Origin: Flexithrix dorotheae DSM 6795
Lineage (GTDB): Bacteria > Bacteroidota > Bacteroidia > Cytophagales > Flammeovirgaceae
Assembly (NCBI RefSeq): GCF_000379765.1
Contig: NZ_KB903431.1
Coordinates: forward strand, 573,788 to 637,787
DNA: 64,000 bases
Reading direction: 5' to 3'
Positions 1 to 64,000 of this stretch are shown here, in pieces; position 1 is the stretch's first letter, and every line of letters begins with the position of its first letter. The notes beneath the pieces are model-generated. The model worked only from the letters and a program-made list of their open reading frames with translations, did not search any database and was not told where the DNA came from. The translations under genes and the position numbers were made by a program.

Positions 1-666
1 TCGTTTTGGTAGTAATTTTCACTTGTCATATTTCCAGATGTTGTTATAATCTTAAAAAAGTTTTTATCCTTTTAAAAAGACCTTTTGTTTTTCATTTTCA
101 TATTCCATTCACTTCTAATATAAAAAAAAAGTTTCAAGAAAATTCAATTTAGTTAAAATAATATAAATGGAGTAAGAAATCGTTCGGGATTTCTGGCCTT
201 TTGTGCCCGGGAACGATTGCATATTTATTTCCATTGCAATATATATATTCTTTTAGATTTTTAAATTTATTTCTGATAAATTTTAATTTAGACCTTTATC
301 TCCAAAGGGGATTCTGTCACTTCTGGGGCGATTTTTTTTGTCTTCATCACATGATTTCCAAGTAATCCTTTAGCTTCAATTAATGCCATTCCAAATCACA
401 TTTCTGAACCTTGACCTCCATTCTTCTAATTTATTAAACTTCTAATTGGAAGACTGGATGGCATGAATTGGAAAAACCGGAATTATTTCAAAAATGATTG
501 GTTAAACGGAATTTTAATAATAAGGCAAAAAGTAATCGGGAAGGGTGGAGTTTTGGGAAAATTGAAAGAGTATTTTGAAATGTTGTGAATTTTAATTTTT
601 ATTACCAAAGCATGTTTTCCTAAGTGAAAAAGTGCCTTGAGATTAAAATAAAGGGATTTGTCTGGG
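1..666. other. Intergenic region upstream of the propeller sensor kinase
   Basis: This AT-rich leader holds no credible gene. A minus-strand reading frame at 483-770 crosses into the signal-peptide region of the kinase and has unremarkable, Lys/Ile/Phe-rich composition, so I reject it. The one structured element is an imperfect hairpin at 178-218, listed separately. Any promoter for the kinase should lie here, but I could not find a clear TAnnTTTG element near the start. Confidence 0.5.
178..218. other. Imperfect hairpin of unknown role
   Basis: The arms aatcgttc (178-185) and gaacgatt (211-218) are perfectly complementary. The stem continues as ggg (186-188) with ccc (206-208), leaving a two-base bulge. 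The loop is about 17 nt. No T-tract follows directly on either strand, so it is a weak candidate for a terminator. It could be a small-RNA stem or the end of an upstream transcript. Confidence 0.3.
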
Positions 667-3600
667 ATGTTTAGATTTATTTTTGCGTATTTGTGTATTT
701 CAATATTATTCCTTTCCGGAAATGCACAAACCATATTTTCACCAAGTTTTCGATTCAGTGTTTTGGCCATTGAGGATGGTTTGTCCCACGGGAATGTAAA
801 TGATATTCTTCAGGACCATATAGGATTTATGTGGTTTGCTACCGATAATGGCTTAAACAAATATGATGGAAAAAAATTTGTGGTCTATAAAAGTAATGGA
901 AATGAAAAAGGCTCACTTAGTGATGATTTTATTAATACCATTTTCGAAGATAGTAAGCATAACCTTTGGGTAGGTACGAATACTGGTGGGGTAAATTTAT
1001 ACAACAGGGCAAAAGATACATTCAGGAACTTTAAATTTGAACAAGCGAATCCAATTGCAAAAGGCAGTAATACTATTCGGTGTTTTTATGAAGATAAAAA
1101 TGGCAGAATATGGATTGGAACCAATTTCTCCGGACTTTATTATTACGCCCCAGAAACTGATCGGTTGGTAAAGGTAAGCCTGCAGGTAATTTCGGAAAAA
1201 GATTTATACAGGTATTATGTAAGCGATATCATTGAAGATGAAGCTGGTAATTTAGCTATTGGAATCTTTGGTAATGGGTTGCTTTTGTTAAATCCCGAAA
1301 CCAAAATGACCAAACACTTTGTGCATAATCCCACTGATCCCGGAAGTGTTTCCCACAATAAAGTTTATGCTTTAATTTATGATAAAAAAGGGAGGTTTTG
1401 GGTAGGAACAGTAGGAGGCGGTTTATGCCTTTTTGATCCCGAAAGTGCTTCATTTGAGCAAGTACTTTTGGCCAATGAACAATATCCATACAGCGGTTTA
1501 TCGGAAGTTTTGGACATTGCCATTGAAAGTAATGGAAAACTCTGGATTGGTACTGATGGGGCAGGTGTGGTTATTTATGATCCGGAAACAAAAAAAGCGA
1601 CTTCATACAGTTCGGCTTACAGCAATTACCTCCACGGCTTGAATGGAGATGTCATTCGCTCTGTTTATCGCGATAACCTTGGTCGAATGTGGACCGGGGC
1701 CTATAATTCTGGAGTGAGTTTTTGGGATCCCTACAAATTTAAATTCGAGCATTATAAAAATATACCCTTCAATACTAAAAGCCTTAGTAATAATAATGTT
1801 AAAATTATTGCTGATGGTGGAAATAATAAGGTTTGGATTTCCACAGATGGGGGAGGGCTAAATCTTTTCGATATTAAATCCAGGACTTTTGAAAAACTCC
1901 GTCATGAAAAGGGTAAAAAAAACACTCTCCCTAATAATAAAACTATTGCCTTGGTAAGTGAGCCTGGAAAAGGACTCTGGATTGGAAACTGGAGTGGAGG
2001 CATAAGTTATTATGACTTAAAAAACGAGAAATTCAAATTTTTCAGGCATGATCCACAGAAGGCAAATTCTCTTTCCCACGATAATGTAATGGAGCTTTTA
2101 AAGGACAGAGATGGTAATCTTTGGGCAGGTACCATGGGTGGTGGATTAAATCTATTTAATGAATCTACAGAAAGCTTTGAACATTTTAAAAACAATCCTC
2201 AAGAACCCACCACAATTTGTAGTGATTTTATATGGGCGATTACCGAATCTCAAAATGGTGAATTATGGATTGGTACTTTCGATGGATTAAGTAGAATGGA
2301 TAAAAAGACCAGGGCTTTTAAGTCTTACTTGAGCGATCCTCAGGATTCCACTTCTCTTAAAAAGGGGTTTATTTTTTCCATTGTTGAAGATTCAAAAAAC
2401 CGGCTTTGGGTGGGCAGCTATGGAGGGGGCCTGCATTTATATAATCGTGAAAACGATAATTTTTTTCAGATGGATCAATTGGAGAGTTTTCCATTTGAAA
2501 TTATTTATCAAATTCAGGAAGATGACAATGGGGACTTGTGGATGAGTACGGAAAAAGGACTTGTGCGTGTGCAGATTGAAGATTGTTCCACTTGTGAACC
2601 CATTCCCTTTTCTTTTAAAACTAAATTATATACAGAAGCAGATGGACTTCAGGGAAGGCAGTTTAGTCGGGGATCTTCTTTTAAAAATGAGGATGGTATT
2701 ATTTTTTTTGGAGGGATAAATGGATTTAATTTTTTCCACCCTGATCAGATCAAGGAAAATAAGCACATTTCTTCTGTAGTAATTACCGGTTTTCAACTAT
2801 TTTATCAATCCGTTGCTACCAGTGAAAACTCATTAATACAATCCAATATCAATCATTTAAAGTCCATAGAGCTGGACCACACCCAGAATGTGTTTAGCAT
2901 TGAATTTTCAGCCTTAGATTTTACCAATCCGGATAATAATAATTATGCTTTCAAATTAGAGAATTTTGATCAGAGCTGGCATCAGGTTAAGGGACAAAAT
3001 AAGGCTTTTTATACCAATCTGGATCCCGGGATCTATGAGTTTAAAGTGAAAGGATCTAATAACGATAATGTCTGGAATGAGGAACCTGTTAGTCTAAAAC
3101 TAAATATTACCACTCCATGGTGGCGCTCCAAATTGTTTTATGGATTTTTGGCTATTTTTCCCATTTTGTCCGGAGCTGTTTTTTATTTCTTAAGAGTTCG
3201 TTTTCTGAGAGACAGGAGCAGGAGACTGGATGAGATGGTAATACAAAGAACCAGAGAATTAGAACAAAAGTCGGTGGAAATTGAAAGTAAAAATCAACTT
3301 TTATTCAGTCAAAAAAATGAAATTTCGGTTCAAAATGAAAAACTCATAGCCCAACAAACTGAATTAGAAAGAAGTAATAATGAACTAAAGAAAACGCTGG
3401 AAAAACTGAAGAAAGCCCAAGCCAATCTGGTGGAATCCGAAAAGCTGGTTTCCCTGGGTATGATTTCAGCAGGGATTGCTCACGAAATTAATAATCCCAT
3501 AAATTATATCAATTCTGGGATTGTCGGATTGAAAAAAGCTATTGGGAAAATTACCATTCTTTTAGCTGAATATGATAAAATAACTCCTGAAAATTGTGAA

Positions 3601-4230
3601 GAAAAATTGGTGGTAATCCAGAATTTGAAGAATAGTGTGAAATATAAGGAAATGATTTCCACTACCCTTAAAGTAGCCAATAATATTATTTCTGGAGCTC
3701 AAAGGACTAGCGAAATTGTAAAGAGCCTGAAGGGTTACTCCAGGCAGGATGCTGGTGATTTAAAGGATATTGATATTCATGAGGAATTAGAAGCCACTTT
3801 ATTGCTTTTACAACATCAGTTAAAAGGTAAGATTGAAATCCAAAAGGAATTTCAAAAAATACCAAGAGTAAAGGGTTTTCCAGGAAGAATAAACCAGGTG
3901 TTTATGAATCTGATTTCCAATTCAATTCAGTCCATTTCTAATAAGGGAAAAGTATCAATTAAAACAGAGGCAAATTCAAAATATGTAATGGTTTCTATTA
4001 GCGATACTGGCAAAGGCATGTCTCCTGATACCATGAAAAAGATTTTTGAACCCTTTTATACCACCAAGGAGGTAGGCCAGGGGACCGGCTTAGGATTATC
4101 TATTACCCTTAATATTATTAAACAACACCATGGTAAGATAGAAGTGGAAAGTGAACCGGGCATGGGTACAACTTTTAAAATATTCTTACCACTGAACCAA
4201 CTGCCTCCAGCTACCGAATTTCAAAATTGA
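667..4230 (+). CDS. Propeller (Reg_prop/Y_Y_Y) sensor histidine kinase
   Basis: This is a large inner-membrane sensor kinase of the family related to hybrid two-component polysaccharide sensors. After a signal peptide (residues 1-22) there are about 650 residues of Reg_prop-type propeller repeats, with motifs such as GLSHGNVNDILQD and many xxLWIGT units. A Y_Y_Y domain follows (about 755-820), then a transmembrane helix (822-843) and a coiled coil (850-920). The dimerisation box AHEINNPINYI contains the likely phosphorylated His939. The ATPase domain has DTGKGMS at about 1113 and GQGTGLGLSI. Unlike full hybrid sensors it ends after the kinase domain and has no receiver or AraC-type output, so a separate response regulator is needed; none is adjacent. 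The ATG at 667 gives a proper signal peptide and is preferred over a TTG three codons upstream. The last 20 bp overlap the convergent TonB-domain gene. The ligand is unknown. Confidence 0.9.
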   Translation: MFRFIFAYLCISILFLSGNAQTIFSPSFRFSVLAIEDGLSHGNVNDILQDHIGFMWFATDNGLNKYDGKKFVVYKSNGNEKGSLSDDFINTIFEDSKHNLWVGTNTGGVNLYNRAKDTFRNFKFEQANPIAKGSNTIRCFYEDKNGRIWIGTNFSGLYYYAPETDRLVKVSLQVISEKDLYRYYVSDIIEDEAGNLAIGIFGNGLLLLNPETKMTKHFVHNPTDPGSVSHNKVYALIYDKKGRFWVGTVGGGLCLFDPESASFEQVLLANEQYPYSGLSEVLDIAIESNGKLWIGTDGAGVVIYDPETKKATSYSSAYSNYLHGLNGDVIRSVYRDNLGRMWTGAYNSGVSFWDPYKFKFEHYKNIPFNTKSLSNNNVKIIADGGNNKVWISTDGGGLNLFDIKSRTFEKLRHEKGKKNTLPNNKTIALVSEPGKGLWIGNWSGGISYYDLKNEKFKFFRHDPQKANSLSHDNVMELLKDRDGNLWAGTMGGGLNLFNESTESFEHFKNNPQEPTTICSDFIWAITESQNGELWIGTFDGLSRMDKKTRAFKSYLSDPQDSTSLKKGFIFSIVEDSKNRLWVGSYGGGLHLYNRENDNFFQMDQLESFPFEIIYQIQEDDNGDLWMSTEKGLVRVQIEDCSTCEPIPFSFKTKLYTEADGLQGRQFSRGSSFKNEDGIIFFGGINGFNFFHPDQIKENKHISSVVITGFQLFYQSVATSENSLIQSNINHLKSIELDHTQNVFSIEFSALDFTNPDNNNYAFKLENFDQSWHQVKGQNKAFYTNLDPGIYEFKVKGSNNDNVWNEEPVSLKLNITTPWWRSKLFYGFLAIFPILSGAVFYFLRVRFLRDRSRRLDEMVIQRTRELEQKSVEIESKNQLLFSQKNEISVQNEKLIAQQTELERSNNELKKTLEKLKKAQANLVESEKLVSLGMISAGIAHEINNPINYINSGIVGLKKAIGKITILLAEYDKITPENCEEKLVVIQNLKNSVKYKEMISTTLKVANNIISGAQRTSEIVKSLKGYSRQDAGDLKDIDIHEELEATLLLLQHQLKGKIEIQKEFQKIPRVKGFPGRINQVFMNLISNSIQSISNKGKVSIKTEANSKYVMVSISDTGKGMSPDTMKKIFEPFYTTKEVGQGTGLGLSITLNIIKQHHGKIEVESEPGMGTTFKIFLPLNQLPPATEFQN

Positions 4231-4906
4231 CAGTCATAATAATTCTTGATTTATAAGGCTGCCCATTTACTGTAGCGGGATTCCATCTTGGCATTACACT
4301 GATCGCCCGAATTGCCTCAGCATCCAATTTTGGTGTCAGGCCTTTAATTACTTTCATTCTTTCTGGTTTTCCAGCTTCGTTTATCCAGACTTCCACCTTT
4401 ACCACATCTTTTTTAACATCTTTTAGTTCTTCTTCAGAAAATTTAATGGATTTTTCAAAATAATTGAACAGGCTTTCCCAACCACCTACTGGTCTGGCCT
4501 GTGTTTTAGTGTCTTTGATTATTTCCACTTCTTCCATGTTGGGAATCTCCTTTTGGGTAGTGGGCACCTTGTTTTCAACAGTTTTGGGTGGGATAGAAAT
4601 TTTTGAAGAAATGCTGTCCTCTTCCTCTTTTATTGGTTCCTTGGGGACGGCATTTGTCTGAATCTCTTCTTTCACAGGTTCTATTTCCGTCTGTTTGAAA
4701 AAGGGAAAAATTGTAGGGTTAAAGTATCCGACAGCAATAAACACTGGAAGTAGAAAAATGATGAATGACATGATCACCTTATACTTCATCCTTTTTTGGG
4801 ATAATAGTTTATTCTGCTTCATTATGATATCCTCAAAATCCCGAAATTTTTCCAGGTTTTGATCAGAAACTTTATTTTCTGAAAATGTAATATTATACTT
4901 TTTCAT
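4211..4906 (-). CDS. Membrane-anchored TonB C-terminal domain protein, sigma-factor partner
   Basis: The protein (231 residues) has a charged N-terminal segment of about 43 residues, one membrane helix (about 44-62), a Pro/Glu/Lys-rich periplasmic linker and a TonB C-terminal domain. The last part carries the typical EAIRAI..MPRWNPATVNGQP pattern. TonB-type domains contact outer-membrane transporters. The ATG at 4906 is chosen over an upstream GTG at 4939. It lies just downstream of an ECF sigma gene in the same direction and is probably co-transcribed with it. The cytoplasmic tail is longer than usual for TonB, which raises the possibility that it binds the sigma factor; that is inference. 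A plain energy transducer is the alternative. Confidence 0.75.
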   Translation of the reverse strand: MKKYNITFSENKVSDQNLEKFRDFEDIIMKQNKLLSQKRMKYKVIMSFIIFLLPVFIAVGYFNPTIFPFFKQTEIEPVKEEIQTNAVPKEPIKEEEDSISSKISIPPKTVENKVPTTQKEIPNMEEVEIIKDTKTQARPVGGWESLFNYFEKSIKFSEEELKDVKKDVVKVEVWINEAGKPERMKVIKGLTPKLDAEAIRAISVMPRWNPATVNGQPYKSRIIMTVNFEIR

Positions 4907-4976
4907 AATTGTGTGCACCTGAGCATGGTGTTCAGGCACATTCAGTGCTTAAATTATTTTTAAAAAGAGATAAAAA

Positions 4977-5591
4977 TCAATCCCATAAATCTTTAATTTT
5001 TTTAATCAATCTGTGCACTCTTACCTTAGCTGCAGATTCTGAAATATTAAGGATTTGGCTGATGTCCTTAAAAGAGGCATCGGTAAAATACCTCAATTCA
5101 ATAATCTGGATTTCTTTTGGTGATAGTTTTTGTAAAATATTAGAAAGCTTTTCTTTAAAATATTCGAGGTTTTCATCTGGTTTGGCTACTTTTAATTGCT
5201 GGATCAAAGTTTCATCCAATACCACTTTTCTTTGTTTTTTATTTTTCCTGTAAAACTGGTTTACTTCATTAATGGCAATCCTGAACAGCCAGGCAGAAAA
5301 AGGTAGTTTTTGATGTCTGTATTTCGATAAATTGGTCAGGGCCTTAAGAAAAACCTGTGAACTTAAATCGGAGGTAAGTTCGTATTCACCCACTCTGTTG
5401 AAAATGAACTGAAAGATTTGCTTAAAATATCTTTGATATAAAACCCTGAACTTTTTGGTGTCCTTTTTAGCCGCCTCCACCAGTAAAGCTTCCTGCGTAA
5501 GTTCGTCTTCGGATATTTCCCGATAGCCGATGCTTTTTCCAAAAGTTAAAGGTGGGGAATGGGTCATTTTAATCCATAAATTATCTTTCAT
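4977..5591 (-). CDS. ECF-type RNA polymerase sigma factor
   Basis: This 204-residue protein has the two-domain layout of extracytoplasmic-function sigma factors. Region 2 spans about residues 45-115, with YQRYFKQIFQFIFNRVG and the W-L-F-R-I-A-I-N-E motif. Region 4 spans about 148-200, with LSPKEIQIIELRYF followed by the helix-turn-helix FKDISQILNISESAAKVRVH. It would direct RNA polymerase to a small regulon. The next gene downstream encodes a membrane protein with a TonB domain, the kind of position often taken by an anti-sigma factor. The ATG at 5591 is used; another ATG at 5567 is possible because the first 30 residues are poorly conserved in type. The target genes cannot be told from the sequence. 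Confidence 0.88.
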   Translation of the reverse strand: MKDNLWIKMTHSPPLTFGKSIGYREISEDELTQEALLVEAAKKDTKKFRVLYQRYFKQIFQFIFNRVGEYELTSDLSSQVFLKALTNLSKYRHQKLPFSAWLFRIAINEVNQFYRKNKKQRKVVLDETLIQQLKVAKPDENLEYFKEKLSNILQKLSPKEIQIIELRYFTDASFKDISQILNISESAAKVRVHRLIKKIKDLWD

Positions 5592-5761
5592 ATTTTGTTT
5601 ACTTTAACCATAATACCCAAATACTAAATTGGTTACATTTTCTTAAAAATAATAATATCTGAGAAAAATCAGGAGAGGGGAGTTTGGGTGAAATTTTCGG
5701 TATGGTGCTGAAAATTCGAGAAAGGATTTATTCATCCCGAGGAATTCACCGTATTAAAAAA

Positions 5762-6796
5762 TCAATAATTATTTCGCCAAAACTTATTGTAATCTTCTCG
5801 AGTGAAAATACCAACCGGGCCTTCATAAATTCCTCCATTATGTCCAATATCTTTTACCCTTACTGCAATCACATTCCACTCTTCTTCTTTGAGAAATTCG
5901 GTTTTTATGGCATAAGCCCTCAATTTTGAATATGAAGTACTTTTTCCAAAACTCCGAAAATCGTTTGTAGACCCTATGAAATTTCCGTTTACGTAAGTCT
6001 GGTCAAAATCATCAATTTTTCCTAAAACCAGAATCAGTTCCTTATCTTTTAGCCCTTTAGGCAGATAGAATTTTTTTCTATACCAGCCATACCCATCGTA
6101 ATGCCTCCCTATCTGGAATTCCCAAAGCAGAGGCACCATTACATTATCCCAGTCGTGGTCATCATAAATATAATTTTTGTATTCGTGATTATCCCCTTTT
6201 TTAAAGGACCAGATGCCTTCCAGTTTTATGGAAAATTCTACCATATTGGGGTTTGTATAAATTCCAATTTTTCCACGGATAATTCCTCCATCAAGCAGCC
6301 TGTCATACACCCGAACAGCAATTACATTATTTCCTTCGAAATTGATGAATTCTTCCGGGATTCTGTATACCCTTAGGGCGTGGAAGGCGGTTTTGGAATG
6401 TGGGGGAAAAGAACCTGAAAATCCAATTAAATGGCCATTTATATAAATTTCATCGGCATCATCAATGTAGCCCATCATAAGCAGGTAATTTTCAGCTCTC
6501 TTTAAGTTGAGACCATCAAAGTGCTTGCGGTACCAGGCAAAACCATCATAGCCGTGATAGCCCTGAGATTCCCAGGAGGAAGGCACGCTTATTCCCTCCC
6601 AACTGAGATCATTATAATTTGGTTTGGACCAGTTTTCACTGTCACCAATTGAAAATTTCCATACCCCTTCAAGGGCAAGAAGTTCTTTATAATTTTGGGC
6701 TGATACCTTTCCTGCATTTGATATGAAAAGTAATAATACCATTACAAACTGAAATGGTATTATCATTTTAAACGTGTTTGCTCCTTTCCTAATCAT
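5762..6796 (-). CDS. Secreted protein with two tandem GH2-type jelly-roll domains
   Basis: The protein has 344 residues. A signal peptide (about 1-34, ending VSAQ) is followed by two internally similar domains of about 145 residues (about 40-183 and 190-335). Both start LEG[VI]W.F, contain HYDGYGWYRK or GYDGFAWYRK, then IDD.D..Y[IV]NG..IG, and end with NVIAVRV and GIYT/GIFT. This is the sugar-binding beta-sandwich seen at the N-terminus of family 2 glycoside hydrolases. No catalytic TIM barrel is present, so it is unlikely to hydrolyse sugars itself and may bind glycans. An internal ATG at 6766 is an alternative start that also keeps the signal peptide. The gene stands alone between two short intergenic gaps. 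Confidence 0.8.
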   Translation of the reverse strand: MIRKGANTFKMIIPFQFVMVLLLFISNAGKVSAQNYKELLALEGVWKFSIGDSENWSKPNYNDLSWEGISVPSSWESQGYHGYDGFAWYRKHFDGLNLKRAENYLLMMGYIDDADEIYINGHLIGFSGSFPPHSKTAFHALRVYRIPEEFINFEGNNVIAVRVYDRLLDGGIIRGKIGIYTNPNMVEFSIKLEGIWSFKKGDNHEYKNYIYDDHDWDNVMVPLLWEFQIGRHYDGYGWYRKKFYLPKGLKDKELILVLGKIDDFDQTYVNGNFIGSTNDFRSFGKSTSYSKLRAYAIKTEFLKEEEWNVIAVRVKDIGHNGGIYEGPVGIFTREDYNKFWRNNY

Positions 6797-6901
6797 CTAC
6801 ACAATTTAAGTTATACCTTTAATATTTAAGTATAAACCCGGTGTTTATTGGGTAATCATCCTTTTCAAAACTGAAAATTAAGGTTACAAACCCATTAAAA
6901 C

Positions 6902-6931
6902 AAAAAAAGAAATGGCTTCTAAAAGAAGGCA
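6902..6931 (-). terminator. Probable intrinsic terminator of the retropepsin-like gene
   Basis: On the minus strand the stem (tggcttct 6913-6920 with agaaggca 6924-6931, one mismatch) is followed by a run of T residues, seen as A at 6902-6908 on the plus strand. It sits 40 bp beyond the stop codon at 6972. Confidence 0.45.
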
Positions 6932-6971
6932 CCTCTATTTAAAAGTACGAATGTGTATAATTACCTAATCT

Positions 6972-7559
6972 TTATTTTTTATCTCTTTTTACCAAGGCGA
7001 CTACACGACTTTCATAATCAATTTTAAATCGATAGCCAATCATTATATCTGAGCCAATGATTCCTGAAATCTTTATTCCGGTAGTTTTTTGCATGGAATA
7101 AATCACATTGGATAAATCGTAGCTCATAAATCTGGCAAAAATTCTCTGAGAACCAAGCTGGAAATCAACATCTTTAGCTAATAAAATATCAGTAGAGGTG
7201 CCACCAAATCCGGATACTCTCAGCACTTGTCGTTTCTCCACTTTGGTGTTAAATTTATACTTTTTGGCATCTTTTAAATTCAGAATGGTCATATCTGAGC
7301 CTGTGTCTAAGAGAAAGTAGGCCTTTTTCCCATTCAGTACTCCTTCAATTACGGGTTTTCTTTGTAAGTCAATAATTTTTAAAATTTCGTATTCATCGTC
7401 TGTAGAGGTTGTATTTGAACACAATAATAGTACAGTTGCGACTAAAGTAAGTATGGATTTCACGGCAGTAGATTTTTGGTTTATAATTTTTAACCAGTTA
7501 GTGAAATAATGGTAGTGGTTGCCAATGTTTTCTTTGATTGTTGTCGCAAGAAAAAGCAA
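6972..7559 (-). CDS. Retropepsin-like aspartic protease, membrane-associated or exported
   Basis: The fold is a single-domain pepsin-like protease. FLLDTGSDMTIL carries the catalytic Asp85-Thr-Gly triad, GFGGTSTD resembles the flap region, and GIIGSDIM..YRFKIDY is the typical C-terminal hydrophobic-Gly element. Such proteins act as dimers. The N-terminus is uncertain. From the ATG at 7559 there are 32 atypical residues before a hydrophobic stretch ending LLLC. A GTG at 7463 would start directly with VKSILTLVATVLLLC, a short export signal possibly of lipoprotein type, and fits better biologically. A TACATTTG box on the minus strand (7640-7647) could be a -7 element, but no matching -33 box is visible. 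The substrate is unknown. Confidence 0.78.
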   Translation of the reverse strand: MLFLATTIKENIGNHYHYFTNWLKIINQKSTAVKSILTLVATVLLLCSNTTSTDDEYEILKIIDLQRKPVIEGVLNGKKAYFLLDTGSDMTILNLKDAKKYKFNTKVEKRQVLRVSGFGGTSTDILLAKDVDFQLGSQRIFARFMSYDLSNVIYSMQKTTGIKISGIIGSDIMIGYRFKIDYESRVVALVKRDKK

Positions 7560-7877
7560 GGTGATCAGTCTACAACTACTAAGGCAATGTTTTCATAACT
7601 GGTCTTAAAAGACCTTCACCTTTGCTTTATCCTATGATACAAATGTAGAGTGGAAGGTAAAGTTAATTGTCATGTTTAAGTAAAGAGTTGTCATAAATTG
7701 TCATCAAAAGTGGAATAATGCAATTTTGTAGAATTAACCAGGGGAAAGGCAGTTCTGAACCACTTATTTGTTTCTTCAACTTTAAAATTTGCCATTGGAG
7801 ATGCGGTTAAAATGCGTAAATTTCACTTTCTTTGGCACTGCAACACATTTTATTAAACTAAACACTACATTTCTCCA
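7560..7877. other. Divergent intergenic region with a short palindrome
   Basis: This region lies between the minus-strand protease and the plus-strand DUF819 gene and must hold promoters for both. It contains the 14-bp perfect palindrome ggtcttaaaagacc (7601-7614) and TACATTTG on the minus strand (7640-7647). I see no RNA gene or small coding region; a minus-strand frame at 7782-7985 overlaps the DUF819 start and is rejected. Confidence 0.4.
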
Positions 7878-9134
7878 ATGGAAGAAAAAGCATTCTTTAC
7901 TAATGATGCAATTGTGCTGGGAATCCTGATGATTATTCTGGCCTTTGTATTCATAACCTCTACCAGCGAAAAAAGAGGATGGCAAATTTTTTACAGGTAT
8001 TTCCCACCAGTTCTGGCCTGTTACTTTTTTCCAGCTATTTTCAATTCATTTGGCATTATTTCAGGTGAAGCTTCCAACCTGTATTTTGTGTCCACCAGAT
8101 ATTTATTGCCTGCCTGTTTAGTCCTGCTTTGTATCAGTATTGATCTTAAAGGAATAATAAATCTTGGCCCCAAATCACTGATTATGTTTTTTGCTGCCAC
8201 AGGTGGAATTGTGGTTGGCGGCCCAATAGCTATAATTATAGTTTCTACCTTTGCTCCGGATTTAGTGGGTGGGGAAGGATCTGATGCCGTTTGGAGAGGT
8301 TTAGCTACAGTGGCAGGAAGCTGGATTGGAGGAGGAGCCAATCAGGCAGCCATGAAGGAAATTTATGGTGCAAGTGAAGATTTATTTGCCTCTATGTTGT
8401 TGGTTGATATTATCGTAGGAAATATTTGGCTGGGGTTTTTGCTCTATGGAGCTACAATTTCAGGGAAAATTGACAATTGGCTTAAGGCAGATTCTTCTGC
8501 CATTGATGATTTAAAAAATAAGGTAGAAAATTACAGGGCCAGCATTTCCAAAATGCCTACTTTGAAAGATACAATGCTGGTTCTGGCTGCCGGATTTGGA
8601 GCTACAGCCCTAGCACACTGGGGATCAGACCTGATTACTCCTTTTATGGAACAATATGAAGATACTTTAAGGGAATTAAAATTAACATCACTGGCTTCCG
8701 GGTTTTTCTGGCTGGTGGTATTAGCCACTACTATTGGGCTGTTTTTCTCTTTTACTCCGGTTAAAAAACTGGAAGGAGTGGGAGCTTCCAGAATTGGAAG
8801 TGTGTTTATTTATGTATTGGTGGCTTCCATTGGAATGAAAATGAACATCTTTGAAATATTTGATAATCTTGGATTATTTGCTATTGGCATTATCTGGATG
8901 TTGATTCATGTAAGTGTTTTGTTAATTACAGCAAAACTGGTGAAAGCGCCCTTCTTTTTTGTGGCAGTGGGAAGTCAGGCCAACGTAGGTGGAGCGGCTT
9001 CGGCCCCTGTAGTGGCAGCCGCTTTTAGTCCGGCCCTTGCTCCTGTAGGTATTTTAATGGCAGTAATGGGATATGCCTTGGGAACTTATGGTGCCATTGT
9101 TTGCGCCACACTCATGCAGACTGTAGCCCCATAA
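7878..9134 (+). CDS. DUF819 family integral membrane protein
   Basis: The 418-residue protein is almost entirely hydrophobic, with about ten to twelve membrane helices. It shows the glycine-rich signatures of the DUF819 (YjcL-like) family: VAGSWIGGGANQAAMKE in the first half and VGSQANVGGAASAPVVAA in the second. These two similar G-G-A-N/N-V-G-G-A segments suggest an internal repeat as in many secondary transporters. The family has no settled substrate. A more hydrophilic loop (about residues 205-230) separates the halves. The ATG at 7878 gives the first helix directly. It is followed on the same strand by SelW-like and RidA genes, so a loose operon is possible. It is probably a transporter, but that is inference. 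Confidence 0.85.
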   Translation: MEEKAFFTNDAIVLGILMIILAFVFITSTSEKRGWQIFYRYFPPVLACYFFPAIFNSFGIISGEASNLYFVSTRYLLPACLVLLCISIDLKGIINLGPKSLIMFFAATGGIVVGGPIAIIIVSTFAPDLVGGEGSDAVWRGLATVAGSWIGGGANQAAMKEIYGASEDLFASMLLVDIIVGNIWLGFLLYGATISGKIDNWLKADSSAIDDLKNKVENYRASISKMPTLKDTMLVLAAGFGATALAHWGSDLITPFMEQYEDTLRELKLTSLASGFFWLVVLATTIGLFFSFTPVKKLEGVGASRIGSVFIYVLVASIGMKMNIFEIFDNLGLFAIGIIWMLIHVSVLLITAKLVKAPFFFVAVGSQANVGGAASAPVVAAAFSPALAPVGILMAVMGYALGTYGAIVCATLMQTVAP

Positions 9135-9216
9135 ATGCTTCCAATTTGTTTTTTGATAATTTTTCCCGAATTTAAATCCTTTCATTTCTATTAATCAAAT
9201 CCGGATAAATCATAGC

Positions 9217-9510
9217 ATGGAAGCTGACTCGAAACCTGTTATAAAAATTATTTATTGTACTCAGTGTCGATGGATGTTGAGAGCTACCTGGATGGCCCAG
9301 GAAATTCTAACCACTTTTGTGGAGGAAGTTGGAGAAGTGGCATTAAAACCGGGAAAGGGAGGAATTTTCGAAATCTGGGTTGATGGCAATTGTTTGTTCT
9401 CCTTTAAAGAAAAAAAGAGGTTTCCCGAAATTAAAGAGTTGAAACAATTGGTGAGGGACAAAATAGCTCCGGAAAAAAGCCTTGGTCATAGTGATAAGAA
9501 AAATAAATAA
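9217..9510 (+). CDS. SelT/SelW/SelH (Rdx) family thioredoxin-fold protein
   Basis: This short protein (97 residues) begins with a beta strand leading into YCTQCRWMLRATWMAQEIL. The Cys14-x-x-Cys17 redox motif matches the Rdx family, in which the second position may be selenocysteine in other organisms; here both are cysteine codons. The segment GGIFEIWVDGNCLFSFKEKKRFPE fits the family's G-x-F-E-V..DG..V.S....G.FP pattern. The length is typical. A role in redox or selenium-independent thiol chemistry is assumed from the family only. It lies 82 bp after the DUF819 gene and 26 bp before the RidA gene, which suggests co-transcription. Confidence 0.85.
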   Translation: MEADSKPVIKIIYCTQCRWMLRATWMAQEILTTFVEEVGEVALKPGKGGIFEIWVDGNCLFSFKEKKRFPEIKELKQLVRDKIAPEKSLGHSDKKNK

Positions 9511-9536
9511 ATTCAAAACTTTTAGCATAAAATTTA

Positions 9537-10001
9537 ATGAAATCACCAGAAGAAATATTAACTGAATTAAATCTTGAGCTTCCTCCTGCTCCAAAACCAC
9601 TTGGGGTTTACAGACCATTTCTTATTGATGGGAAACACGCTTATGTTTCGGGGCATGGAACTGTACAATCGGATGGGAGTTTAATCATGGGTAGAATTGG
9701 GGAAGATATGGATATGGAGGCTGGAAAACTGGCAGCCAGGCAGGTTGGTTTGGCTATTTTGGCTACTCTAAAGGAAAACCTTGGCTCTTTGGATAAGATT
9801 AAAAGAGTTATTAAAGTGCTGGGCATGGTGAACTGTACCTCCGATTTTGAAAAGCATCCTTATATCATCAATGGATGTAGTGAATTGTTTGCCGAAGTTT
9901 TTGGAAAAGAAAATGGAATTGGAGTGAGAAGTGCCGTAGGCATGGGTTCCCTGCCAGATAATATCCCCGTGGAAATTGAGGCAATGTTCGAACTTAAGTA
10001 A
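9537..10001 (+). CDS. RidA/YjgF family reactive intermediate deaminase
   Basis: RidA-family proteins hydrolyse reactive enamine/imine intermediates released by PLP enzymes. This 154-residue member contains YVSGHGTVQSDGSL near the N-terminus, the helix AARQVGLAILATLKENLGSLDKI, and NGIGVRSAVGMGSLPDNIPVEIEAMFEL at the end, which holds the conserved arginine and the P-V-E-I-E-A motif. It is longer than E. coli RidA (about 128 residues) and belongs to the branch with extended N-terminus (PEEILTELNLELPPAP). It starts 26 bp after the SelW-like gene and is probably part of the same transcript. Confidence in the family is high; the physiological substrate is unknown. Confidence 0.9.
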   Translation: MKSPEEILTELNLELPPAPKPLGVYRPFLIDGKHAYVSGHGTVQSDGSLIMGRIGEDMDMEAGKLAARQVGLAILATLKENLGSLDKIKRVIKVLGMVNCTSDFEKHPYIINGCSELFAEVFGKENGIGVRSAVGMGSLPDNIPVEIEAMFELK

Positions 10002-10017
10002 TAACCAGGTTAGCCCA

Positions 10018-10212
10018 TTGAAAATCTTAATCAAATTTCTATTATATTTCCTTGGAATAAGCCTGGTAGGGGCGGTAGGGCTTTTTATTTATGGCTCTAT
10101 CACCAGACAGGACCCGGTAATGGAAATGGCTATTTTTATTTTTGCCCCATTTACCTTTTTGTTTGCAGCGATGCATAAAATTCAAAAGGAGAGGGAAGAA
10201 GAAGGGCAATAA
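10018..10212 (+). CDS. Small two-helix membrane protein
   Basis: I do not recognise this protein. It has about 64 residues with two predicted membrane helices (around LIKFLLYFLGISLVGAVGLF and MAIFIFAPFTFLFAAMH) and a charged tail KIQKEREEEG. The start is uncertain. A TTG at 10018 lies just after the RidA stop and starts directly at the first helix. An upstream ATG at 9976 would overlap the end of RidA by 26 bases and add an atypical hydrophilic stretch. A strong terminator immediately follows the stop, so it is the last gene of the DUF819-SelW-RidA group. Confidence 0.55.
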   Translation: MKILIKFLLYFLGISLVGAVGLFIYGSITRQDPVMEMAIFIFAPFTFLFAAMHKIQKEREEEGQ

Positions 10213-10213
10213 A

Positions 10214-10257
10214 AAACGGGATTCTTTTCTATTGAAGGGAATCCCGTTTCCTTTTTT
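10214..10257. terminator. Bidirectional intrinsic terminator
   Basis: An 11-bp perfect stem (aaacgggattc 10214-10224 with gaatcccgttt 10239-10249) is flanked by an A-run on the left and a T-run on the right. It therefore serves both the plus-strand group ending at 10212 and the minus-strand coiled-coil gene ending at 10266. Confidence 0.85.
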
Positions 10258-10265
10258 CTCTTAAA

Positions 10266-10871
10266 TTAACTAAGGTTTTTAAATGCCTTTTTGAAGTGTT
10301 CTACGGCAAGTTTCATTTCCTTTCCAAATAAATCAAGTTTATCTTCTGCTACATGGATATTGTTATTTAACTTTCCTTTTAATTCTTGAGTTTCTTTTAA
10401 AATATCCTCTTTCCAGGATTCAAACTTTTCACCATTATCTTCCAATCTGCGTTTTTGAATGGCCATTTCCAATTCAAACCTCTGCATGGCATCCTTATAT
10501 TCTTTCTCAAATTTACTTTTTGCTTTTTCAGTACCTTCACCCATTTCCTCAAAAATGCCTTCCAGTTTTTCTTTAAAGGCATCAAGTTTTTTGGGTGTTT
10601 CGTTAAATTCTGAGTAAGAGAAATCAAAATCGGCTTCCAGAAGTTCCAACAGACTATTCGCTTCTTCCTCCATTTTCTTTACTTTTTCAGAGCCTTCCTC
10701 TGCGGCCTCTTTTCCAAGGGTTTCCAGTTCTTTTACCGTTTTGCTAAATTCTTTCCTTTTTTTCTTAAATGTTTGTTTGGCATCCATTACGCCAAGGTTT
10801 AATTGGACCTCCAGATTATCCAGGTCACCTTTTAATTTCTCCAGGAGAGATTTCAGTTTTTTATTCTCCAT
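10266..10871 (-). CDS. Apolipoprotein-like all-helical coiled-coil protein
   Basis: The protein (201 residues) is composed almost entirely of charged amphipathic helices rich in Lys and Glu (for example LEKLKGDLDNLEVQLNLGV and KKMEEEANSLLELLEADF). It has no signal peptide and no membrane segment. Composition resembles bacterial apolipoprotein-like or late-embryogenesis-like stress proteins, but no catalytic motif is present and I assign no function. It follows the HdeD-like gene on the same strand after 66 bp, which suggests joint expression, perhaps under envelope stress; that is inference from the neighbour only. Confidence 0.65.
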   Translation of the reverse strand: MENKKLKSLLEKLKGDLDNLEVQLNLGVMDAKQTFKKKRKEFSKTVKELETLGKEAAEEGSEKVKKMEEEANSLLELLEADFDFSYSEFNETPKKLDAFKEKLEGIFEEMGEGTEKAKSKFEKEYKDAMQRFELEMAIQKRRLEDNGEKFESWKEDILKETQELKGKLNNNIHVAEDKLDLFGKEMKLAVEHFKKAFKNLS

Positions 10872-10937
10872 TTTTATGATTTTTAAATGATAGTACTTAA
10901 TTCGTACCTAATGATAGTTTTAAATTTATAAGTAAGA

Positions 10938-11528
10938 TTAATTATAGATTTTATTTTCTTCTTTAATCACATCCGATCTCCTAATATTTTTAATGAGAAG
11001 AGAAAGTGCAAAAATCAATAACCCAAAGGCACAGGCAAAAAGTCCGGTTACTACGGTCAGGAACGAAATTCCTTCAAAAGGGTTACTCATGATCAATCCT
11101 CCAAACAGGCATGTGAAAACTCCACCAACCAGAAGTAACCACCAAAAGGAGAATTCCTTTTTAAGCAAAAAAGAAGTAACTACCTGCAGAATACCAATAA
11201 AAATGAACCAGAAGGATAATAAATAGGTGAAAAGCAAGACTGTGGCTATAGGAAAACTAAAAAGCACAACACCTAAAATGATATCCGCCAATCCTTCCAT
11301 AGCCCATAGACTCCAGTTTTTGTTTACCGATTTCTGGGAAAAAGCTCCTGCCAATAATAAAATTCCTGCAATAATTGAAAAGGCTCCAATTACCTGGACA
11401 AATGCCAATAATGTATTTCCCGGATTAAAGATAAATAAGATACCCAGGATAAATACCAGGACTCCTTTTAAAGTTAAAAAATACCAGTTTTTGAAAATTT
11501 TTGGTGAGGTCAGGTCGGATTCTGTCAT
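10938..11528 (-). CDS. HdeD-like (DUF308) membrane protein
   Basis: About 196 residues form six membrane helices arranged as three helical pairs. The repeating pattern of Gly-rich helices (FILGILFIFNPGNTLLAFV, ADIILGVVLFSFPIATVLLF, VGGVFTCLFGGLIMSNPFEG) is typical of the DUF308/HdeD family, whose E. coli member is linked to acid resistance. The ATG at 11528 is preceded by an A-rich stretch typical of Bacteroidota starts; another ATG eight codons upstream (11552) is possible. It lies upstream of the coiled-coil gene and downstream of the membrane sensor gene, all on the minus strand. Confidence 0.8.
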   Translation of the reverse strand: MTESDLTSPKIFKNWYFLTLKGVLVFILGILFIFNPGNTLLAFVQVIGAFSIIAGILLLAGAFSQKSVNKNWSLWAMEGLADIILGVVLFSFPIATVLLFTYLLSFWFIFIGILQVVTSFLLKKEFSFWWLLLVGGVFTCLFGGLIMSNPFEGISFLTVVTGLFACAFGLLIFALSLLIKNIRRSDVIKEENKIYN

Positions 11529-11660
11529 TTTTATTTTGTTTTTTAGCTGCATACAATATAAACAAAATAGAAATGAACTGCTATAATTCAGTGGTGAATT
11601 TCAATTGTTTAGAAAATCTTAAAGTTAAGGTAATCTACTTAAGGATAAGGTAGCGGACCA

Positions 11661-12989
11661 TCAATTTAGAAAAGTATCTTCAAATATTATTTTCCCTTCA
11701 GGTTCGGTCAGTTTTACTGAGTTGATAGCCCCACAGCCTAAAAATTGATACCTGAAACCAATAATGTCTCCAGCTGATTCTTTGTATTGAAACTCATCAA
11801 TTTTTTGCCCGTTGAGGTAAACCCTTACATTAAAGTTATTCACTACTAGTTTTAATTTTTGCCATTCATTTAAATTACTACTGTAAGCCGATAAATCGTG
11901 ATCTTTTCCATGTTTAAAGTATTCACTAAATCTGAGATTGTTATTACTGATACAGCCCTTGGCCGAAATTGGAATATTAATTCGCCCATTTTTACACATG
12001 ATCCCGATTACAGTTGACTGGCAGGTTTTTGCTCCTTCTTGTAAAGAATTTTTTATTTCAGTTTCAAATTCAAATTGATCGCTGGATATTTTCTCCAATT
12101 CTTTCACATAATAATAATTGACCCGGTAATCTTTATCTGTTTCAATCTTGTGACTGGCTAAAGTTTCTGGATTTACATACAAATATTGATTTTGTCTCAC
12201 CTTATTTTTAGGAATATAGGTGGGAATGGTTTCAAAAGGTTCTTTTTCAATTAATGTTTGCCAACCATCGGTGGTGACATACACATCATGTGTTTTAATG
12301 ACTGAATCATCCAGTATTAACTTGGCATTGAAATAACCCGGATAATAATATATACAGGTATGGAATTCATTTTTGGCCAATAGGGTTTGGGTAAGTCTTT
12401 TATCCCAGGATTGCTGGATTTTGGCAGTTTTGAAATCGGTTTCTGAAATATTATATTTAAAGACTACTGAATTGGGAACTTCAGTACTCATACTTTTACT
12501 TTCGAAAACCACTTTATCCAGGTTTGAAAAATCTTTTTCAAGAGGGTTTTTCCCTGTATTGGGGAAATAGCTCAAAAGATAACTTCCGATAATTATAATT
12601 GGAATAGTAATTAAAAAAACTGCTTTAAATGCGTTTCTTCTGTCTTTCTTACTGGGAATTTTATTCGGGTTTGAGTTTTTAAAAGTAGTAAAGCTTTGAA
12701 TATCCTGGCCTTTAACATAATCTTTGAACACCATCCAATCTTCGAACCCTGCAAAAATGGCCAGGGCATTGAGGGTATTAACCTGAGGCACACTTTTGTA
12801 TTGCTGATTCCATAATCTCTTCAAAGTAGAAAGGCTGAGGGTGGTGTGGGTTTCCTGAAATATCAATAAACTCAAATATTCAAAATCTCTTTGTTTCCAG
12901 TGTTCGCTTGGAATCCATCCCAGTTTTCCCTCAATTTTTTTAAGACAAATTTTAAGAATTTGTAAATCTTCTGATTGATGATGATCCAT
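11661..12989 (-). CDS. Putative membrane-tethered DNA-binding sensor with lectin-like periplasmic region
   Basis: I recognise no named family for the whole protein (442 residues). The N-terminal 85 residues contain a helical pattern, TLSLSTLKRLWNQQYK then TLNALAIFAGFEDWMVFKDY, that resembles a helix-turn-helix-like module common in Cytophagales proteins. A basic stretch (KKDRRNAFK) precedes one membrane helix (about 123-141), placing the N-terminus in the cytoplasm. The remaining 300 residues are beta-rich and end in a concanavalin/LamG-like portion (EWQKLKLVVNNFNVRVYLNGQKIDEF). It is divergent from a secreted protein with a similar DEWMHVKIVINGVKGEVYLDN element. A one-component transmembrane regulator of that neighbour is plausible but unproven. 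Confidence 0.6.
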   Translation of the reverse strand: MDHHQSEDLQILKICLKKIEGKLGWIPSEHWKQRDFEYLSLLIFQETHTTLSLSTLKRLWNQQYKSVPQVNTLNALAIFAGFEDWMVFKDYVKGQDIQSFTTFKNSNPNKIPSKKDRRNAFKAVFLITIPIIIIGSYLLSYFPNTGKNPLEKDFSNLDKVVFESKSMSTEVPNSVVFKYNISETDFKTAKIQQSWDKRLTQTLLAKNEFHTCIYYYPGYFNAKLILDDSVIKTHDVYVTTDGWQTLIEKEPFETIPTYIPKNKVRQNQYLYVNPETLASHKIETDKDYRVNYYYVKELEKISSDQFEFETEIKNSLQEGAKTCQSTVIGIMCKNGRINIPISAKGCISNNNLRFSEYFKHGKDHDLSAYSSNLNEWQKLKLVVNNFNVRVYLNGQKIDEFQYKESAGDIIGFRYQFLGCGAINSVKLTEPEGKIIFEDTFLN

Positions 12990-13235
12990 AGTAAAATCTT
13001 TCTGTTGTATTGTGCTCCAGGTATTGAATTCAGTTGGTTTTAAGGATTACCAACTCCAATTGGCTATTTGAATGCTATTTGAACGCAAAATGAACGTGAT
13101 TCGGATAGGGATAGAAAATGATTTTCCCTCAATTTTACAATTCATAATTATTCAAAATAAAAATACCTTAAGTAATTATTCAGGTACTTGCTTCTTCAAA
13201 AGATAAACTTTTTAAACTTTAAAAAATCTAAGATC

Positions 13236-14333
13236 ATGGTGTCAAAAAAAATATTAACGCTTGCCATTTTTTTCCTGTCTGTTTCAACCGTTTTTGCGCA
13301 GGATTATTCTTTCAATGATGCAAACTGGGAATTTTCCGGGGATTATGCAATAGAAAATTACAAAGGAAAAACCAGTTTGAATTTAACGAAGGGTTTTGCC
13401 CGATTAAAAAACACCTCCTTTGAAAATGGAATTATTGAATTCGATATAGCTGTACCCCAAAAAAGGTCATTCCCAGGAATTGGTTTTAGAGGACAGGATG
13501 ATAATAATTATGAAGAATTTTATATCAGGCCTCATCAATCGGGAAACCCCGATGCTACTCAATATACACCTGTATTTAATGGCTTGGCCGGTTGGCAATT
13601 GTACCATGGTGAGGGGTATAGTGGCCAAATAGCCTTCAATTTCGATGAATGGATGCATGTAAAAATCGTAATAAACGGAGTAAAAGGGGAAGTTTATCTG
13701 GACAATATGGATGAACCTTTTCTTTTGATTCATGAATTAAAAAGGGACCAGCTGGCCGGTTGGATCGGGCTTAAAGCTCCTGCCATATTTGCTAATTTAA
13801 AAGTATCGTCAGAAGATTCGCCTAAACTAAAAGGGGATTTTAAATCTGATTCTTCCCCACAACCTGGGACTATTATGGAGTGGTCCGTTTCGAATGAATT
13901 TGATGAAAAACTTTTGGATAATGTCACTGAGATTACCCAGGGATTTTATAGTAATATGGAATGGAAGGTGCTCAATTGTGAGAATTCCGGACTGGCCAAT
14001 CTGGCTAAAATTTCCCAATTGGGAGAAGGGGCAAATACGGTTTTAGTAAAGCAAAATATTACTTCATCCACCGATCAACTGAAGGCTTTAAAACTGGGTT
14101 TCAGTGATAGAATTAAAGTGTTTTGTAATGGAAAGATTTTATTTTCTGGTCAAAATGAATTCAAATCACGTGATTATAGATATTTAGGGACCATTGGGTA
14201 TTTTAATACAGTTTATCTCCCACTAAAGAAAGGGGAAAATGAAATAATCATTGCTGTTTCGGAAAATTTTGGAGGATGGGGAATTAAAGCCATATTTAGT
14301 GATATGGAAGGTATAAAGCCTCTGGATAATTAA
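13236..14333 (+). CDS. Secreted LamG/concanavalin-like protein
   Basis: The ATG at 13236 starts a clear signal peptide (SKKILTLAIFFLSVSTVFAQ). It is preferred over an upstream frame start at 13188 that would add 16 charged residues. The first half of the mature protein (about 20-190) is a beta-sandwich of the LamG/DUF1080 type: GIIEFDIAVPQKRSFPGIGFR, an aromatic-rich central strand region, and EWMHVKIVINGVKGEVYLDN. The second half looks like a jelly-roll or galactose-binding fold with KVFCNGKILFSGQNEF and KKGENEIIIAVSENFGGWG. No catalytic residues are recognisable, so it is likely a carbohydrate- or surface-binding protein. It is divergent from the membrane-tethered sensor and ended by a terminator. 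Confidence 0.65.
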   Translation: MVSKKILTLAIFFLSVSTVFAQDYSFNDANWEFSGDYAIENYKGKTSLNLTKGFARLKNTSFENGIIEFDIAVPQKRSFPGIGFRGQDDNNYEEFYIRPHQSGNPDATQYTPVFNGLAGWQLYHGEGYSGQIAFNFDEWMHVKIVINGVKGEVYLDNMDEPFLLIHELKRDQLAGWIGLKAPAIFANLKVSSEDSPKLKGDFKSDSSPQPGTIMEWSVSNEFDEKLLDNVTEITQGFYSNMEWKVLNCENSGLANLAKISQLGEGANTVLVKQNITSSTDQLKALKLGFSDRIKVFCNGKILFSGQNEFKSRDYRYLGTIGYFNTVYLPLKKGENEIIIAVSENFGGWGIKAIFSDMEGIKPLDN

Positions 14334-14356
14334 TGTCTAATAAGTTGATTGAAGTG

Positions 14357-14380
14357 AGGGAGTCTGACTCCCTTTCTTTA
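14357..14380 (+). terminator. Intrinsic terminator after the lectin-like gene
   Basis: A compact 7-bp stem (agggagt 14357-14363, actccct 14367-14373) with a 3-nt loop is followed by a T-rich tail. It lies 24 bp beyond the stop codon. Confidence 0.75.
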
Positions 14381-14460
14381 TTTATCAAGGAAAATTCCCA
14401 ATTAAGAAGTTTTAAGTAAAATTAAATTACCTTTTACATAAAAATACTTGTAATTATTTC

Positions 14461-14515
14461 CCAATATTGATGATATTGGTAGGCTCAATTACTACCAGTA
14501 GAAAAAAAATTCTAC
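14461..14515. promoter_or_regulatory. Two inverted repeats, candidate operators before the symporter
   Basis: The first repeat is ccaatat (14461-14467) and atattgg (14473-14479) with a 5-bp spacer. The second is gtagaa (14498-14503) and ttctac (14510-14515) with an A-rich centre. The first has dimensions usual for a dimeric repressor or activator site. Both lie 50-100 bp upstream of the symporter start and are followed by no terminator-like T-tract. Regulator and function are unknown. Confidence 0.4.
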
Positions 14516-14563
14516 CACTACCATTAAAAATTTCAACCTTATTATAAAACAACAGTTTTTTCT

Positions 14564-16318
14564 ATGGGATATATCGATTGGGCGGTTTTGGTTTTATCCC
14601 AGTTAGTCATTATTATCTATGGTGTTTGGAAGAATAAAGGAAATGAAAACTTAAAAAGTTATTTGCTTAATAACAGAAATACTAAATGGTTTACCGTTGG
14701 TATTTCAATTATGGCTACTCAGGCAAGCGCAATCACCTTTCTTTCGGCTCCTGGTCTGGCCTATACCGAAGGCATGCAATTTATCCAATTGTACCTGGGA
14801 CTTCCAATTGCTGTGGTTATTCTGTGCCTTACCATTGTGCCCATCTATCATAAACTGGGAGTTTATACTGCATATGAATTTTTAGAGAAAAGATTTAATG
14901 CCAGTATCAGAACTCTTGCCGCTTTCTTATTTCTCACCCAAAGAGGAGTTGCAGCAGGGTTAACTATTTTTGCCCCGTCTTTAATTCTGTCTTCCATATT
15001 AGGTTGGAATATCTATTTTACCACAATTGGTATAGGTATAGTAGTGATTATTTATACAGTTATTGGTGGAGCAAAGGCTGTCAACAGGACCCAGCGTATC
15101 CAATTGGGAATCATTTGGGTTGGGATACTGATTACGGGATATGTAGCCTATGACAAGGTTACTTTTGAAATGCCTTTGGACAGTGCCCTTCACGTAGCAG
15201 GGAAAATGGGAAAATTAAATGTGTTGAATTTTAATTTTGACTGGAATGAAAATTATAATATCTGGTCGGGAACAATCGGGGGGCTCTTTTTAATGCTTTC
15301 TTATTTCGGTACAGATCAGTCTCAGGTTCAACGCTATCTGATGGCCAGGTCTGTTGGGCAAAGCAGATTGGGCCTGCTATTTAATGGAATGGCTAAAATT
15401 CCCATGCAATTTATAATATTATTTATCGGGGTGTTGATTTACATCTTTTATATATTTCATTCCCCACCTTTATTTTTTAATGCTGGTAATCAACAAACGG
15501 TAATTGAAAATGGATTTGCTCAGGAATTGGAAGTCCTGGAGTCTCAATTCAATACTCAGAATGAAAACCGAAGAAAAGAGGCCCTAAACTTAGTGGATGC
15601 TTTGGATGCAGGGGATCAAAACCAGGTAGTGCTTATTCAGGATAAATTGAATCTTGCGGATAAGGAAATTACCCAAACCAGGAACTTGGCCAATGATCTG
15701 GTTAAAAAAGCAAACCCGGAATCGGACATTAATGAAAGTAATTATGTCTTTCTTTATTTCATTTTAGAGTTTTTACCAATTGGATTTATTGGTTTACTTA
15801 TTTCAGTGGTAATTTCCGCCTCTATGTCCTCCACCTCTGCAGTGTTGAGTGCACTGGCTTCTACTACAGTAATTGATATATACAAAAAGCCTGTAGCCGA
15901 TAAAGAAAATGACAAGCAATATTTGTTGATGTCTAAATGGTTTACAGTAATTTGGGGAGTATATGCCATTTTATTTGCCCTATTTGCTAACCGCCTGGGG
16001 ACACTGGTAGAAGCAATAAATGTAATAGGGTCTCTGGTTTACGGAACAATTCTAGGAATATTTTTAGTTGCATTTTTTCTGAAAAGTGTGCAGGCCAAAG
16101 CTACCATGACCGCTGCTTTAGTGGCTGAACTGGCCGTTTTAATCTGTTATTTTCATCCTGAAATAGAGATTTCCTATTTATGGTATAATCTGATTGGCTG
16201 TATACCTGTAATCCTGATTGCTTATATTTTACAAAAGACAGTGTTTAATTCCTCCAGGGAAGTGTCTGTTGACTCAGTACCTGAAAATAAAGAAAAATTA
16301 CAATCTATTGAAGATTAA
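14564..16318 (+). CDS. Sodium/solute symporter (SSS family)
   Basis: This 584-residue transporter has the SSS (SLC5-like) fold, with about 13-14 helices. Family features include the N-terminal NNRNTKWFTVGISIMATQASAITFLSAPGLAY, the AKAVNRTQRIQLGIIW segment, and the conserved VISASMSSTSAVLSALASTTVIDIY stretch, which holds the serines and threonine of the Na2 site. It would couple sodium entry to uptake of an unknown solute. An unusual hydrophilic insert of about 85 residues (about 306-391), helical and coiled-coil-like (QELEVLESQFNTQNENRRKE), interrupts the helices. It is monocistronic, with its own terminator downstream and two inverted repeats upstream. The neighbours do not reveal the substrate. 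Confidence 0.9.
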   Translation: MGYIDWAVLVLSQLVIIIYGVWKNKGNENLKSYLLNNRNTKWFTVGISIMATQASAITFLSAPGLAYTEGMQFIQLYLGLPIAVVILCLTIVPIYHKLGVYTAYEFLEKRFNASIRTLAAFLFLTQRGVAAGLTIFAPSLILSSILGWNIYFTTIGIGIVVIIYTVIGGAKAVNRTQRIQLGIIWVGILITGYVAYDKVTFEMPLDSALHVAGKMGKLNVLNFNFDWNENYNIWSGTIGGLFLMLSYFGTDQSQVQRYLMARSVGQSRLGLLFNGMAKIPMQFIILFIGVLIYIFYIFHSPPLFFNAGNQQTVIENGFAQELEVLESQFNTQNENRRKEALNLVDALDAGDQNQVVLIQDKLNLADKEITQTRNLANDLVKKANPESDINESNYVFLYFILEFLPIGFIGLLISVVISASMSSTSAVLSALASTTVIDIYKKPVADKENDKQYLLMSKWFTVIWGVYAILFALFANRLGTLVEAINVIGSLVYGTILGIFLVAFFLKSVQAKATMTAALVAELAVLICYFHPEIEISYLWYNLIGCIPVILIAYILQKTVFNSSREVSVDSVPENKEKLQSIED

Positions 16319-16460
16319 ACCTTGATTTTCAGGTAAATCTACCCCTGTATGTGGTATTGATATTTTTAATTTATAATGGTTAATTGCAACCTCAATTTAA
16401 ATGACCATTTGCCCTTGTGAAAAGATTACGATTGATAGTACAAATGGGGTAACCCAGGAG

Positions 16461-16496
16461 AGAACCTTTTTTCTTTTAGGAAGAGGTTCTTTTATT
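16461..16496 (+). terminator. Intrinsic terminator of the symporter gene
   Basis: The 7-bp stem agaacct (16461-16467) with aggttct (16484-16490) is followed by a T-rich run. It is 140 bp beyond the symporter stop codon. Confidence 0.7.
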
Positions 16497-16602
16497 TTTT
16501 ATCATCCCTTTTTAAAAAATATTACTTTCCAAATCAGGGTTTCCTCCAATTTGAAATTTAGTAATAAACATCATTAATCATTAAGATGATTTCAACATTG
16601 CC

Positions 16603-16634
16603 TTTGTTGGTTTAAAAATTACAGCCTACCTTTG
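16603..16634 (+). promoter_or_regulatory. Bacteroidota-type promoter of pheA
   Basis: TTTG at 16603-16606 and TACCTTTG at 16627-16634, with a 20-bp spacer, match the TTTG (-33) and TAnnTTTG (-7) consensus of the Bacteroidota housekeeping sigma factor. Transcription would start near 16641, about 28 nt before the pheA ATG. Confidence 0.65.
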
Positions 16635-16668
16635 AATTTTACTTAAGGAATTTCAAATATTAAATTGG

Positions 16669-17733
16669 ATGAAACTAGAAGATCTTCGGAATAAGATTGA
16701 TAATTTAGATAATCAGATTCTTGATTTGTTAAATCAAAGAATGGAGGTGGTAAAGCAGGTTGGGGAGCTGAAAAGATCTACAAATTCCATTATTTATCGA
16801 CCAGAGAGGGAAAAATCTATTATTGATCGATTGGACGGCCAAAATAATGGACTTTTGACAAACGCTGCAATCGAAGCAATATTCCTGGAGATTTTTGCCG
16901 TAAGTAGAAACCTGGAATTACCTGAAAGAATTGCCTTTTTGGGACCTGAAGGGAGCTTCACTCATCAGGCTGCTGAAAGCCGGTTTGGTGCAATGAGCGA
17001 TTATATTCCATTGAATACAATTAAGTCTGTATTTGATAGTGTAGAAACAGAGAGGGCAAGGTTTGGGGTAGTTCCAATTGAAAACAATCAGGAAGGCTCT
17101 GTGCACGAAACCATTGATTTATTGGGAATCAGGGATGTGAAAATTGTAGCTGAAATTCCACTTTTTATCCATTTTTCTTTTGGTTCCAAAGAAGATAGCC
17201 TTTCTAAAATTAAAAAGGTTTATTCTAAAGATATAGCCTTTAGGCAATGCCGAAATTTTATTGAAGAATATCTTCCTAAAGATGTTACATTGGTGGAAGT
17301 AGCTTCTACCTCAAAGGCTGCAAAGCTTGCCCTTGAAAATGAAAATTCTGCAGCCATTTGTTCCCATATTGCTACAAAGTTGTACGATCTGCCTGTGTTG
17401 TTCGAAAATATTGAAGATAGCAAAAGTAACCGGACCAGATTTTTAATTATCAGTAAAAATATTGTGAACCAAAAGGGCGTAAATGACAAAACTTCCATTT
17501 TGCTAAAAACATCTGATAATCCTGGTGCGCTGGCTAATTTCCTTAAGGAATTTCAATTGGCAGGAATCAATTTGACAAAACTGGAAAGTCGTCCTGCCAG
17601 GGATGGGGAAACTTTCAAATATTGGTTTCTGATTGATTTTGATGGGCACTTTAAGGACGAAAATGTGCAAAAGATTTTCAATGCACACGAGGAAAATATT
17701 CGGTTTTTGGGAAGCTATGTAAAGCTCTGCTAA
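16669..17733 (+). CDS. pheA: Bifunctional chorismate mutase/prephenate dehydratase (P-protein)
   Basis: This enzyme converts chorismate to prephenate and then to phenylpyruvate in phenylalanine synthesis. The AroQ-type chorismate mutase domain (about 1-85) shows LRNKIDNLDNQILDLLNQRM and YRPERE. The dehydratase domain (about 94-270) starts with IAFLGPEGSFTHQAA and contains GVVPIENNQEGSVHETIDLL and SNRTRFLII, which includes the essential Thr-Arg-Phe motif. A C-terminal ACT domain (about 283-354), with DNPGALANFLKEFQLAGINLTKLESRP, should give feedback inhibition by phenylalanine. The length (354) is normal for the fusion. A strong promoter lies upstream and a terminator overlaps the next convergent gene, so it is transcribed alone. 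No other aromatic pathway genes are in the window. Confidence 0.97.
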   Translation: MKLEDLRNKIDNLDNQILDLLNQRMEVVKQVGELKRSTNSIIYRPEREKSIIDRLDGQNNGLLTNAAIEAIFLEIFAVSRNLELPERIAFLGPEGSFTHQAAESRFGAMSDYIPLNTIKSVFDSVETERARFGVVPIENNQEGSVHETIDLLGIRDVKIVAEIPLFIHFSFGSKEDSLSKIKKVYSKDIAFRQCRNFIEEYLPKDVTLVEVASTSKAAKLALENENSAAICSHIATKLYDLPVLFENIEDSKSNRTRFLIISKNIVNQKGVNDKTSILLKTSDNPGALANFLKEFQLAGINLTKLESRPARDGETFKYWFLIDFDGHFKDENVQKIFNAHEENIRFLGSYVKLC

Positions 17734-17752
17734 GAATCAGATAAACATCCGG

Positions 17753-17780
17753 AAAGCCTGTAATATTTCAGGCTTTTAAT
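17753..17780 (+). terminator. Intrinsic terminator of pheA overlapping the pdeM stop
   Basis: The stem aaagcctg (17753-17760) and caggcttt (17769-17776) is perfect, with an 8-nt loop and a short T-rich tail. The right arm lies over the stop codon region of the convergent pdeM gene. Confidence 0.65.
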
Positions 17781-18454
17781 ACTTTTCCTCCAGCAATCAC
17801 AAAAACATCATCTTTATAAGTAGGTCTGATGGAATGTCTTCCTGTAAAGAATCCATAAGCAGGCAGAATTCCCATTCTTTCTCCAAAAAAGAAACAGGGT
17901 AAATTCACCGATTGTTTACCATTCCCCTGAAGTTTTGCAGAGGGATGAATGTGACCACAAAGGTTGTATAATCCTGCGGTTAGCTGATCTGTTTTCAGGG
18001 GAATGTGCGAAAAAATAAATTTCCCCATGACCAGGTTTTCCATGAAGATTCTAACTTTTTTAGGTATAAAATCGATTGCATAAGTATCGTGATTACCTAA
18101 AACAAGGTTAACTTCAAGAGTGGGAAATTTCTGAAGAAATGCATCGAAATAATTCCATTCATTATTCACTTCGCTATGAAATAGATCTCCCAAAATAAGG
18201 AGTTTTTTGGGTTTTAAAATTCTGATGAGCCTGGCTAGTTTTTCCAACTCCTCTAAATGAATGTAGGAGGGAATAGGTATTCCCGACTTCCTAAAATGGC
18301 CAGCCTTCCCCAGGTGCAAATCCGCCAGAATTAAAACTTTTTCCTCCACCCAAAAAATACACTTTTCGGGAAAAAGAATAAGTTGTTGATTATGAATGTT
18401 ATAGCATTCGTAATTTTCAGGAAATCTATATTTTGATTCCTCGTGGTTTTTCAA
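17768..18454 (-). CDS. pdeM: Ligase-associated DNA damage response endonuclease PdeM
   Basis: The protein (228 residues) is a calcineurin-type metallophosphoesterase. All metal-binding motifs are visible: LADLHLGKAGHF, ILGDLFHSE, LGNHD, FSHIP and GHIHP. The spacing and the HFRKSGIPIP segment match PdeM, the nuclease/phosphoesterase that normally sits with an Lhr-like helicase, an exonuclease and an ATP-dependent ligase in a DNA-repair cassette. Here it stands alone, 8 kb from the helicase gene. The only in-frame start is a TTG at 18454, and a TAAATTTG box (minus strand, 18452-18459) overlaps it. Transcription may therefore start very close to or inside the apparent start, so the true start remains uncertain. 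Confidence 0.9.
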   Translation of the reverse strand: MKNHEESKYRFPENYECYNIHNQQLILFPEKCIFWVEEKVLILADLHLGKAGHFRKSGIPIPSYIHLEELEKLARLIRILKPKKLLILGDLFHSEVNNEWNYFDAFLQKFPTLEVNLVLGNHDTYAIDFIPKKVRIFMENLVMGKFIFSHIPLKTDQLTAGLYNLCGHIHPSAKLQGNGKQSVNLPCFFFGERMGILPAYGFFTGRHSIRPTYKDDVFVIAGGKVLKA

Positions 18455-18520
18455 ATTTAAGTTGGTTTATGCAAAAGAATAATTACAGGGGGACCACGTT
18501 ATAGTTGTGATTTTTTAAAT

Positions 18521-20083
18521 ATGGAAAAAAAATTAATTAAAAAAATTGATTCCAGCAATAAAATACATTTAATAATGAGGATAATATTCTTACTTTTTTT
18601 TACCGTTTCCATTCAATTTTCGGCATTTTCCCAGTCACCAAAGCAGTTGTATAAGAAATTCAAAGCGGAAGGTGAAAATTATTTTTCCCAGGGGGATTAT
18701 GTTAGTGCAATTGCTTCATTTGAGCAAGCGCTTAAAAACAAAACCGGAGACAAATTTTCCACTCAAAGATTAGCGGAGTGTAATAAAATTGTAAAGGAAA
18801 AATATGCTGAATTGATTGTTGCGGCAGACAGACTTTATAAAAGCGGTGATTTGCAGGCAGCTTCAGGAAAGTATAAGGAAGCCCTAAATTTTAAACCTGA
18901 AGATAGTTATGCCAAAAATCAGGTTGATGCCTGTAGTATTGCTCCGGGAAGTACTTATTTCAAAGCTTTTGGGAACAAAAGTTATGATGAGGCGCAAACT
19001 GTGCTTGCCCTTGACGATGGAAGCATAATAATGGCTGGTAGGGCCTCTCCAAGTAGTTCTACTAATACGGATATTTCTCTGGTTAAACTGGATAGAGATG
19101 GTAACCAGGAGTGGGAAAAGAAGTTTGGAGATGATGAAACAGAGGAGGCTAATGATTTGATCAAAACAAGAGATGGTAATTTTATGGTAGTTGGCTTTTC
19201 AGACTCCTATAGTGGAAGCCCTGGCATTAAGGATATGTGGGTAATTAAATTTGATGCTGCTGGAAATGAAATCTGGAATAAGACTTATGGAACTGATGTT
19301 ACTATTGACGAGGGGAATTCAATTGTTGAGGCTCATGATGATGGTTATCTAATCGTTGGGAATTCCTTTGTAAACGGTTCGCTAAATATCATGGCCATTA
19401 AAATTGCTGAAAATGGAGAGAAGGTTTGGGAGAAAATATATGGTGGCCAAAATAGTGAGGAAGGAACCAAAGTGGTGAAAACTGGTGATGGATATACAAT
19501 AGTGGGTAATACTGAATCAAAAGGAAAAGGGAAATGGGATATCTGGTTATTGCACCTTGATAAAGAAGGAAATGAGCTATGGGATCAGACCTATGGTGGT
19601 GGAGATAATGAGACTGCAAATGCTATTGTAAAGACTTCTGATGGAGGCTACCTGATTGCAGGATCTACTTATTCTTTTGCCTTTGCCAGTCAGGATTTCT
19701 GGATTATAAAAACTGATGCTCAAGGCAAGGAGATATGGAATAAGGCTATAGGAAGCTATGCTGCTGAAGAAGCCTTTGGTCTAATCGAAACTAAAGATGG
19801 AAAATTCGTGGCGGTTGGTTTTCAGGAAGTTTGGGATGAGGCTGAACAGGCAGTAAGTTTGGATGGATATGATGTCTATATTGTTAAAATTGATGAAAAA
19901 GGAGAAGTTATTTGGGATAGAGCAGTAGGTGGTGAAAAAGATCAGAGAGGCTTTGACCTGGCTGAGCTGGAGGATGGCAGCTTAATGGTAGTTGGATTTA
20001 CCAAAGCTGATATGAAAAAGGGTGTGGATTATCTGGTAATGAAAATGAACAAATTAGGCTTAGTTTCAAAACCAACGGAATAA
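18521..20083 (+). CDS. Secreted TPR protein with seven-repeat beta-propeller
   Basis: After a signal sequence (cleavage probably after SAFSQ, about residue 38) there are TPR-like helices (about 42-140) with NYFSQGDYVSAIASFEQAL and YKSGDLQAASGKYKEALN. The rest (about 148-515) consists of seven repeats of about 52 residues, each with the pattern YGG..DE.A..I..T.DGGYL[IV].G.....G..D.W[IL]IK.D..G.E.W. Seven such units would close one propeller. The protein is probably in the periplasm or at the cell surface and involved in protein interactions. No enzyme motif is visible. An ATG at 18575 would begin exactly at the hydrophobic signal and is an alternative start. A terminator follows. Confidence 0.75.
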   Translation: MEKKLIKKIDSSNKIHLIMRIIFLLFFTVSIQFSAFSQSPKQLYKKFKAEGENYFSQGDYVSAIASFEQALKNKTGDKFSTQRLAECNKIVKEKYAELIVAADRLYKSGDLQAASGKYKEALNFKPEDSYAKNQVDACSIAPGSTYFKAFGNKSYDEAQTVLALDDGSIIMAGRASPSSSTNTDISLVKLDRDGNQEWEKKFGDDETEEANDLIKTRDGNFMVVGFSDSYSGSPGIKDMWVIKFDAAGNEIWNKTYGTDVTIDEGNSIVEAHDDGYLIVGNSFVNGSLNIMAIKIAENGEKVWEKIYGGQNSEEGTKVVKTGDGYTIVGNTESKGKGKWDIWLLHLDKEGNELWDQTYGGGDNETANAIVKTSDGGYLIAGSTYSFAFASQDFWIIKTDAQGKEIWNKAIGSYAAEEAFGLIETKDGKFVAVGFQEVWDEAEQAVSLDGYDVYIVKIDEKGEVIWDRAVGGEKDQRGFDLAELEDGSLMVVGFTKADMKKGVDYLVMKMNKLGLVSKPTE

Positions 20084-20102
20084 GCCCAAAATAAGGCAAA
20101 AT

Positions 20103-20143
20103 AAAAACCCATCTGAATTTAATTTGGATGGGTTTTTATTTTT
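20103..20143 (+). terminator. Intrinsic terminator after the propeller gene
   Basis: An 11-bp perfect stem (aaaaacccatc 20103-20113, gatgggttttt 20127-20137) is flanked by A and T runs. It may also work for the minus-strand gene that ends at 20159. Confidence 0.85.
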
Positions 20144-20158
20144 GGGTTAAATTAAGAG

Positions 20159-20428
20159 TTACCCCTTGTAAATTTCCGTTTCACTTTCCTTTTCTGGTAA
20201 CATACTCATGGCGAGATCTAATATGGTGGTGTCTTCAATATTAACAATGCCACCATGTGGGCCTGGTTGAATATGAATATCCGCAACATTACCGTGTGAA
20301 TAGTCCGTAGCTCCAAAATAATTTCTAACAGTTTGTTCGTCCATCTCAAGTTCTTCCGCTATTTTGTGGATGCTGCCTGAAGGTAATTTGTGCTTAATCT
20401 CTCTAAGCTTTTCGAATGTAATATTCAT
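20159..20428 (-). CDS. Small helix-turn-helix-like protein
   Basis: The protein has 89 residues. The first half reads like a small helix-turn-helix (FEKLREIKHKLPSGSIHKIAEELEMDEQTVRNYFG), in which SIHKIAEELEMDEQTVRNYF would be the turn and recognition helix. The second half is short and Gly/His-rich (HIQPGPHGGIVNIED) and ends with an acidic tail. Similar small DNA-binding-like proteins are common in Bacteroidota but I know no characterised member. It is transcribed alone, away from the propeller gene. A role as a transcription regulator is inferred from the motif only. Confidence 0.6.
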   Translation of the reverse strand: MNITFEKLREIKHKLPSGSIHKIAEELEMDEQTVRNYFGATDYSHGNVADIHIQPGPHGGIVNIEDTTILDLAMSMLPEKESETEIYKG

Positions 20429-20679
20429 AGTTTAAAAGGGTTAAGTTAAATAATTAAATTTTAACAATAGTTTAATTAGGCGAGAAATTATTATCATAAT
20501 TCGAAGTGTGAAGAATAATGTGTTGAATTAATAAGCTTATGCCTAGTAATTAAGATGCTTCAATTTATAAAAAAAAACACAAATTTCAAAAGAACAAACA
20601 GGTTTTATTTTTAGGGAATTTTGGTTTTCCAAAAAGGTAAAAACCTAGTGTTTTCTTCAACCTTGTTCACTATATTATT

Positions 20680-23256
20680 TCATTCGCCTTCCCCTTCTTC
20701 TTGCTGTTTCTTTAAAGCCTTCATCAACTCTGCAGTTTGCTCCTGCGTGATTTGTTGATCCTTATCGAAAAGTTGCCCTACGTTTACAAGATTCCTTAAT
20801 TTGGTATACATTTTTGACACTCCCAGCAAGATTAATCCAATTAAAACCGCAGAGGCGATTTGGGTGATTGGTTCCAGTTTTCGGAAATCAAATAAAAAGA
20901 ATTTTACTATGGTGACCGCAATTAAAACCAGAGAAATTACCCTCAATTCTTTCAGTTTATATCTTATTCCGAAATACATCAATAATACAGAAACGACAGT
21001 CCATAATACTGATAATCCAGTAAGTCTGATTTGCTCGAGAATACTATCAATTTTGGTGTCAAAAAATGAAGCGATTACCAGTACAAAAGTATGTTCAAGC
21101 TCATAGGATAAATAAAAAATACCTACTATACATAAAAACCATAAAATGTAAGAATACATCCCGGAGGCATAACCTTCCGATTTGGCAATATCGGAAATCA
21201 ATAAATAGATCAGAATTATAGAAAGTATTAAATTGATATAGTGGAATCCAAAAGGATAAAAGGGTAATTCTCCGTTAAGAAATTGCTGACGAAGGTCCAG
21301 TGTTCCCGAATGACAAAAAACAATATAGAAAAGAATGCTAAATCCAACTATTCTTCCTGCGGTTAGCATTAAAGCCCTTATATCCAGATAATGCACAATA
21401 CCTCTCACCACTAAGGCGTAGGCCATTACATAGGCATCTATCATTAACCACCTTAAAGCTGATCCTCCCTCCAGATCTGGTGTATGCCATAATAATTCGA
21501 AAAAGCCAATTAGCAGACCTATTGTCATTAAAACCGTTCCCAAAATTTTAGCATAATATTCCCTTGAAAAATAAAAAATGTCAAATTTGTCTTCTTCAGT
21601 AGTTAGCAATAAAATGGAACAACTTAATGCTATTATACCAGATAATCCGGAAGCAAAACCTGAGTTAAAAACAATTTCCTGAGTTTGTGGTGACCAATAG
21701 GTATTGGTCCAGTTTTTTAACATGTAAATCAAAGAAAGTCCTAATACTAGAGAAGAGGCACCTCGAAGAATGTAACTTTTGGTCTGGTTTCCTATCCATA
21801 GCAAAATTACCGCCTGAGCTGCCCACCAGATATTTACGTAAAGTTTGTCGAAAGCCAGGTAAACCGCTACCGCAATGAATAGGATAAACCCCCACTGTAA
21901 TAGCTTGTAAAGGCTGTTTTCATTTTCATTTCGTCCGTAAAGGATTAGCGAATAATAAAAGTTAAGTACCCCAAGTACAGCCAAAAGAATAGGAACATAT
22001 TGCGTATCCCCAAAATAATTGAGTGCCTTAACAGATAAAACCAGAAATATTCCGGTATTTAAAATATGGAGAAATGTATCAGTCTTTTTACCCTTCCAGT
22101 GCTCCATGGTATTAAAGGCCATGATGAAAGCCAGAAATAAAATATAAAACAGAGTGGAAAAGGAAAAAAGACCAATATTTAAAAAGGTGGTCGTAAAATC
22201 TTCCTTAAAGTACCAGGCCATTAAAACAGCATAGCTTAAAACAAAGGATATTATAAATGAAAGCTGCCAATTATTGATGTAGGCAATCACCAGAACGATG
22301 ATATTCAGGACCAAAAGGTAACTCAAAAGCACTATAAAATTGCCATCTCCCGTACTAACCAAAACAGGAGTTAAAAATCCTCCAAAAATTCCCAAAATGG
22401 ATAATTCACTTTTCTTATAGGTGGCAGACAACCCGAGAATAATTAAAGTGACTATACTTCCTCCAACAAATGCCTGAGTTTGGGAAAGTAAAAAGTAATC
22501 TGTGAAGGATAGCTTTATGGTATAGTAGAAAACGGCAGCTCCCAACGTAACCAGGATAGAAGTAAATTTATTTGCCCGACTTACCATAAAGTGGGCTAAT
22601 GTAAGAAAACCTCCGCCAAGGAGAATACCAACAATTGTCCTTACGGTTTCATTAATGTATCCTTTATTGATGCCTAATTTGAAAAGTACGGAAACTGCCA
22701 CAAGTATGATCAAGATGCCCACCTGGGTAAGTAAATCCTCCCCAATATACCGCTCAATATCCTTTTTGATGATAGGAAGTTCTGATTGAATTTCTTTGAA
22801 ATTTTCACCTATCTTGTTAGAAAGCTCATGAGGAACAAGGCTCTTTTTGTCCTTTTCCTTTTTCATTTGGGCAAGTTGCGCTTTTATGACTTCATCATCC
22901 TCCTGAAATTCCTTAATGTACACCTCATTGCGCAACATTTTCCATCTTGTGGGATCATTATCCGGATCTCTTACTACTGGAGGGCGCTTCTTGAAAATTT
23001 CTGAAGCATTGGGATAGAACCGTTCAATTGGGATGTCATTTTTGGTGAAATCCCCGGCATAATATATTTTTTTATAATCTATGTCATTTTCAATGCGATC
23101 ATATCCAGGTGGGGAAAATCTGTGGGAATCTCGGTATTTTTCCAATTCCTCACGAAATTCATCCATTTCCTTATCGAAACCTTTGTCTTTCTCCTTTTCT
23201 TCAGGAGTATCCTTCTTTTTGTTTTCTTCTTCCTCGTTTTTTTCAGGATGATCCAT
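20680..23256 (-). CDS. DUF2339 family polytopic membrane protein
   Basis: This large protein (858 residues from the ATG at 23256; an upstream TTG at 23286 is less likely) starts with a very charged cytoplasmic region of about 170 residues (HPEKNEEEENKKKDTPEEKE). More than 20 hydrophobic helices follow. The family signature begins with VGILIILVAVSVLFKLGIN, then GILLGGGFLTLAHF and LSILGIFGGFLTPVLVSTGDGN. DUF2339 proteins have no established function; they resemble multi-helix transport or envelope proteins. The C-terminal tail after the last helix is again charged and Gln-rich. It lies 40 bp downstream of the 140-aa hypothetical gene and is probably co-transcribed with it. Confidence 0.8.
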   Translation of the reverse strand: MDHPEKNEEEENKKKDTPEEKEKDKGFDKEMDEFREELEKYRDSHRFSPPGYDRIENDIDYKKIYYAGDFTKNDIPIERFYPNASEIFKKRPPVVRDPDNDPTRWKMLRNEVYIKEFQEDDEVIKAQLAQMKKEKDKKSLVPHELSNKIGENFKEIQSELPIIKKDIERYIGEDLLTQVGILIILVAVSVLFKLGINKGYINETVRTIVGILLGGGFLTLAHFMVSRANKFTSILVTLGAAVFYYTIKLSFTDYFLLSQTQAFVGGSIVTLIILGLSATYKKSELSILGIFGGFLTPVLVSTGDGNFIVLLSYLLVLNIIVLVIAYINNWQLSFIISFVLSYAVLMAWYFKEDFTTTFLNIGLFSFSTLFYILFLAFIMAFNTMEHWKGKKTDTFLHILNTGIFLVLSVKALNYFGDTQYVPILLAVLGVLNFYYSLILYGRNENENSLYKLLQWGFILFIAVAVYLAFDKLYVNIWWAAQAVILLWIGNQTKSYILRGASSLVLGLSLIYMLKNWTNTYWSPQTQEIVFNSGFASGLSGIIALSCSILLLTTEEDKFDIFYFSREYYAKILGTVLMTIGLLIGFFELLWHTPDLEGGSALRWLMIDAYVMAYALVVRGIVHYLDIRALMLTAGRIVGFSILFYIVFCHSGTLDLRQQFLNGELPFYPFGFHYINLILSIILIYLLISDIAKSEGYASGMYSYILWFLCIVGIFYLSYELEHTFVLVIASFFDTKIDSILEQIRLTGLSVLWTVVSVLLMYFGIRYKLKELRVISLVLIAVTIVKFFLFDFRKLEPITQIASAVLIGLILLGVSKMYTKLRNLVNVGQLFDKDQQITQEQTAELMKALKKQQEEGEGE

Positions 23257-23295
23257 TAATGTTCTTGCAAATATTCCTATAGTCAATATTACAAA

Positions 23296-23718
23296 TTACA
23301 TATTTACCGACCAAACTTCTTCTCTAGTGTGACCATCAATATTCAGAATAACCCGCAATGGGTTTGGAACAATTACCAGTTTGGTAGGTTTTTTCTGGTA
23401 AGAATCTACTTCTACATATACGCCCTGATCATGCTTGATATCGTAGATTGGACCGGTTTCATTTTCACCCACTTTTTTGTATTCATGGGCAATATAACTC
23501 AATGGGGATAGCAAATCCACATCAGGACAGATGGCTACATGCACCTTTTTGAGAATCCTTTCCAGTTCAAAACCATGTTTTTCAAGGAAATTGTCCTCTA
23601 TCTCATGCAAATGGTCTTCAATTTCATCGTACTTTTGATCATGGTATACGATACCGTTCAATTGGTTTTTGATCTCGATAATTTCGATTAGTCCCTTGTC
23701 TATTTCCCTGGTTTTCAT
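23296..23718 (-). CDS. Conserved hypothetical cytoplasmic protein (140 aa)
   Basis: I do not recognise this protein. It is soluble and mixed alpha/beta, has no signal peptide, and starts with an acidic helical stretch (DEIEDHLHEIEDNFLEKHGFELERILKKVH). A strand-rich second half follows with GVYVEVDSYQKKPTKLVIVPNP and LNIDGHTREEVW. The presence of CPDVDLLSPLSYIAHEY suggests a folded domain rather than a spurious frame. Codon use matches the neighbours. It precedes the DUF2339 gene by 40 bp on the same strand, which suggests a two-gene unit. Confidence 0.6.
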   Translation of the reverse strand: MKTREIDKGLIEIIEIKNQLNGIVYHDQKYDEIEDHLHEIEDNFLEKHGFELERILKKVHVAICPDVDLLSPLSYIAHEYKKVGENETGPIYDIKHDQGVYVEVDSYQKKPTKLVIVPNPLRVILNIDGHTREEVWSVNM

Positions 23719-23950
23719 TTTAAGGCTGTTTAAGTAATTAATCCTTTGAGAACATGTAATTGTTTTGTGTCCAATAAAAAGTAAGTTTCAGGACTATGTG
23801 GTTTGTAGGTTTTGAGTTAAACCAAAAAGCACAAATGTTTATTCTAATTCAAAATATTAAAATTATTAAAGCAAAGCAACAATAAAAAAATCCTACTGAA
23901 TGGCAAGTTTAAAAATTCAATTAAATTTGCGGGAAAAATTCACAAAAGCA

Positions 23951-25768
23951 ATGAGCATAGAGGAACAAATTGAGGCAGGAATTGCAAAAGCCTTTAAAAC
24001 TGTATTTGATGTAGAACTTCCACAGGAAAAAATTAGTTTACAGCCTACCAGGAAAGATTTTGAAGGTGCTTATACTTTTGTAACATTCCCTTATGGAAAA
24101 CTTACCCGCAAAAAACCGGAGGAAACCGGGCAATTACTTGGTGAAGAATTGGTGAAAAGTCTGGATATAGTTTCCGACTTTAATGTGGTGAAAGGATTTT
24201 TAAATCTGGTCATTCCAAATACCGTTTGGGTCAAAACTTTAGTTGAAATTGCGGAGGAAGAAAATTTTGGGTTTGCTAAAGATAATGGGAAAAAGGTTAT
24301 GGTGGAATATTCTTCTCCAAATACCAATAAACCATTGCATCTTGGGCATTTAAGAAATAATTTTCTTGGCCATTCGGTTGCCATGATTATGGAAGCAAAT
24401 GGTTATAATGTATTGAAAACCAACCTGGTAAATGATCGTGGTATTCATATTTGTAAATCTATGTTGGCTTACCAAAAGTTTGGGCAGGGGGAAGAACTCG
24501 GACCAAGTTTAAAAGGAGATAAGCTTGTAGGAAATTATTATGTGAAATTCGACCAGGAATATAAAAAAGAGGTAAATCTTCTATTAGAGAAGCTAAAAGC
24601 TGTACAGCCTAATGGAAAGGATGAGGATTTAAAAAAGGAAGCAGAGCAAAATGCTCCTTTATTGGTTGAAGCTAAAGAAATGTTGCTGAAGTGGGAAAAT
24701 AAGGATCCGGAAGTGACAGCACTTTGGGAAAAAATGAATGGCTGGGTTTATAATGGTTTCGACCAGACTTATAAGTTGATGGGGGTGGAGTTTGATAAAA
24801 TTTATTATGAATCAGAAACTTATTTGTTGGGGAAAGATATTGTGAATGAAGGGCTTGAGAAAAATCTTTTCTTTAAAAAAGATGATGGCTCTGTTTGGGT
24901 AGATTTATCTGCAGATGGATTGGATGAAAAATTGTTGTTAAGAGGGGATGGCACTTCTGTTTATATGACACAGGATATGGGAACTGCAGATTTGAAGTAT
25001 AAGGATTTCCCCATGGAAAAATCTGTATATGTGGTTGGAAATGAGCAGGATTATCACTTTAAAGTCCTTCAGTTGATTATGAAAAAACTTGGTAGAAGCT
25101 ATGCAGAAGGCATTTTCCATTTATCTTATGGCATGGTGGATTTACCAAGTGGAAAAATGAAGTCGAGGGAAGGAACTGTGGTAGATGCGGATGATCTGAT
25201 CAATGATATGATTGCCACTGCCAAGGAAAGAACTGAAGCATTGGGGAAAATTGACGGATTTACAGAAGAAGAAGCAAAAGTACTTTACCACAATCTGGCT
25301 TTAGGGGCTTTAAAATACTATTTATTAAAAGTAGATCCTAAAAAAAGAATGTTATTTAATCCTGAGGAATCGATTGATTTCCAGGGTGATACAGGTGTTT
25401 ATATTCAGTATAATTTTGCTAAAATGAATTCAATTTTAAGAAAAGCCAAAGCGGATAATATTGAATTTAATGGCAGAGACTTTTCTGGAATTACTGATTT
25501 GGCAGCAAGCGAGCAGGATATAATCACCCTGATTTATAATTTCCCAACTAAGGTAAAAGAAGCCGGAGATACATTTTCTCCTTCGGTAATTGCCAATTAC
25601 AGTTATGATTTGGCAAAAGCATATAGTAAGCTTTGGAGTGAAGTTCCCATTCTGGCCGAACAAAATGAAGAATTGAAAGCTTTCCGTGTTTTCCTGACTG
25701 CACAATTAGCAAACGTATTGAAAAAATCAATGGCATTAATTGGAGTTCAGGTTCCGGAAAGAATGTAA
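23951..25768 (+). CDS. argS: Arginyl-tRNA synthetase
   Basis: This class I synthetase charges tRNA-Arg with arginine. The ATG at 23951 gives MSIEEQIEAGIAKAFK, the normal beginning of Bacteroidota ArgS with the N-terminal tRNA-recognition domain. A frame start at 23900 would add 17 residues and is judged unlikely. The catalytic core has SSPNTNKPLHLGHLRNN (HIGH-type motif HLGH) and GKMKSREGTVVDADDL in place of KMSKS. The C-terminal helical anticodon-binding domain (from YIQYNFAKMNSILRK) is complete. The length of 605 residues is normal. A strong terminator follows and it is transcribed alone. Confidence 0.97.
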   Translation: MSIEEQIEAGIAKAFKTVFDVELPQEKISLQPTRKDFEGAYTFVTFPYGKLTRKKPEETGQLLGEELVKSLDIVSDFNVVKGFLNLVIPNTVWVKTLVEIAEEENFGFAKDNGKKVMVEYSSPNTNKPLHLGHLRNNFLGHSVAMIMEANGYNVLKTNLVNDRGIHICKSMLAYQKFGQGEELGPSLKGDKLVGNYYVKFDQEYKKEVNLLLEKLKAVQPNGKDEDLKKEAEQNAPLLVEAKEMLLKWENKDPEVTALWEKMNGWVYNGFDQTYKLMGVEFDKIYYESETYLLGKDIVNEGLEKNLFFKKDDGSVWVDLSADGLDEKLLLRGDGTSVYMTQDMGTADLKYKDFPMEKSVYVVGNEQDYHFKVLQLIMKKLGRSYAEGIFHLSYGMVDLPSGKMKSREGTVVDADDLINDMIATAKERTEALGKIDGFTEEEAKVLYHNLALGALKYYLLKVDPKKRMLFNPEESIDFQGDTGVYIQYNFAKMNSILRKAKADNIEFNGRDFSGITDLAASEQDIITLIYNFPTKVKEAGDTFSPSVIANYSYDLAKAYSKLWSEVPILAEQNEELKAFRVFLTAQLANVLKKSMALIGVQVPERM

Positions 25769-25794
25769 ATTTCTTCTATTAAAATTTTATGTTT

Positions 25795-25833
25795 AGGAAC
25801 AACTAATAATATTAAGTTGTTCCTTTTCTTTTT
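25795..25833 (+). terminator. Intrinsic terminator of argS
   Basis: The 10-bp stem aggaacaact (25795-25804) with agttgttcct (25815-25824) is perfect and followed by a T-rich run. Confidence 0.85.
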
Positions 25834-25908
25834 GTTGACAATTAATTCATTTCGAATAGAATTTTCACTGTCATTTTACAATTAAATTTGCAAAAATCAA
25901 CCTAAAAA

Positions 25909-26496
25909 ATGGATAAACTTCAGATTAGCCCAAAGGCTAAGGCGCTCATATTTGATTTGGATGGCACTTTGGCGGATACAATGCCTACTCATTATTTGTC
26001 ATGGCAGAAAGTGGCTGAAAAGTACGGCTTTGAGTTTGATGAAAACTGGTTTTATGAATTAGGTGGAGTGCCCACAAAGCAAATTACAGTCCTTATAAAT
26101 GAAAGGTATAACCTAACCTTGGATCCAATTAAGATTGAGGAAGAAAAAGAAGGATATTATCTTGAATTGGAAAAAGATGTGCAACCTATCTTACCGGTAG
26201 TTGGCATTTTAAATGAGTATAAAGATAAAATGCCCATTTCCTGTGGAACCGGAAATATTCGGGAAATTGCTTTGCCTACACTCGAAAATATTGGTTTGGG
26301 AGGTGTATTTAAGATTTTAGTTACAGCTGAAGATGTGAAACATCCTAAGCCTTCACCAGAAACATTCCTGAAATGTGCAGAACAAATGGGAGTAGAACCC
26401 GAATTTTGTCAGGTTTTTGAGGATGGGAACCCAGGACTTCAGGCGGCTAGAGAGGCAGGAATGATTCCAACAGATGTCCGTCCATTTTTGAAATGA
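25909..26496 (+). CDS. HAD superfamily sugar-phosphate phosphatase or mutase
   Basis: The protein (195 residues) has all HAD motifs: FDLDGTLADT (nucleophile and acid aspartates), SCGTGN (motif II), KHPKPSPETFL with the motif III lysine, and VFEDGNPGLQAAREAGM (motif IV). The cap is the alpha-helical type of the beta-phosphoglucomutase/YqaB group. Such enzymes act on small sugar phosphates such as fructose-1-phosphate; the exact substrate cannot be read from sequence. A TAAATTTG box at 25883-25890 fits a -7 element but the -33 box is weak (TTTT). It is convergent with the helicase gene, which ends 12 bp beyond its stop. Confidence 0.85.
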   Translation: MDKLQISPKAKALIFDLDGTLADTMPTHYLSWQKVAEKYGFEFDENWFYELGGVPTKQITVLINERYNLTLDPIKIEEEKEGYYLELEKDVQPILPVVGILNEYKDKMPISCGTGNIREIALPTLENIGLGGVFKILVTAEDVKHPKPSPETFLKCAEQMGVEPEFCQVFEDGNPGLQAAREAGMIPTDVRPFLK

Positions 26497-26507
26497 GGGT
26501 GAATTGT

Positions 26508-28970
26508 TCAATCCAGCTCCAGGGATCGTTCCAGTTTTAATTGCATTTTTTTGATTTGAGATTCAATATTTTCAGAACTTAATTTTTCCCTTCTACGATC
26601 CACTAAAATGGGAAAACCAAAGGGAGTTATTTTGTGGGGCTTTTTGAGAATTAGTTTTTGATACTTAATTTTTTCCAATGCTTTTAACAAACGATCCTGC
26701 TCGAGTTGTACATCAATTACCTCATCAAATGCCTGTTGGATAAGCAGATTTTCATGATCGTATTCTGTAAAGACTTTAAATAATAATTCAGTAGAAGATT
26801 GCAGATGCCGGCTCGAAACGGCTTTTCCGGGATAACCCTGAAAAACTAAACCGGAAATGGCAGAAATTTCCCTAAATCTTCGTCTGGCCATTTCTGTTTT
26901 ATTCAGGCTTTGTTCAATGTCAAAAACCAGGTTATTGATGGTAAATAAATCCAACTCCAGGGCATGTTTAAGTGGGATTTCAGTGTCGGCCAAAATTTCG
27001 AAACCGTAATCATTCATGGCAAATGAGAAGGTAATGGGTGTGAGTTGGGAAATGCGATAACAAACTACTGCCGCAAGGACTTCATGGACTAAACGCCCTT
27101 CAAACGGATAGAAAAACACATGATAGCCTTCTTCGCTTTTTACCTGTTCGATTAGAAATTCATCCGTTTTGGGAATATGCGATAACCTGTTTTGAAGATC
27201 GAGTATTGGCCTTATTTTTTTAATCTCAATATCTTTTGGGGCTAAATGTGTATCCAGTTTTTCCCTAATTAATTGGGCCAATTCTGAAGAGAGCGGCATT
27301 CTTGCTCCTGTCCATCTGGGAACCTGTCCCGTTTTTTTATTACTCCTCTTTACAAAGGCAGTAATGCGATCCATTTTAATAAATTCCAGATTTTTTCCTG
27401 CAAAGAAAAATACATCACCAGGATTTAGTTTTGATACAAAATACTCCTCAACCGTCCCCACATACCCTCCCGATTTAAACTTTATTTTAATCATTGGTTC
27501 GCTTACAATTGTACCCATTGAAAGTCGGTGTTGGAGGGCCACTTTTTTAGAATTCACAAAGTAAAAATCACCTTCTCTTTCTACTTTTTTATATTCATCA
27601 TAGGCATGCAAACTGCTTCCTCCTGTGGTAATTAATTGTAAACACCAATTCCAGTCATCCTCGGTAATTGTTTGATAGGCATAAGTTTTCTTGATTTCCC
27701 TGAAAATTTCCTTTTCATAAAACCCATCAGATAGGGCAAGGGTCACCAGATATTGAATTAAAACATCAAGTGGCTTTATTATTGGTGTCCGGGCTTCCAT
27801 ATGATCCAGCACATCCTCTTCAGTGACTTCCTTTACAGCCTGTCTTAATGCTGCCGATTCCATTAATTCCAGGGAATGGGTGGGCAAAAAATAAATCTGA
27901 CTCAGAGCATCCGGGCGATGTCCACTTCTTCCGGCCCTTTGCAAAAAACGCCCAACTCCTTTGGGGCCTCCAACCTGGATAACCGTTTCCACTGGCCTGA
28001 AATCGACACCAAGGTCCAAAGAGGAAGTACAAACCACTACCTTTAATTTACCCAAATGAAGATTATCCTCTACCCAGTTTCTGATTTTGGTATCCAGTGA
28101 ACCATGATGCATAGCGGCCAAACCGGCAAATTGAGGAGCGATATCCATTAATTTCTGATACCAAATCTCAGTTTGAGCTCTGGTATTGGTAAAAATTAAG
28201 GTGGATTGACTTTTTTCCAGAATTGGAATTATTTTGGAAATTAGGTTAGTGCCCAGATGACCTGCCCAGGGAAACTTTTCCACTTCATCCGGTAAAATAG
28301 CTTCAACAGATATCCTTTTATTAATACCAGCACGAACTATTTCATATTTGTCACCGCATAAAACTCTTCCTGCTTCTTCCAGATTTCCAATAGTTGCAGA
28401 AATACCCCAGGTTTGCATTTTTGGTTGAATGGTTCTCAATCGGGAAAGACCCAATTCCACCTGAATTCCCCGTTTACTCCCAATCAATTCGTGCCATTCA
28501 TCTACAATTACTGCTTTCAGGTTTTTGAATATTTGACCATAATTTTTCTGGGTTAATAAGATATGTAAACTTTCCGGAGTGGTAATCAGACATTCGGGCA
28601 TTTTTCTTTTTTGCCTTTGCTTTTCTTTTGTGGAGGTGTCTCCAGTTCTGAAGCCCACTTCCCAGGGAATACCAATTTCCTGACAGGCTTCTTCCATTGC
28701 CCTGTGAATATCCTTGGTTAAAGCCCGCAATGGAGTTATCCACAGAATTTGTAATCCGTTTTTTTTAGCCTTCTTCCAATTTGGATTTTCCCGGATATAT
28801 TCCAGCAGGCAAGCCATCCAGAGGGCATAGGTTTTCCCACTACCAGTAGGGGCATTCAACAATCCATTATTCCCCTCCAGGTATTTTTTCCAGGTTTTCT
28901 GTTGGAAGGAAAATGGCTTCCAGCCTTTTTCCTTAAACCAGGATTCAATAATTTCTTGTTGGTTATTCAA
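26508..28970 (-). CDS. Ligase-associated DNA damage response DEXH-box helicase (Lhr-like)
   Basis: The protein (820 residues) has the superfamily 2 helicase core in order: motif I NAPTGSGKTYALW, motif II VDEWHELI, motif III SATIG, TLIFTNTRAQTE, and motif VI GRFLQRAGRSGHR. A winged-helix/Lhr-core region and a unique C-terminal part (HVFFYPFEGRLVHEVLAAVV) mark the Lhr-like helicase of the ligase-associated repair cassette. It is shorter than classical Lhr (about 1500 residues), as expected for this subfamily. The start is a TTG at 28970, 11 nt after the omega-amidase stop, so it is probably the third gene of an operon. Ligase and exonuclease partners are not in the window. Confidence 0.92.
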   Translation of the reverse strand: MNNQQEIIESWFKEKGWKPFSFQQKTWKKYLEGNNGLLNAPTGSGKTYALWMACLLEYIRENPNWKKAKKNGLQILWITPLRALTKDIHRAMEEACQEIGIPWEVGFRTGDTSTKEKQRQKRKMPECLITTPESLHILLTQKNYGQIFKNLKAVIVDEWHELIGSKRGIQVELGLSRLRTIQPKMQTWGISATIGNLEEAGRVLCGDKYEIVRAGINKRISVEAILPDEVEKFPWAGHLGTNLISKIIPILEKSQSTLIFTNTRAQTEIWYQKLMDIAPQFAGLAAMHHGSLDTKIRNWVEDNLHLGKLKVVVCTSSLDLGVDFRPVETVIQVGGPKGVGRFLQRAGRSGHRPDALSQIYFLPTHSLELMESAALRQAVKEVTEEDVLDHMEARTPIIKPLDVLIQYLVTLALSDGFYEKEIFREIKKTYAYQTITEDDWNWCLQLITTGGSSLHAYDEYKKVEREGDFYFVNSKKVALQHRLSMGTIVSEPMIKIKFKSGGYVGTVEEYFVSKLNPGDVFFFAGKNLEFIKMDRITAFVKRSNKKTGQVPRWTGARMPLSSELAQLIREKLDTHLAPKDIEIKKIRPILDLQNRLSHIPKTDEFLIEQVKSEEGYHVFFYPFEGRLVHEVLAAVVCYRISQLTPITFSFAMNDYGFEILADTEIPLKHALELDLFTINNLVFDIEQSLNKTEMARRRFREISAISGLVFQGYPGKAVSSRHLQSSTELLFKVFTEYDHENLLIQQAFDEVIDVQLEQDRLLKALEKIKYQKLILKKPHKITPFGFPILVDRRREKLSSENIESQIKKMQLKLERSLELD

Positions 28971-28981
28971 TGAGGGATGAG

Positions 28982-29770
28982 TTACTGAATTGAAAATTGA
29001 TCCTGATCTAAATGAGCGGGAAATTTTTCCCTGTAAGTGATAAGTTTTTCTTTATTTAAAGAAAACACTTCCACGGTTTCATTCGATTTTAGGTCCAAAA
29101 GTGTATGGCCCAGATAATCACAAACTTTGGAATCACCAGCATAATCGATTTCGTTTCCATCTTTTCCAATTCTATTTACACCAACTGTGTAACACAAATT
29201 CTCAATTGCCCTTGCAGGAAGAAGTCCATTCCAGGCACTTGCTCTTCTTGCTGGCCAGTTGGCGATGTAAATCAGGCAATCATAAGTGTTATCACTAGTG
29301 TTTCTGCTCCAAACCGGAAATCTTAGATCATAGCAAACCATTGGGCAAATTTTCCAACCATTCAATTCGAAAATTAGTTTTTGTGTTCCTCCTGCAAAAT
29401 GATGGTGTTCATTTGCCATTCGGAATAAATGTCTTTTATCGTATTGTTCAAAGTTTCCATCAGGTCTCATTAAGACAAGTCGGTTATAATAAGCTCCATT
29501 TTCCTGCACAATATAACTTCCCATTACACTTGCTTTTTGCTGGGCCGCCATTTGCCTTAACCATCGAAATGTGGTAAAATTCATGGGCTCGGCCAATTTG
29601 GCTGTATTCATAGAAAAACCACTATTGAACATTTCAGGGAGGATAATCAGGTCACTTTTCTGTAGTTTTTTCTGGTTTTCCCAAAGTATTTCTTCAAGAT
29701 GATTGAGGTTGGCCTCTATATTTTCCCAATAGAGTTCCGTTTGAATAAGTGCTATATTTAGATTTTGCAT
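28982..29770 (-). CDS. Omega-amidase-like carbon-nitrogen hydrolase
   Basis: A nitrilase-superfamily enzyme of 262 residues. The catalytic triad is visible: Glu in LIILPEMFNSGFSM, Lys in EQYDKRHLF, and Cys in PMVCYDLRFPVWSR. The E-M-F-x-x-G-F and D-L-R-F-P motifs match the YafV/omega-amidase group, which hydrolyses alpha-ketoglutaramate or ketosuccinamate. The start codon overlaps the upstream aminotransferase by 13 bp. This pairing fits glutamine transamination followed by deamidation of the resulting keto acid amide, as used in methionine salvage. Substrate assignment is by family and context, not by residues unique to it. Confidence 0.88.
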   Translation of the reverse strand: MQNLNIALIQTELYWENIEANLNHLEEILWENQKKLQKSDLIILPEMFNSGFSMNTAKLAEPMNFTTFRWLRQMAAQQKASVMGSYIVQENGAYYNRLVLMRPDGNFEQYDKRHLFRMANEHHHFAGGTQKLIFELNGWKICPMVCYDLRFPVWSRNTSDNTYDCLIYIANWPARRASAWNGLLPARAIENLCYTVGVNRIGKDGNEIDYAGDSKVCDYLGHTLLDLKSNETVEVFSLNKEKLITYREKFPAHLDQDQFSIQ

Positions 29771-30906
29771 AATTTTTCAGCTGCTGTTTTTAAGGTCTCT
29801 TCATCTTTGGCGAAACAAAATCTTAGAATTTTATAGTCATTTTGCTTGCTGTAAAAAACAGAAACAGGAATGGAAGCCACTCCAATTTCTTTAGTCCACC
29901 TTTTGGCAAGGTCTTGATCAAATTCATCAGTGATTTTACCATAATAAACATTTTGAAAAAAGCTTCCGGAAGAAGGTGCAAATTCAAATCTTGAGGCTTT
30001 AATGGCTTCATTGAAAATGTCTCTTTTTCTCTGATAAAAGTCGGGAATGTGAATATAGTTTTCCGGATCTTTTAAATAATCTGCCAAAGCATATTGTACG
30101 GGAGTAATGGTGGTAAATGTCAACCATTGGTGGACTTTCCTGAATTCTTCTGTCAGTTCTTTAGGAGCAAGGCAATAACCAATTTTCCAGCCGGTTACAT
30201 GGAAAGTTTTTCCAAAAGAACCTGTTACAAAAGCTCGTTCTTTTAAAGTAGGATGGAGCATCAATGATTGATGTTTCTTTCCATCAAAAATGATATGTTC
30301 ATAGACTTCATCACTTAATAAAAAGATGTCTTTATCTTTTACAATTCGAGCCAGGCTTTCCAGATCTTCAGGACTCAAAACTGTTCCCGTAGGATTATGA
30401 GGTGTATTGATGATAATCAATTTGGTTTTGGAAGTGATGGTATTTTTCACCTTTTCCCAGTCAATTTGGTAAGCGGGCGGTTCAAGGGTAATAAATACAG
30501 GCTTTCCTCCATTAAGTTCCACCGTTGGGGCATAACAATCATAGGCTGGCTCAAAAATAATCACTTCATCTCCGGGACAAACCACCGCAGTAATTGCAGC
30601 ATAAATAGCTTCTGTGGCTCCGGAGGTAATTGTTACTTCAGTTTCGGGATGATAATCTATCTGATAATGCCGACTTACTTTTTCCGCAAGGGAGTCCCTA
30701 AAAGCCATCACCCCGGCCATCGGAGGATACTGGTTATAACCGCTTTTGGTGTAGTGGCATACTAGTTCTTTTAGTTTTTCATCACAATCAAAGTTGGGAT
30801 AGCCCTGGGAAAGATTAATGGCATTGTAATCATGAGCCATTTTTGACATTACGGTGAAAATGGTAGTTCCTACATTTGGTTGTTTACTATTTAGGACTGG
30901 TTGCAT
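29758..30906 (-). CDS. Aminotransferase, methionine/kynurenine type (class I/II)
   Basis: This is a fold-type I PLP enzyme of 382 residues. Motifs are INLSQGYPNFDCDEKL, TSGATEAIYAAITAVV, INTPHNPTGTVL, LSDEVYEHIIFDG and the PLP-binding Lys in GSFGKTFHVTGWKIGY. The pattern SQGYPNFD is characteristic of the methionine aminotransferase (YbdL)/kynurenine aminotransferase III group, which often uses glutamine as amino donor. The omega-amidase gene overlaps its 3' end, supporting a glutamine transaminase/omega-amidase route. The Lhr-like helicase follows in the same direction. The gene is first in this operon, with its promoter in the 30907-31070 region. Confidence 0.9.
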   Translation of the reverse strand: MQPVLNSKQPNVGTTIFTVMSKMAHDYNAINLSQGYPNFDCDEKLKELVCHYTKSGYNQYPPMAGVMAFRDSLAEKVSRHYQIDYHPETEVTITSGATEAIYAAITAVVCPGDEVIIFEPAYDCYAPTVELNGGKPVFITLEPPAYQIDWEKVKNTITSKTKLIIINTPHNPTGTVLSPEDLESLARIVKDKDIFLLSDEVYEHIIFDGKKHQSLMLHPTLKERAFVTGSFGKTFHVTGWKIGYCLAPKELTEEFRKVHQWLTFTTITPVQYALADYLKDPENYIHIPDFYQRKRDIFNEAIKASRFEFAPSSGSFFQNVYYGKITDEFDQDLAKRWTKEIGVASIPVSVFYSKQNDYKILRFCFAKDEETLKTAAEKLCKI

Positions 30907-31070
30907 GGATTTTTATACTTCAATTAGATTTGATGAAAAAATTTGACCCATCATTAATTTATAAATGTTCAAAAAGGGTTATTGTAAAGTTAATCATTCG
31001 CTATTAAACTACACTGTTGCTTCTTCACAATATCCGATATTAGAAATAGATAGATTTTAAAAGAAGGCAT

Positions 31071-31100
31071 AAAAAAAGCCCGAAAAATTAATTTCGGGCT
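31071..31100 (-). terminator. Intrinsic terminator of the small secreted protein gene
   Basis: The 9-bp stem agcccgaaa (31077-31085) with tttcgggct (31092-31100) reads on the minus strand into a T-run (A residues 31071-31077 on plus). It lies 33 bp beyond the stop of the 31134-31607 gene. Confidence 0.8.
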
Positions 31101-31133
31101 CTAAAGTAAGGATAGGATATTTAAGGAAAACTT

Positions 31134-31607
31134 TTATCTTTTTGCAAAGGAAATATCTTCAACAGTAATGAACTGACTACCTTCCGAACCATACTTAAAA
31201 ACTGGATAACTTACCGCAATTTCTTTTCCTTCCCACACAAAGGAATACATTTCACCAAGGGCCTCATTTTCGGTATGTGCATACCTGGGTTTTCCGAAAG
31301 TCTCTTCTAAAGTTGGAAAAGCATCTGCATTTTTATATTCAAAGCTTATAGAACATAGCTTTCCTTTATAAAAAGCATATCCTACCTGGGATTCCAGTTT
31401 CACTCCAAACAGTTCTTCAGCCTCTCCAATATCTACCATTCCCAGCTCTACATTTCCATAGCTAAATTCTTTTTTGAAATTTGGATGGTCTTTAATGTCT
31501 GTTCCAATAAGGTGACCAAAGATATCCTCAGGGGTTTGGGTGACTGTTTTTTGCCCAAACAGGCTTAAACTCAATAATATTAGTGTTAAGGTAAAAATTG
31601 TTTTCAT
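31134..31607 (-). CDS. Small secreted hypothetical protein
   Basis: The protein has 157 residues with a clear signal peptide (KTIFTLTLILLSLSLFGQ). The mature part is a compact alpha/beta domain (SYGNVELGMVDIGEAEELFG, KLCSISFEYKNADAFPTLEE, FGKPRYAHT, SFVWEGKEIAVSYPVFKYG). I know no family with certainty. The alternating strand pattern with F-G-K-P resembles small periplasmic proteins of unknown function in Bacteroidota. No cysteine lipobox is present, so it is probably soluble. It has its own terminator and a divergent promoter region shared with the cco cluster. Confidence 0.65.
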   Translation of the reverse strand: MKTIFTLTLILLSLSLFGQKTVTQTPEDIFGHLIGTDIKDHPNFKKEFSYGNVELGMVDIGEAEELFGVKLESQVGYAFYKGKLCSISFEYKNADAFPTLEETFGKPRYAHTENEALGEMYSFVWEGKEIAVSYPVFKYGSEGSQFITVEDISFAKR

Positions 31608-31938
31608 TCGGTTGAATTTGTTTGTTGTTTAGTGCCTTCATAGATTCAAAGAAGTTACCAGTTTTTAGTCAACCGCATTTAAAATAGTGGCTTATCTTAC
31701 ATAAAAGGTTTTTGGGAATTCTAAGGAGAAAATTCAAAGAATTCCAGATAAAAACCATATTAAATTGAATGGTATTTCTGCACCACCTTAGAATTGTTCT
31801 AAATAAAATGGAATTTCCCAACCTCAATCCATTTTATATGATAAAAGTCATAAATTGGATTGATAATCCTCATTAGGAAAAATACCAGCTTGGAGTTGAT
31901 TTGTACCTAATATTTTATTGACCTTCATTTTACTTTTT
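31608..31938. other. Divergent promoter region of the cbb3 oxidase cluster
   Basis: This 331-bp region separates the secreted-protein gene from ccoS. It holds an 8-bp inverted repeat, ggaattct (31715-31722) and agaattcc (31738-31745). I looked for an Fnr-type site (TTGAT-N4-ATCAA) and saw no convincing match. There is no copper ATPase gene (ccoI/fixI) here, although ccoS commonly follows one. Confidence 0.45.
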
Positions 31939-32103
31939 ATGAGTGTGCTTTTTATTCTAATTGCTGTTAGCTTAGTTGTTGCCATTGGTTTTCTGATGGC
32001 ATTTTTGTGGGCGACAAAAACAGGGCAGTTTGATGATGATTACACTCCGGCTATAAGAATCTTATTTGAAGAAGAAAAACATGAAAAATCCGGAACTGAG
32101 TAA
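31939..32103 (+). CDS. ccoS: cbb3-type cytochrome oxidase assembly protein CcoS
   Basis: CcoS is a small membrane protein needed for cofactor insertion into cbb3 oxidase. This one has 54 residues with a single N-terminal helix (SVLFILIAVSLVVAIGFLMAF) followed by WATKTGQFDDDYTPAIRILFEEE, the typical short cytoplasmic tail with the G-Q-F/Y-D-D motif. The ATG at 31939 is preferred over a TTG at 31918. The 3' end overlaps the start of ccoNO by 23 bp, which implies translational coupling. The usual upstream partner, the copper-exporting ATPase CcoI, is missing from this locus. Confidence 0.92.
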   Translation: MSVLFILIAVSLVVAIGFLMAFLWATKTGQFDDDYTPAIRILFEEEKHEKSGTE

Positions 32104-34225
32104 ACTAGACGTTGAATTCGAACAGTTTTCCTATGACAATGCCACCGTTAGGAAATTTATTATTGCAACAACAATTTTTGGTATCATCGGTATGCTGGTA
32201 GGGCTCACTGCCGCCTTTCAGCTTGTATTTCCAAGTTTAAATTTTGGTTTGGAATATACCACCTTCGGCAGGATCAGGCCGCTGCATACGAATGCTATTA
32301 TTTTTGCCTTTGTGGGAAATAGTATCTATGCAGGGATTTATTATTCTCTCCAGAGGTTATGTAAAACAAGAATGTTCTCCGACCTTTTAAGTTCAATCCA
32401 TTTCTGGGGTTGGCAGTCAATCATTCTTGCTGCGGCTATAACTTTACCTTTAGGTTTTACAACCGGTAAGGAATATGCAGAATTAGAATGGCCCATCGAT
32501 ATTGCCATTGCCTTAATTTGGGTAGTATTTGGTATCAACATGATTGGTACAATAATTAAAAGGCGGGAAAGACATTTATATGTAGCCATTTGGTTTTATA
32601 TTGCCACATTTGTTACGGTTGCAGTTTTGCATATCGTGAATTCTTTTGAGTTACCAGTTAGTCTTTTTAAAAGTTACTCGGTATATGCCGGTGTCCAGGA
32701 TGCTTTGGTTCAATGGTGGTACGGACATAATGCTGTTGCGTTTTTCCTGACCACACCAGTATTGGGTCTGATGTATTATTTTGTACCTAAAGCCGCCAAC
32801 AGGCCTGTTTATTCTTACAGGCTTTCAATCATCCACTTTTGGGCACTAATCTTTTTGTATATATGGGCGGGTCCCCACCACCTTTTATATAATTCCCTTC
32901 CGGATTGGGCTCAATCCTTAGGAACCGTTTTCTCAGTGATGTTAATAGCTCCTTCATGGGGTGGTATGCTCAATGGTTTATTAACCTTAAGAGGGGTTTG
33001 GGATAAAGTAAGGGAAGATGCAGTACTTAAATTTATGGTGGTTGCCCTTACCTGTTATGGTATGGCAACATTTGAAGGGCCAATGCTTTCCCTGAAAAAC
33101 TTTAATGCAATTACTCACTTTACCGACTGGACAATTGCTCACGTTCACGTTGGAGGATTAGGTTGGAATGGATTTATGGCATTTGGCATGATGTATTACC
33201 TCATTCCCAAGCTTTATGGAAATAAATTGTTTTCAATGAAGCTTGCAAATTTCCACTTCTGGATTGGAACACTTGGAATTATTTTCTATGCCATCCCCAT
33301 GTGGTGGGCAGGTTTTACCCAAAGTTCAATGTGGAAAGAATTTACTCCAGACGGAAGATTAACTTACGGATTTTTGGAAACGGTAACCCAGTTGGAACCA
33401 TTATATGCCTTAAGAGCTTTTGGAGGAGTATTGTACTTAATTGGAGTATTTGTTATGGTTTATAACCTTATCAAAACAGCCAATCAGGGTACCTTCATAC
33501 CGGAAGAATCAGCTTCAGCACCAGCATTAAGTAATGACTTTCAAAAACCCAAAGGAGAGCACTGGCACAGATGGATTGAAAGAAAACCTGTTCAAATGTT
33601 GGTATGGAGTTTTATCGCCATCATTATTGGTACAATCATCGAGTTTGTTCCAACATTTGTAGTGGATTCCAACATTCCTACCATTGCAAGTGTGAGGCCA
33701 TACACACCATTGGAACTTCAGGGAAGGGATATTTATATAAAAGAAGGTTGTTACAATTGCCACTCTCAAATGATCCGGCCATTCAGATCAGAAACAGAAC
33801 GTTATGGAGAATATTCCAAAGCAGGAGAATTTGTTTATGATCACCCATTCCAGTGGGGATCGAAAAGAACAGGTCCGGATTTGCACAGAATAGGAGGGAA
33901 GTATCAAAATTCCTGGCATTATAACCACATGCTGGATCCTACCTCTACCTCCGCAGGTTCAATTATGCCACCATATCCATGGCTATATGAAAGGGTAATT
34001 GATTATGAATCTACACCGGCTAAAATTAGTGCTATGCGAACCCTGGGAGTTCCTTATCCTGAAGGTTATGAAGACCAGGCAATTAATGACCTGAAACTAC
34101 AGGCACTGGAAGTAGTGGATAAATTGAAGGAGGAAAGTAATACGGTTACCAGTCCTGAACTGGAAATAGTTGCCCTGATCGCTTATTTGCAAAGAATGGG
34201 AACAGATATTAAGGGGACAAATTAA
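32081..34225 (+). CDS. ccoNO: Fused cbb3 cytochrome c oxidase subunits I and II (CcoN-CcoO)
   Basis: The catalytic subunit of the high-affinity terminal oxidase is fused to the monohaem subunit. The N-terminal 480 residues form the haem-copper oxidase core with the histidine ligands in RPLHTNAIIFAF, QWWYGHNAVAFFLTT, WAGPHHLLYN and IAHVHVGGLGWNG. A linker and a membrane helix (WSFIAIIIGTIIEFVP) lead to the CcoO part, where CYNCH (Cys557, Cys560, His561) binds haem c and MIRPF follows. The oxidase reduces oxygen and pumps protons at low oxygen. The ATG at 32081 overlaps ccoS; a TTG 15 bp upstream is unlikely. The fusion is known in Bacteroidota. Confidence 0.95.
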   Translation: MKNPELSKLDVEFEQFSYDNATVRKFIIATTIFGIIGMLVGLTAAFQLVFPSLNFGLEYTTFGRIRPLHTNAIIFAFVGNSIYAGIYYSLQRLCKTRMFSDLLSSIHFWGWQSIILAAAITLPLGFTTGKEYAELEWPIDIAIALIWVVFGINMIGTIIKRRERHLYVAIWFYIATFVTVAVLHIVNSFELPVSLFKSYSVYAGVQDALVQWWYGHNAVAFFLTTPVLGLMYYFVPKAANRPVYSYRLSIIHFWALIFLYIWAGPHHLLYNSLPDWAQSLGTVFSVMLIAPSWGGMLNGLLTLRGVWDKVREDAVLKFMVVALTCYGMATFEGPMLSLKNFNAITHFTDWTIAHVHVGGLGWNGFMAFGMMYYLIPKLYGNKLFSMKLANFHFWIGTLGIIFYAIPMWWAGFTQSSMWKEFTPDGRLTYGFLETVTQLEPLYALRAFGGVLYLIGVFVMVYNLIKTANQGTFIPEESASAPALSNDFQKPKGEHWHRWIERKPVQMLVWSFIAIIIGTIIEFVPTFVVDSNIPTIASVRPYTPLELQGRDIYIKEGCYNCHSQMIRPFRSETERYGEYSKAGEFVYDHPFQWGSKRTGPDLHRIGGKYQNSWHYNHMLDPTSTSAGSIMPPYPWLYERVIDYESTPAKISAMRTLGVPYPEGYEDQAINDLKLQALEVVDKLKEESNTVTSPELEIVALIAYLQRMGTDIKGTN

Positions 34226-34255
34226 AAATATTCAAAAACCTGAACTTGTTTGAAC

Positions 34256-34441
34256 ATGCTAAAATTTGTAAAACATCATATGGAATCAATTCTTGGGATA
34301 GAAATTTATCCTATGATTTCATTATTAATATTCTTTATTTTTTTCGTGGTGGTGAGTATTTATGTTTTTGGGCTTACCAAAAAAGATGTGGAGGATATGG
34401 GAAATATTCCTTTAAATGATGGATTGCCTGAAAAAGAATAA
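34256..34441 (+). CDS. CcoQ/FixQ-like small oxidase subunit
   Basis: The 61-residue protein has one membrane helix (IYPMISLLIFFIFFVVVSIYVFGL) followed by KKDVEDMGNIPLNDG, similar to CcoQ-like proteins of Bacteroidota that sit between ccoNO and ccoP. CcoQ stabilises the cbb3 complex. The ATG at 34256 is chosen over a TTG at 34250. Position and size support the call more than sequence, because this subunit is poorly conserved. Spacing to both neighbours is short (30 and 20 bp), so it belongs to the same transcript. Confidence 0.8.
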   Translation: MLKFVKHHMESILGIEIYPMISLLIFFIFFVVVSIYVFGLTKKDVEDMGNIPLNDGLPEKE

Positions 34442-34461
34442 TCGCTTAAAATATTAAAAAA

Positions 34462-35388
34462 ATGAAAGACTTTAATCGAAAAAAATTAACCACTACTTCA
34501 AAAAAAACAGGCTTAATATTGGGGCTTTTATTAATTTCTTCAGGAGGAGCATTTGCCCAAAGTACTTTAAGCGAGACGGCTTCCAGTGATTTTTTCTTAT
34601 GGTTAATTCTTTGCCTAGAGATTTTATTAATTAGTATTGGGCTGGTTTTGATCTTTGTAGTTCTCAGGGTAAATACAATCCTATTTCAGGAAGAAACACC
34701 TGAAGGAGAACCTGTTGAAGAGAAAAGTATTTTCGAAATTTTATCGGAAAAACTTACAGGAGCTGTTCCTATTGAAAAGGAGGATGATGTATTGACTGAT
34801 CATGAATATGACGGCATTCGCGAATTAGATAATAATCTTCCACCATGGTGGGTTGGGATGTTTTATGTTACTATTGTTTTCTCCTTTTTGTATGTTGGAT
34901 ACTATCATTTCTTTGGAGGGACATTACAAGAGGAAGCTTACGAAAATGAAATGGCGGAAGCTAAGGTAGAAGTAGAGGCTTATTTAGCTCAAATGTCTGA
35001 TTTAGTGGATGAGACGAATGTGGAAACACTTACTGATGCTTCTGCTATATCTTCAGGAAAAACGATCTTTCAGGAAAAATGTATAGCCTGCCATGGAGCC
35101 GAAGGACAAGGGGGGATTGGGCCAAATCTTACGGATAATTACTGGATTCATGGTGGAGGTATAAAAGACGTATTTAAAACTGTGAAATATGGGGTGGCAG
35201 AAAAGGGGATGATTCCCTGGGAAGCGCAACTTTCACCAGCCCAAATTCAGGAAGTATCCAGTTACATACTGAGCATTGTGGGCACTAACCCTCCAAATGC
35301 AAAGGAACCACAAGGAGATTTATATCAACCCGAAGGGGAAGAATCGGCTGATGCTGCTACAGGAGATACTGGGAATTCCAGTATTTAA
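34462..35388 (+). CDS. ccoP: cbb3-type cytochrome c oxidase subunit III (CcoP)
   Basis: CcoP delivers electrons to the oxidase core. This 308-residue protein has a signal-like first helix, a second helix (LILCLEILLISIGLVLIFVVL) and a third (PPWWVGMFYVTIVFSFLYVGYYHF), the W-W-V family hallmark. A single cytochrome c domain follows with CIACH (Cys207, Cys210, His211) and, further on, GMIPWEAQLSPAQIQEV, in which Met is the axial ligand. Proteobacterial CcoP usually has two haems c and one or two helices, so one haem and an extra N-terminal segment mark the Bacteroidota form. The acidic C-terminal tail after SYILSIVGTNPPNAKEPQG is disordered. Confidence 0.92.
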   Translation: MKDFNRKKLTTTSKKTGLILGLLLISSGGAFAQSTLSETASSDFFLWLILCLEILLISIGLVLIFVVLRVNTILFQEETPEGEPVEEKSIFEILSEKLTGAVPIEKEDDVLTDHEYDGIRELDNNLPPWWVGMFYVTIVFSFLYVGYYHFFGGTLQEEAYENEMAEAKVEVEAYLAQMSDLVDETNVETLTDASAISSGKTIFQEKCIACHGAEGQGGIGPNLTDNYWIHGGGIKDVFKTVKYGVAEKGMIPWEAQLSPAQIQEVSSYILSIVGTNPPNAKEPQGDLYQPEGEESADAATGDTGNSSI

Positions 35389-35397
35389 TGTTAAAAA

Positions 35398-35440
35398 TAA
35401 AACATCTGGTAATTGCCGCCAGATGTTTTATTATATTCTT
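35398..35440 (+). terminator. Intrinsic terminator after ccoP
   Basis: A 12-bp perfect stem (taaaacatctgg 35398-35409 with ccagatgtttta 35419-35430) is followed by a moderately T-rich tail. It splits the structural genes (ccoS-ccoP) from the assembly genes (ccoG onward). Confidence 0.75.
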
Positions 35441-35580
35441 TCGACTAACCTATGCTGATAAAAGTAGCTGGCTGGATAGAAATAACAAACTTTTTTATTT
35501 GCCACAAATAATTGATTCTTTAGGTGAAGTTGTTCAATATTAAAAAGTACTAATACTTAAACCAATAATATAAACCTATC

Positions 35581-37011
35581 ATGGAAACACTTGAAGGCGT
35601 ATATGAAGACGAATCCGAAAGTTTCCGGGACTCTATTGCCACTGTTGATAAAGATGGTAAACGGATTTGGCTTTATCCCAAAAAGCCAAAAGGGAAATTC
35701 TATAATGCCAGAACCTGGTTGAGTATTTTGTTATTGGGGATTTTATTCGGCACGCCTTTTATTAAAATTGGAGGGGAGCCCCTTTTACTCCTGGATGTGA
35801 TTAACAGAAGATTTGTCATTTTTGGCCAAATTTTCTGGCCTCAGGATTCATTCCTTTTTGCACTTGGGTTAATTACAATAATCCTTTTTGTTGTGCTGTT
35901 TACCGTAGTTTATGGTCGGGTATTTTGTGGTTGGATTTGTCCACAAACCATTTTCATGGAGATGGTATTCCGAAAAATTGAATACTGGATTGAAGGAGAC
36001 TGGAAGAAGCAGCAAAAATTGGATAAAATGCCCTGGAATAATGAAAAGGTTATCAAAAAGACTTCTAAGCAATTAATCTTTTTTTTGATTTCATTTTTGA
36101 TTGCAAATACATTTTTGGCTTATTTCATTGGAATCGAAGAGTTAATTACCATTGTTACTGATCCTCCAAGTGAGCACCTTGCTGGTCTTTTTTCTATCAT
36201 ACTTTTTAGTGGAGCTTTCTATTTTGTGTTTTCAAGGTTGCGGGAACAGGTTTGTACCACCATTTGTCCTTACGGAAGACTTCAGGGAGTTTTATTAGAT
36301 AAATCATCAATTGTGGTGGCTTATGATTATGTAAGAGGGGAAAAAAGAAGTAAATGGAGAAAACAAGAAGACCGGGAGGCAGAAGGAAAGGGGGACTGTA
36401 TTGATTGTAAACAATGTGTTCACGTTTGTCCAACCGGGATTGATATTCGAAATGGAACTCAATTGGAATGTGTTAACTGTACGGCCTGCATTGATGCCTG
36501 TGATGATATCATGCTCAGAATTAATAAACCTACAGGGTTGATAAAATATGCATCTGAAGAGGGTATTGCCAATAATAAACCATTCAGACTTACTGCCAGA
36601 ATTAAAGGATATACAGGGGTATTGGTGATTCTGGTTGGGGTTTTAGTTACGCTGCTATTGAGTAGAAGTGATGTAGAAACCTCTATTTTAAGGACACCAG
36701 GAATGTTGTACCAGGAACAGGAAGATAATAAAATAAGTAATCTTTACAATATCAAAATGATTAACAAGACGAATCGGGATATCCCGGTGGAGTTAAAGTT
36801 AATTGAAAGTAAAGGAGAAATAAAGCTGATTGGGAATAATATAACCCTTGAAAAACAGGGCAAGGCAGAACAGGCCCTTTTCCTTATATTCAACAAGGAT
36901 GACATTACAAAAACCAAGACACAAGTAGAAATTGGGGTCTATTCGAATGGTGAATTAATTGAAACCGTGAGTACAAATTTTTTAGGCCCTGTTGTCATTG
37001 GAAATAATTAG
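35581..37011 (+). CDS. ccoG: Cytochrome c oxidase accessory protein CcoG (FixG/RdxA)
   Basis: CcoG reduces copper for assembly of the cbb3 oxidase. The 476-residue protein has several membrane helices, a CGWICPQT motif, CTTICPYGRLQG, and two ferredoxin-like [4Fe-4S] clusters in CIDCKQCVHVCPTGIDI and CVNCTACIDACDD. The C-terminal periplasmic part is the immunoglobulin-like FixG domain (YNIKMINKTNRDIPVELKL). All cysteines needed are present. It begins a second transcription unit after the ccoP terminator and is followed by the FixH-like gene after 32 bp. Confidence 0.95.
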   Translation: METLEGVYEDESESFRDSIATVDKDGKRIWLYPKKPKGKFYNARTWLSILLLGILFGTPFIKIGGEPLLLLDVINRRFVIFGQIFWPQDSFLFALGLITIILFVVLFTVVYGRVFCGWICPQTIFMEMVFRKIEYWIEGDWKKQQKLDKMPWNNEKVIKKTSKQLIFFLISFLIANTFLAYFIGIEELITIVTDPPSEHLAGLFSIILFSGAFYFVFSRLREQVCTTICPYGRLQGVLLDKSSIVVAYDYVRGEKRSKWRKQEDREAEGKGDCIDCKQCVHVCPTGIDIRNGTQLECVNCTACIDACDDIMLRINKPTGLIKYASEEGIANNKPFRLTARIKGYTGVLVILVGVLVTLLLSRSDVETSILRTPGMLYQEQEDNKISNLYNIKMINKTNRDIPVELKLIESKGEIKLIGNNITLEKQGKAEQALFLIFNKDDITKTKTQVEIGVYSNGELIETVSTNFLGPVVIGNN

Positions 37012-37043
37012 TTAGGAGTTTTTACAGATTAGAACTTAAGCTT

Positions 37044-37490
37044 ATGAAAAAATTTAATTGGGGACATGGAATCACAGTGTTTTTTATATTTTTTGTGATT
37101 TCTATTCTTTGGGCAATTTTTAGCAGCACACGTGAAAATATTCACCTGGTGTCGGAAAATTATTATGCCGAGGAATTGGTTTATGAAGAAAGGATTCAAA
37201 GAATAAAAAACACTTCTTCACTTTCTGAGCATATTGAAATCAATACAGAAAAAGGGTCTCTGGCTTTGAAGTTTCCTCCTGAATTAATACGGCAGGATCT
37301 TTCCGGTACAATTACCCTATTCCGGCCTTCAAATTCAAATTATGATAAAAACTATAGTATTGCCCTGGATAGCTCGGGTAAACAGGTTATTTCAGTTTCG
37401 AATATGGTCAAAGGCATGTATAAGGTGAAAATTGATTTTTCCACTGGAGTAAAGGCTTATTATTTTGAGGAAAAAGTCTATTTGAATTAA
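37044..37490 (+). CDS. FixH/CcoH-like oxidase assembly protein
   Basis: The 148-residue protein has a single N-terminal helix (GITVFFIFFVISILWAIFSS), then the family element ENIHLVSENYYAEELVYEERIQRI and a beta-sandwich periplasmic domain. The Y-Y-x-E-E-x-x-Y-E-x-x-I pattern is typical of FixH in Bacteroidota. FixH/CcoH is needed for stable assembly of cbb3 oxidase. Spacing to ccoG (32 bp) and to the TauE/SafE-like gene (13 bp) shows one transcript. Confidence 0.9.
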   Translation: MKKFNWGHGITVFFIFFVISILWAIFSSTRENIHLVSENYYAEELVYEERIQRIKNTSSLSEHIEINTEKGSLALKFPPELIRQDLSGTITLFRPSNSNYDKNYSIALDSSGKQVISVSNMVKGMYKVKIDFSTGVKAYYFEEKVYLN

Positions 37491-37503
37491 AAAAAAGTGT
37501 GAT

Positions 37504-38205
37504 ATGATTGAGTTCTGGACAGCATTAACTATTGGTGCATTGGGAAGCTTTCACTGCGTTGGAATGTGTGGACCCATTGCACTTGCTCTGCCCATCCAGC
37601 CTAAATCCGGTTCTTCCAGGTTTTTAGGAGGATTAACCTACAATGCTGGTAGGATTTTAACTTATGCTTTAATGGGAGGAATTTTCGGTACCATTGGAAA
37701 AGGATTTACCCTTTTTGGTACCCAACAAAATCTTTCCATAGCCTTAGGCATACTCATTTTATTATCTGTAATTATTCCTTTTGGAGTATTAAACAAGTTT
37801 AACCCTAATTCTTTTATTTCAAGAGGAATAAGCCAATTGAAGGGAGGAATGCGGAAGTTTTTATTACAACGATCTTATAAGTCTCTTTTAACTATCGGGT
37901 TACTAAACGGGCTGTTACCCTGTGGTTTGGTATATATAGGTATTGCTGGTGCGGTTGGAACTGGTAATCCGGTGAATGGAGCCATTTTTATGGCCTTATT
38001 TGGACTGGGGACTCTTCCAATAATGTTTGGAGTTACTTTATTGGGTAATTTAATTAGTATAAAAATAAGAACCTTGGTAAGGAAATCATTTCCTGTAATT
38101 GTGGCTTGTATTGGGATATTATTTATAGTTAGAGGGTTGAATTTCGGCATTCCTTATTTAAGTCCAAAGGCAGAGAATGATCAGGTAATAGAATGTTGTC
38201 ATTGA
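37504..38205 (+). CDS. TauE/SafE-like (urease accessory UreH-type) membrane protein
   Basis: The 233-residue protein has about six membrane helices. Typical elements are LTIGALGSFHCVGMCGPIALALP, whose His and Cys residues suit metal binding, and the second-half repeat LLNGLLPCGLVYIGIAGAVGTG. Members of this group beside cco genes are thought to help copper handling for oxidase assembly. The family is otherwise annotated as sulfite exporter, a name that need not apply here. The tail ends with ECCH, possibly metal-binding. It is the last gene of the cco assembly unit. Confidence 0.87.
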   Translation: MIEFWTALTIGALGSFHCVGMCGPIALALPIQPKSGSSRFLGGLTYNAGRILTYALMGGIFGTIGKGFTLFGTQQNLSIALGILILLSVIIPFGVLNKFNPNSFISRGISQLKGGMRKFLLQRSYKSLLTIGLLNGLLPCGLVYIGIAGAVGTGNPVNGAIFMALFGLGTLPIMFGVTLLGNLISIKIRTLVRKSFPVIVACIGILFIVRGLNFGIPYLSPKAENDQVIECCH

Positions 38206-38217
38206 AATTATATTTTT

Positions 38218-38273
38218 AGGGCGTGTTTAAAATTTAGGTTTTCAGCGAAACAATTAAAAATTAAACATGCTCT
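38218..38273 (+). other. Hairpin with G-U pairs between cco genes and terminator
   Basis: agggcgtgtttaa (38218-38230) pairs with ttaaacatgctct (38261-38273) over 13 positions if two G-U pairs are allowed, with a 30-nt loop. It lies directly before a strong terminator. It could be a 3'-end RNA stabiliser or the remains of a small inverted-repeat element. Confidence 0.35.
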
Positions 38274-38286
38274 TAGATAAAAAAAA

Positions 38287-38325
38287 CGGGAGAATTTCAA
38301 TTTTGAAATTCTCTCGTTTTTTTTC
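38287..38325. terminator. Bidirectional intrinsic terminator
   Basis: The 14-bp stem cgggagaatttcaa (38287-38300) with ttgaaattctctcg (38303-38316), one G-U pair, is flanked by A-run and T-run. It serves the plus-strand cco assembly genes and the minus-strand PorP/SprF gene, which ends at 38338. Confidence 0.88.
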
Positions 38326-38337
38326 TTTCAACAATTA

Positions 38338-39504
38338 TCAGTGATTGACATGTTGATAATTAAGTTTTTCATATTTTTTCCATGGGTTTGGACAAATTAC
38401 TCTTGGATACCCAAATCCTTTACTTCGACCTCTGGTCTTTTGTTTAAAATGATAGGTAATGGAAATTTCATGTGAACCTAATGAGTTTAGGTTATTTAGC
38501 TTAGATACAGTATAGTCGTAACTATAACCAATATTAAAATTATCCAGTTTGAAACCTACCAGAAAAGCCACAGCATCCTGGTTGATACCTGTATCCTCAA
38601 ACCTTTTTACTGGAATTCCTCTATACCAAAAACCCACTACAAGCGGATCATAATTCACATATGCTCCCATACTCAACTGGTCAGATTTTCCCTGGCTGAT
38701 ATACATAATGGTAGGGGTAATACTTTGATCTTTAGCCACTGGATTTCCTCTTAAAAATCCTCCAAATGGTAATTTATATCCGGCATGTAAAGAGAATTTC
38801 ATAGGCAAAGGATCTTTATCTCCCAAAAAAGACATATTTGGAGTATTCAAATGTTGCGCTGAAAATCCTAACCACATTTGGTTAGTGAATAGTAAAGCAC
38901 CTGTTGATACGTCAAGGTAACCTATTTTATCATTACCAAAATTTTCGGCTGTTGGATTACCAGTGGGGCCTCTGTCATCGAGTTGGTCCCCAAAAATTAA
39001 GCTGTTAAAATTTAAATCCCTGAATCCATATCCTACTTGTAATCCCGCCTGTACTGCAACTTGTTTGTTTATTGGTATCAGGTAAGAATATGAGAGGTTG
39101 GCGTCTGTAGAAACCAGGGGGGCAGTTGCCCCACCTCCCTGTTCATCTCTTTTAAGTAATAAACCAAATCCACTTTTATATTTTGGAAAGAATGTATCAA
39201 ATGAAGCAGCATAGGTCACAAAATTAGCTTCCAGCCCTGGCCACTGGTTTCTGTAATTGGCTACAGCCCTTGAATTTCCAGCTGATCCTGTAAAAGCTGG
39301 ATTCAGGTATAATGGAGCTGCATAAAATTGAGTGAATTGAGGATCTTGTGCTTTTGAATCGAAACTCAAAAATGAAAAAGCCAATATAAAGCAGCCAAAA
39401 AGTTTTTTTGCTTTTATCAGTATATTTCCTTCATAGCTGGTTCGGACCTCTCTCATACCTCTTTTTTTAAATTCTTGGCCAAGAAATTTGATATCTGTGA
39501 TCAT
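38338..39504 (-). CDS. PorP/SprF family type IX secretion-associated outer membrane protein
   Basis: The protein (388 residues) matches the PorP/SprF family of beta-barrel proteins. After the signal region (KKLFGCFILAFSFLSFDSKAQ) comes the hallmark DPQFTQFYAAPLYLNPAFTGSAGNSRAVANYRNQWPG, followed by alternating beta strands with aromatic ends. SprF-type proteins are needed to secrete or attach PKD-rich adhesins carrying T9SS type B domains. The start at 39504 adds a charged leader; an ATG at 39456 may be the real start. It lies 190 bp downstream of the 1233-aa PKD protein on the same strand, suggesting a functional pair. Confidence 0.9.
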   Translation of the reverse strand: MITDIKFLGQEFKKRGMREVRTSYEGNILIKAKKLFGCFILAFSFLSFDSKAQDPQFTQFYAAPLYLNPAFTGSAGNSRAVANYRNQWPGLEANFVTYAASFDTFFPKYKSGFGLLLKRDEQGGGATAPLVSTDANLSYSYLIPINKQVAVQAGLQVGYGFRDLNFNSLIFGDQLDDRGPTGNPTAENFGNDKIGYLDVSTGALLFTNQMWLGFSAQHLNTPNMSFLGDKDPLPMKFSLHAGYKLPFGGFLRGNPVAKDQSITPTIMYISQGKSDQLSMGAYVNYDPLVVGFWYRGIPVKRFEDTGINQDAVAFLVGFKLDNFNIGYSYDYTVSKLNNLNSLGSHEISITYHFKQKTRGRSKGFGYPRVICPNPWKKYEKLNYQHVNH

Positions 39505-39694
39505 TAATTATTTTAATATCCTTTTAAATGACTTTGCAAAGAACTATTTGGTTGAAATTTAGTAGTGAATATTTTGTGTATTTTCTCTTTGCAACTTGCA
39601 TGCTAAGTCAAAAATTTCAGTTTTGTCACGCATGTATGTTTTTTTGATTTTTAAACTAATTTAGGTGATCACGAATTATTTATCTTATCATTTA

Positions 39695-42600
39695 TTAAGG
39701 AATTTCTGCTGTTACTGTTTTAGTGTTCCCATCCTGGTCTGTAACAGTTAAACTGACTGTTACAGGTCTGCTTCCTCCAGCAATTGTAACTTCATGCGGG
39801 CCTGGCCCACTGGCACTGGCAGGATTCGATCCCGCTCCAAAATTCCACTGCCAGTCTGTGTAAGTTCCGGTAGAAGCACTTTCAAAAATATACCTCTGGT
39901 CGGCACAATCCAGTCTGGCTGGTCTGGCAATTATCCCCGCAGTAATATCCTGAGGGACTGAACAATCACCTATATTGATCTGCCTGGATACCACTGATGT
40001 ACAACCGTTATTAACAACTGTTAAGGTAACCGTATATTGCCCATCAGAAGGATAGGTATGACTTACAGCAGAGCCTATTGTAGGTGAAGCTGTAGCGTCA
40101 TCTCCAAAGTCCCAACTGTAATAGTTTCCAGTACCGCTTTGGGCTGAAAATGAAACGGTTAAGTCATCACAATCTGCTGTGGAATAGTTGAAATATGCAT
40201 TGGGGTAGGGGAAAACTTCAAAAGTTTGTGAAGCTACTTTTGTGGAAGCATCATCCTGCCCGCTGGTGACCAGGGTAATTCTTTTGGTTCCGGGTGTGGT
40301 CCAATAAACATTTACCGGTCCGGGAACTTCCACAAATCCTTGTTCTAATGTATCACCATCAATTACGGCATCTTCTTCAAAATACCAGGTCCAACCCTGT
40401 AAGTTTTTATTATCATCATACCCTCTGGACATGTCTGTTATTGTCACGGTATTGAACACGCAAGTCTGGGTTGAGGGAATAATGGTAAAATCAGCAAAAA
40501 TGGTATCTGTTCCCAAACCCATAATGTTGAGGGAATCTATAAAAGTTGAAGTACAACCATTTGGATTTGTAGCCTCAAGGGAAACTATATAGCTGCCATC
40601 ATAGGCATAAGTATATGAAGGGTTTTGAACAGTAGAAGTATTTCCCGTAGTATCCAGAGGATTTCCAAAGTTCCATTCATAGTCCACACCAGCAGGGCCT
40701 GTGGTTTGGAAATCAACTACACCACCTGCTCCAATGGTGATATTAAAATCGGAAATAGGCAGTGGAGTTACCTCAAAATTCAATACATGGCTTCTTTCAA
40801 CTACTCCATTTCCCACTACAAGAATGGCAGTTTTAGGACCAGGAGTAGTATAAGTAACGGAATGTGGTCCTTTTGATTCAGAAAAGGCCGGTGTGGCTCC
40901 TTCTCCAAATGACCATTTCCAACTCACCGCATTGGAATCAAGCACTTGTTCAAAAATGACAGGAGAATTGACACAAGGCGGATCTGGAGAAACTGTAAAT
41001 TCCGGATCAATTGGGCCAGGTCCACCAGTCACATTTAATATTGTTGAATCTTCCACAGTACAGCCATCCTTGCTTACGGTTAATTTTACAGCATAATCAC
41101 CCGCCATTAAAAATTCATGATTGGCAATATCAGTGGTATAAAAAGTATTTCCTTTAACCAAATCCTGTATTTCCCACAAGTAAGTAGCATCAGGATCTGC
41201 TGGTCCACCGGAAGACAACTCCACAGAAATCGGAGCAGGGTCAATGGCGCCATTTGCGGGGTCGGTGGTAATGTTGGCGGTTGGTGCATCTGAAACCGTG
41301 TAAGAAATTGTGGTATTATCCGTCAAATTACTTTGATTGGTTACCGTAAGGGAGATGGTTTTTTCTCCAGGAGTAGACCAGGTTACACTATGAGGACCTT
41401 TTGTAGAGGCTGTTGCAGGAGTGGCTCCAACTCCAAAATTCCATTGCCAGGAAATGATATCATCAGGAATGCTATAACTACTATCAGTAAATACAGTAGT
41501 TTCCCCAACACAATTACCACTGGCGGGATCTGCCAGGAATAAAGCTTCCACTTGAGAAAACTGTAATTTACCAAAGATTGCACTCTCATTTTCAGGAGTG
41601 GATGTACCCCATGGTGGGACATTAGCCACAGGAATATTTGTACCCAAAGCACCACCTGAACCACTGCCTGGTTGATATCCGACTACCACTACACCATTAT
41701 GAATGGGAAAGGCTCCATTCAACACCGTATTCCCACCTCCACTGCCTGATCCCGGACTACTACCTGTAAGTGCGGAACTGTAAATCAGGGTTTGCATATC
41801 CGGAGTGAATACCCTGATGTTTTCTGCGGTAACAGCCCTGTATGCTCCTGCTCCGTTGGGATTCATGTGTTTTTGATAGGCATTGGCTGTTGTTAAAAAA
41901 CCACTTGAAGTTGCTATGACATAAATATTTCCAAAACCGTCCGTTTGAAGCGTAATCTTTCCAATGGTGTTGGTTAAATTGGCATTTCCACCATTATGAT
42001 CAGGCCAGCCATCCAGAATTGGTTCACTGCTGGAAGGAATTCCCTGATCGTTGGCAAACCCACTGAAAAAAGTACTGTTCATAAAATCACCTGAGCCTAA
42101 TCCCAATCTTCCCAGCCAGCCAATTTCCCTTCCATCCCCTCCGGTATAATTGGAATGAAAAGTACCAGTTCCACTCCAAAGGTTGGCATTTGTATTACCT
42201 TTTTGTCTGGCTAAAACCAATATAGAATTTCCCTGAGCATAATCAATAGCCAGGGCATCCAGCTGAACAGCCGGTGAAGCCTGAAAAATATCTTCTGTAT
42301 GCAACCTGCTCCACCATTTTTTCGAACCATTTTCTGTGTAGGCAATAACAAAAGATTCGAAAGTGGGAACTCCCACTCTGTTGACTGCATCCACAGTAGC
42401 ACCTATATATATATGATATGATCTTTTATCCACAGCGATTGCTCCAACTTGATGCGAAAAATTTTCTCCCAGTGAATAATTAGTATAGCCCCCCTGCGCC
42501 ATAGTGCTTTGGGGGACATTGGTATTACAGGAGGAAGCGTAAAACATATCTAATGGCCAGGCGCCTCTTTTCGTACCTCCATTTCCATCTGGGGTAAATG

Positions 42601-43396
42601 TTTCAAAATCAGTTTGGTTCCATGACCTTAAGGCACACCTGGTATCGCTAGTCAATAAAACTCCACTGTAAATAGGAACAATTTCCGGATTGGAAAAAGC
42701 TGGAGTCCAGGTATCCGAAACGGTGGCTCCTGTGGTGATATGATTGCCAACATGGTAGCGCCAGTCGGGAACTATATCCAATCCTGAACCGTCTGCCCTA
42801 AGCCTATAAACTGCCGAAAAACCTTTAGCATTGGGGGCTCCCATGGCAAAAACAATTTTTCCGTCTCCCCCCACATCCCAGGGCTGGCGGGATTGGTGTG
42901 CTCCTGAAGCTTCTACATTATAAGCCCAGTCAATGGCTGTGGGAATGCCATTGACAAAGTTGTTATTCAATTTGGCCAGAAAATATCCGCTTGCCGTAGT
43001 GCCGGAAATAAAAAAATCACCACTGTTACCCGATGGTGAATTACTTTTAATGTGCTTAATGTCCTGTACTGCTCCTTGTGGGAAATAAACTACATTTAAT
43101 AATTCCTGCAAATCTTCACTCAGGTGAATAATCATCCCGATTTTGGAATTTCCACCAGCTCCAACATTATTTATGGTTAAGGGGTCTAACTGATTGAGGC
43201 CGGGACTGCCAACTACCCAGGATAGGTCTTCTGCACTTCCGCTGGCTATGTATGTACCATCGGGAAGTTGAATAACAGCATTTAATTGTTCAACCCTGTT
43301 ATTTCCCAAATAGGTTACAATGTTTTGAGCTATAGCCTGGTTGTAAAAAATAAATGTTAAAATGTATAATATAGTAAATTTGTAGTACAGGTTCAT
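39695..43396 (-). CDS. Large secreted PKD-domain protein without a visible T9SS C-terminal domain
   Basis: The protein has 1233 residues. A signal peptide (about 1-23) precedes an N-terminal region of about 600 residues that I cannot assign (it contains LPDGTYIASGSAEDL and phrases such as GFGNIYVIATSSGF that suggest propeller-like repeats). At least five PKD domains follow, with WNFG, WKWSFGEG, YEWNFGNP and YSWDFGDD motifs. The frame stops with a TAA immediately after the last PKD-like domain (TVSLTVTDQDGNTKTVTAEIP). No CHU_C/type A sorting domain is present and none is found in the 190 bp beyond the stop. It is the upstream partner of the PorP/SprF gene. Confidence 0.82.
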   Translation of the reverse strand: MNLYYKFTILYILTFIFYNQAIAQNIVTYLGNNRVEQLNAVIQLPDGTYIASGSAEDLSWVVGSPGLNQLDPLTINNVGAGGNSKIGMIIHLSEDLQELLNVVYFPQGAVQDIKHIKSNSPSGNSGDFFISGTTASGYFLAKLNNNFVNGIPTAIDWAYNVEASGAHQSRQPWDVGGDGKIVFAMGAPNAKGFSAVYRLRADGSGLDIVPDWRYHVGNHITTGATVSDTWTPAFSNPEIVPIYSGVLLTSDTRCALRSWNQTDFETFTPDGNGGTKRGAWPLDMFYASSCNTNVPQSTMAQGGYTNYSLGENFSHQVGAIAVDKRSYHIYIGATVDAVNRVGVPTFESFVIAYTENGSKKWWSRLHTEDIFQASPAVQLDALAIDYAQGNSILVLARQKGNTNANLWSGTGTFHSNYTGGDGREIGWLGRLGLGSGDFMNSTFFSGFANDQGIPSSSEPILDGWPDHNGGNANLTNTIGKITLQTDGFGNIYVIATSSGFLTTANAYQKHMNPNGAGAYRAVTAENIRVFTPDMQTLIYSSALTGSSPGSGSGGGNTVLNGAFPIHNGVVVVGYQPGSGSGGALGTNIPVANVPPWGTSTPENESAIFGKLQFSQVEALFLADPASGNCVGETTVFTDSSYSIPDDIISWQWNFGVGATPATASTKGPHSVTWSTPGEKTISLTVTNQSNLTDNTTISYTVSDAPTANITTDPANGAIDPAPISVELSSGGPADPDATYLWEIQDLVKGNTFYTTDIANHEFLMAGDYAVKLTVSKDGCTVEDSTILNVTGGPGPIDPEFTVSPDPPCVNSPVIFEQVLDSNAVSWKWSFGEGATPAFSESKGPHSVTYTTPGPKTAILVVGNGVVERSHVLNFEVTPLPISDFNITIGAGGVVDFQTTGPAGVDYEWNFGNPLDTTGNTSTVQNPSYTYAYDGSYIVSLEATNPNGCTSTFIDSLNIMGLGTDTIFADFTIIPSTQTCVFNTVTITDMSRGYDDNKNLQGWTWYFEEDAVIDGDTLEQGFVEVPGPVNVYWTTPGTKRITLVTSGQDDASTKVASQTFEVFPYPNAYFNYSTADCDDLTVSFSAQSGTGNYYSWDFGDDATASPTIGSAVSHTYPSDGQYTVTLTVVNNGCTSVVSRQINIGDCSVPQDITAGIIARPARLDCADQRYIFESASTGTYTDWQWNFGAGSNPASASGPGPHEVTIAGGSRPVTVSLTVTDQDGNTKTVTAEIP

Positions 43397-43601
43397 TTAC
43401 ATTATAATTAATTATTTTTAAGCGAATGCTATTATAAACAATAGAGTGCAATTTCTTAAAAAAAGTTGGTGAAGAACTAAATAATAACGAATTTTTGTTT
43501 TTAGCTTTTGATGGAAATTAAACTCTTTAAGTATGAAAACGGTTCATTTTTTGAGTCGTTCCTTACATCTGAACATGTGCAAATAATATTCCTGTTTTTA
43601 A

Positions 43602-46600
43602 ATGGAAAAAAAATATAGATTGAAACTATTTACAATTTTTACTGCGTTTATTGCCTTTACCTTACCAGCTATAGTTTTTGGGCAATCTACATTCACTATG
43701 GACCCAAACCCGGCTTCAGATTGTGGTGGGTTAAGAGTTGAGTTTGAAAATACCACAGGATGTGCATTTACAACTGAGACATGGGATTTTGGTGATGGTT
43801 CAACTCCATTAACCAGAAACGTTACAAATGCTACAACTACTCCTATTCAAAGAATATTTAATGAAGGTGTTTTTTCTGTAACCTTGACCACTTCATGTGG
43901 TGGTGTTTCTACCACTCAAACAGTTACAGTAAGTTCTTCTCCCTCAGCTGTTATCGACCCCTTCACTTTAGTTGGAAATTGTGTGCCTCAATTTGTGTCT
44001 CTTAATGGGCGAAACAGTACTCATGGTTCTGCAGGAACATCAATCGTAGATTATTTATGGACTATTGAAAATATAGAAACAGGTACAAGAAGTGCATCTT
44101 TTGATGAGGTTTTTAACTTTACTTTTACTGATCCCGGAAGATACCGAATATCACTAAGAGTGACCGATGACAGTGGTTGCGAAAACCTTGGGTTTTATGA
44201 TGAAGTCATCACCCTAGGAGAAGGTTTCAACGCAGGCTTTTTACCAGACACTAGACAAGTTTCCTGTACTGCTCCTTTTGAAGTTAACTTTCAATATATT
44301 CTTGATCCGGGAAATTACACTATAATTTGGGATTTTGGGGATGGCAATACCTTGAGTACAACACTGGATGATACACAAGATCCATCTGCCATTCCCGTAA
44401 CCCATACATATGATGCATTAGGAAGTTATGATGTAACCATGCAGATCACCAATGAGGCTGGTTGTACCATTGTGGATACCAAACCTGCTCTGGTGGAAAT
44501 TGTAGATTTTGTTCCCGGATTTATTGTCAATAATGCTGCAGGATGTTCCCCGTTTACTGCTACATTTACCCCTGATTTTACCCAAGGCGACCAGACTTTG
44601 ACCTGGAATTTTGGAGATGGTACTACATTAACAGGACTTGCTTCTGACCCCGATATTTATTCTCCTGAGCATCTTTATGAAAATGTAGGTTTATATGATG
44701 TCACATTAACAGTGTCCGATGATCCAAATGGTTGTGATGGCACTATAACCGAAAATGATTTTATAGAGGTTTATCCAAATGCTATTGCAGATTTTTCTGT
44801 AAATAATGCATCAACATTCTGTGACCCCGCTAACGCAAATGTGCAATTTCTTAATTTGAGTTCGGCTGAGACAGAGACGGTAATTTGGGATTTGGGTGAT
44901 GGTAGCCCTTTGCTTACTATCAATAGAGGAGATGCTGATTTTAACCAGATAGATCACGATTATTCGGGTCCTGATAATACTTCCTATACTGTAAGTCTAA
45001 CCGCTATTAGTGCAAATGGGTGTGAATCCACGGTTGAATATGAAAACCTTGTTCAGGTGCAATCTACCGTGGTTGATTTTGGGGCAAGCTCAGCAAGTGG
45101 TTGTGCAGGAGATTTTTTTGTTACTTTATTTGACAATACTTCCTCTGCTGTGATTGCCTTTAATTATGAATGGGAAATCAGAAATAGTGCTACCAATGTA
45201 CTTGTAGAATCTGCCAGTGGGCCTGAGTTTTCGGAATTTTCCTTCCCTCTAACCATGTCTGGTGATTATGATGTCTCATTAACCATCACCAATTCCTGTG
45301 GGACTCAAACCCTTGAAAAAACTGAATTTTTACAGGTGGGAATAGCACCAGTTAGTGTAGATTTCACTCCAAGTGCTACACAAATTTGTAATCAGACAGA
45401 AGTTACTTTTACAAACGATTACCAGGGGGATACTACTGGAGTTACTTTTGGTTGGGATTTTCTGGGTGTGGATTCCGTTTTCAGTACTGATTTTGAAGGG
45501 ACTTATATTTATGATAACCAGGATCCGGGAATTATTACAGTTGCCCTATATGTGAATAGCAATGGATGTCTGGATACTGTTTATAAGGATATAGAAATAC
45601 TTGCCCCAAAAGCAGCGCTGGAATTCCATACCGATGAATGTGCTTTGGATACCATTTATTTGGTAGATCGTTCTGTTGGGGCATCTGTAGTCAACTGGAC
45701 TGTAACTGTTGGAGGAAGTAATATTCCAGTTTCAGGATCACCAAAACAAGTTCCCATATTTGTTCCGGCCGGAGCTACATGGGAGGCAAGAATTGAAGCC
45801 GTAAATGCTTCATCTCTTTGTACAGATGAATTTACAATTGGCGGTACTCAACCCAATTTTGGCATACCTAATTTCGATGCCCTTACGGCTATAAAGGGTA
45901 ATAACTGTTTTCCCACTGCAGTCCGATTTAATGATACAGGGGAATTGGAAGTGCCAGGTTCTACCATCACCAATTACCGTTGGGATTTTGGAAATGGGGA
46001 AATCAGCAATGAAGCAAGTCCTCAAATTGTTTATACCGAACCTGGATACTATTCTGTTTCGCTATCCATTACCACTGATTTAGGTTGTACATTCGATACC
46101 ACCTATTCGGATTTTGTGCAAATTACCGGGCCACAAATAAATTTTGAAGTTTGTGATGCAGGAACCTGTAAGGACAATGAAGTAAGTTTCAGGGATTTAA
46201 CCACTTCTATCAATCCCATCGCCAGTTGGGAATGGGATTTTGGAGATGGAGGAACTTCCACAGACCAAAATCCTTCTTATACCTATACCGATATTAATGC
46301 TCCACAAGATCGCTTTTACTGGGTAAAACTAACCGTAACCGATGATCAGGGCTGTTCAGCGATCGATTCGGTTAAAGTAAGACCTACTAAACCAGAAGGA
46401 GAGTTCGACATTGTACAGGAACCTGCTTGTGGAGGGGAAATGGTTTCCTTTCTTCATTTAGATTCCTTGTCTGTTGGGTTGAGACCATTAAATGCCCAAT
46501 GGGATTTTGATAATGGTACTTCAGCCCAAGGTTTGGAACCTACTTTGTTTTTTGAAGGCTCTTTGGATGGTATAACCTATGAAGTAACAGCTTTAATTTT

Positions 46601-49600
46601 TGACCTCAATAGTTGTCTAGACACGGTAGTAAAGACATTTACAGTATATAAGGACGAAATTAATCCGGAATTTACAGCTTCTCCTTTAAATGGAGCTTGT
46701 CCTCCCTTGGAGGTGACCTTTGAAAAAACACTTCCAGCATTGGTAGGACCAAATGCTGGTCCTGGCAGGGCAAATAGTATTTATGCCTATATATGGGATT
46801 TTGGTGATGGTGTTGTTTTGGCAGATAGTGCTGCTGGTGGTCCTCAGGATATGATTACATATACCTATAGAAACCCTGGAGAGTATTACCCATCCCTTAC
46901 TGTAATTGATGCAACTGGATGTGATTCCACCTATACTCTTCAACCAAATCCAATAGTTGTAGATGGACCAGAAGGAACATTCACAGCAACGGATACCATT
47001 GGTTACCCAGATTTGCTGGTAGAAACCCAGGTTGATGACCCTGTAGATGGCTTTACTTACATTTGGGATTTTGGAGAGGGAACACTTACCACAGGAATAG
47101 ATACGGTAAATACTTATACAATACCTGGTTCTTATACACTGGCCATGCAAATCGATGATGGGAGTTGTCAGTTTACAGCAGATGAAAAACAAATTTTAGT
47201 CTTACCCTGCCCATTTATTCAGGATTCCACTATCAACTGGTGTACCTCTCAAGGACCTCTAACAGTTGATGTTTTTGATTCTACTCATATTTTGCAATTG
47301 GGTACAATGAATTATGAGTGGAGAGATCTTTCAGACCCGGGAGCAGGAATTATTTCAGATGGTTCTTCCATTCAGGTTACTCCTGCTAACAATTTACCCG
47401 AAACAAGAACTTATAGTGTAAGGGTTTATGTAGACGATTTAACGCATGGTTCGAATTTAAATGATGATGTCAAATGCGATCAGACTGTAACCATAACTGT
47501 AAATTTTATCCCAAGTCCGGAAGCAGATTTTACTTATACTCCTGCATGTAATTCCTCAGCAGCCCCGCCTTCATTTTTAGTTAATTTTGCAGATATTTCA
47601 AATTATCCTGGGGGAAGTCCGGTAGATAGTTTGTTGTGGGATTTTGATAATGATAGTATTTACGCAGAAAGTATTAATAACCCAGGACCAACTGGTATTG
47701 ATGAGTTTGGCTCAGGAGGGATTTTCCCTGTTGGACTAATCGTTAAAAACCAGGATGGTTGTGCAGATACCATTCGAAAAAATATTTACATCCCAATGGC
47801 TGAGTTTACCTTCGAAAATGCCTGTGCCGGACAAGAAGTCGTTTTTAGTGATAGTTCAGCCTATGATCCTGCCAATCCGGGTACTACTTTTTCTTGGGTT
47901 TTTGGAGATGGGAATACAGCTGGAGGAACCGAGGCTGATTCAGTTGTAACAAATGTTTTTGATATTCCAGATGATTATAATGTACAGCTTACAGTAGAAA
48001 CTTTTCTACCAGATGGAACGCCTTGTGAGGTAACTATAACTAAAACAATTACCATTTCCCCATTACCAGAACCATTATTGCAGGTAATGCCAGCTTGTAC
48101 TGATCAGGCTACCATGCTTATTGGAAATGTTGATCCTTTGATTACCGAATGGCAATGGGATTTTGATAATGATGGAACGGTGGACACTACAACCACCACC
48201 AATTCAGTAACTTATAATTACCCTACAATAGGTGGACCCTTCGAATCTGCTTTAACAATAGTAACTGGGGATGGTTGTTCGGCAACAGAAGTATTTGGTC
48301 CAATCATCGTTACTTCAAGTCCTGAAGCCGCCTACGAATATGAAAATGCTTGTCTTGGGGAATCCATAAATTTTGAAAATAACTCAACAATTGCCTCTGG
48401 TAATATTGTAAGATCAGAATGGTATTTTACGAGTAACGAAGTACCTGATTTTGTTTTTGATGATACCAGAGATGTGAGTTTTGCTTATCAAGTTCCAAAT
48501 GTTTACAATGTAATGCTTAAGGTTTACAGCGATGGTCTTTGTGAAGACTCTGTGGTTCAAACGGTTGTAGTTTCTGAACCTCCAATAGCCAGGTTTGTGA
48601 GTCCAGATTCGGTTTGTGGTGGACAACCGGTTTCATTTTTAGATCAATCCTCTTCACCAGGAAGTGCTATTATTAGTTATTTATGGGATTTTGACAGTGA
48701 TGGCTTAATCGATGCTGAAGGAAACAATCCTTCTTATACTTTTCCAGTAACTGGTCAGTCCTTTGATGTAACGCTTAATGTGATTACGCTTGCTGGTTGT
48801 AGTGGTTCAATAACTCAACCTGTTTTTGTAAAAGACCCTCCGGTTATTGAAACTTCGGAAGATGAATATATTTGTGAAGGTGAGGAAGTTACTTTATCCG
48901 TTATAAACCCTCTTCCTGATGGTGTTTATGTGTGGGATAACAATGGTGGAGTTGGCCCAGAGGTTAAGGTAATGCCTTCTGTTTCTACATTATACACAGT
49001 CACTTACACAGATTCCCTGGGTTGTACTGCTGAGAGTTTCGTAAATATCAGTGTAGTCTCTTTTCCTGAATCGCTGCCAAATAACGATACCATAGTTTGT
49101 GATGTAGATCAATTTGTGCTAGATGCAACTATTCCTGGTGGTTTACCAGCTACCTATACCTGGTTACCAGGGGGAGAAACTTCTCCTACTATAATTGTAG
49201 AAGAATCAGGTGTTTACACCGTTACTGCAACTGTTGCCGGATTTGATGGCACGGCAAGGGAATGTACCATCACCAGAGATATTACAGTAGAATTTAATCC
49301 TGAACCAGATTTGGTCCCTGATGTTTCTGATGCCTGCTTCCAGAATGATGAGGTGGTTACCCTGGAAGTGCCTGCCTCTTACACTACTGTTGTCTGGACC
49401 TCTCCTGATTTACCAAACCCGGTGTTTGCCAGAAGTATTACGGTAGTTCAGGAAGGAATGTATTACGTTACTGCAAGTAATGAAACCTGTATTGTATCTG
49501 ATTCGGTGGAAGTTCAGGAGCTATGCGAACCAAGACTTTTTGTGCCTACGGCTTTTACCCCAAATGGAGATGGTACCAATGATGTTTTCAATGTGAAAGG

Positions 49601-49808
49601 TAAAAACTTTGCCCGATACGAACTGACAATATTTAACAGATGGGGAGAAATAATATTTAAAACCGAAGATAAGGATCAGGGTTGGGAAGGATATTACCTT
49701 GGAGAACTAATGCCGGCAGGAGTTTACCCATGGATGGTGAGGTATGAAAGCGAATTAACTCCCGGAGATCCTATTGTGAAATACGGAAGTGTAACCTTGA
49801 TAAGATAG
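43602..49808 (+). CDS. Giant PKD-repeat adhesin with T9SS type B (gliding-type) C-terminal domain
   Basis: This 2068-residue protein has a signal peptide (1-28, ending VFGQ) and about 14 or more PKD-like domains. Each is marked by a W-D-F-G-D-G variant, for example ETWDFGDGSTPL, IIWDFGDGNTLS, WEWDFGDGGTS, YIWDFGDGVVL, FSWVFGDGNTA and YLWDFDSDGLID. An Ig-like stretch and the C-terminal domain (about 1977-2068) follow, with FVPTAFTPNGDGTNDVFNV, LTIFNRWGEIIF and WEGYYLGELMPAGVYPWMV, the hallmark of gliding motility-associated C-terminal (T9SS type B) domains. It should be exported by the type IX system and act on the cell surface, perhaps as an adhesin. It is divergent from the PKD/SprF pair. 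Confidence 0.93.
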   Translation: MEKKYRLKLFTIFTAFIAFTLPAIVFGQSTFTMDPNPASDCGGLRVEFENTTGCAFTTETWDFGDGSTPLTRNVTNATTTPIQRIFNEGVFSVTLTTSCGGVSTTQTVTVSSSPSAVIDPFTLVGNCVPQFVSLNGRNSTHGSAGTSIVDYLWTIENIETGTRSASFDEVFNFTFTDPGRYRISLRVTDDSGCENLGFYDEVITLGEGFNAGFLPDTRQVSCTAPFEVNFQYILDPGNYTIIWDFGDGNTLSTTLDDTQDPSAIPVTHTYDALGSYDVTMQITNEAGCTIVDTKPALVEIVDFVPGFIVNNAAGCSPFTATFTPDFTQGDQTLTWNFGDGTTLTGLASDPDIYSPEHLYENVGLYDVTLTVSDDPNGCDGTITENDFIEVYPNAIADFSVNNASTFCDPANANVQFLNLSSAETETVIWDLGDGSPLLTINRGDADFNQIDHDYSGPDNTSYTVSLTAISANGCESTVEYENLVQVQSTVVDFGASSASGCAGDFFVTLFDNTSSAVIAFNYEWEIRNSATNVLVESASGPEFSEFSFPLTMSGDYDVSLTITNSCGTQTLEKTEFLQVGIAPVSVDFTPSATQICNQTEVTFTNDYQGDTTGVTFGWDFLGVDSVFSTDFEGTYIYDNQDPGIITVALYVNSNGCLDTVYKDIEILAPKAALEFHTDECALDTIYLVDRSVGASVVNWTVTVGGSNIPVSGSPKQVPIFVPAGATWEARIEAVNASSLCTDEFTIGGTQPNFGIPNFDALTAIKGNNCFPTAVRFNDTGELEVPGSTITNYRWDFGNGEISNEASPQIVYTEPGYYSVSLSITTDLGCTFDTTYSDFVQITGPQINFEVCDAGTCKDNEVSFRDLTTSINPIASWEWDFGDGGTSTDQNPSYTYTDINAPQDRFYWVKLTVTDDQGCSAIDSVKVRPTKPEGEFDIVQEPACGGEMVSFLHLDSLSVGLRPLNAQWDFDNGTSAQGLEPTLFFEGSLDGITYEVTALIFDLNSCLDTVVKTFTVYKDEINPEFTASPLNGACPPLEVTFEKTLPALVGPNAGPGRANSIYAYIWDFGDGVVLADSAAGGPQDMITYTYRNPGEYYPSLTVIDATGCDSTYTLQPNPIVVDGPEGTFTATDTIGYPDLLVETQVDDPVDGFTYIWDFGEGTLTTGIDTVNTYTIPGSYTLAMQIDDGSCQFTADEKQILVLPCPFIQDSTINWCTSQGPLTVDVFDSTHILQLGTMNYEWRDLSDPGAGIISDGSSIQVTPANNLPETRTYSVRVYVDDLTHGSNLNDDVKCDQTVTITVNFIPSPEADFTYTPACNSSAAPPSFLVNFADISNYPGGSPVDSLLWDFDNDSIYAESINNPGPTGIDEFGSGGIFPVGLIVKNQDGCADTIRKNIYIPMAEFTFENACAGQEVVFSDSSAYDPANPGTTFSWVFGDGNTAGGTEADSVVTNVFDIPDDYNVQLTVETFLPDGTPCEVTITKTITISPLPEPLLQVMPACTDQATMLIGNVDPLITEWQWDFDNDGTVDTTTTTNSVTYNYPTIGGPFESALTIVTGDGCSATEVFGPIIVTSSPEAAYEYENACLGESINFENNSTIASGNIVRSEWYFTSNEVPDFVFDDTRDVSFAYQVPNVYNVMLKVYSDGLCEDSVVQTVVVSEPPIARFVSPDSVCGGQPVSFLDQSSSPGSAIISYLWDFDSDGLIDAEGNNPSYTFPVTGQSFDVTLNVITLAGCSGSITQPVFVKDPPVIETSEDEYICEGEEVTLSVINPLPDGVYVWDNNGGVGPEVKVMPSVSTLYTVTYTDSLGCTAESFVNISVVSFPESLPNNDTIVCDVDQFVLDATIPGGLPATYTWLPGGETSPTIIVEESGVYTVTATVAGFDGTARECTITRDITVEFNPEPDLVPDVSDACFQNDEVVTLEVPASYTTVVWTSPDLPNPVFARSITVVQEGMYYVTASNETCIVSDSVEVQELCEPRLFVPTAFTPNGDGTNDVFNVKGKNFARYELTIFNRWGEIIFKTEDKDQGWEGYYLGELMPAGVYPWMVRYESELTPGDPIVKYGSVTLIR

Positions 49809-49893
49809 TCCCAGATATGATAAAAATAGATAAAGCAGATAAGTAAAATTGCTGTGGTCTTTTATCAATTTCATTCAAAAGGAAATGAAATAA

Positions 49894-49925
49894 AAAATCC
49901 TCATCATTAATTTGATGAGGATTTT
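49894..49925. terminator. Bidirectional intrinsic terminator
   Basis: The 13-bp perfect stem aaaatcctcatca (49894-49906) with tgatgaggatttt (49913-49925) and a 6-nt loop lies between the convergent adhesin and citrate synthase genes. Confidence 0.88.
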
Positions 49926-49953
49926 CTTAATAAAAGGAATTAATATGGAAAAA

Positions 49954-51228
49954 TTAGATATTTAATTTTCTCTCGTTTTCTCCTACATAAACCTGTCTTG
50001 GACGACCGATAGCTTGTCCTTCTTCTCTCATTTCTTTCCACTGAGCGATCCAGCCTGGAAGCCTTCCTAAAGCAAACATTACAGTAAACATATCAGTTGG
50101 AATACCGATTGCTCTGTAGATGATTCCGGAATAGAAATCTACGTTAGGGAATAATTTTCTTGATACGAAGTAATCATCCTTAAGTGCAACTTCTTCAAGT
50201 TTCTTGGCGATTTCCAGCGTTTCATCATGGATACCTAAGCTTTCTAAAACATCATCACAAGATTTTTTGATGATTCTGGCTCTTGGATCAAAGTTTTTAT
50301 AAACCCTGTGACCAAATCCCATTAATCGGAAAGGATCATTTTTATCCTTAGCTTTGGCGATGTATTTTTCTACATCTCCACCATCAGCTTTAATGTTTTC
50401 CAGCATTTCAATTACAGCCTGGTTAGCTCCTCCGTGTAATCTTCCCCAAAGTGCATTGATTCCCGCTGAAACCGAAGCGTATAAACTAGCCTGGGAAGAA
50501 CCAACTACTCTTACGGTAGCTGCTGAACAGTTTTGCTCATGGTCTGCATGGAGAATAAGAAGCTTGTTCATGGCAGCTGCTACTACCGGATTGATTTCGT
50601 AATCATCAGTTCTTAAAGCGAACATCATGTGAAGGAAATTCTCCACATAGTTCAATTTGTTTTTTGGGTAATTTAAAGGATGACCCATTTCATTTTTGTA
50701 CGACCATGCTGCAATTGTTGGCAGCTTAGCCAATAACCTGATGATGGTAGTATTTACACCTTCAGGAGAAGTGGTTGGGTCCAGTGATTCAGGATAAAAA
50801 GCTGTTAGTGATGTTACCAGTGAAGACAATACGCCCATAGGGTGAGCGGAAGTTGGGAAACCATCAAAGATTTTCCTCATGTCTTCATGTACAAGCGTGT
50901 GTAAAGTTATTTTTTCGGCAAAAGTTTTTGAAACTTCAGGAGTTGGATATTCTCCATAAATTAACAAATAAGCTACATCCAAAAACTGAGCTTTTTCACA
51001 AAGCTCTTCTATCGTATAGCCTCTGTGCCTCAATATTCCCTTTTCACCATCTAAAAAGGTAATTGCACTTTTTGTGGAACCTGTGTTTTTAAATCCTACA
51101 TCTAGTGTAATCAATCCTGACTGGCCTCTTAACTTGGAAATATCCACCGCCTTTTCGCCTTCAGTACCTTCAACTACCGGTAATTCATATACTTTTCCTT
51201 CAAAATGTAGTTCCGCTGATTTTGCCAT
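49954..51228 (-). CDS. gltA: Citrate synthase
   Basis: This TCA-cycle enzyme makes citrate from acetyl-CoA and oxaloacetate. The 424-residue protein matches the type II (hexameric, NADH-sensitive type) length. The catalytic residues are visible: His in LHADHEQNCSAATVR, His in LMGFGHRVYKNFDPRA, and Asp in FPNVDFYSGI. The region GRLHGGANQAVIEML is the conserved citrate synthase loop. The start MAKSAELHFEGK is typical of Bacteroidota GltA. It is transcribed alone; an 827-bp non-coding region lies upstream. Confidence 0.97.
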   Translation of the reverse strand: MAKSAELHFEGKVYELPVVEGTEGEKAVDISKLRGQSGLITLDVGFKNTGSTKSAITFLDGEKGILRHRGYTIEELCEKAQFLDVAYLLIYGEYPTPEVSKTFAEKITLHTLVHEDMRKIFDGFPTSAHPMGVLSSLVTSLTAFYPESLDPTTSPEGVNTTIIRLLAKLPTIAAWSYKNEMGHPLNYPKNKLNYVENFLHMMFALRTDDYEINPVVAAAMNKLLILHADHEQNCSAATVRVVGSSQASLYASVSAGINALWGRLHGGANQAVIEMLENIKADGGDVEKYIAKAKDKNDPFRLMGFGHRVYKNFDPRARIIKKSCDDVLESLGIHDETLEIAKKLEEVALKDDYFVSRKLFPNVDFYSGIIYRAIGIPTDMFTVMFALGRLPGWIAQWKEMREEGQAIGRPRQVYVGENERKLNI

Positions 51229-52055
51229 TTAATAAAATTATTTTAACTGTTAAATCTGTTTATGTAGCGAATATAAATATTGTCTTCGAAATAATGATTT
51301 AAATACCTGATAAAAGTTTGCCTATCGTGGTAAGAGAGGGCAAAATTTTAGTATTTATAATTATTATTTTCTTAACAAATAATTCATCACTTAGTTTTTC
51401 AAAATAAGCTATCAATTCTCTTTAAAACAAAAAAAATCAATCTTCTTTGTAACAATTCTTGTTTGGCGAAAATTCTCTGTTGGCAAAATTGTTTTTAATT
51501 TGGCATTCCGGGTTGTTATAAAGTAAAGGAACACCTGAAAAATTGGAGTTTTAGAAGATAATTCCATTGTAATAAATACTTGAGAAAGACATTCAATTCC
51601 TAATATAATTTACTTAATTTTCCATCACAAAAAGTTGGTGGAAATAGGGAAAGGGGAAATAAAAAATTGGTAGTGGATTATACTAAACAGACTGTAAAGT
51701 TTTTATATATACAATATTTTTTGTTTCAGAAATTGGAGAAATAATTTTGAGTTTAAATTTCAATTTCGGTTTTTTGATTTTTTTAAAACGGAATTTTTTA
51801 AAATACAGTTCTAATAAAATCTTTCAAATAAGTTCCGGATTGCCATATAAATATTCATCAATAGTGAAATAATTGAATGTTGATTTTTATTTATAACCCA
51901 ATTACATCTTAGTTTTAAATGCTGAATTATTTTGATTTGGTTTGAAGGGATTGAACAAATTTCAGTATTTGGATGTAAAAGACAGGAAATTTCTGTCATT
52001 GATATTTATATTTTTTTACGCACTTTTGTTGCGAACCACATAATCATTGTAAGTA
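51229..52055. other. Long AT-rich non-coding region between gltA and topA
   Basis: The 827 bp are very AT-rich and separate two divergent genes. Frames at 51811-51999 (minus) and 51932-52123 (plus, running into topA) have no recognisable features and are rejected. I see no tRNA, no clear promoter consensus and no terminator-like hairpin. It may hold promoters and leader sequences for gltA and topA, or a small RNA I cannot recognise. Confidence 0.5.
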
Positions 52056-54440
52056 ATGTCAAAGAATTTAGTAATTGTCGAATCCCCAGCCAAAGCCAAA
52101 ACCATAGAAAAGTATTTGGGTAAGGATTACCTGGTAAAGTCCAGTTATGGACATGTCAGAGATTTATCTAAAGGAGATAAGGCAATTGATAAAGTAAATG
52201 GTTTTAAACCTGAATATATAGTTCCTTCTGATAAGAAACAGTTGGTTTCTGAACTTAAGAAATTATCGAAAGATGCGGAAGTCGTTTGGTTAGCCACTGA
52301 CGATGACCGTGAAGGTGAGGCAATTTCATGGCATTTGAAAGAGGCGCTTAACTTAAAGGATGATCATACCAAAAGGATTGTATTTAGGGAAATTACCAAA
52401 AATGCAATTCTGAAGGCTATTGAAAACCCGAGAGGAATTGATATTGACCTGGTAAATGCCCAGCAGGCCAGAAGAATTCTGGATCGTCTGGTGGGATTTG
52501 AATTGTCACCAGTTCTCTGGAAGAAAATTAGAACTGGACTTTCTGCGGGTCGGGTACAGTCTGTGGCTGTAAGACTGGTAGTAGAGAGAGAGCGGGAAAT
52601 TGATAGTTTCAAGGTAACTCCCAATTACAAGGTAAGTGCCATTTTCGATCTGGAAGGCGGAAAAAAACTGACTGCAGATCTTCCACAACGATATAAAACT
52701 GAGGCTGAGGCTCAGGCATTTCTTGAAAGATGTCTGACTGCGGAATTTTCTATAGAGAATTTGGTGAAAAAACCAGCCAAAAAATCTCCGACTGCCCCAT
52801 TTACTACCTCTACATTACAACAGGAGGCAAGTAGAAAGCTTGGTTTTTCAGTAGTTCAAACCATGCGTGTGGCACAGAATTTATATGAAGCGGGTCATAT
52901 TACATATATGAGAACGGATTCAGTAAATCTTTCCGAAGAGGCCCAAAAAGGAGCTTCTCAGGAAATTCACAATTTCTACGGGCCAGAATTTGTGCATAAC
53001 CGACAGTTTAAAACTAAATCTTCAGGAGCACAGGAAGCTCACGAAGCGATTAGACCAACGAATTTTGCCCATCACGAAATAAGTGGAGACCGGAATGATA
53101 ATCGGTTGTATGATTTGATTTGGAAAAGGGCTATTGCTTCTCAGATGGCGGATGCAAAACTGGAAAAAACAACTGCCACTATTGGAATTTCCACTACTTC
53201 AGAAAAACTAACCGCAAGTGGTGAAGTAGTAAAATTTGAAGGTTTTCTAAAGGTTTATATTGAATCCACTGATGATGATGATAATGGGAATGAAACACCA
53301 TCAGGAATGCTTCCTCCGCTGGATATAGGACAAAAACTTGATTTGAACCATATTAAGGCTACAGAAAGATTTACCAGACCTCCAGCCAGATTTACAGAAG
53401 CCAGCCTGGTGAAAAAACTGGAAGAAAATGGTATTGGAAGACCTTCCACTTATGCGCCTACAATTTCCACAATCCAAAAGAGAGGTTATGTGATTAAGGA
53501 GCCTAGAGATGGAGTGGAAAGAAAGTACCAGGAATTAAAACTGGAAAAGGGGAAAATAACCAGCCAAACCCTGACTGAAATTACTGGTGCAGAAAAAAAC
53601 AAACTGTTTCCTACTGATACAGGAATCATTGTAAATGATTTTCTGGTTAATCATTTTAATGATGTAGTGGATTATTCCTTTACCGCACAGGTGGAAGAAC
53701 AATTTGATTCCATTGCCAGCGGGAAAATTGGCTGGAACAATATGATTGAGGATTTTTATGGTGATTTCCATAAAAATGTAGAAAACACTGAGGAAAATGT
53801 TGCCCGTTCCGAAATTGGAACAACCCGGAAATTAGGCGTACATCCTGAAAATGGAAAAGATGTATTTGTGAAACTGGGAAAATATGGTCCTTATGCCCAA
53901 ATTGGAAATGCAGATGATGAAGAAAAACCTCTTTATGCTTCTTTGAGAAAAGGGCAATATATGGAAAAACTATCTATGGAGGAAGCTCTTGAGTTATTTA
54001 AGCTTCCAAGACAGGTGGGTACCTTTGAGGATAAAGTGGTAGTGGCAGCAATTGGAAGATTTGGACCATATATTCGACATGATGGAAAGTTTGTTTCCCT
54101 CGGCAAAGAATATGATCCGCTTACTGTGGACGAGGAAACTGCCATCGCATTAATTAAAGCCAAGAGAGAGGCTGATGCCAAAAAAATCATCAAATTATTT
54201 GATGAAAATCCCGATCTAAAAGTACTAAATGGGAGATGGGGCCCATATATCTCCTTTGAAAAGAAAAATTTTAAAATTCCTAAAGATGAAGTGGCTGAAG
54301 ATTTAACTTATGAAAGGTGTATTGAAATTATTGAAACCACACCTGATAAGAAGAAGACTGCAGGTAAAAAAACGGCTAAATCAACCAAAGCCACTAAAAC
54401 TACAAAAACTAAGAAATCTACAAAATCAGCAAAAAAATAA
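52056..54440 (+). CDS. topA: DNA topoisomerase I (type IA)
   Basis: TopA relaxes negative supercoils. The 794-residue protein starts with the TOPRIM domain (LVIVESPAKAKTIEKYLG, with the catalytic Glu, and TDDDREGEAISWHL). The active-site tyrosine is in EAGHITYMRTDSVNL. The DNA-gate region includes FTEASLVKKLEENGIGRPSTYAP. The C-terminal part has several topoisomerase C-repeats (KLGKYGPYAQIG, AIGRFGPYIRHDGKF and GRWGPYISFEKKN) instead of Cys4 zinc fingers, and ends in a Lys/Thr-rich tail (KKTAKSTKATKTTKTKKSTK). This tail is common in Bacteroidota and probably binds DNA. Confidence 0.97.
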   Translation: MSKNLVIVESPAKAKTIEKYLGKDYLVKSSYGHVRDLSKGDKAIDKVNGFKPEYIVPSDKKQLVSELKKLSKDAEVVWLATDDDREGEAISWHLKEALNLKDDHTKRIVFREITKNAILKAIENPRGIDIDLVNAQQARRILDRLVGFELSPVLWKKIRTGLSAGRVQSVAVRLVVEREREIDSFKVTPNYKVSAIFDLEGGKKLTADLPQRYKTEAEAQAFLERCLTAEFSIENLVKKPAKKSPTAPFTTSTLQQEASRKLGFSVVQTMRVAQNLYEAGHITYMRTDSVNLSEEAQKGASQEIHNFYGPEFVHNRQFKTKSSGAQEAHEAIRPTNFAHHEISGDRNDNRLYDLIWKRAIASQMADAKLEKTTATIGISTTSEKLTASGEVVKFEGFLKVYIESTDDDDNGNETPSGMLPPLDIGQKLDLNHIKATERFTRPPARFTEASLVKKLEENGIGRPSTYAPTISTIQKRGYVIKEPRDGVERKYQELKLEKGKITSQTLTEITGAEKNKLFPTDTGIIVNDFLVNHFNDVVDYSFTAQVEEQFDSIASGKIGWNNMIEDFYGDFHKNVENTEENVARSEIGTTRKLGVHPENGKDVFVKLGKYGPYAQIGNADDEEKPLYASLRKGQYMEKLSMEEALELFKLPRQVGTFEDKVVVAAIGRFGPYIRHDGKFVSLGKEYDPLTVDEETAIALIKAKREADAKKIIKLFDENPDLKVLNGRWGPYISFEKKNFKIPKDEVAEDLTYERCIEIIETTPDKKKTAGKKTAKSTKATKTTKTKKSTKSAKK

Positions 54441-54914
54441 TTACTTTTTCTTCCTGAGTTTTTTTAGGTTAGGTAATTGAAAAATTAAGTGGGTATCGGG
54501 TTATATTACCCTTTACCCATTTTTTTATGAAGAGGATTTTCCAGCTTTATTGAGAAAGGACCGTATTTTGTTAGTAACCTTTTCAGGTTTTCCAAATGAG
54601 TCAAAGTAATTTATAGAAGGAAAAAGGCAAGGAGGAACTTAGTAAATTACTGTCGAGTTAATTAGGAAGAGCACTTAATTCAATTTTTTTAAGACAATGT
54701 TGTCTTTTAATAGTTAAATTTTCATAAATTCAAATCATTATTTTTTATTATTCGTTTGCTAGTTAGATATTACTAAGTCTGATTTTTAGTTTTAATAGTC
54801 TGAGAAACAGATATTTTATAGCATCAGTTAAACCTAAATTATCAATTCATAAGTATGCCTGCCCATTAGCAGTTCCAGTTCATTTTACTAAAGCAGGCAC
54901 CTAAACATTATCAT
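54441..54914. other. Intergenic region between topA and the tail-specific protease gene
   Basis: This 474-bp gap holds the topA terminator (54489-54526) and, just before the protease gene, an inverted repeat tgcctgc (54856-54862) and gcaggca (54893-54899) with a 30-nt loop, possibly in the 5' leader. No coding region or RNA gene was seen. Confidence 0.45.
54489..54526 (+). terminator. Intrinsic terminator of topA
   Basis: The stem gtgggta (54489-54495) with tacccat (54514-54520), an internal 2x2 loop, then gggt with accc, is followed by a T-run (54520-54526). Confidence 0.65.
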
Positions 54915-57077
54915 ATGAGAAAACGCGCGATATATTTTTTAATACCCGCAGTATTGGTTGGGTTATTAAGTTTTTCTGTATTTAAAAATGAAGCAAATCC
55001 TGAAAAAGAGAAAGTTCTGAAAGAATTGATTTTTAAAGGTTTAATGGATAAAGCACATTTTAACTCCATAAAAATAAATGACGATTTATCAGAGAAGGCA
55101 TTTGAACAGTATCTTAAGCGCCTGGATCCTGGTAAAAGGTTTTTAACCCAAAAAGATGTAGAGGAATTAAACCAGTTTAAACTGAGTATTGATGATGATA
55201 TTTCCGGTAAAGATGTCAATCTTGTTCCGGTTTCTATAAGAATTTGGAACGAAAGGCTGGCTGAGGCTAAATCTTATTGTAATGATATTCTTGAAAAGGA
55301 ATTTGATTTCACTAAAAATGAAACTGCTGAATTAAATTCAGATGACTGGGATTATGTGAACAATAAATCTCAACTGAAAGAAAGATGGAGGAAATATTTA
55401 AAGTATCAGGCAATAGTGAGGTATCACAATAAACTTGAGAATCAGGAAAAGAAAGCCAAAGAAGCTAAAGAAAAAGGTGAGGAATTTAAAATAAAAACCA
55501 ATAAAGAACTTCAGCAGGAAGTCAGGAAAGATGTTTTGAGGAATTTCAATAACCTTTTTGATCGATTAGAAAAGCAGGATGAAGAAGACAAATTCGCTGA
55601 TTATGTAAATTCAATTTTGGCAGTTTACGGTCCTCATACGGAATATTACCTGCCTTACGATAAAGAAGAATTTGATATTCAGATGTCTGGTAGGTTGGAA
55701 GGAATTGGTGCGCAGTTAACCCAAATGGATGGAGATATTAAAGTGACCAGAATTGTGATTGGAAGTGCTTCATGGAAACAGGGTGAATTAAAAGAGGAAG
55801 ATGTGATTTTAAAGGTTGCTCAGGGAGAAGAAGAGCCAGTGAGCGTAGAAGGAATGCCTCTGAAAGATGCAGTAAGTATGATTCGTGGAAAAAAGGGAAC
55901 TGAAGTACGGTTAAGCATTAAGAAACCAGATGGCAGACTTATGGTCGTTCCAATTATCAGGGATGTGGTAATTCTGGAAGAGTCTTATGCTAAATCAGCG
56001 GTTATTGAGGATGAAGAAAGTGGGATGAAAGTGGGATACATTTTATTGCCAAGTTTTTATGCAGATTTCCAAAGGTCAGGTGGGCCAAGTTCTGCAAAAG
56101 ACGTGAAGAAGGAATTGGAAAAGCTGAAAAAAGAAAAAGTTGATGGCATCGTGCTGGATCTTAGATCGAATGGAGGTGGATCCTTAAGAGATGCGGTTGA
56201 AATGAGTGGGTTATTTATTGAAAAAGGTCCTATTGTGCAGGTGAGAAGTAAAATTGCAGAGCCAATTGTTTATGAGGATAAAGATCCCTCAATTACCTGG
56301 GATGGCCCATTAGTGGTAATGGTAAATAAGATAAGTGCTTCAGCTTCGGAAATTTTGGCTGCAGCTATGCAGGATTACGGAAGGGCCATTATTGTGGGTA
56401 GTTCCACCACTTTTGGTAAGGGAACAGTTCAACAGTTCTTTGAAATGGATAATTATCTGCCTCAGGCCTATGCACAGGTTAAACCATTGGGATCGGTAAA
56501 ATTGACTGTTCAGAAGTTTTACAGAATTACAGGAAAGTCTACACAATGGAAAGGAGTTGAGCCTGATGTAATACTTCCAGATGTTTATAATTACCTGGAT
56601 ATTGGGGAAAGAAGTTTGGAGTATGCGCTTCCTTGGGATGAAATTGGGGCTAAAGACTTCAATCAATGGCAATCTGAAAGTGATCTGAAATTATTAGCGA
56701 AGAACAGCCAAATCAGATTAGAGCAGAATGAAATATTCAACCTGATAGAAGAAAATGCTAAGAGAATGAAGGCTCAACAGGATAAAAAGTCACAAACCCT
56801 TAATTTTGAAGCCTTCACTATAGAACAAGAAAAACTTGACGCTGAGGCGAAGAAATTTAAAAATCTTAAAAAGGTTCATGAAAACCTGAGTGTTTATGGG
56901 GATGTACCAAAGGGAGGAAATTCTGCAGATTCAGTGAAGGTGGCCAGAATGGAAAAATGGCATAAGGAAATTAAGGAAGATGTCTATTTATATGAAGCCA
57001 TTCAGGTTTTGGAGGATCATGTAAAAAATATCTCTGTGGCTTCCGGAAATAGTAAAGGAAAACACATAAAAGATTAA
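54915..57077 (+). CDS. prc: Carboxy-terminal processing (tail-specific) protease Prc
   Basis: A periplasmic S41-family serine protease of 720 residues. It has a signal/anchor helix (YFLIPAVLVGLLSFSVF), an N-terminal helical domain, a PDZ domain (about 240-330, with GRLEGIGAQL and VSVEGMPLKDAVSMIRGKKGT) and the catalytic core. The nucleophile Ser is in VNKISASASEILAAAMQDY and the Lys in STTFGKGTVQQFFE. A C-terminal Prc-type domain (RITGKSTQWKGVEPDVILPD onward) follows. The length suits the Prc/Tsp type rather than the smaller CtpA. It degrades or processes envelope proteins with exposed C-termini. A terminator follows the gene. Confidence 0.94.
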   Translation: MRKRAIYFLIPAVLVGLLSFSVFKNEANPEKEKVLKELIFKGLMDKAHFNSIKINDDLSEKAFEQYLKRLDPGKRFLTQKDVEELNQFKLSIDDDISGKDVNLVPVSIRIWNERLAEAKSYCNDILEKEFDFTKNETAELNSDDWDYVNNKSQLKERWRKYLKYQAIVRYHNKLENQEKKAKEAKEKGEEFKIKTNKELQQEVRKDVLRNFNNLFDRLEKQDEEDKFADYVNSILAVYGPHTEYYLPYDKEEFDIQMSGRLEGIGAQLTQMDGDIKVTRIVIGSASWKQGELKEEDVILKVAQGEEEPVSVEGMPLKDAVSMIRGKKGTEVRLSIKKPDGRLMVVPIIRDVVILEESYAKSAVIEDEESGMKVGYILLPSFYADFQRSGGPSSAKDVKKELEKLKKEKVDGIVLDLRSNGGGSLRDAVEMSGLFIEKGPIVQVRSKIAEPIVYEDKDPSITWDGPLVVMVNKISASASEILAAAMQDYGRAIIVGSSTTFGKGTVQQFFEMDNYLPQAYAQVKPLGSVKLTVQKFYRITGKSTQWKGVEPDVILPDVYNYLDIGERSLEYALPWDEIGAKDFNQWQSESDLKLLAKNSQIRLEQNEIFNLIEENAKRMKAQQDKKSQTLNFEAFTIEQEKLDAEAKKFKNLKKVHENLSVYGDVPKGGNSADSVKVARMEKWHKEIKEDVYLYEAIQVLEDHVKNISVASGNSKGKHIKD

Positions 57078-57104
57078 ATATTAAAATTAATTCATAAAAT
57101 AAAT

Positions 57105-57138
57105 AAGCCTGGGTAAGTTTGTACCCGGGCTTTTTTAT
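57105..57138 (+). terminator. Intrinsic terminator after prc
   Basis: The stem aagcctgggt (57105-57114) with acccgggctt (57123-57132) has one G-U pair and is followed by six or more T residues. Confidence 0.85.
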
Positions 57139-57276
57139 TTTCCAATTTTTGAAAAGAAGATTCCCAATAATTTGTATTTTTATAGATCAATAGGGAATTC
57201 TTACCGTTATTTTTTGTAGTTTAACCTGAATTTAGATTTTTTTATCTAAGGGAAATACCTTGATTAACCGGCTTTT

Positions 57277-59565
57277 ATGTCAAATTTTTTGATCCGTTAT
57301 TACCTAATTTGTATTTGTTTTTTTAGTTCATTTAGCCTTTCTGCACAAGATTCTGTATCAGATGCTGATTTACTTTTTGAAAATAATGAATTAGGAAAAG
57401 CACTCAATCTGTATACTTCTTTACTTCAGACCAATCCTGAAAATTCTTATCTAAGTTACAAGGTAGGGGTTTGTTATTTATTTTCCCAAAACCACAAAAC
57501 AGAGGCTTTACCATATATCTACAAGGCGGCTGAAGCCCGGGACAATGGAGATTCCCAGATTCCTGTTGATGTTTATTATTATCTGGGAAAAGTATTGCAC
57601 TATAATCGAAATTTTGAGCTGGCTTTTAATGTCGGTTTCAACAAATACCGGGAAGAAGCCATATTAAATAGGCTGGATACCCTGTCGGATGCTAAATTTA
57701 TCGAGGCAACCAGGATGATTAGAGTTTGTAACAACGGGAATGATATTTTAAAAAATTACAGGCTTAAAGATGTAAAGGTGGAAACCTTTCCTTTTCCAAT
57801 CAATACTTCTTATAACGATGCCTATCCAATAATTCCGGGAAATGGAAAAACGCTTTTATTAAGTTCCAATAGGCCTATTGACGAGTTTAATTTAATTATT
57901 GGTGAGGATTATGTTTTTCTTCCCGAAAAATTGGAAAACAAAACTCAATTTGCCTTCCAAAGCCAATGGAATGAATCAGAAAATGAATGGAATTTTCCTT
58001 ATGTTGAATTTTCTGGGGGTAAAATTGTAAAATCCTACTCCCTTACAAATAATGGAAATGAAATTTTATTGGGGATAGGCAACAGCGAGGATGATATAAA
58101 ACTATATTCTTCGGTACTCAAAAAAGGGAAATGGAGTATCCCTAAACTGCTTAGCCCAGTGATCAATATACCGGGGAGCACCATAATGGGTGGGTGTTTT
58201 GCCTCGGGGGGAAAAGAATTATTTTTTTCAAGTAATAGGCCGGGCGGCTATGGCGGGTTTGATTTGTATCACAGTGTGAAGGCAGAAAATGGGGAATGGT
58301 CCTCTCCAGTTAATCTGGGTGATGTGATTAATACTCCATTCGATGAAATTACGCCATTTTTACAACCCGGTTCAAGAGAACTGTATTTTAGTTCGGATGG
58401 GCACTATACCATGGGCTATCAGGATATTTTTGTTTCCAAACAATTTGGAAACTCCTGGGAACCGCCTAGAAACATGGGTTTTCCTATAAATAGTGCTTAT
58501 GATGACATTTGTTATAACAGGTCCGGTGATGGAGAGCAGGAATATTTTTCATCGAATAGAAAAGGAATAGATGGATTGAGAACTTTTGGCGGATTTGAAA
58601 TATTAAAAATTGAAAGAACCCGGGAAAAGATGCCTTTGGCCATGGTTAGTGGAAAGATTAAAATATTAAACGGGGACAAAACAATGCCTGTTAATCTTAA
58701 AGTAAGGGAAAAAGATAAAACCGGGTATCAATATTTTGTGTTCGATCCCAGAGGAAAAGAAGGGGAATATTTTATGATTTTGCCAACCAATAAAAACTAT
58801 TCCCTCGATATCATTTCACCAATTTATGAAAGTGCCGGGCTCGATATCAATATTCCGAAGGATACTTATCAGTTTGAGTTTAATGTGGAAATCCGGATTG
58901 ATACCATTAATATATTTGATAAACCGATAGGTGAAGAATTGGTAATTAGTGATTATAAGCATTCTTCGATTAACATAAATGACAATGCTTCCTTGGAAGA
59001 AAGAATTAAAGAAATTCGATATGATGCACTGGTGGCCATAATGAGTAAAATGACAGAGTATACCCAAAAATCTGCTCTGGAGGGTTTGGCCGGATTGGAA
59101 GAAAAAGTAGAATATGTGATAAAGGAAAAGGAAAAAGAAACTGATGATTACTACAATACACTGGTGGGCGTGTTCGATGAGGCTGTTCGTAAAAAGGAAA
59201 AGGAAGTGTATTGGGATTTAAATAAAATCATCAAAAACAGTAACCAAAGCCTTGTACAGTTATTTGAGTATGAGAACTCCCAACCTTTGGTGGAGCAGGT
59301 AATTACTTTTAAAAAGAGGGAAAGAGATATTTCAAATAGAATTGGGACTGATTTAATGCACATATGCAAAGTATTAAATAGTAATCCTGAACTAAGGTTA
59401 CATCTAAGATATTTGGGAGATGGTACGAAAAAGATTGTGGAGGAAAGGAAGGAAAATATTATCAAGTTTTTGGAAGAAAATGGAGCCCTGAAAAGCAGGA
59501 TTGAATATTTTGTGATTCATCAGGAAAATGACAGGGACGAAAAACTTGAAATAAAACTTTTCTGA
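57277..59565 (+). CDS. TPR/WD40-like propeller protein with a degenerate OmpA-like C-terminal domain
   Basis: The 762-residue protein has a signal peptide (ending LSAQ, about residue 24) and TPR-like helices (about 28-150: LLFENNELGKALNLYTSLLQ). A propeller of PD40-type repeats follows (about 180-450), with LFFSSNRPGGYGGFDLYHS and LYFSSDGHYTMGYQDIFVSK. The final 75 residues (ELRLHLRYLGDGTKKIVEERK then IIKFLEENGALKSRIEYFV) match the core of an OmpA peptidoglycan-binding domain in helix and strand order. The usual T-D and R residues of the binding site are not clear, so binding may be lost. The architecture resembles PorE-type proteins of the T9SS. It is followed after 139 bp by the YfiR-like gene. 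Confidence 0.75.
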   Translation: MSNFLIRYYLICICFFSSFSLSAQDSVSDADLLFENNELGKALNLYTSLLQTNPENSYLSYKVGVCYLFSQNHKTEALPYIYKAAEARDNGDSQIPVDVYYYLGKVLHYNRNFELAFNVGFNKYREEAILNRLDTLSDAKFIEATRMIRVCNNGNDILKNYRLKDVKVETFPFPINTSYNDAYPIIPGNGKTLLLSSNRPIDEFNLIIGEDYVFLPEKLENKTQFAFQSQWNESENEWNFPYVEFSGGKIVKSYSLTNNGNEILLGIGNSEDDIKLYSSVLKKGKWSIPKLLSPVINIPGSTIMGGCFASGGKELFFSSNRPGGYGGFDLYHSVKAENGEWSSPVNLGDVINTPFDEITPFLQPGSRELYFSSDGHYTMGYQDIFVSKQFGNSWEPPRNMGFPINSAYDDICYNRSGDGEQEYFSSNRKGIDGLRTFGGFEILKIERTREKMPLAMVSGKIKILNGDKTMPVNLKVREKDKTGYQYFVFDPRGKEGEYFMILPTNKNYSLDIISPIYESAGLDINIPKDTYQFEFNVEIRIDTINIFDKPIGEELVISDYKHSSININDNASLEERIKEIRYDALVAIMSKMTEYTQKSALEGLAGLEEKVEYVIKEKEKETDDYYNTLVGVFDEAVRKKEKEVYWDLNKIIKNSNQSLVQLFEYENSQPLVEQVITFKKRERDISNRIGTDLMHICKVLNSNPELRLHLRYLGDGTKKIVEERKENIIKFLEENGALKSRIEYFVIHQENDRDEKLEIKLF

Positions 59566-59704
59566 TTTAAATTAAAATTAACCGGCCTATTCTATTGGCC
59601 TAACTAAAACATGGGTATGTGGTGTCTTTGATTAATAGTGCTTTTTGGGAAATTACCATACTTTAATAAACTGATAAGAAACAATTAATCCTATTTTTTA
59701 ATAC

Positions 59705-60256
59705 GTGAAGGTGTATAGATTTTTTATTGTTATATTTTTTACAACTGTCTTTCTTGGCCAGTCAAAATCAGCAAAGGCGCAATATACTGAATATGAAATC
59801 AAAGGGGCGATGGTATATACTTTTGCTAAATTTGTGACCTGGCCCAAAAATATTTTAAACAGAAGTAAAGTTTTGGTTCTTGGAATTTTAGGGGACGATC
59901 CATTTGGGCAGCATATAGACAGAATTATTAAAAACCGAAAAGCCAACGGGCTTTATATTGAAATCAAAAGGGGGAAAACCATAAAGGACTTAAAAGGTTC
60001 ACATATTTTGTTTATTTGTAATTCTGAAGAAACAGGAATTGAATCCATCATCGATGAATATAAATCTAAATATATTCTCACCATTGGGGATGGAATCGAT
60101 GATTTTTGTAAGTTGGGAGGAATTTTTAATATTGAATATAATGACGGACAACCCGTCTTTTATATTAATCTTGAGGCCGCTTCAAAAGCAGGGCTTATTA
60201 TCGATACCAGATTATTACAGTTAGCAGAAGGTTTTGTAATTTCAGATGCTGAATAA
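59705..60256 (+). CDS. Periplasmic YfiR family protein
   Basis: YfiR proteins (DUF4154) act in the periplasm as repressors or modulators of a membrane partner. This 183-residue protein has a signal peptide (ending SAKAQ, residue 26) and the conserved start EYEIKGAMVYTFAKFVTWPKN. The rest, VLVLGILGDDPFGQHIDRII, HILFICNSEETGIESIID and GIFNIEYNDGQPVFYINLEAA..AGLIIDTRLLQLAE, matches the family through to the end. The start codon is GTG at 59705. It overlaps the next gene (histidine kinase) by 11 bp, so the two are translationally coupled. By analogy with YfiR-YfiN, it may control the kinase. Confidence 0.92.
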   Translation: MKVYRFFIVIFFTTVFLGQSKSAKAQYTEYEIKGAMVYTFAKFVTWPKNILNRSKVLVLGILGDDPFGQHIDRIIKNRKANGLYIEIKRGKTIKDLKGSHILFICNSEETGIESIIDEYKSKYILTIGDGIDDFCKLGGIFNIEYNDGQPVFYINLEAASKAGLIIDTRLLQLAEGFVISDAE

Positions 60257-62372
60257 ATTATTTAAAAAATTACCCATTAAATATAAACTGGTTTTTGTTA
60301 TTCTAACAATAAGCCTGTTATCCTTTTTCGTATCATTTTCCATTTTTATCGTTTACGATTTTTATTCTTTTCATTCAAAACTGCACAAGGAAATTACCCA
60401 GTTAGGTGAGCTAATTGGAAATAACAATGCTGTTTTTGCCAATATGAGGGGAATTATCGCGAAAGAATCTGCCCAGCAAAATCTTTATAATGTACTGCCT
60501 TCTACCGCTCATATTCAATATGGGAGTATTTTTGATCAGAATAAGGAAATTCAGGCTTATTACGATAGAAATTTTCAGGATAGTTCTCTTTTGAATTCCA
60601 CTCCTGATAATCGATCTAAAAATCCTCAAACGGAGAAATCTGATAATTTACTTGATTTATTGCAATTGGATGAGTTTGATGGAGAAATAGGAGGAATGTA
60701 CAGTACCAAACTGGAAATGGTGCTGGATTCCAGTGATTTTAAACCTGTTTATAAAGCGGACATTCAGGAAAATAGCAAAAGAACTGGCCTTTTTTTCGAT
60801 TATATCCATATGTTTTTTATTGAAGGCCATATGGATGTTTTCCATCCTATTGTGGACCCTGATGATGAAAACAGGATATTGGCTACAGTATTTTTACGGT
60901 CTGATTTGTCTCCTTCTTATGAGCGATATTCCCAATATCTCAAAATCGTTTCAATTATATTCCTAATTACATTTGCTGTAATCTATTTACTTACCTTGTT
61001 TGTGCAGAAAAGTATTTCCAAGCCAATTTCCGAACTTACAAATGTGACTTTGAAAATTGCTAAAAACAATGATTATTCTTATCGTGTGCAGGAAGAAGGT
61101 AAGGATGAAGTTGCTTTGCTGGCCAATAGTTTCAATGAAATGATTGCCAAAATTGAAACTCAAAATGTGGAGTTGGTAAAAGCAAAGGACAGGGCAGAAT
61201 CTCTGGCGAATGCAAAAGCTCAGTTTTTATCCAACATGACACATGAAATAAGAACGCCTTTAAATGGTGTGATTGGCATGACGGATATTTTATTGGGTAC
61301 CAAGCTGGATGAAAAGCAGCAGGAATTTTTGGGCATTGTAAAATTTTCTGCAAAAAACCTGATGGTCATTATTAATGATGTATTGGATATTTCAAAAATC
61401 AATGCAGGGAAAATGACTTTCGAACAGGAAGTGCTGGATGTAAATCATTTGCTGAAAACCATTATTGCTGGAAATAGGGGTGAAGCTGATAAAAAAGGTT
61501 TGAAGGTGACTTTAGATGTTTCGGATGAAATTCCCAAAAATCTTCTTGGTGATTCAGTGAGGTTATCTCAAATTGTACTTAACCTTTTCACAAATGCGAT
61601 AAAATTTACCATACACGGAGGAATTGTTATTGGTAATAAGTTAATTGAGAAGACGGAAAAAGAAGCTTTAGTGCGGTTCTATGTAAAAGACTCGGGGGTG
61701 GGCATTGCCCGAGAAAATTTCGATCTTGTTTTTTCAGAGTTTTCTCAGGAAAGAGGTGATACTACCCGGAAATTTGGAGGAACAGGACTGGGTTTATCTA
61801 TTTGTAAAAAATTGGTTGAAATGCAGGGAGGAAAAATGTTTTTGGAAAGTCAGCTGGGTAATGGGAGTACTTTCTCATTTGAACTGAAATTTAAAATTAA
61901 TCAGGAAGAGGAAATAACAAGTTTAAAAACTCCTGAGGAAAGTCTTCATAATGGAATCAGTCAGGAGAATAATCAAAAAGTTGTTCTTTTAGCGGAAGAT
62001 AATGAAGTAAATCAAATGGTGGTGGAAGAGCTTTTGGGCCAGTGGCAATTTAATGTGGAGATAGCAGAAAATGGACAAGAGGCAGTGGATATGTTAACCG
62101 AAAAGCATTACGATCTAATCCTGATGGATGTACATATGCCTGAGCTAGATGGTTATGGAGCCACTAAAATGATCCGCGAAGAAATGTCTTCCCCTAAAAA
62201 AGATATTCCCATAATTGCCATGACTGCTGCCGCTATGGATGGAGAATCTGATAAATGCCTGGCTGCCGGGATGAATGACTATATCTCCAAACCTTTCGAT
62301 AAAAATATACTTTACGAAAAAATCGTACGGCTAATTGTAAATAATGAAAGTACAAAAAAAGCCGAAAATTGA
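60246..62372 (+). CDS. Membrane hybrid histidine kinase with HAMP and receiver domains
   Basis: The 708-residue protein has two membrane helices (about 15-36 and 231-253) flanking a 195-residue periplasmic domain that resembles the CHASE8 domain of YfiN-type proteins. A HAMP domain (about 255-307) and a short coiled coil follow. His333 lies in FLSNMTHEIRTPLNG. The ATPase domain includes VKDSGVGIARENFDLVFSEFSQ and GGTGLGLSICKKLVE. A C-terminal receiver has LLAEDNEVNQMVVEELL and the phospho-acceptor Asp628 in LILMDVHMPELDG. It should autophosphorylate and pass the phosphate to its own receiver, then to an unseen partner (perhaps an HPt protein). It overlaps the YfiR-like gene, implying functional coupling. 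Confidence 0.93.
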   Translation: MLNKLFKKLPIKYKLVFVILTISLLSFFVSFSIFIVYDFYSFHSKLHKEITQLGELIGNNNAVFANMRGIIAKESAQQNLYNVLPSTAHIQYGSIFDQNKEIQAYYDRNFQDSSLLNSTPDNRSKNPQTEKSDNLLDLLQLDEFDGEIGGMYSTKLEMVLDSSDFKPVYKADIQENSKRTGLFFDYIHMFFIEGHMDVFHPIVDPDDENRILATVFLRSDLSPSYERYSQYLKIVSIIFLITFAVIYLLTLFVQKSISKPISELTNVTLKIAKNNDYSYRVQEEGKDEVALLANSFNEMIAKIETQNVELVKAKDRAESLANAKAQFLSNMTHEIRTPLNGVIGMTDILLGTKLDEKQQEFLGIVKFSAKNLMVIINDVLDISKINAGKMTFEQEVLDVNHLLKTIIAGNRGEADKKGLKVTLDVSDEIPKNLLGDSVRLSQIVLNLFTNAIKFTIHGGIVIGNKLIEKTEKEALVRFYVKDSGVGIARENFDLVFSEFSQERGDTTRKFGGTGLGLSICKKLVEMQGGKMFLESQLGNGSTFSFELKFKINQEEEITSLKTPEESLHNGISQENNQKVVLLAEDNEVNQMVVEELLGQWQFNVEIAENGQEAVDMLTEKHYDLILMDVHMPELDGYGATKMIREEMSSPKKDIPIIAMTAAAMDGESDKCLAAGMNDYISKPFDKNILYEKIVRLIVNNESTKKAEN

Positions 62373-62388
62373 AATTTCCGCTTTTTTT
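62354..62388. terminator. Terminator hairpin embracing the kinase stop codon
   Basis: The stem aaaaaaagc (62354-62362) with gcttttttt (62380-62388) extends inward (gaaa with tttc) after one mismatch. The kinase stop codon (62370-62372) lies in the loop. The A and T arms make it bidirectional for prfC as well. Confidence 0.65.
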
Positions 62389-62397
62389 ATTACTGCA

Positions 62398-63984
62398 TCA
62401 AGAATCGAATTCTGAGGTGAAATGAAATTTGATTTCGGGGAAATTTTGCTGTTCCATTCTTAATTCATAATCCGAACTAGTTAAGAATACTTTTCTTTTT
62501 TCTTTATCTTCTGCAATCAATCGGATTTTCGGGTTTGCGAATTCTTCGAATTTATTTTTATCCTCACAGGTAAACCAGCAGGCTTTGTGAATTTGAATAG
62601 GTTCCCATCTACAAGAGGCATTGTATTCGTGTTTTAACCTGTGCTGAATTACCTCAAACTGCAGTGCCCCGACCGTTCCAATAATTTTCCTGCCATTTCT
62701 TAAGTTGGTGAAAAGTTGAGCGACTCCTTCATCCATCAACTGATCAATGCCTTTTGCCAACTGTTTGGCTTTCATTGGGTCAGTATTTTCTATATATTTA
62801 AATTGCTCCGGTGAAAAGCTTGGAATTCCTTTAAATTTGAGTGGTTCATTTTCAGATAAAGAATCACCAATTTTAAAGTTGCCGCTGTCATGCAATCCCA
62901 CAATATCACCTGGAAAAGCTTCATCTACAATAGATTTTTTCTCGGCCATAAATGCAGTTGGGCTGGAAAATTTTAATTTTCTCCCTAATCTTGAATGCAG
63001 GTAGTTTTTATTTCTTTCGAATTTTCCCGAACAAACTTTTACAAAGGCCAGTCTGTTACGGTGGTTTGGGTCCATATTGGCATGGATTTTAAATACAAAC
63101 CCACTGAATTCATCATCATATGGATTTATCTCTTTGGTTTCAGTTATACTGGGTTGGGGAGATGGGGCGATATCAATGAAGCAGTCCAGTAATTCCCTTA
63201 CCCCAAAATTATTGATCGCACTTCCAAAAAACACCGGGGAAACCAGTCCTTCAAGGTATTCTTCATGCACAAATTCAGGGTAAACTTCTTCCAGCATTTC
63301 CACTTCTTCCCGAAGAGTTTCCGCATCTCTTTCTCCTATTCTTTTATCCAGAATTTTATCCGAAAGATCACTTATTTCTACGGTATCTTCAGTAGATTGC
63401 TTGCCGTGTGGACTAAATAATTTTAAACTTTTTTCATAACGGCTATATACTCCTTTAAAATCAGGACCCATTCCAATAGGCCAGGAAAGGGGAATAACAT
63501 TCAAATTAAGTTTTTCTTCCAATTCGTCCAACAGGTCAAATGCATCCTTACCAACCCTGTCGAGTTTATTGATAAATACGATGATCGGAGTATCTCGCAT
63601 CTGGCAAACCTTCACCAGTTTTTCTGTTTGGATTTCCACCCCTTTAGCCACATCAATTACCACAATTACACTATCAACAGCAGTAAGTGTTCTAAAGGTA
63701 TCTTCGGCAAAGTCCTGGTGACCAGGAGTGTCAAGAATATTAATTTTCTTCCCATCATACTCAAAACCCATTACCGAGGTGGCTACGGAAATACCCCTTT
63801 GTCTTTCGATTTCCATAAAATCGGAGGTGGCAGTCTTCTTTATTTTATTTGATTTTACAGCTCCTGCTACCTGAATTGCACCACCAAATAACAATAATTT
63901 TTCTGTTAGCGTGGTCTTTCCAGCATCAGGGTGACTGATAATTGCAAAAGTTCTCCTTCTTTCTATTTCTGCCTTATTTGCCAT
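62398..63984 (-). CDS. prfC: Peptide chain release factor 3
   Basis: RF3 is a translational GTPase that recycles release factors 1 and 2 from the ribosome. The 528-residue protein has the G motifs: SHPDAGKTTLTEKLL (P-loop), RGISVATSVMGFEYDG (switch I region), ILDTPGHQDFAEDT and FINKLDR. The mid and C-terminal beta-barrel regions (SGKFERNKNYLHSRLGRKLKFSSPTAFMAEKK and VGALQFEVIQHRLKHEYNA) are typical. The length is normal and the gene is complete, starting at the ATG 16 bp from the window edge. It is convergent with the kinase gene. Confidence 0.97.
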   Translation of the reverse strand: MANKAEIERRRTFAIISHPDAGKTTLTEKLLLFGGAIQVAGAVKSNKIKKTATSDFMEIERQRGISVATSVMGFEYDGKKINILDTPGHQDFAEDTFRTLTAVDSVIVVIDVAKGVEIQTEKLVKVCQMRDTPIIVFINKLDRVGKDAFDLLDELEEKLNLNVIPLSWPIGMGPDFKGVYSRYEKSLKLFSPHGKQSTEDTVEISDLSDKILDKRIGERDAETLREEVEMLEEVYPEFVHEEYLEGLVSPVFFGSAINNFGVRELLDCFIDIAPSPQPSITETKEINPYDDEFSGFVFKIHANMDPNHRNRLAFVKVCSGKFERNKNYLHSRLGRKLKFSSPTAFMAEKKSIVDEAFPGDIVGLHDSGNFKIGDSLSENEPLKFKGIPSFSPEQFKYIENTDPMKAKQLAKGIDQLMDEGVAQLFTNLRNGRKIIGTVGALQFEVIQHRLKHEYNASCRWEPIQIHKACWFTCEDKNKFEEFANPKIRLIAEDKEKRKVFLTSSDYELRMEQQNFPEIKFHFTSEFDS

Positions 63985-64000
63985 TCTATTTATTTATATT

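Follow-up and report, generated by a model that had tools for sequence, protein, structure and literature searches.

A gene set for a TPR-PD40-OmpA-like protein, YfiR and a hybrid histidine kinase in Flexithrix dorotheae and other Bacteroidota

Genes and domains at the locus

Here we describe three consecutive genes on the plus strand of the window, by which we mean the whole stretch of 64,000 nucleotides of Flexithrix dorotheae DSM 6795 DNA that was analysed. They encode, in order, a secreted protein that we call P1, a YfiR protein and a membrane hybrid histidine kinase. A preliminary description had assigned these domains by inspection and had read the set as a counterpart of YfiB-YfiR-YfiN with a kinase as output. 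The gene set is confirmed by the list of open reading frames (ORFs), and its domain make-up by Pfam together with profile and fold comparisons; the Yfi-like interpretation is partly supported. The features are as follows.

57277..59565, plus strand: gene 1 (P1), 762 aa; secreted TPR-PD40-OmpA-like protein, signal sequence and no lipobox by eye
57364..57756, plus strand: TPR-like helical region of P1, residues 30-160; TPR_16 at E 3e-4 (below cut-off), TPR matches in the PDB, helices in the AF2 model
57769..58626, plus strand: PD40 beta-propeller of P1, residues 165-450; PF07676 above cut-off, AF2 model
58636..58974, plus strand: beta-rich region of P1, residues 454-566; strands in the AF2 model
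58987..59235, plus strand: helical stretch of P1, residues 571-653; partly low confidence, kept within the family
59263..59562, plus strand: divergent OmpA-like domain of P1, residues 663-762; hhalign, MotY/Pal matches in the PDB, motif table
59705..60256, plus strand: gene 2 (YfiR, DUF4154), 183 aa, GTG start, predicted periplasmic; PF13689
60246..62372, plus strand: gene 3 (membrane hybrid histidine kinase), 708 aa
60354..60911, plus strand: kinase periplasmic domain, about residues 37-222; divergent, apparently CHASE8/extracytoplasmic-PAS-like
60582..60776, plus strand: insert in the kinase periplasmic domain, about residues 113-177; mostly low confidence
61005..61157, plus strand: HAMP, PF00672 above cut-off
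61212..61409, plus strand: HisKA, PF00512 above cut-off; phospho-acceptor His333 by motif
61548..61895, plus strand: HATPase_c, PF02518 above cut-off
61983..62324, plus strand: receiver, PF00072 (Response_reg) above cut-off; Asp628 by motif LMDVHMP

The kinase ATG lies at 60246 and the YfiR stop codon ends at 60256, which bears out the reported 11 bp overlap of the last two genes. P1 ends 139 bp before YfiR begins, so that co-transcription of the two is at most putative, a point against the mechanism that we favour below.

The second gene is a genuine YfiR, as shown by its match to PF13689 (DUF4154, YfiR/HmsC-like; 118.9 bits, E 2.4e-34) and by profile matches to YfiR chains of Pseudomonas aeruginosa (E 8.4e-9). 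Its score against NF053591 (YfiR_like_TOL0243), 95.8 bits, is under the curated cut-off of 125. Passages of Malone et al. (PMC3375315) assign Phe162 and Leu183 of P. aeruginosa YfiR to YfiN binding. The window YfiR has Phe and Leu aligned with these two residues, in favour of a Yfi-like contact with the kinase; it has Asn aligned with Cys152, a partner of a structural disulphide in P. aeruginosa, which counts against one.

P1 carries several domains beyond its OmpA-like part. In a fold search with the whole AF2 model, all rows were propellers spanning residues 163-612, short of the OmpA-like domain, with VIA Z up to 19.6 against glycosidase-type propellers. Residues 454-566 are presumably carboxypeptidase-regulatory-like, a name that we take over only by analogy with PorE-type proteins. 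The Pfam scan gave no OmpA match in P1, and P1 is not among the 30 matches listed by a genome-wide PF00691 search. Nevertheless, the degenerate OmpA-like domain called in the preliminary description is borne out: aligned by hhalign with 16 OmpA domains of the same genome, the C-terminus reaches a probability of 97.3 (E 1.7e-11; 96.8 for a longer alignment), with four negative controls at 0.1, 0.1, 0.2 and 1.0, and a PDB profile search matches MotY and Pal at P1 profile positions 641-744.

The erosion of this domain is seen in the OmpA motif GHTD...N..LS..RA, whose Asp, Asn and Arg are peptidoglycan-binding residues. Window P1 lacks the full signature: Asp and Arg are aligned, Thr stands in place of Asn and the loop is shortened, in a stretch where the alignment is uncertain. 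With the same uncertainty, none of 17 family P1 proteins has the string, and Arg is aligned in 15 of the 17, Asp in six and Asn in two, a single protein (L082) aligning all three. By comparison, all three residues are present in 9/13 P1-type proteins outside the family and in 9/10 OmpA controls. To judge from these alignments, the peptidoglycan-binding signature appears largely lost in the window's family, and P1 there therefore probably does not read peptidoglycan through its OmpA-like domain. Sensing would more likely fall to the propeller, to the TPR part or to a protein partner.

An observation in its own right concerns the start of P1. At nine Flammeovirga-type loci (L075, L080, L081, L083-L088) the earliest ATG, GTG or TTG comes only where the signal sequence ends or after it, and CTG followed by AAC or AAT stands at the expected position; by sequence, CTG may be the P1 start codon in the genus Flammeovirga.

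Gene 3 has the HisKA, HATPase and receiver domains together with the phospho-acceptor motifs of a hybrid histidine kinase, and the Pfam scan found no GGDEF domain beside them. It scores 128.3 bits against NF053592 ('HK_near_YfiR_like'), under the cut-off of 194, and the match is split around the insert. The preliminary description had called the periplasmic part CHASE8-like by eye. On the window protein Pfam gives no match to CHASE8 (PF17152, cut-off 27 bits) up to E 1. Among the 16 family kinases that stand in triads, three are above the cut-off (G009 at 30.0, G017 at 28.1 and G010 at 26.8 bits, the last counted as 27 with its neighbours), eight fall short of it with E values of 1.3e-4 to 0.04, and five are unmatched at E 1. 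The second YfiR-linked kinase of the F. dorotheae genome reaches 41.6 bits.

Profile and fold comparisons place the domain more closely. Periplasmic profiles of window-type and Flammeovirga-type kinases match with a probability of 99.5 (two negative controls, 0.2), whereas YfiR-linked kinases without P1 match window-type profiles at only 74.8, over 35 columns; the link to CHASE8 therefore runs through the Flammeovirga-type orthologues. The AF2 model of the domain has a mean pLDDT of 75, with values below 50 at residues 113-151 and 172-177, inside the insert, which is shorter or absent in Flammeovirga-type and P1-less kinases. By VIA Z the model resembles the extracytoplasmic PAS domains of WalK (10.8), CitA (10.6), a LapD orthologue (10.6) and DcuS (10.3); the top row of the search is an integrative WalK-YycH model (Z 14.1). 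A PDB profile search with the kinase N-terminus matched HAMP chains only. The CHASE8-like fold proposed in the preliminary description thus has support through orthologues and fold, the window protein itself giving no Pfam match, and the models suggest a divergent, insert-bearing CHASE8/extracytoplasmic-PAS-like domain. At the YfiN 'AAVVF' site, E. coli DgcN has AAVVF, the window kinase NNNAVFA and a Flammeovirga-type kinase NDASVEL; the patch is not clearly kept in the window, which counts against a YfiN-like mode of binding.

On the output side, the gene downstream of the window kinase lies on the other strand and is presumably prfC, to judge from its appearance. The genome has eight HPt matches, two of them in ORFs of 122-123 aa, with stand-alone HPt proteins at G000 C8:52839 and C1:401146. 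At three related loci (L260, L302 and L256) an HPt gene comes next after the kinase, at 40.4, 28.2 and 36.6 bits (cut-off 24.6); no P1 was found at the L256 locus, and a near-identical HPt gene stands in L267, a close copy of L260. Separately, L241 and L263 have a STAS gene next after P1, YfiR and the hybrid kinase, with L244 a close copy of L241.

Conservation of the gene set in the window's family

The search for relatives covered 58 genomes, counting that of the window, and 18 of these are members of the window's family; the named counterparts of the family loci belong to Flammeovirga and Flammeovirgaceae. In 17 of the 18, YfiR is immediately preceded, on the same strand, by the best P1 relative, an adjacency that is more than chance, and the eighteenth (G007) lacks YfiR as well as any close P1. 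The next gene after YfiR is a kinase with the CHASE-TM-HAMP profile in 16/17, as the preliminary description had expected of related genomes. The exception, G006, keeps P1 and YfiR and has no adjacent kinase, the ORF at that place being thioredoxin-like by eye. A receiver is also present in 15 of the 16 triad kinases (the remaining one, in L082, is cut by a contig end), and YfiR and kinase overlap by 4-35 bp in 15/16 triads, as measured on mechanically called, first-start ORFs. The idea that such a triad is limited to one genome is rejected, as similar triads occur in the family and in other Bacteroidota.

Could the linkage be neutral synteny in a slowly rearranging region? Flammeovirga-type loci do have similarly sized neighbours in common on either flank, which speaks for it. 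However, the gene set reappears in other lineages of Bacteroidota and the overlap of the YfiR stop with the kinase start is conserved, and we hold neutral synteny to be highly improbable.

Outside the window, some 44 kb further downstream, the F. dorotheae genome carries another pair of YfiR and kinase genes (G000 C2:677527-679953; L012:5528-7954). The kinase of this second pair is without a receiver and the pair has no P1 neighbour, a point against the mechanism that we favour below.

Upstream partners of YfiR beyond the family

A profile of the P1 C-terminus was run on 241 genomes of the order. Among the matches listed, the 15 strongest full-length ones (>200 bits) are all family loci; the other two family loci are weak (G011 at 76 and G008 at 64 bits), level with G163 from another family (68 bits). 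Six places from other families were examined among the weaker matches listed (G092 left out): two adjoin YfiR (G163 and G081) and four do not, which counts against the mechanism we favour. G163 has a short P1 with OmpA above cut-off, a YfiR and a hybrid kinase, split between two contigs whose ends are identical over 99 bases. In G081 an OmpA-type gene adjoins YfiR, the ORF after YfiR is TPR-like by eye and there is no adjacent kinase. In G026 and G044 a PD40-OmpA gene precedes YfiR at a distance of 117 and 108 bp, respectively, and the ORF that comes next has the opposite orientation. G081, G026 and G044 each have an OmpA-type gene beside YfiR and no neighbouring kinase, again a point against the mechanism we favour.

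A wider, named survey took 12 family YfiRs as queries and the best 80 of 122 relatives, a sample that leans toward the window's group, with 9/80 loci from the window's own family. Neighbours were labelled by pooling same-strand, domain-bearing ORFs, called mechanically, near the start or end of YfiR, using profiles built in this analysis; a Pfam check of chosen proteins agreed for TonB receptors (5/5) and OmpA (5/5). Upstream of YfiR, these best 80 of 122 have a TonB-dependent receptor in 41 cases, a P1-like gene in 19, another gene in 19 and a contig end in one. Downstream, they have a kinase without receiver in 40, a kinase with receiver in 23, the CHASE-TM-HAMP profile only in nine, none of these in seven and a contig end in one, so that a kinase follows YfiR in 63/80.

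Of the 19 P1-like loci, 14 are followed by a hybrid kinase, three by a kinase, one by a CHASE-only ORF and one by none of these; in the three kinase cases and the CHASE-only case the contig ends after that ORF. For the 41 TonB-receptor loci the figures are five hybrid, 28 kinase, four CHASE-only, three none and one contig end. TonB-dependent receptors stand directly upstream of YfiR, mostly with a kinase next, in several phyla (for example L240, L246 and L265). Of the 19 P1-like loci, ten do not belong to the window's family. In ten named loci beyond the family, YfiR stands between a P1-like gene and a downstream kinase, whole or truncated at a contig end; L241/L244 and L260/L267 among them are close pairs.

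The TonB-dependent receptors, a transporter class, upstream of YfiR at 41 of these loci speak for a different view of YfiR, namely as a ligand-binding co-receptor that activates the kinase in the manner of a periplasmic binding protein, with the upstream outer-envelope protein serving ligand uptake or handling. The YfiR fold is likened to an ABC-type domain of Streptococcus pneumoniae in part of one structural paper (PMC4655355). However, the characterised YfiR represses YfiN, with genetic evidence of direct contact, according to passages of Malone et al. (PMC3375315), and the Pfam scan finds no transporter domain in P1. We consider the co-receptor view quite unlikely.

On a quick YfiR tree of 91 rows, 64 of them labelled (the loci of G163, G081, G026 and G044 left out), 23 P1 rows and 41 TonB-receptor rows are separated by one change, with support 89; shuffled labels gave a mean of 19 changes, and 0/500 were as low as one. 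Two doubtfully titled bins aside, every P1 row is from Bacteroidota, so that lineage and partner are confounded. The label of hybrid versus plain kinase takes nine changes on the same tree.

These results also weigh on the reading in which YfiR and the kinase form the signalling pair and P1 is a passenger or a regulated envelope protein, an accessory of outer-membrane integrity or secretion that makes no contact with YfiR. The best NCBIfam matches of P1, far under cut-off, are the CHU_0125 and PorE types, and deletion of chu_0125 impairs outer-membrane integrity, according to part of that report (PMC5891637); the second, P1-less pair of the genome and the four of six P1 C-terminus relatives apart from YfiR point the same way. 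On the other hand, the P1-YfiR linkage persists without an adjacent kinase in G006 and G081, G007 is without both YfiR and a close P1, and on the quick tree the P1-linked YfiRs are all on one side of a single branch. We judge a passenger role for P1 to be unlikely, less strongly so than for the co-receptor view.

Three further observations came from the survey. The bins titled Thalassobius (L230) and Thalassovita (L231) carry loci of the window's Bacteroidota family, and their titles look wrong. In L139, L141, L142 and L145 the YfiR domains lie in ORFs of 622-738 aa, one of which also matches the kinase profile; these are possible fusions. In L091, L094, L097, L107, L113 and L128, YfiR is followed by GAF proteins, some with HAMP or PAS, in which Pfam finds no catalytic output at E 1e-5.

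Proposed mechanism and comparison with known systems

By analogy with the Yfi system, we favour, with somewhat more than even confidence, an envelope-spanning module of the YfiR/CHASE8 type with a phosphorelay output, in which YfiR would hold the kinase and P1 would release it. The domains of the three proteins, the conserved linkage of their genes and the HPt genes at some related loci are observed; the steps that follow are proposed. Periplasmic YfiR, as we infer, would bind the hybrid kinase at its CHASE8/PAS-like domain and keep the kinase in one state. P1, presumably located in the outer envelope, would fill the place of Pseudomonas YfiB: in some envelope or cargo state, the putative signal, it would bind YfiR and so free the kinase. 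Phosphate would then pass from His333 to Asp628, on to an HPt protein and finally to an unlinked regulator.

More broadly, YfiR-kinase systems across bacteria may be three-part relays whose outer partner is exchangeable. In most lineages a TonB-dependent receptor would fill this place; a single replacement in Bacteroidota would have brought in a TPR-PD40-OmpA protein instead and so produced P1-YfiR-hybrid kinase-HPt, a continuous phosphorelay starting at the outer envelope. Within the window's family, the OmpA domain would later have shifted from peptidoglycan binding to protein contact. We put this forward tentatively, as a possibility somewhat short of an even chance. If true, it would extend the Yfi principle, in which an outer-envelope protein competes for a periplasmic repressor, to the two-component systems of Bacteroidota. 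It would also give YfiR-kinase pairs without YfiB a concrete outer partner, and would suggest that in several phyla TonB-dependent receptors use YfiR for signalling.

The locus shares with YfiBNR/HmsCDE of P. aeruginosa, E. coli and Yersinia a YfiR homologue, HAMP and probably a CHASE8-like periplasmic domain in the membrane partner, and an OmpA-fold protein in the set, and the yfiR-dgcN overlap of E. coli is likewise 11 bp. It differs in its output, a histidine kinase with receiver instead of GGDEF, and in gene order (P1-R-kinase against R-N-B in E. coli). Its OmpA-fold protein is large, with TPR and PD40 parts and an apparently eroded peptidoglycan signature. The likening of P1 to YfiB in the preliminary description holds for the OmpA fold; the missing lipobox (by eye), the CHU_0125/PorE-like build and the TonB-dependent receptor found in its place at 41 of the best 80 of 122 loci speak against it, and P1 as a plain YfiB orthologue is rejected.

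The exchange of GGDEF for a kinase is seen in the window as described and is not new. In passages of Malone et al. (2012, PMC3375315), distant YfiR-YfiN systems often have GGDEF swapped for other outputs, sensor kinases included, with one hybrid kinase output in Thauera and Rhodothermus among the distant homologues, and almost all divergent systems are without a yfiB homologue. NCBIfam in turn holds a 'YfiR-like protein-associated' kinase family. The YfiR-kinase half of the locus is thus already known: like these divergent systems and the NF053591/NF053592 pair, it sets YfiR beside a YfiN-type sensor with a histidine kinase output, although the window proteins score under both NCBIfam cut-offs. 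Section 12 of Malone et al. (PMC3375315), unlike the loci described here, does not mention a P1-type or TonB-receptor partner, and no linkage of either to YfiR was found in the open-access literature by title and start of abstract. As far as our searches go, three things are new: the P1-type partner, the fact that in our sample it occupies one branch as against TonB receptors, and the HPt-bearing loci.

In overall architecture P1 resembles CHU_0125/PorE-type proteins, CHU_0125 being described as TPR, PD40 and OmpA_C-like in part of PMC5891637. P1 scores far under both family cut-offs (165.7 versus 620 and 94.7 versus 600 bits) and, unlike those proteins, has a degenerate OmpA domain and is linked to YfiR. 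Finally, the window kinase has neither the protease nor the c-di-GMP domain (by Pfam) of the LapD-LapG system, to which Malone et al. (PMC3375315) liken YfiR-YfiN in the passages drawn on here; like that system, the proposed module would have a periplasmic protein act on the periplasmic domain of a membrane sensor, and the model of that domain in the window kinase resembles a LapD orthologue.
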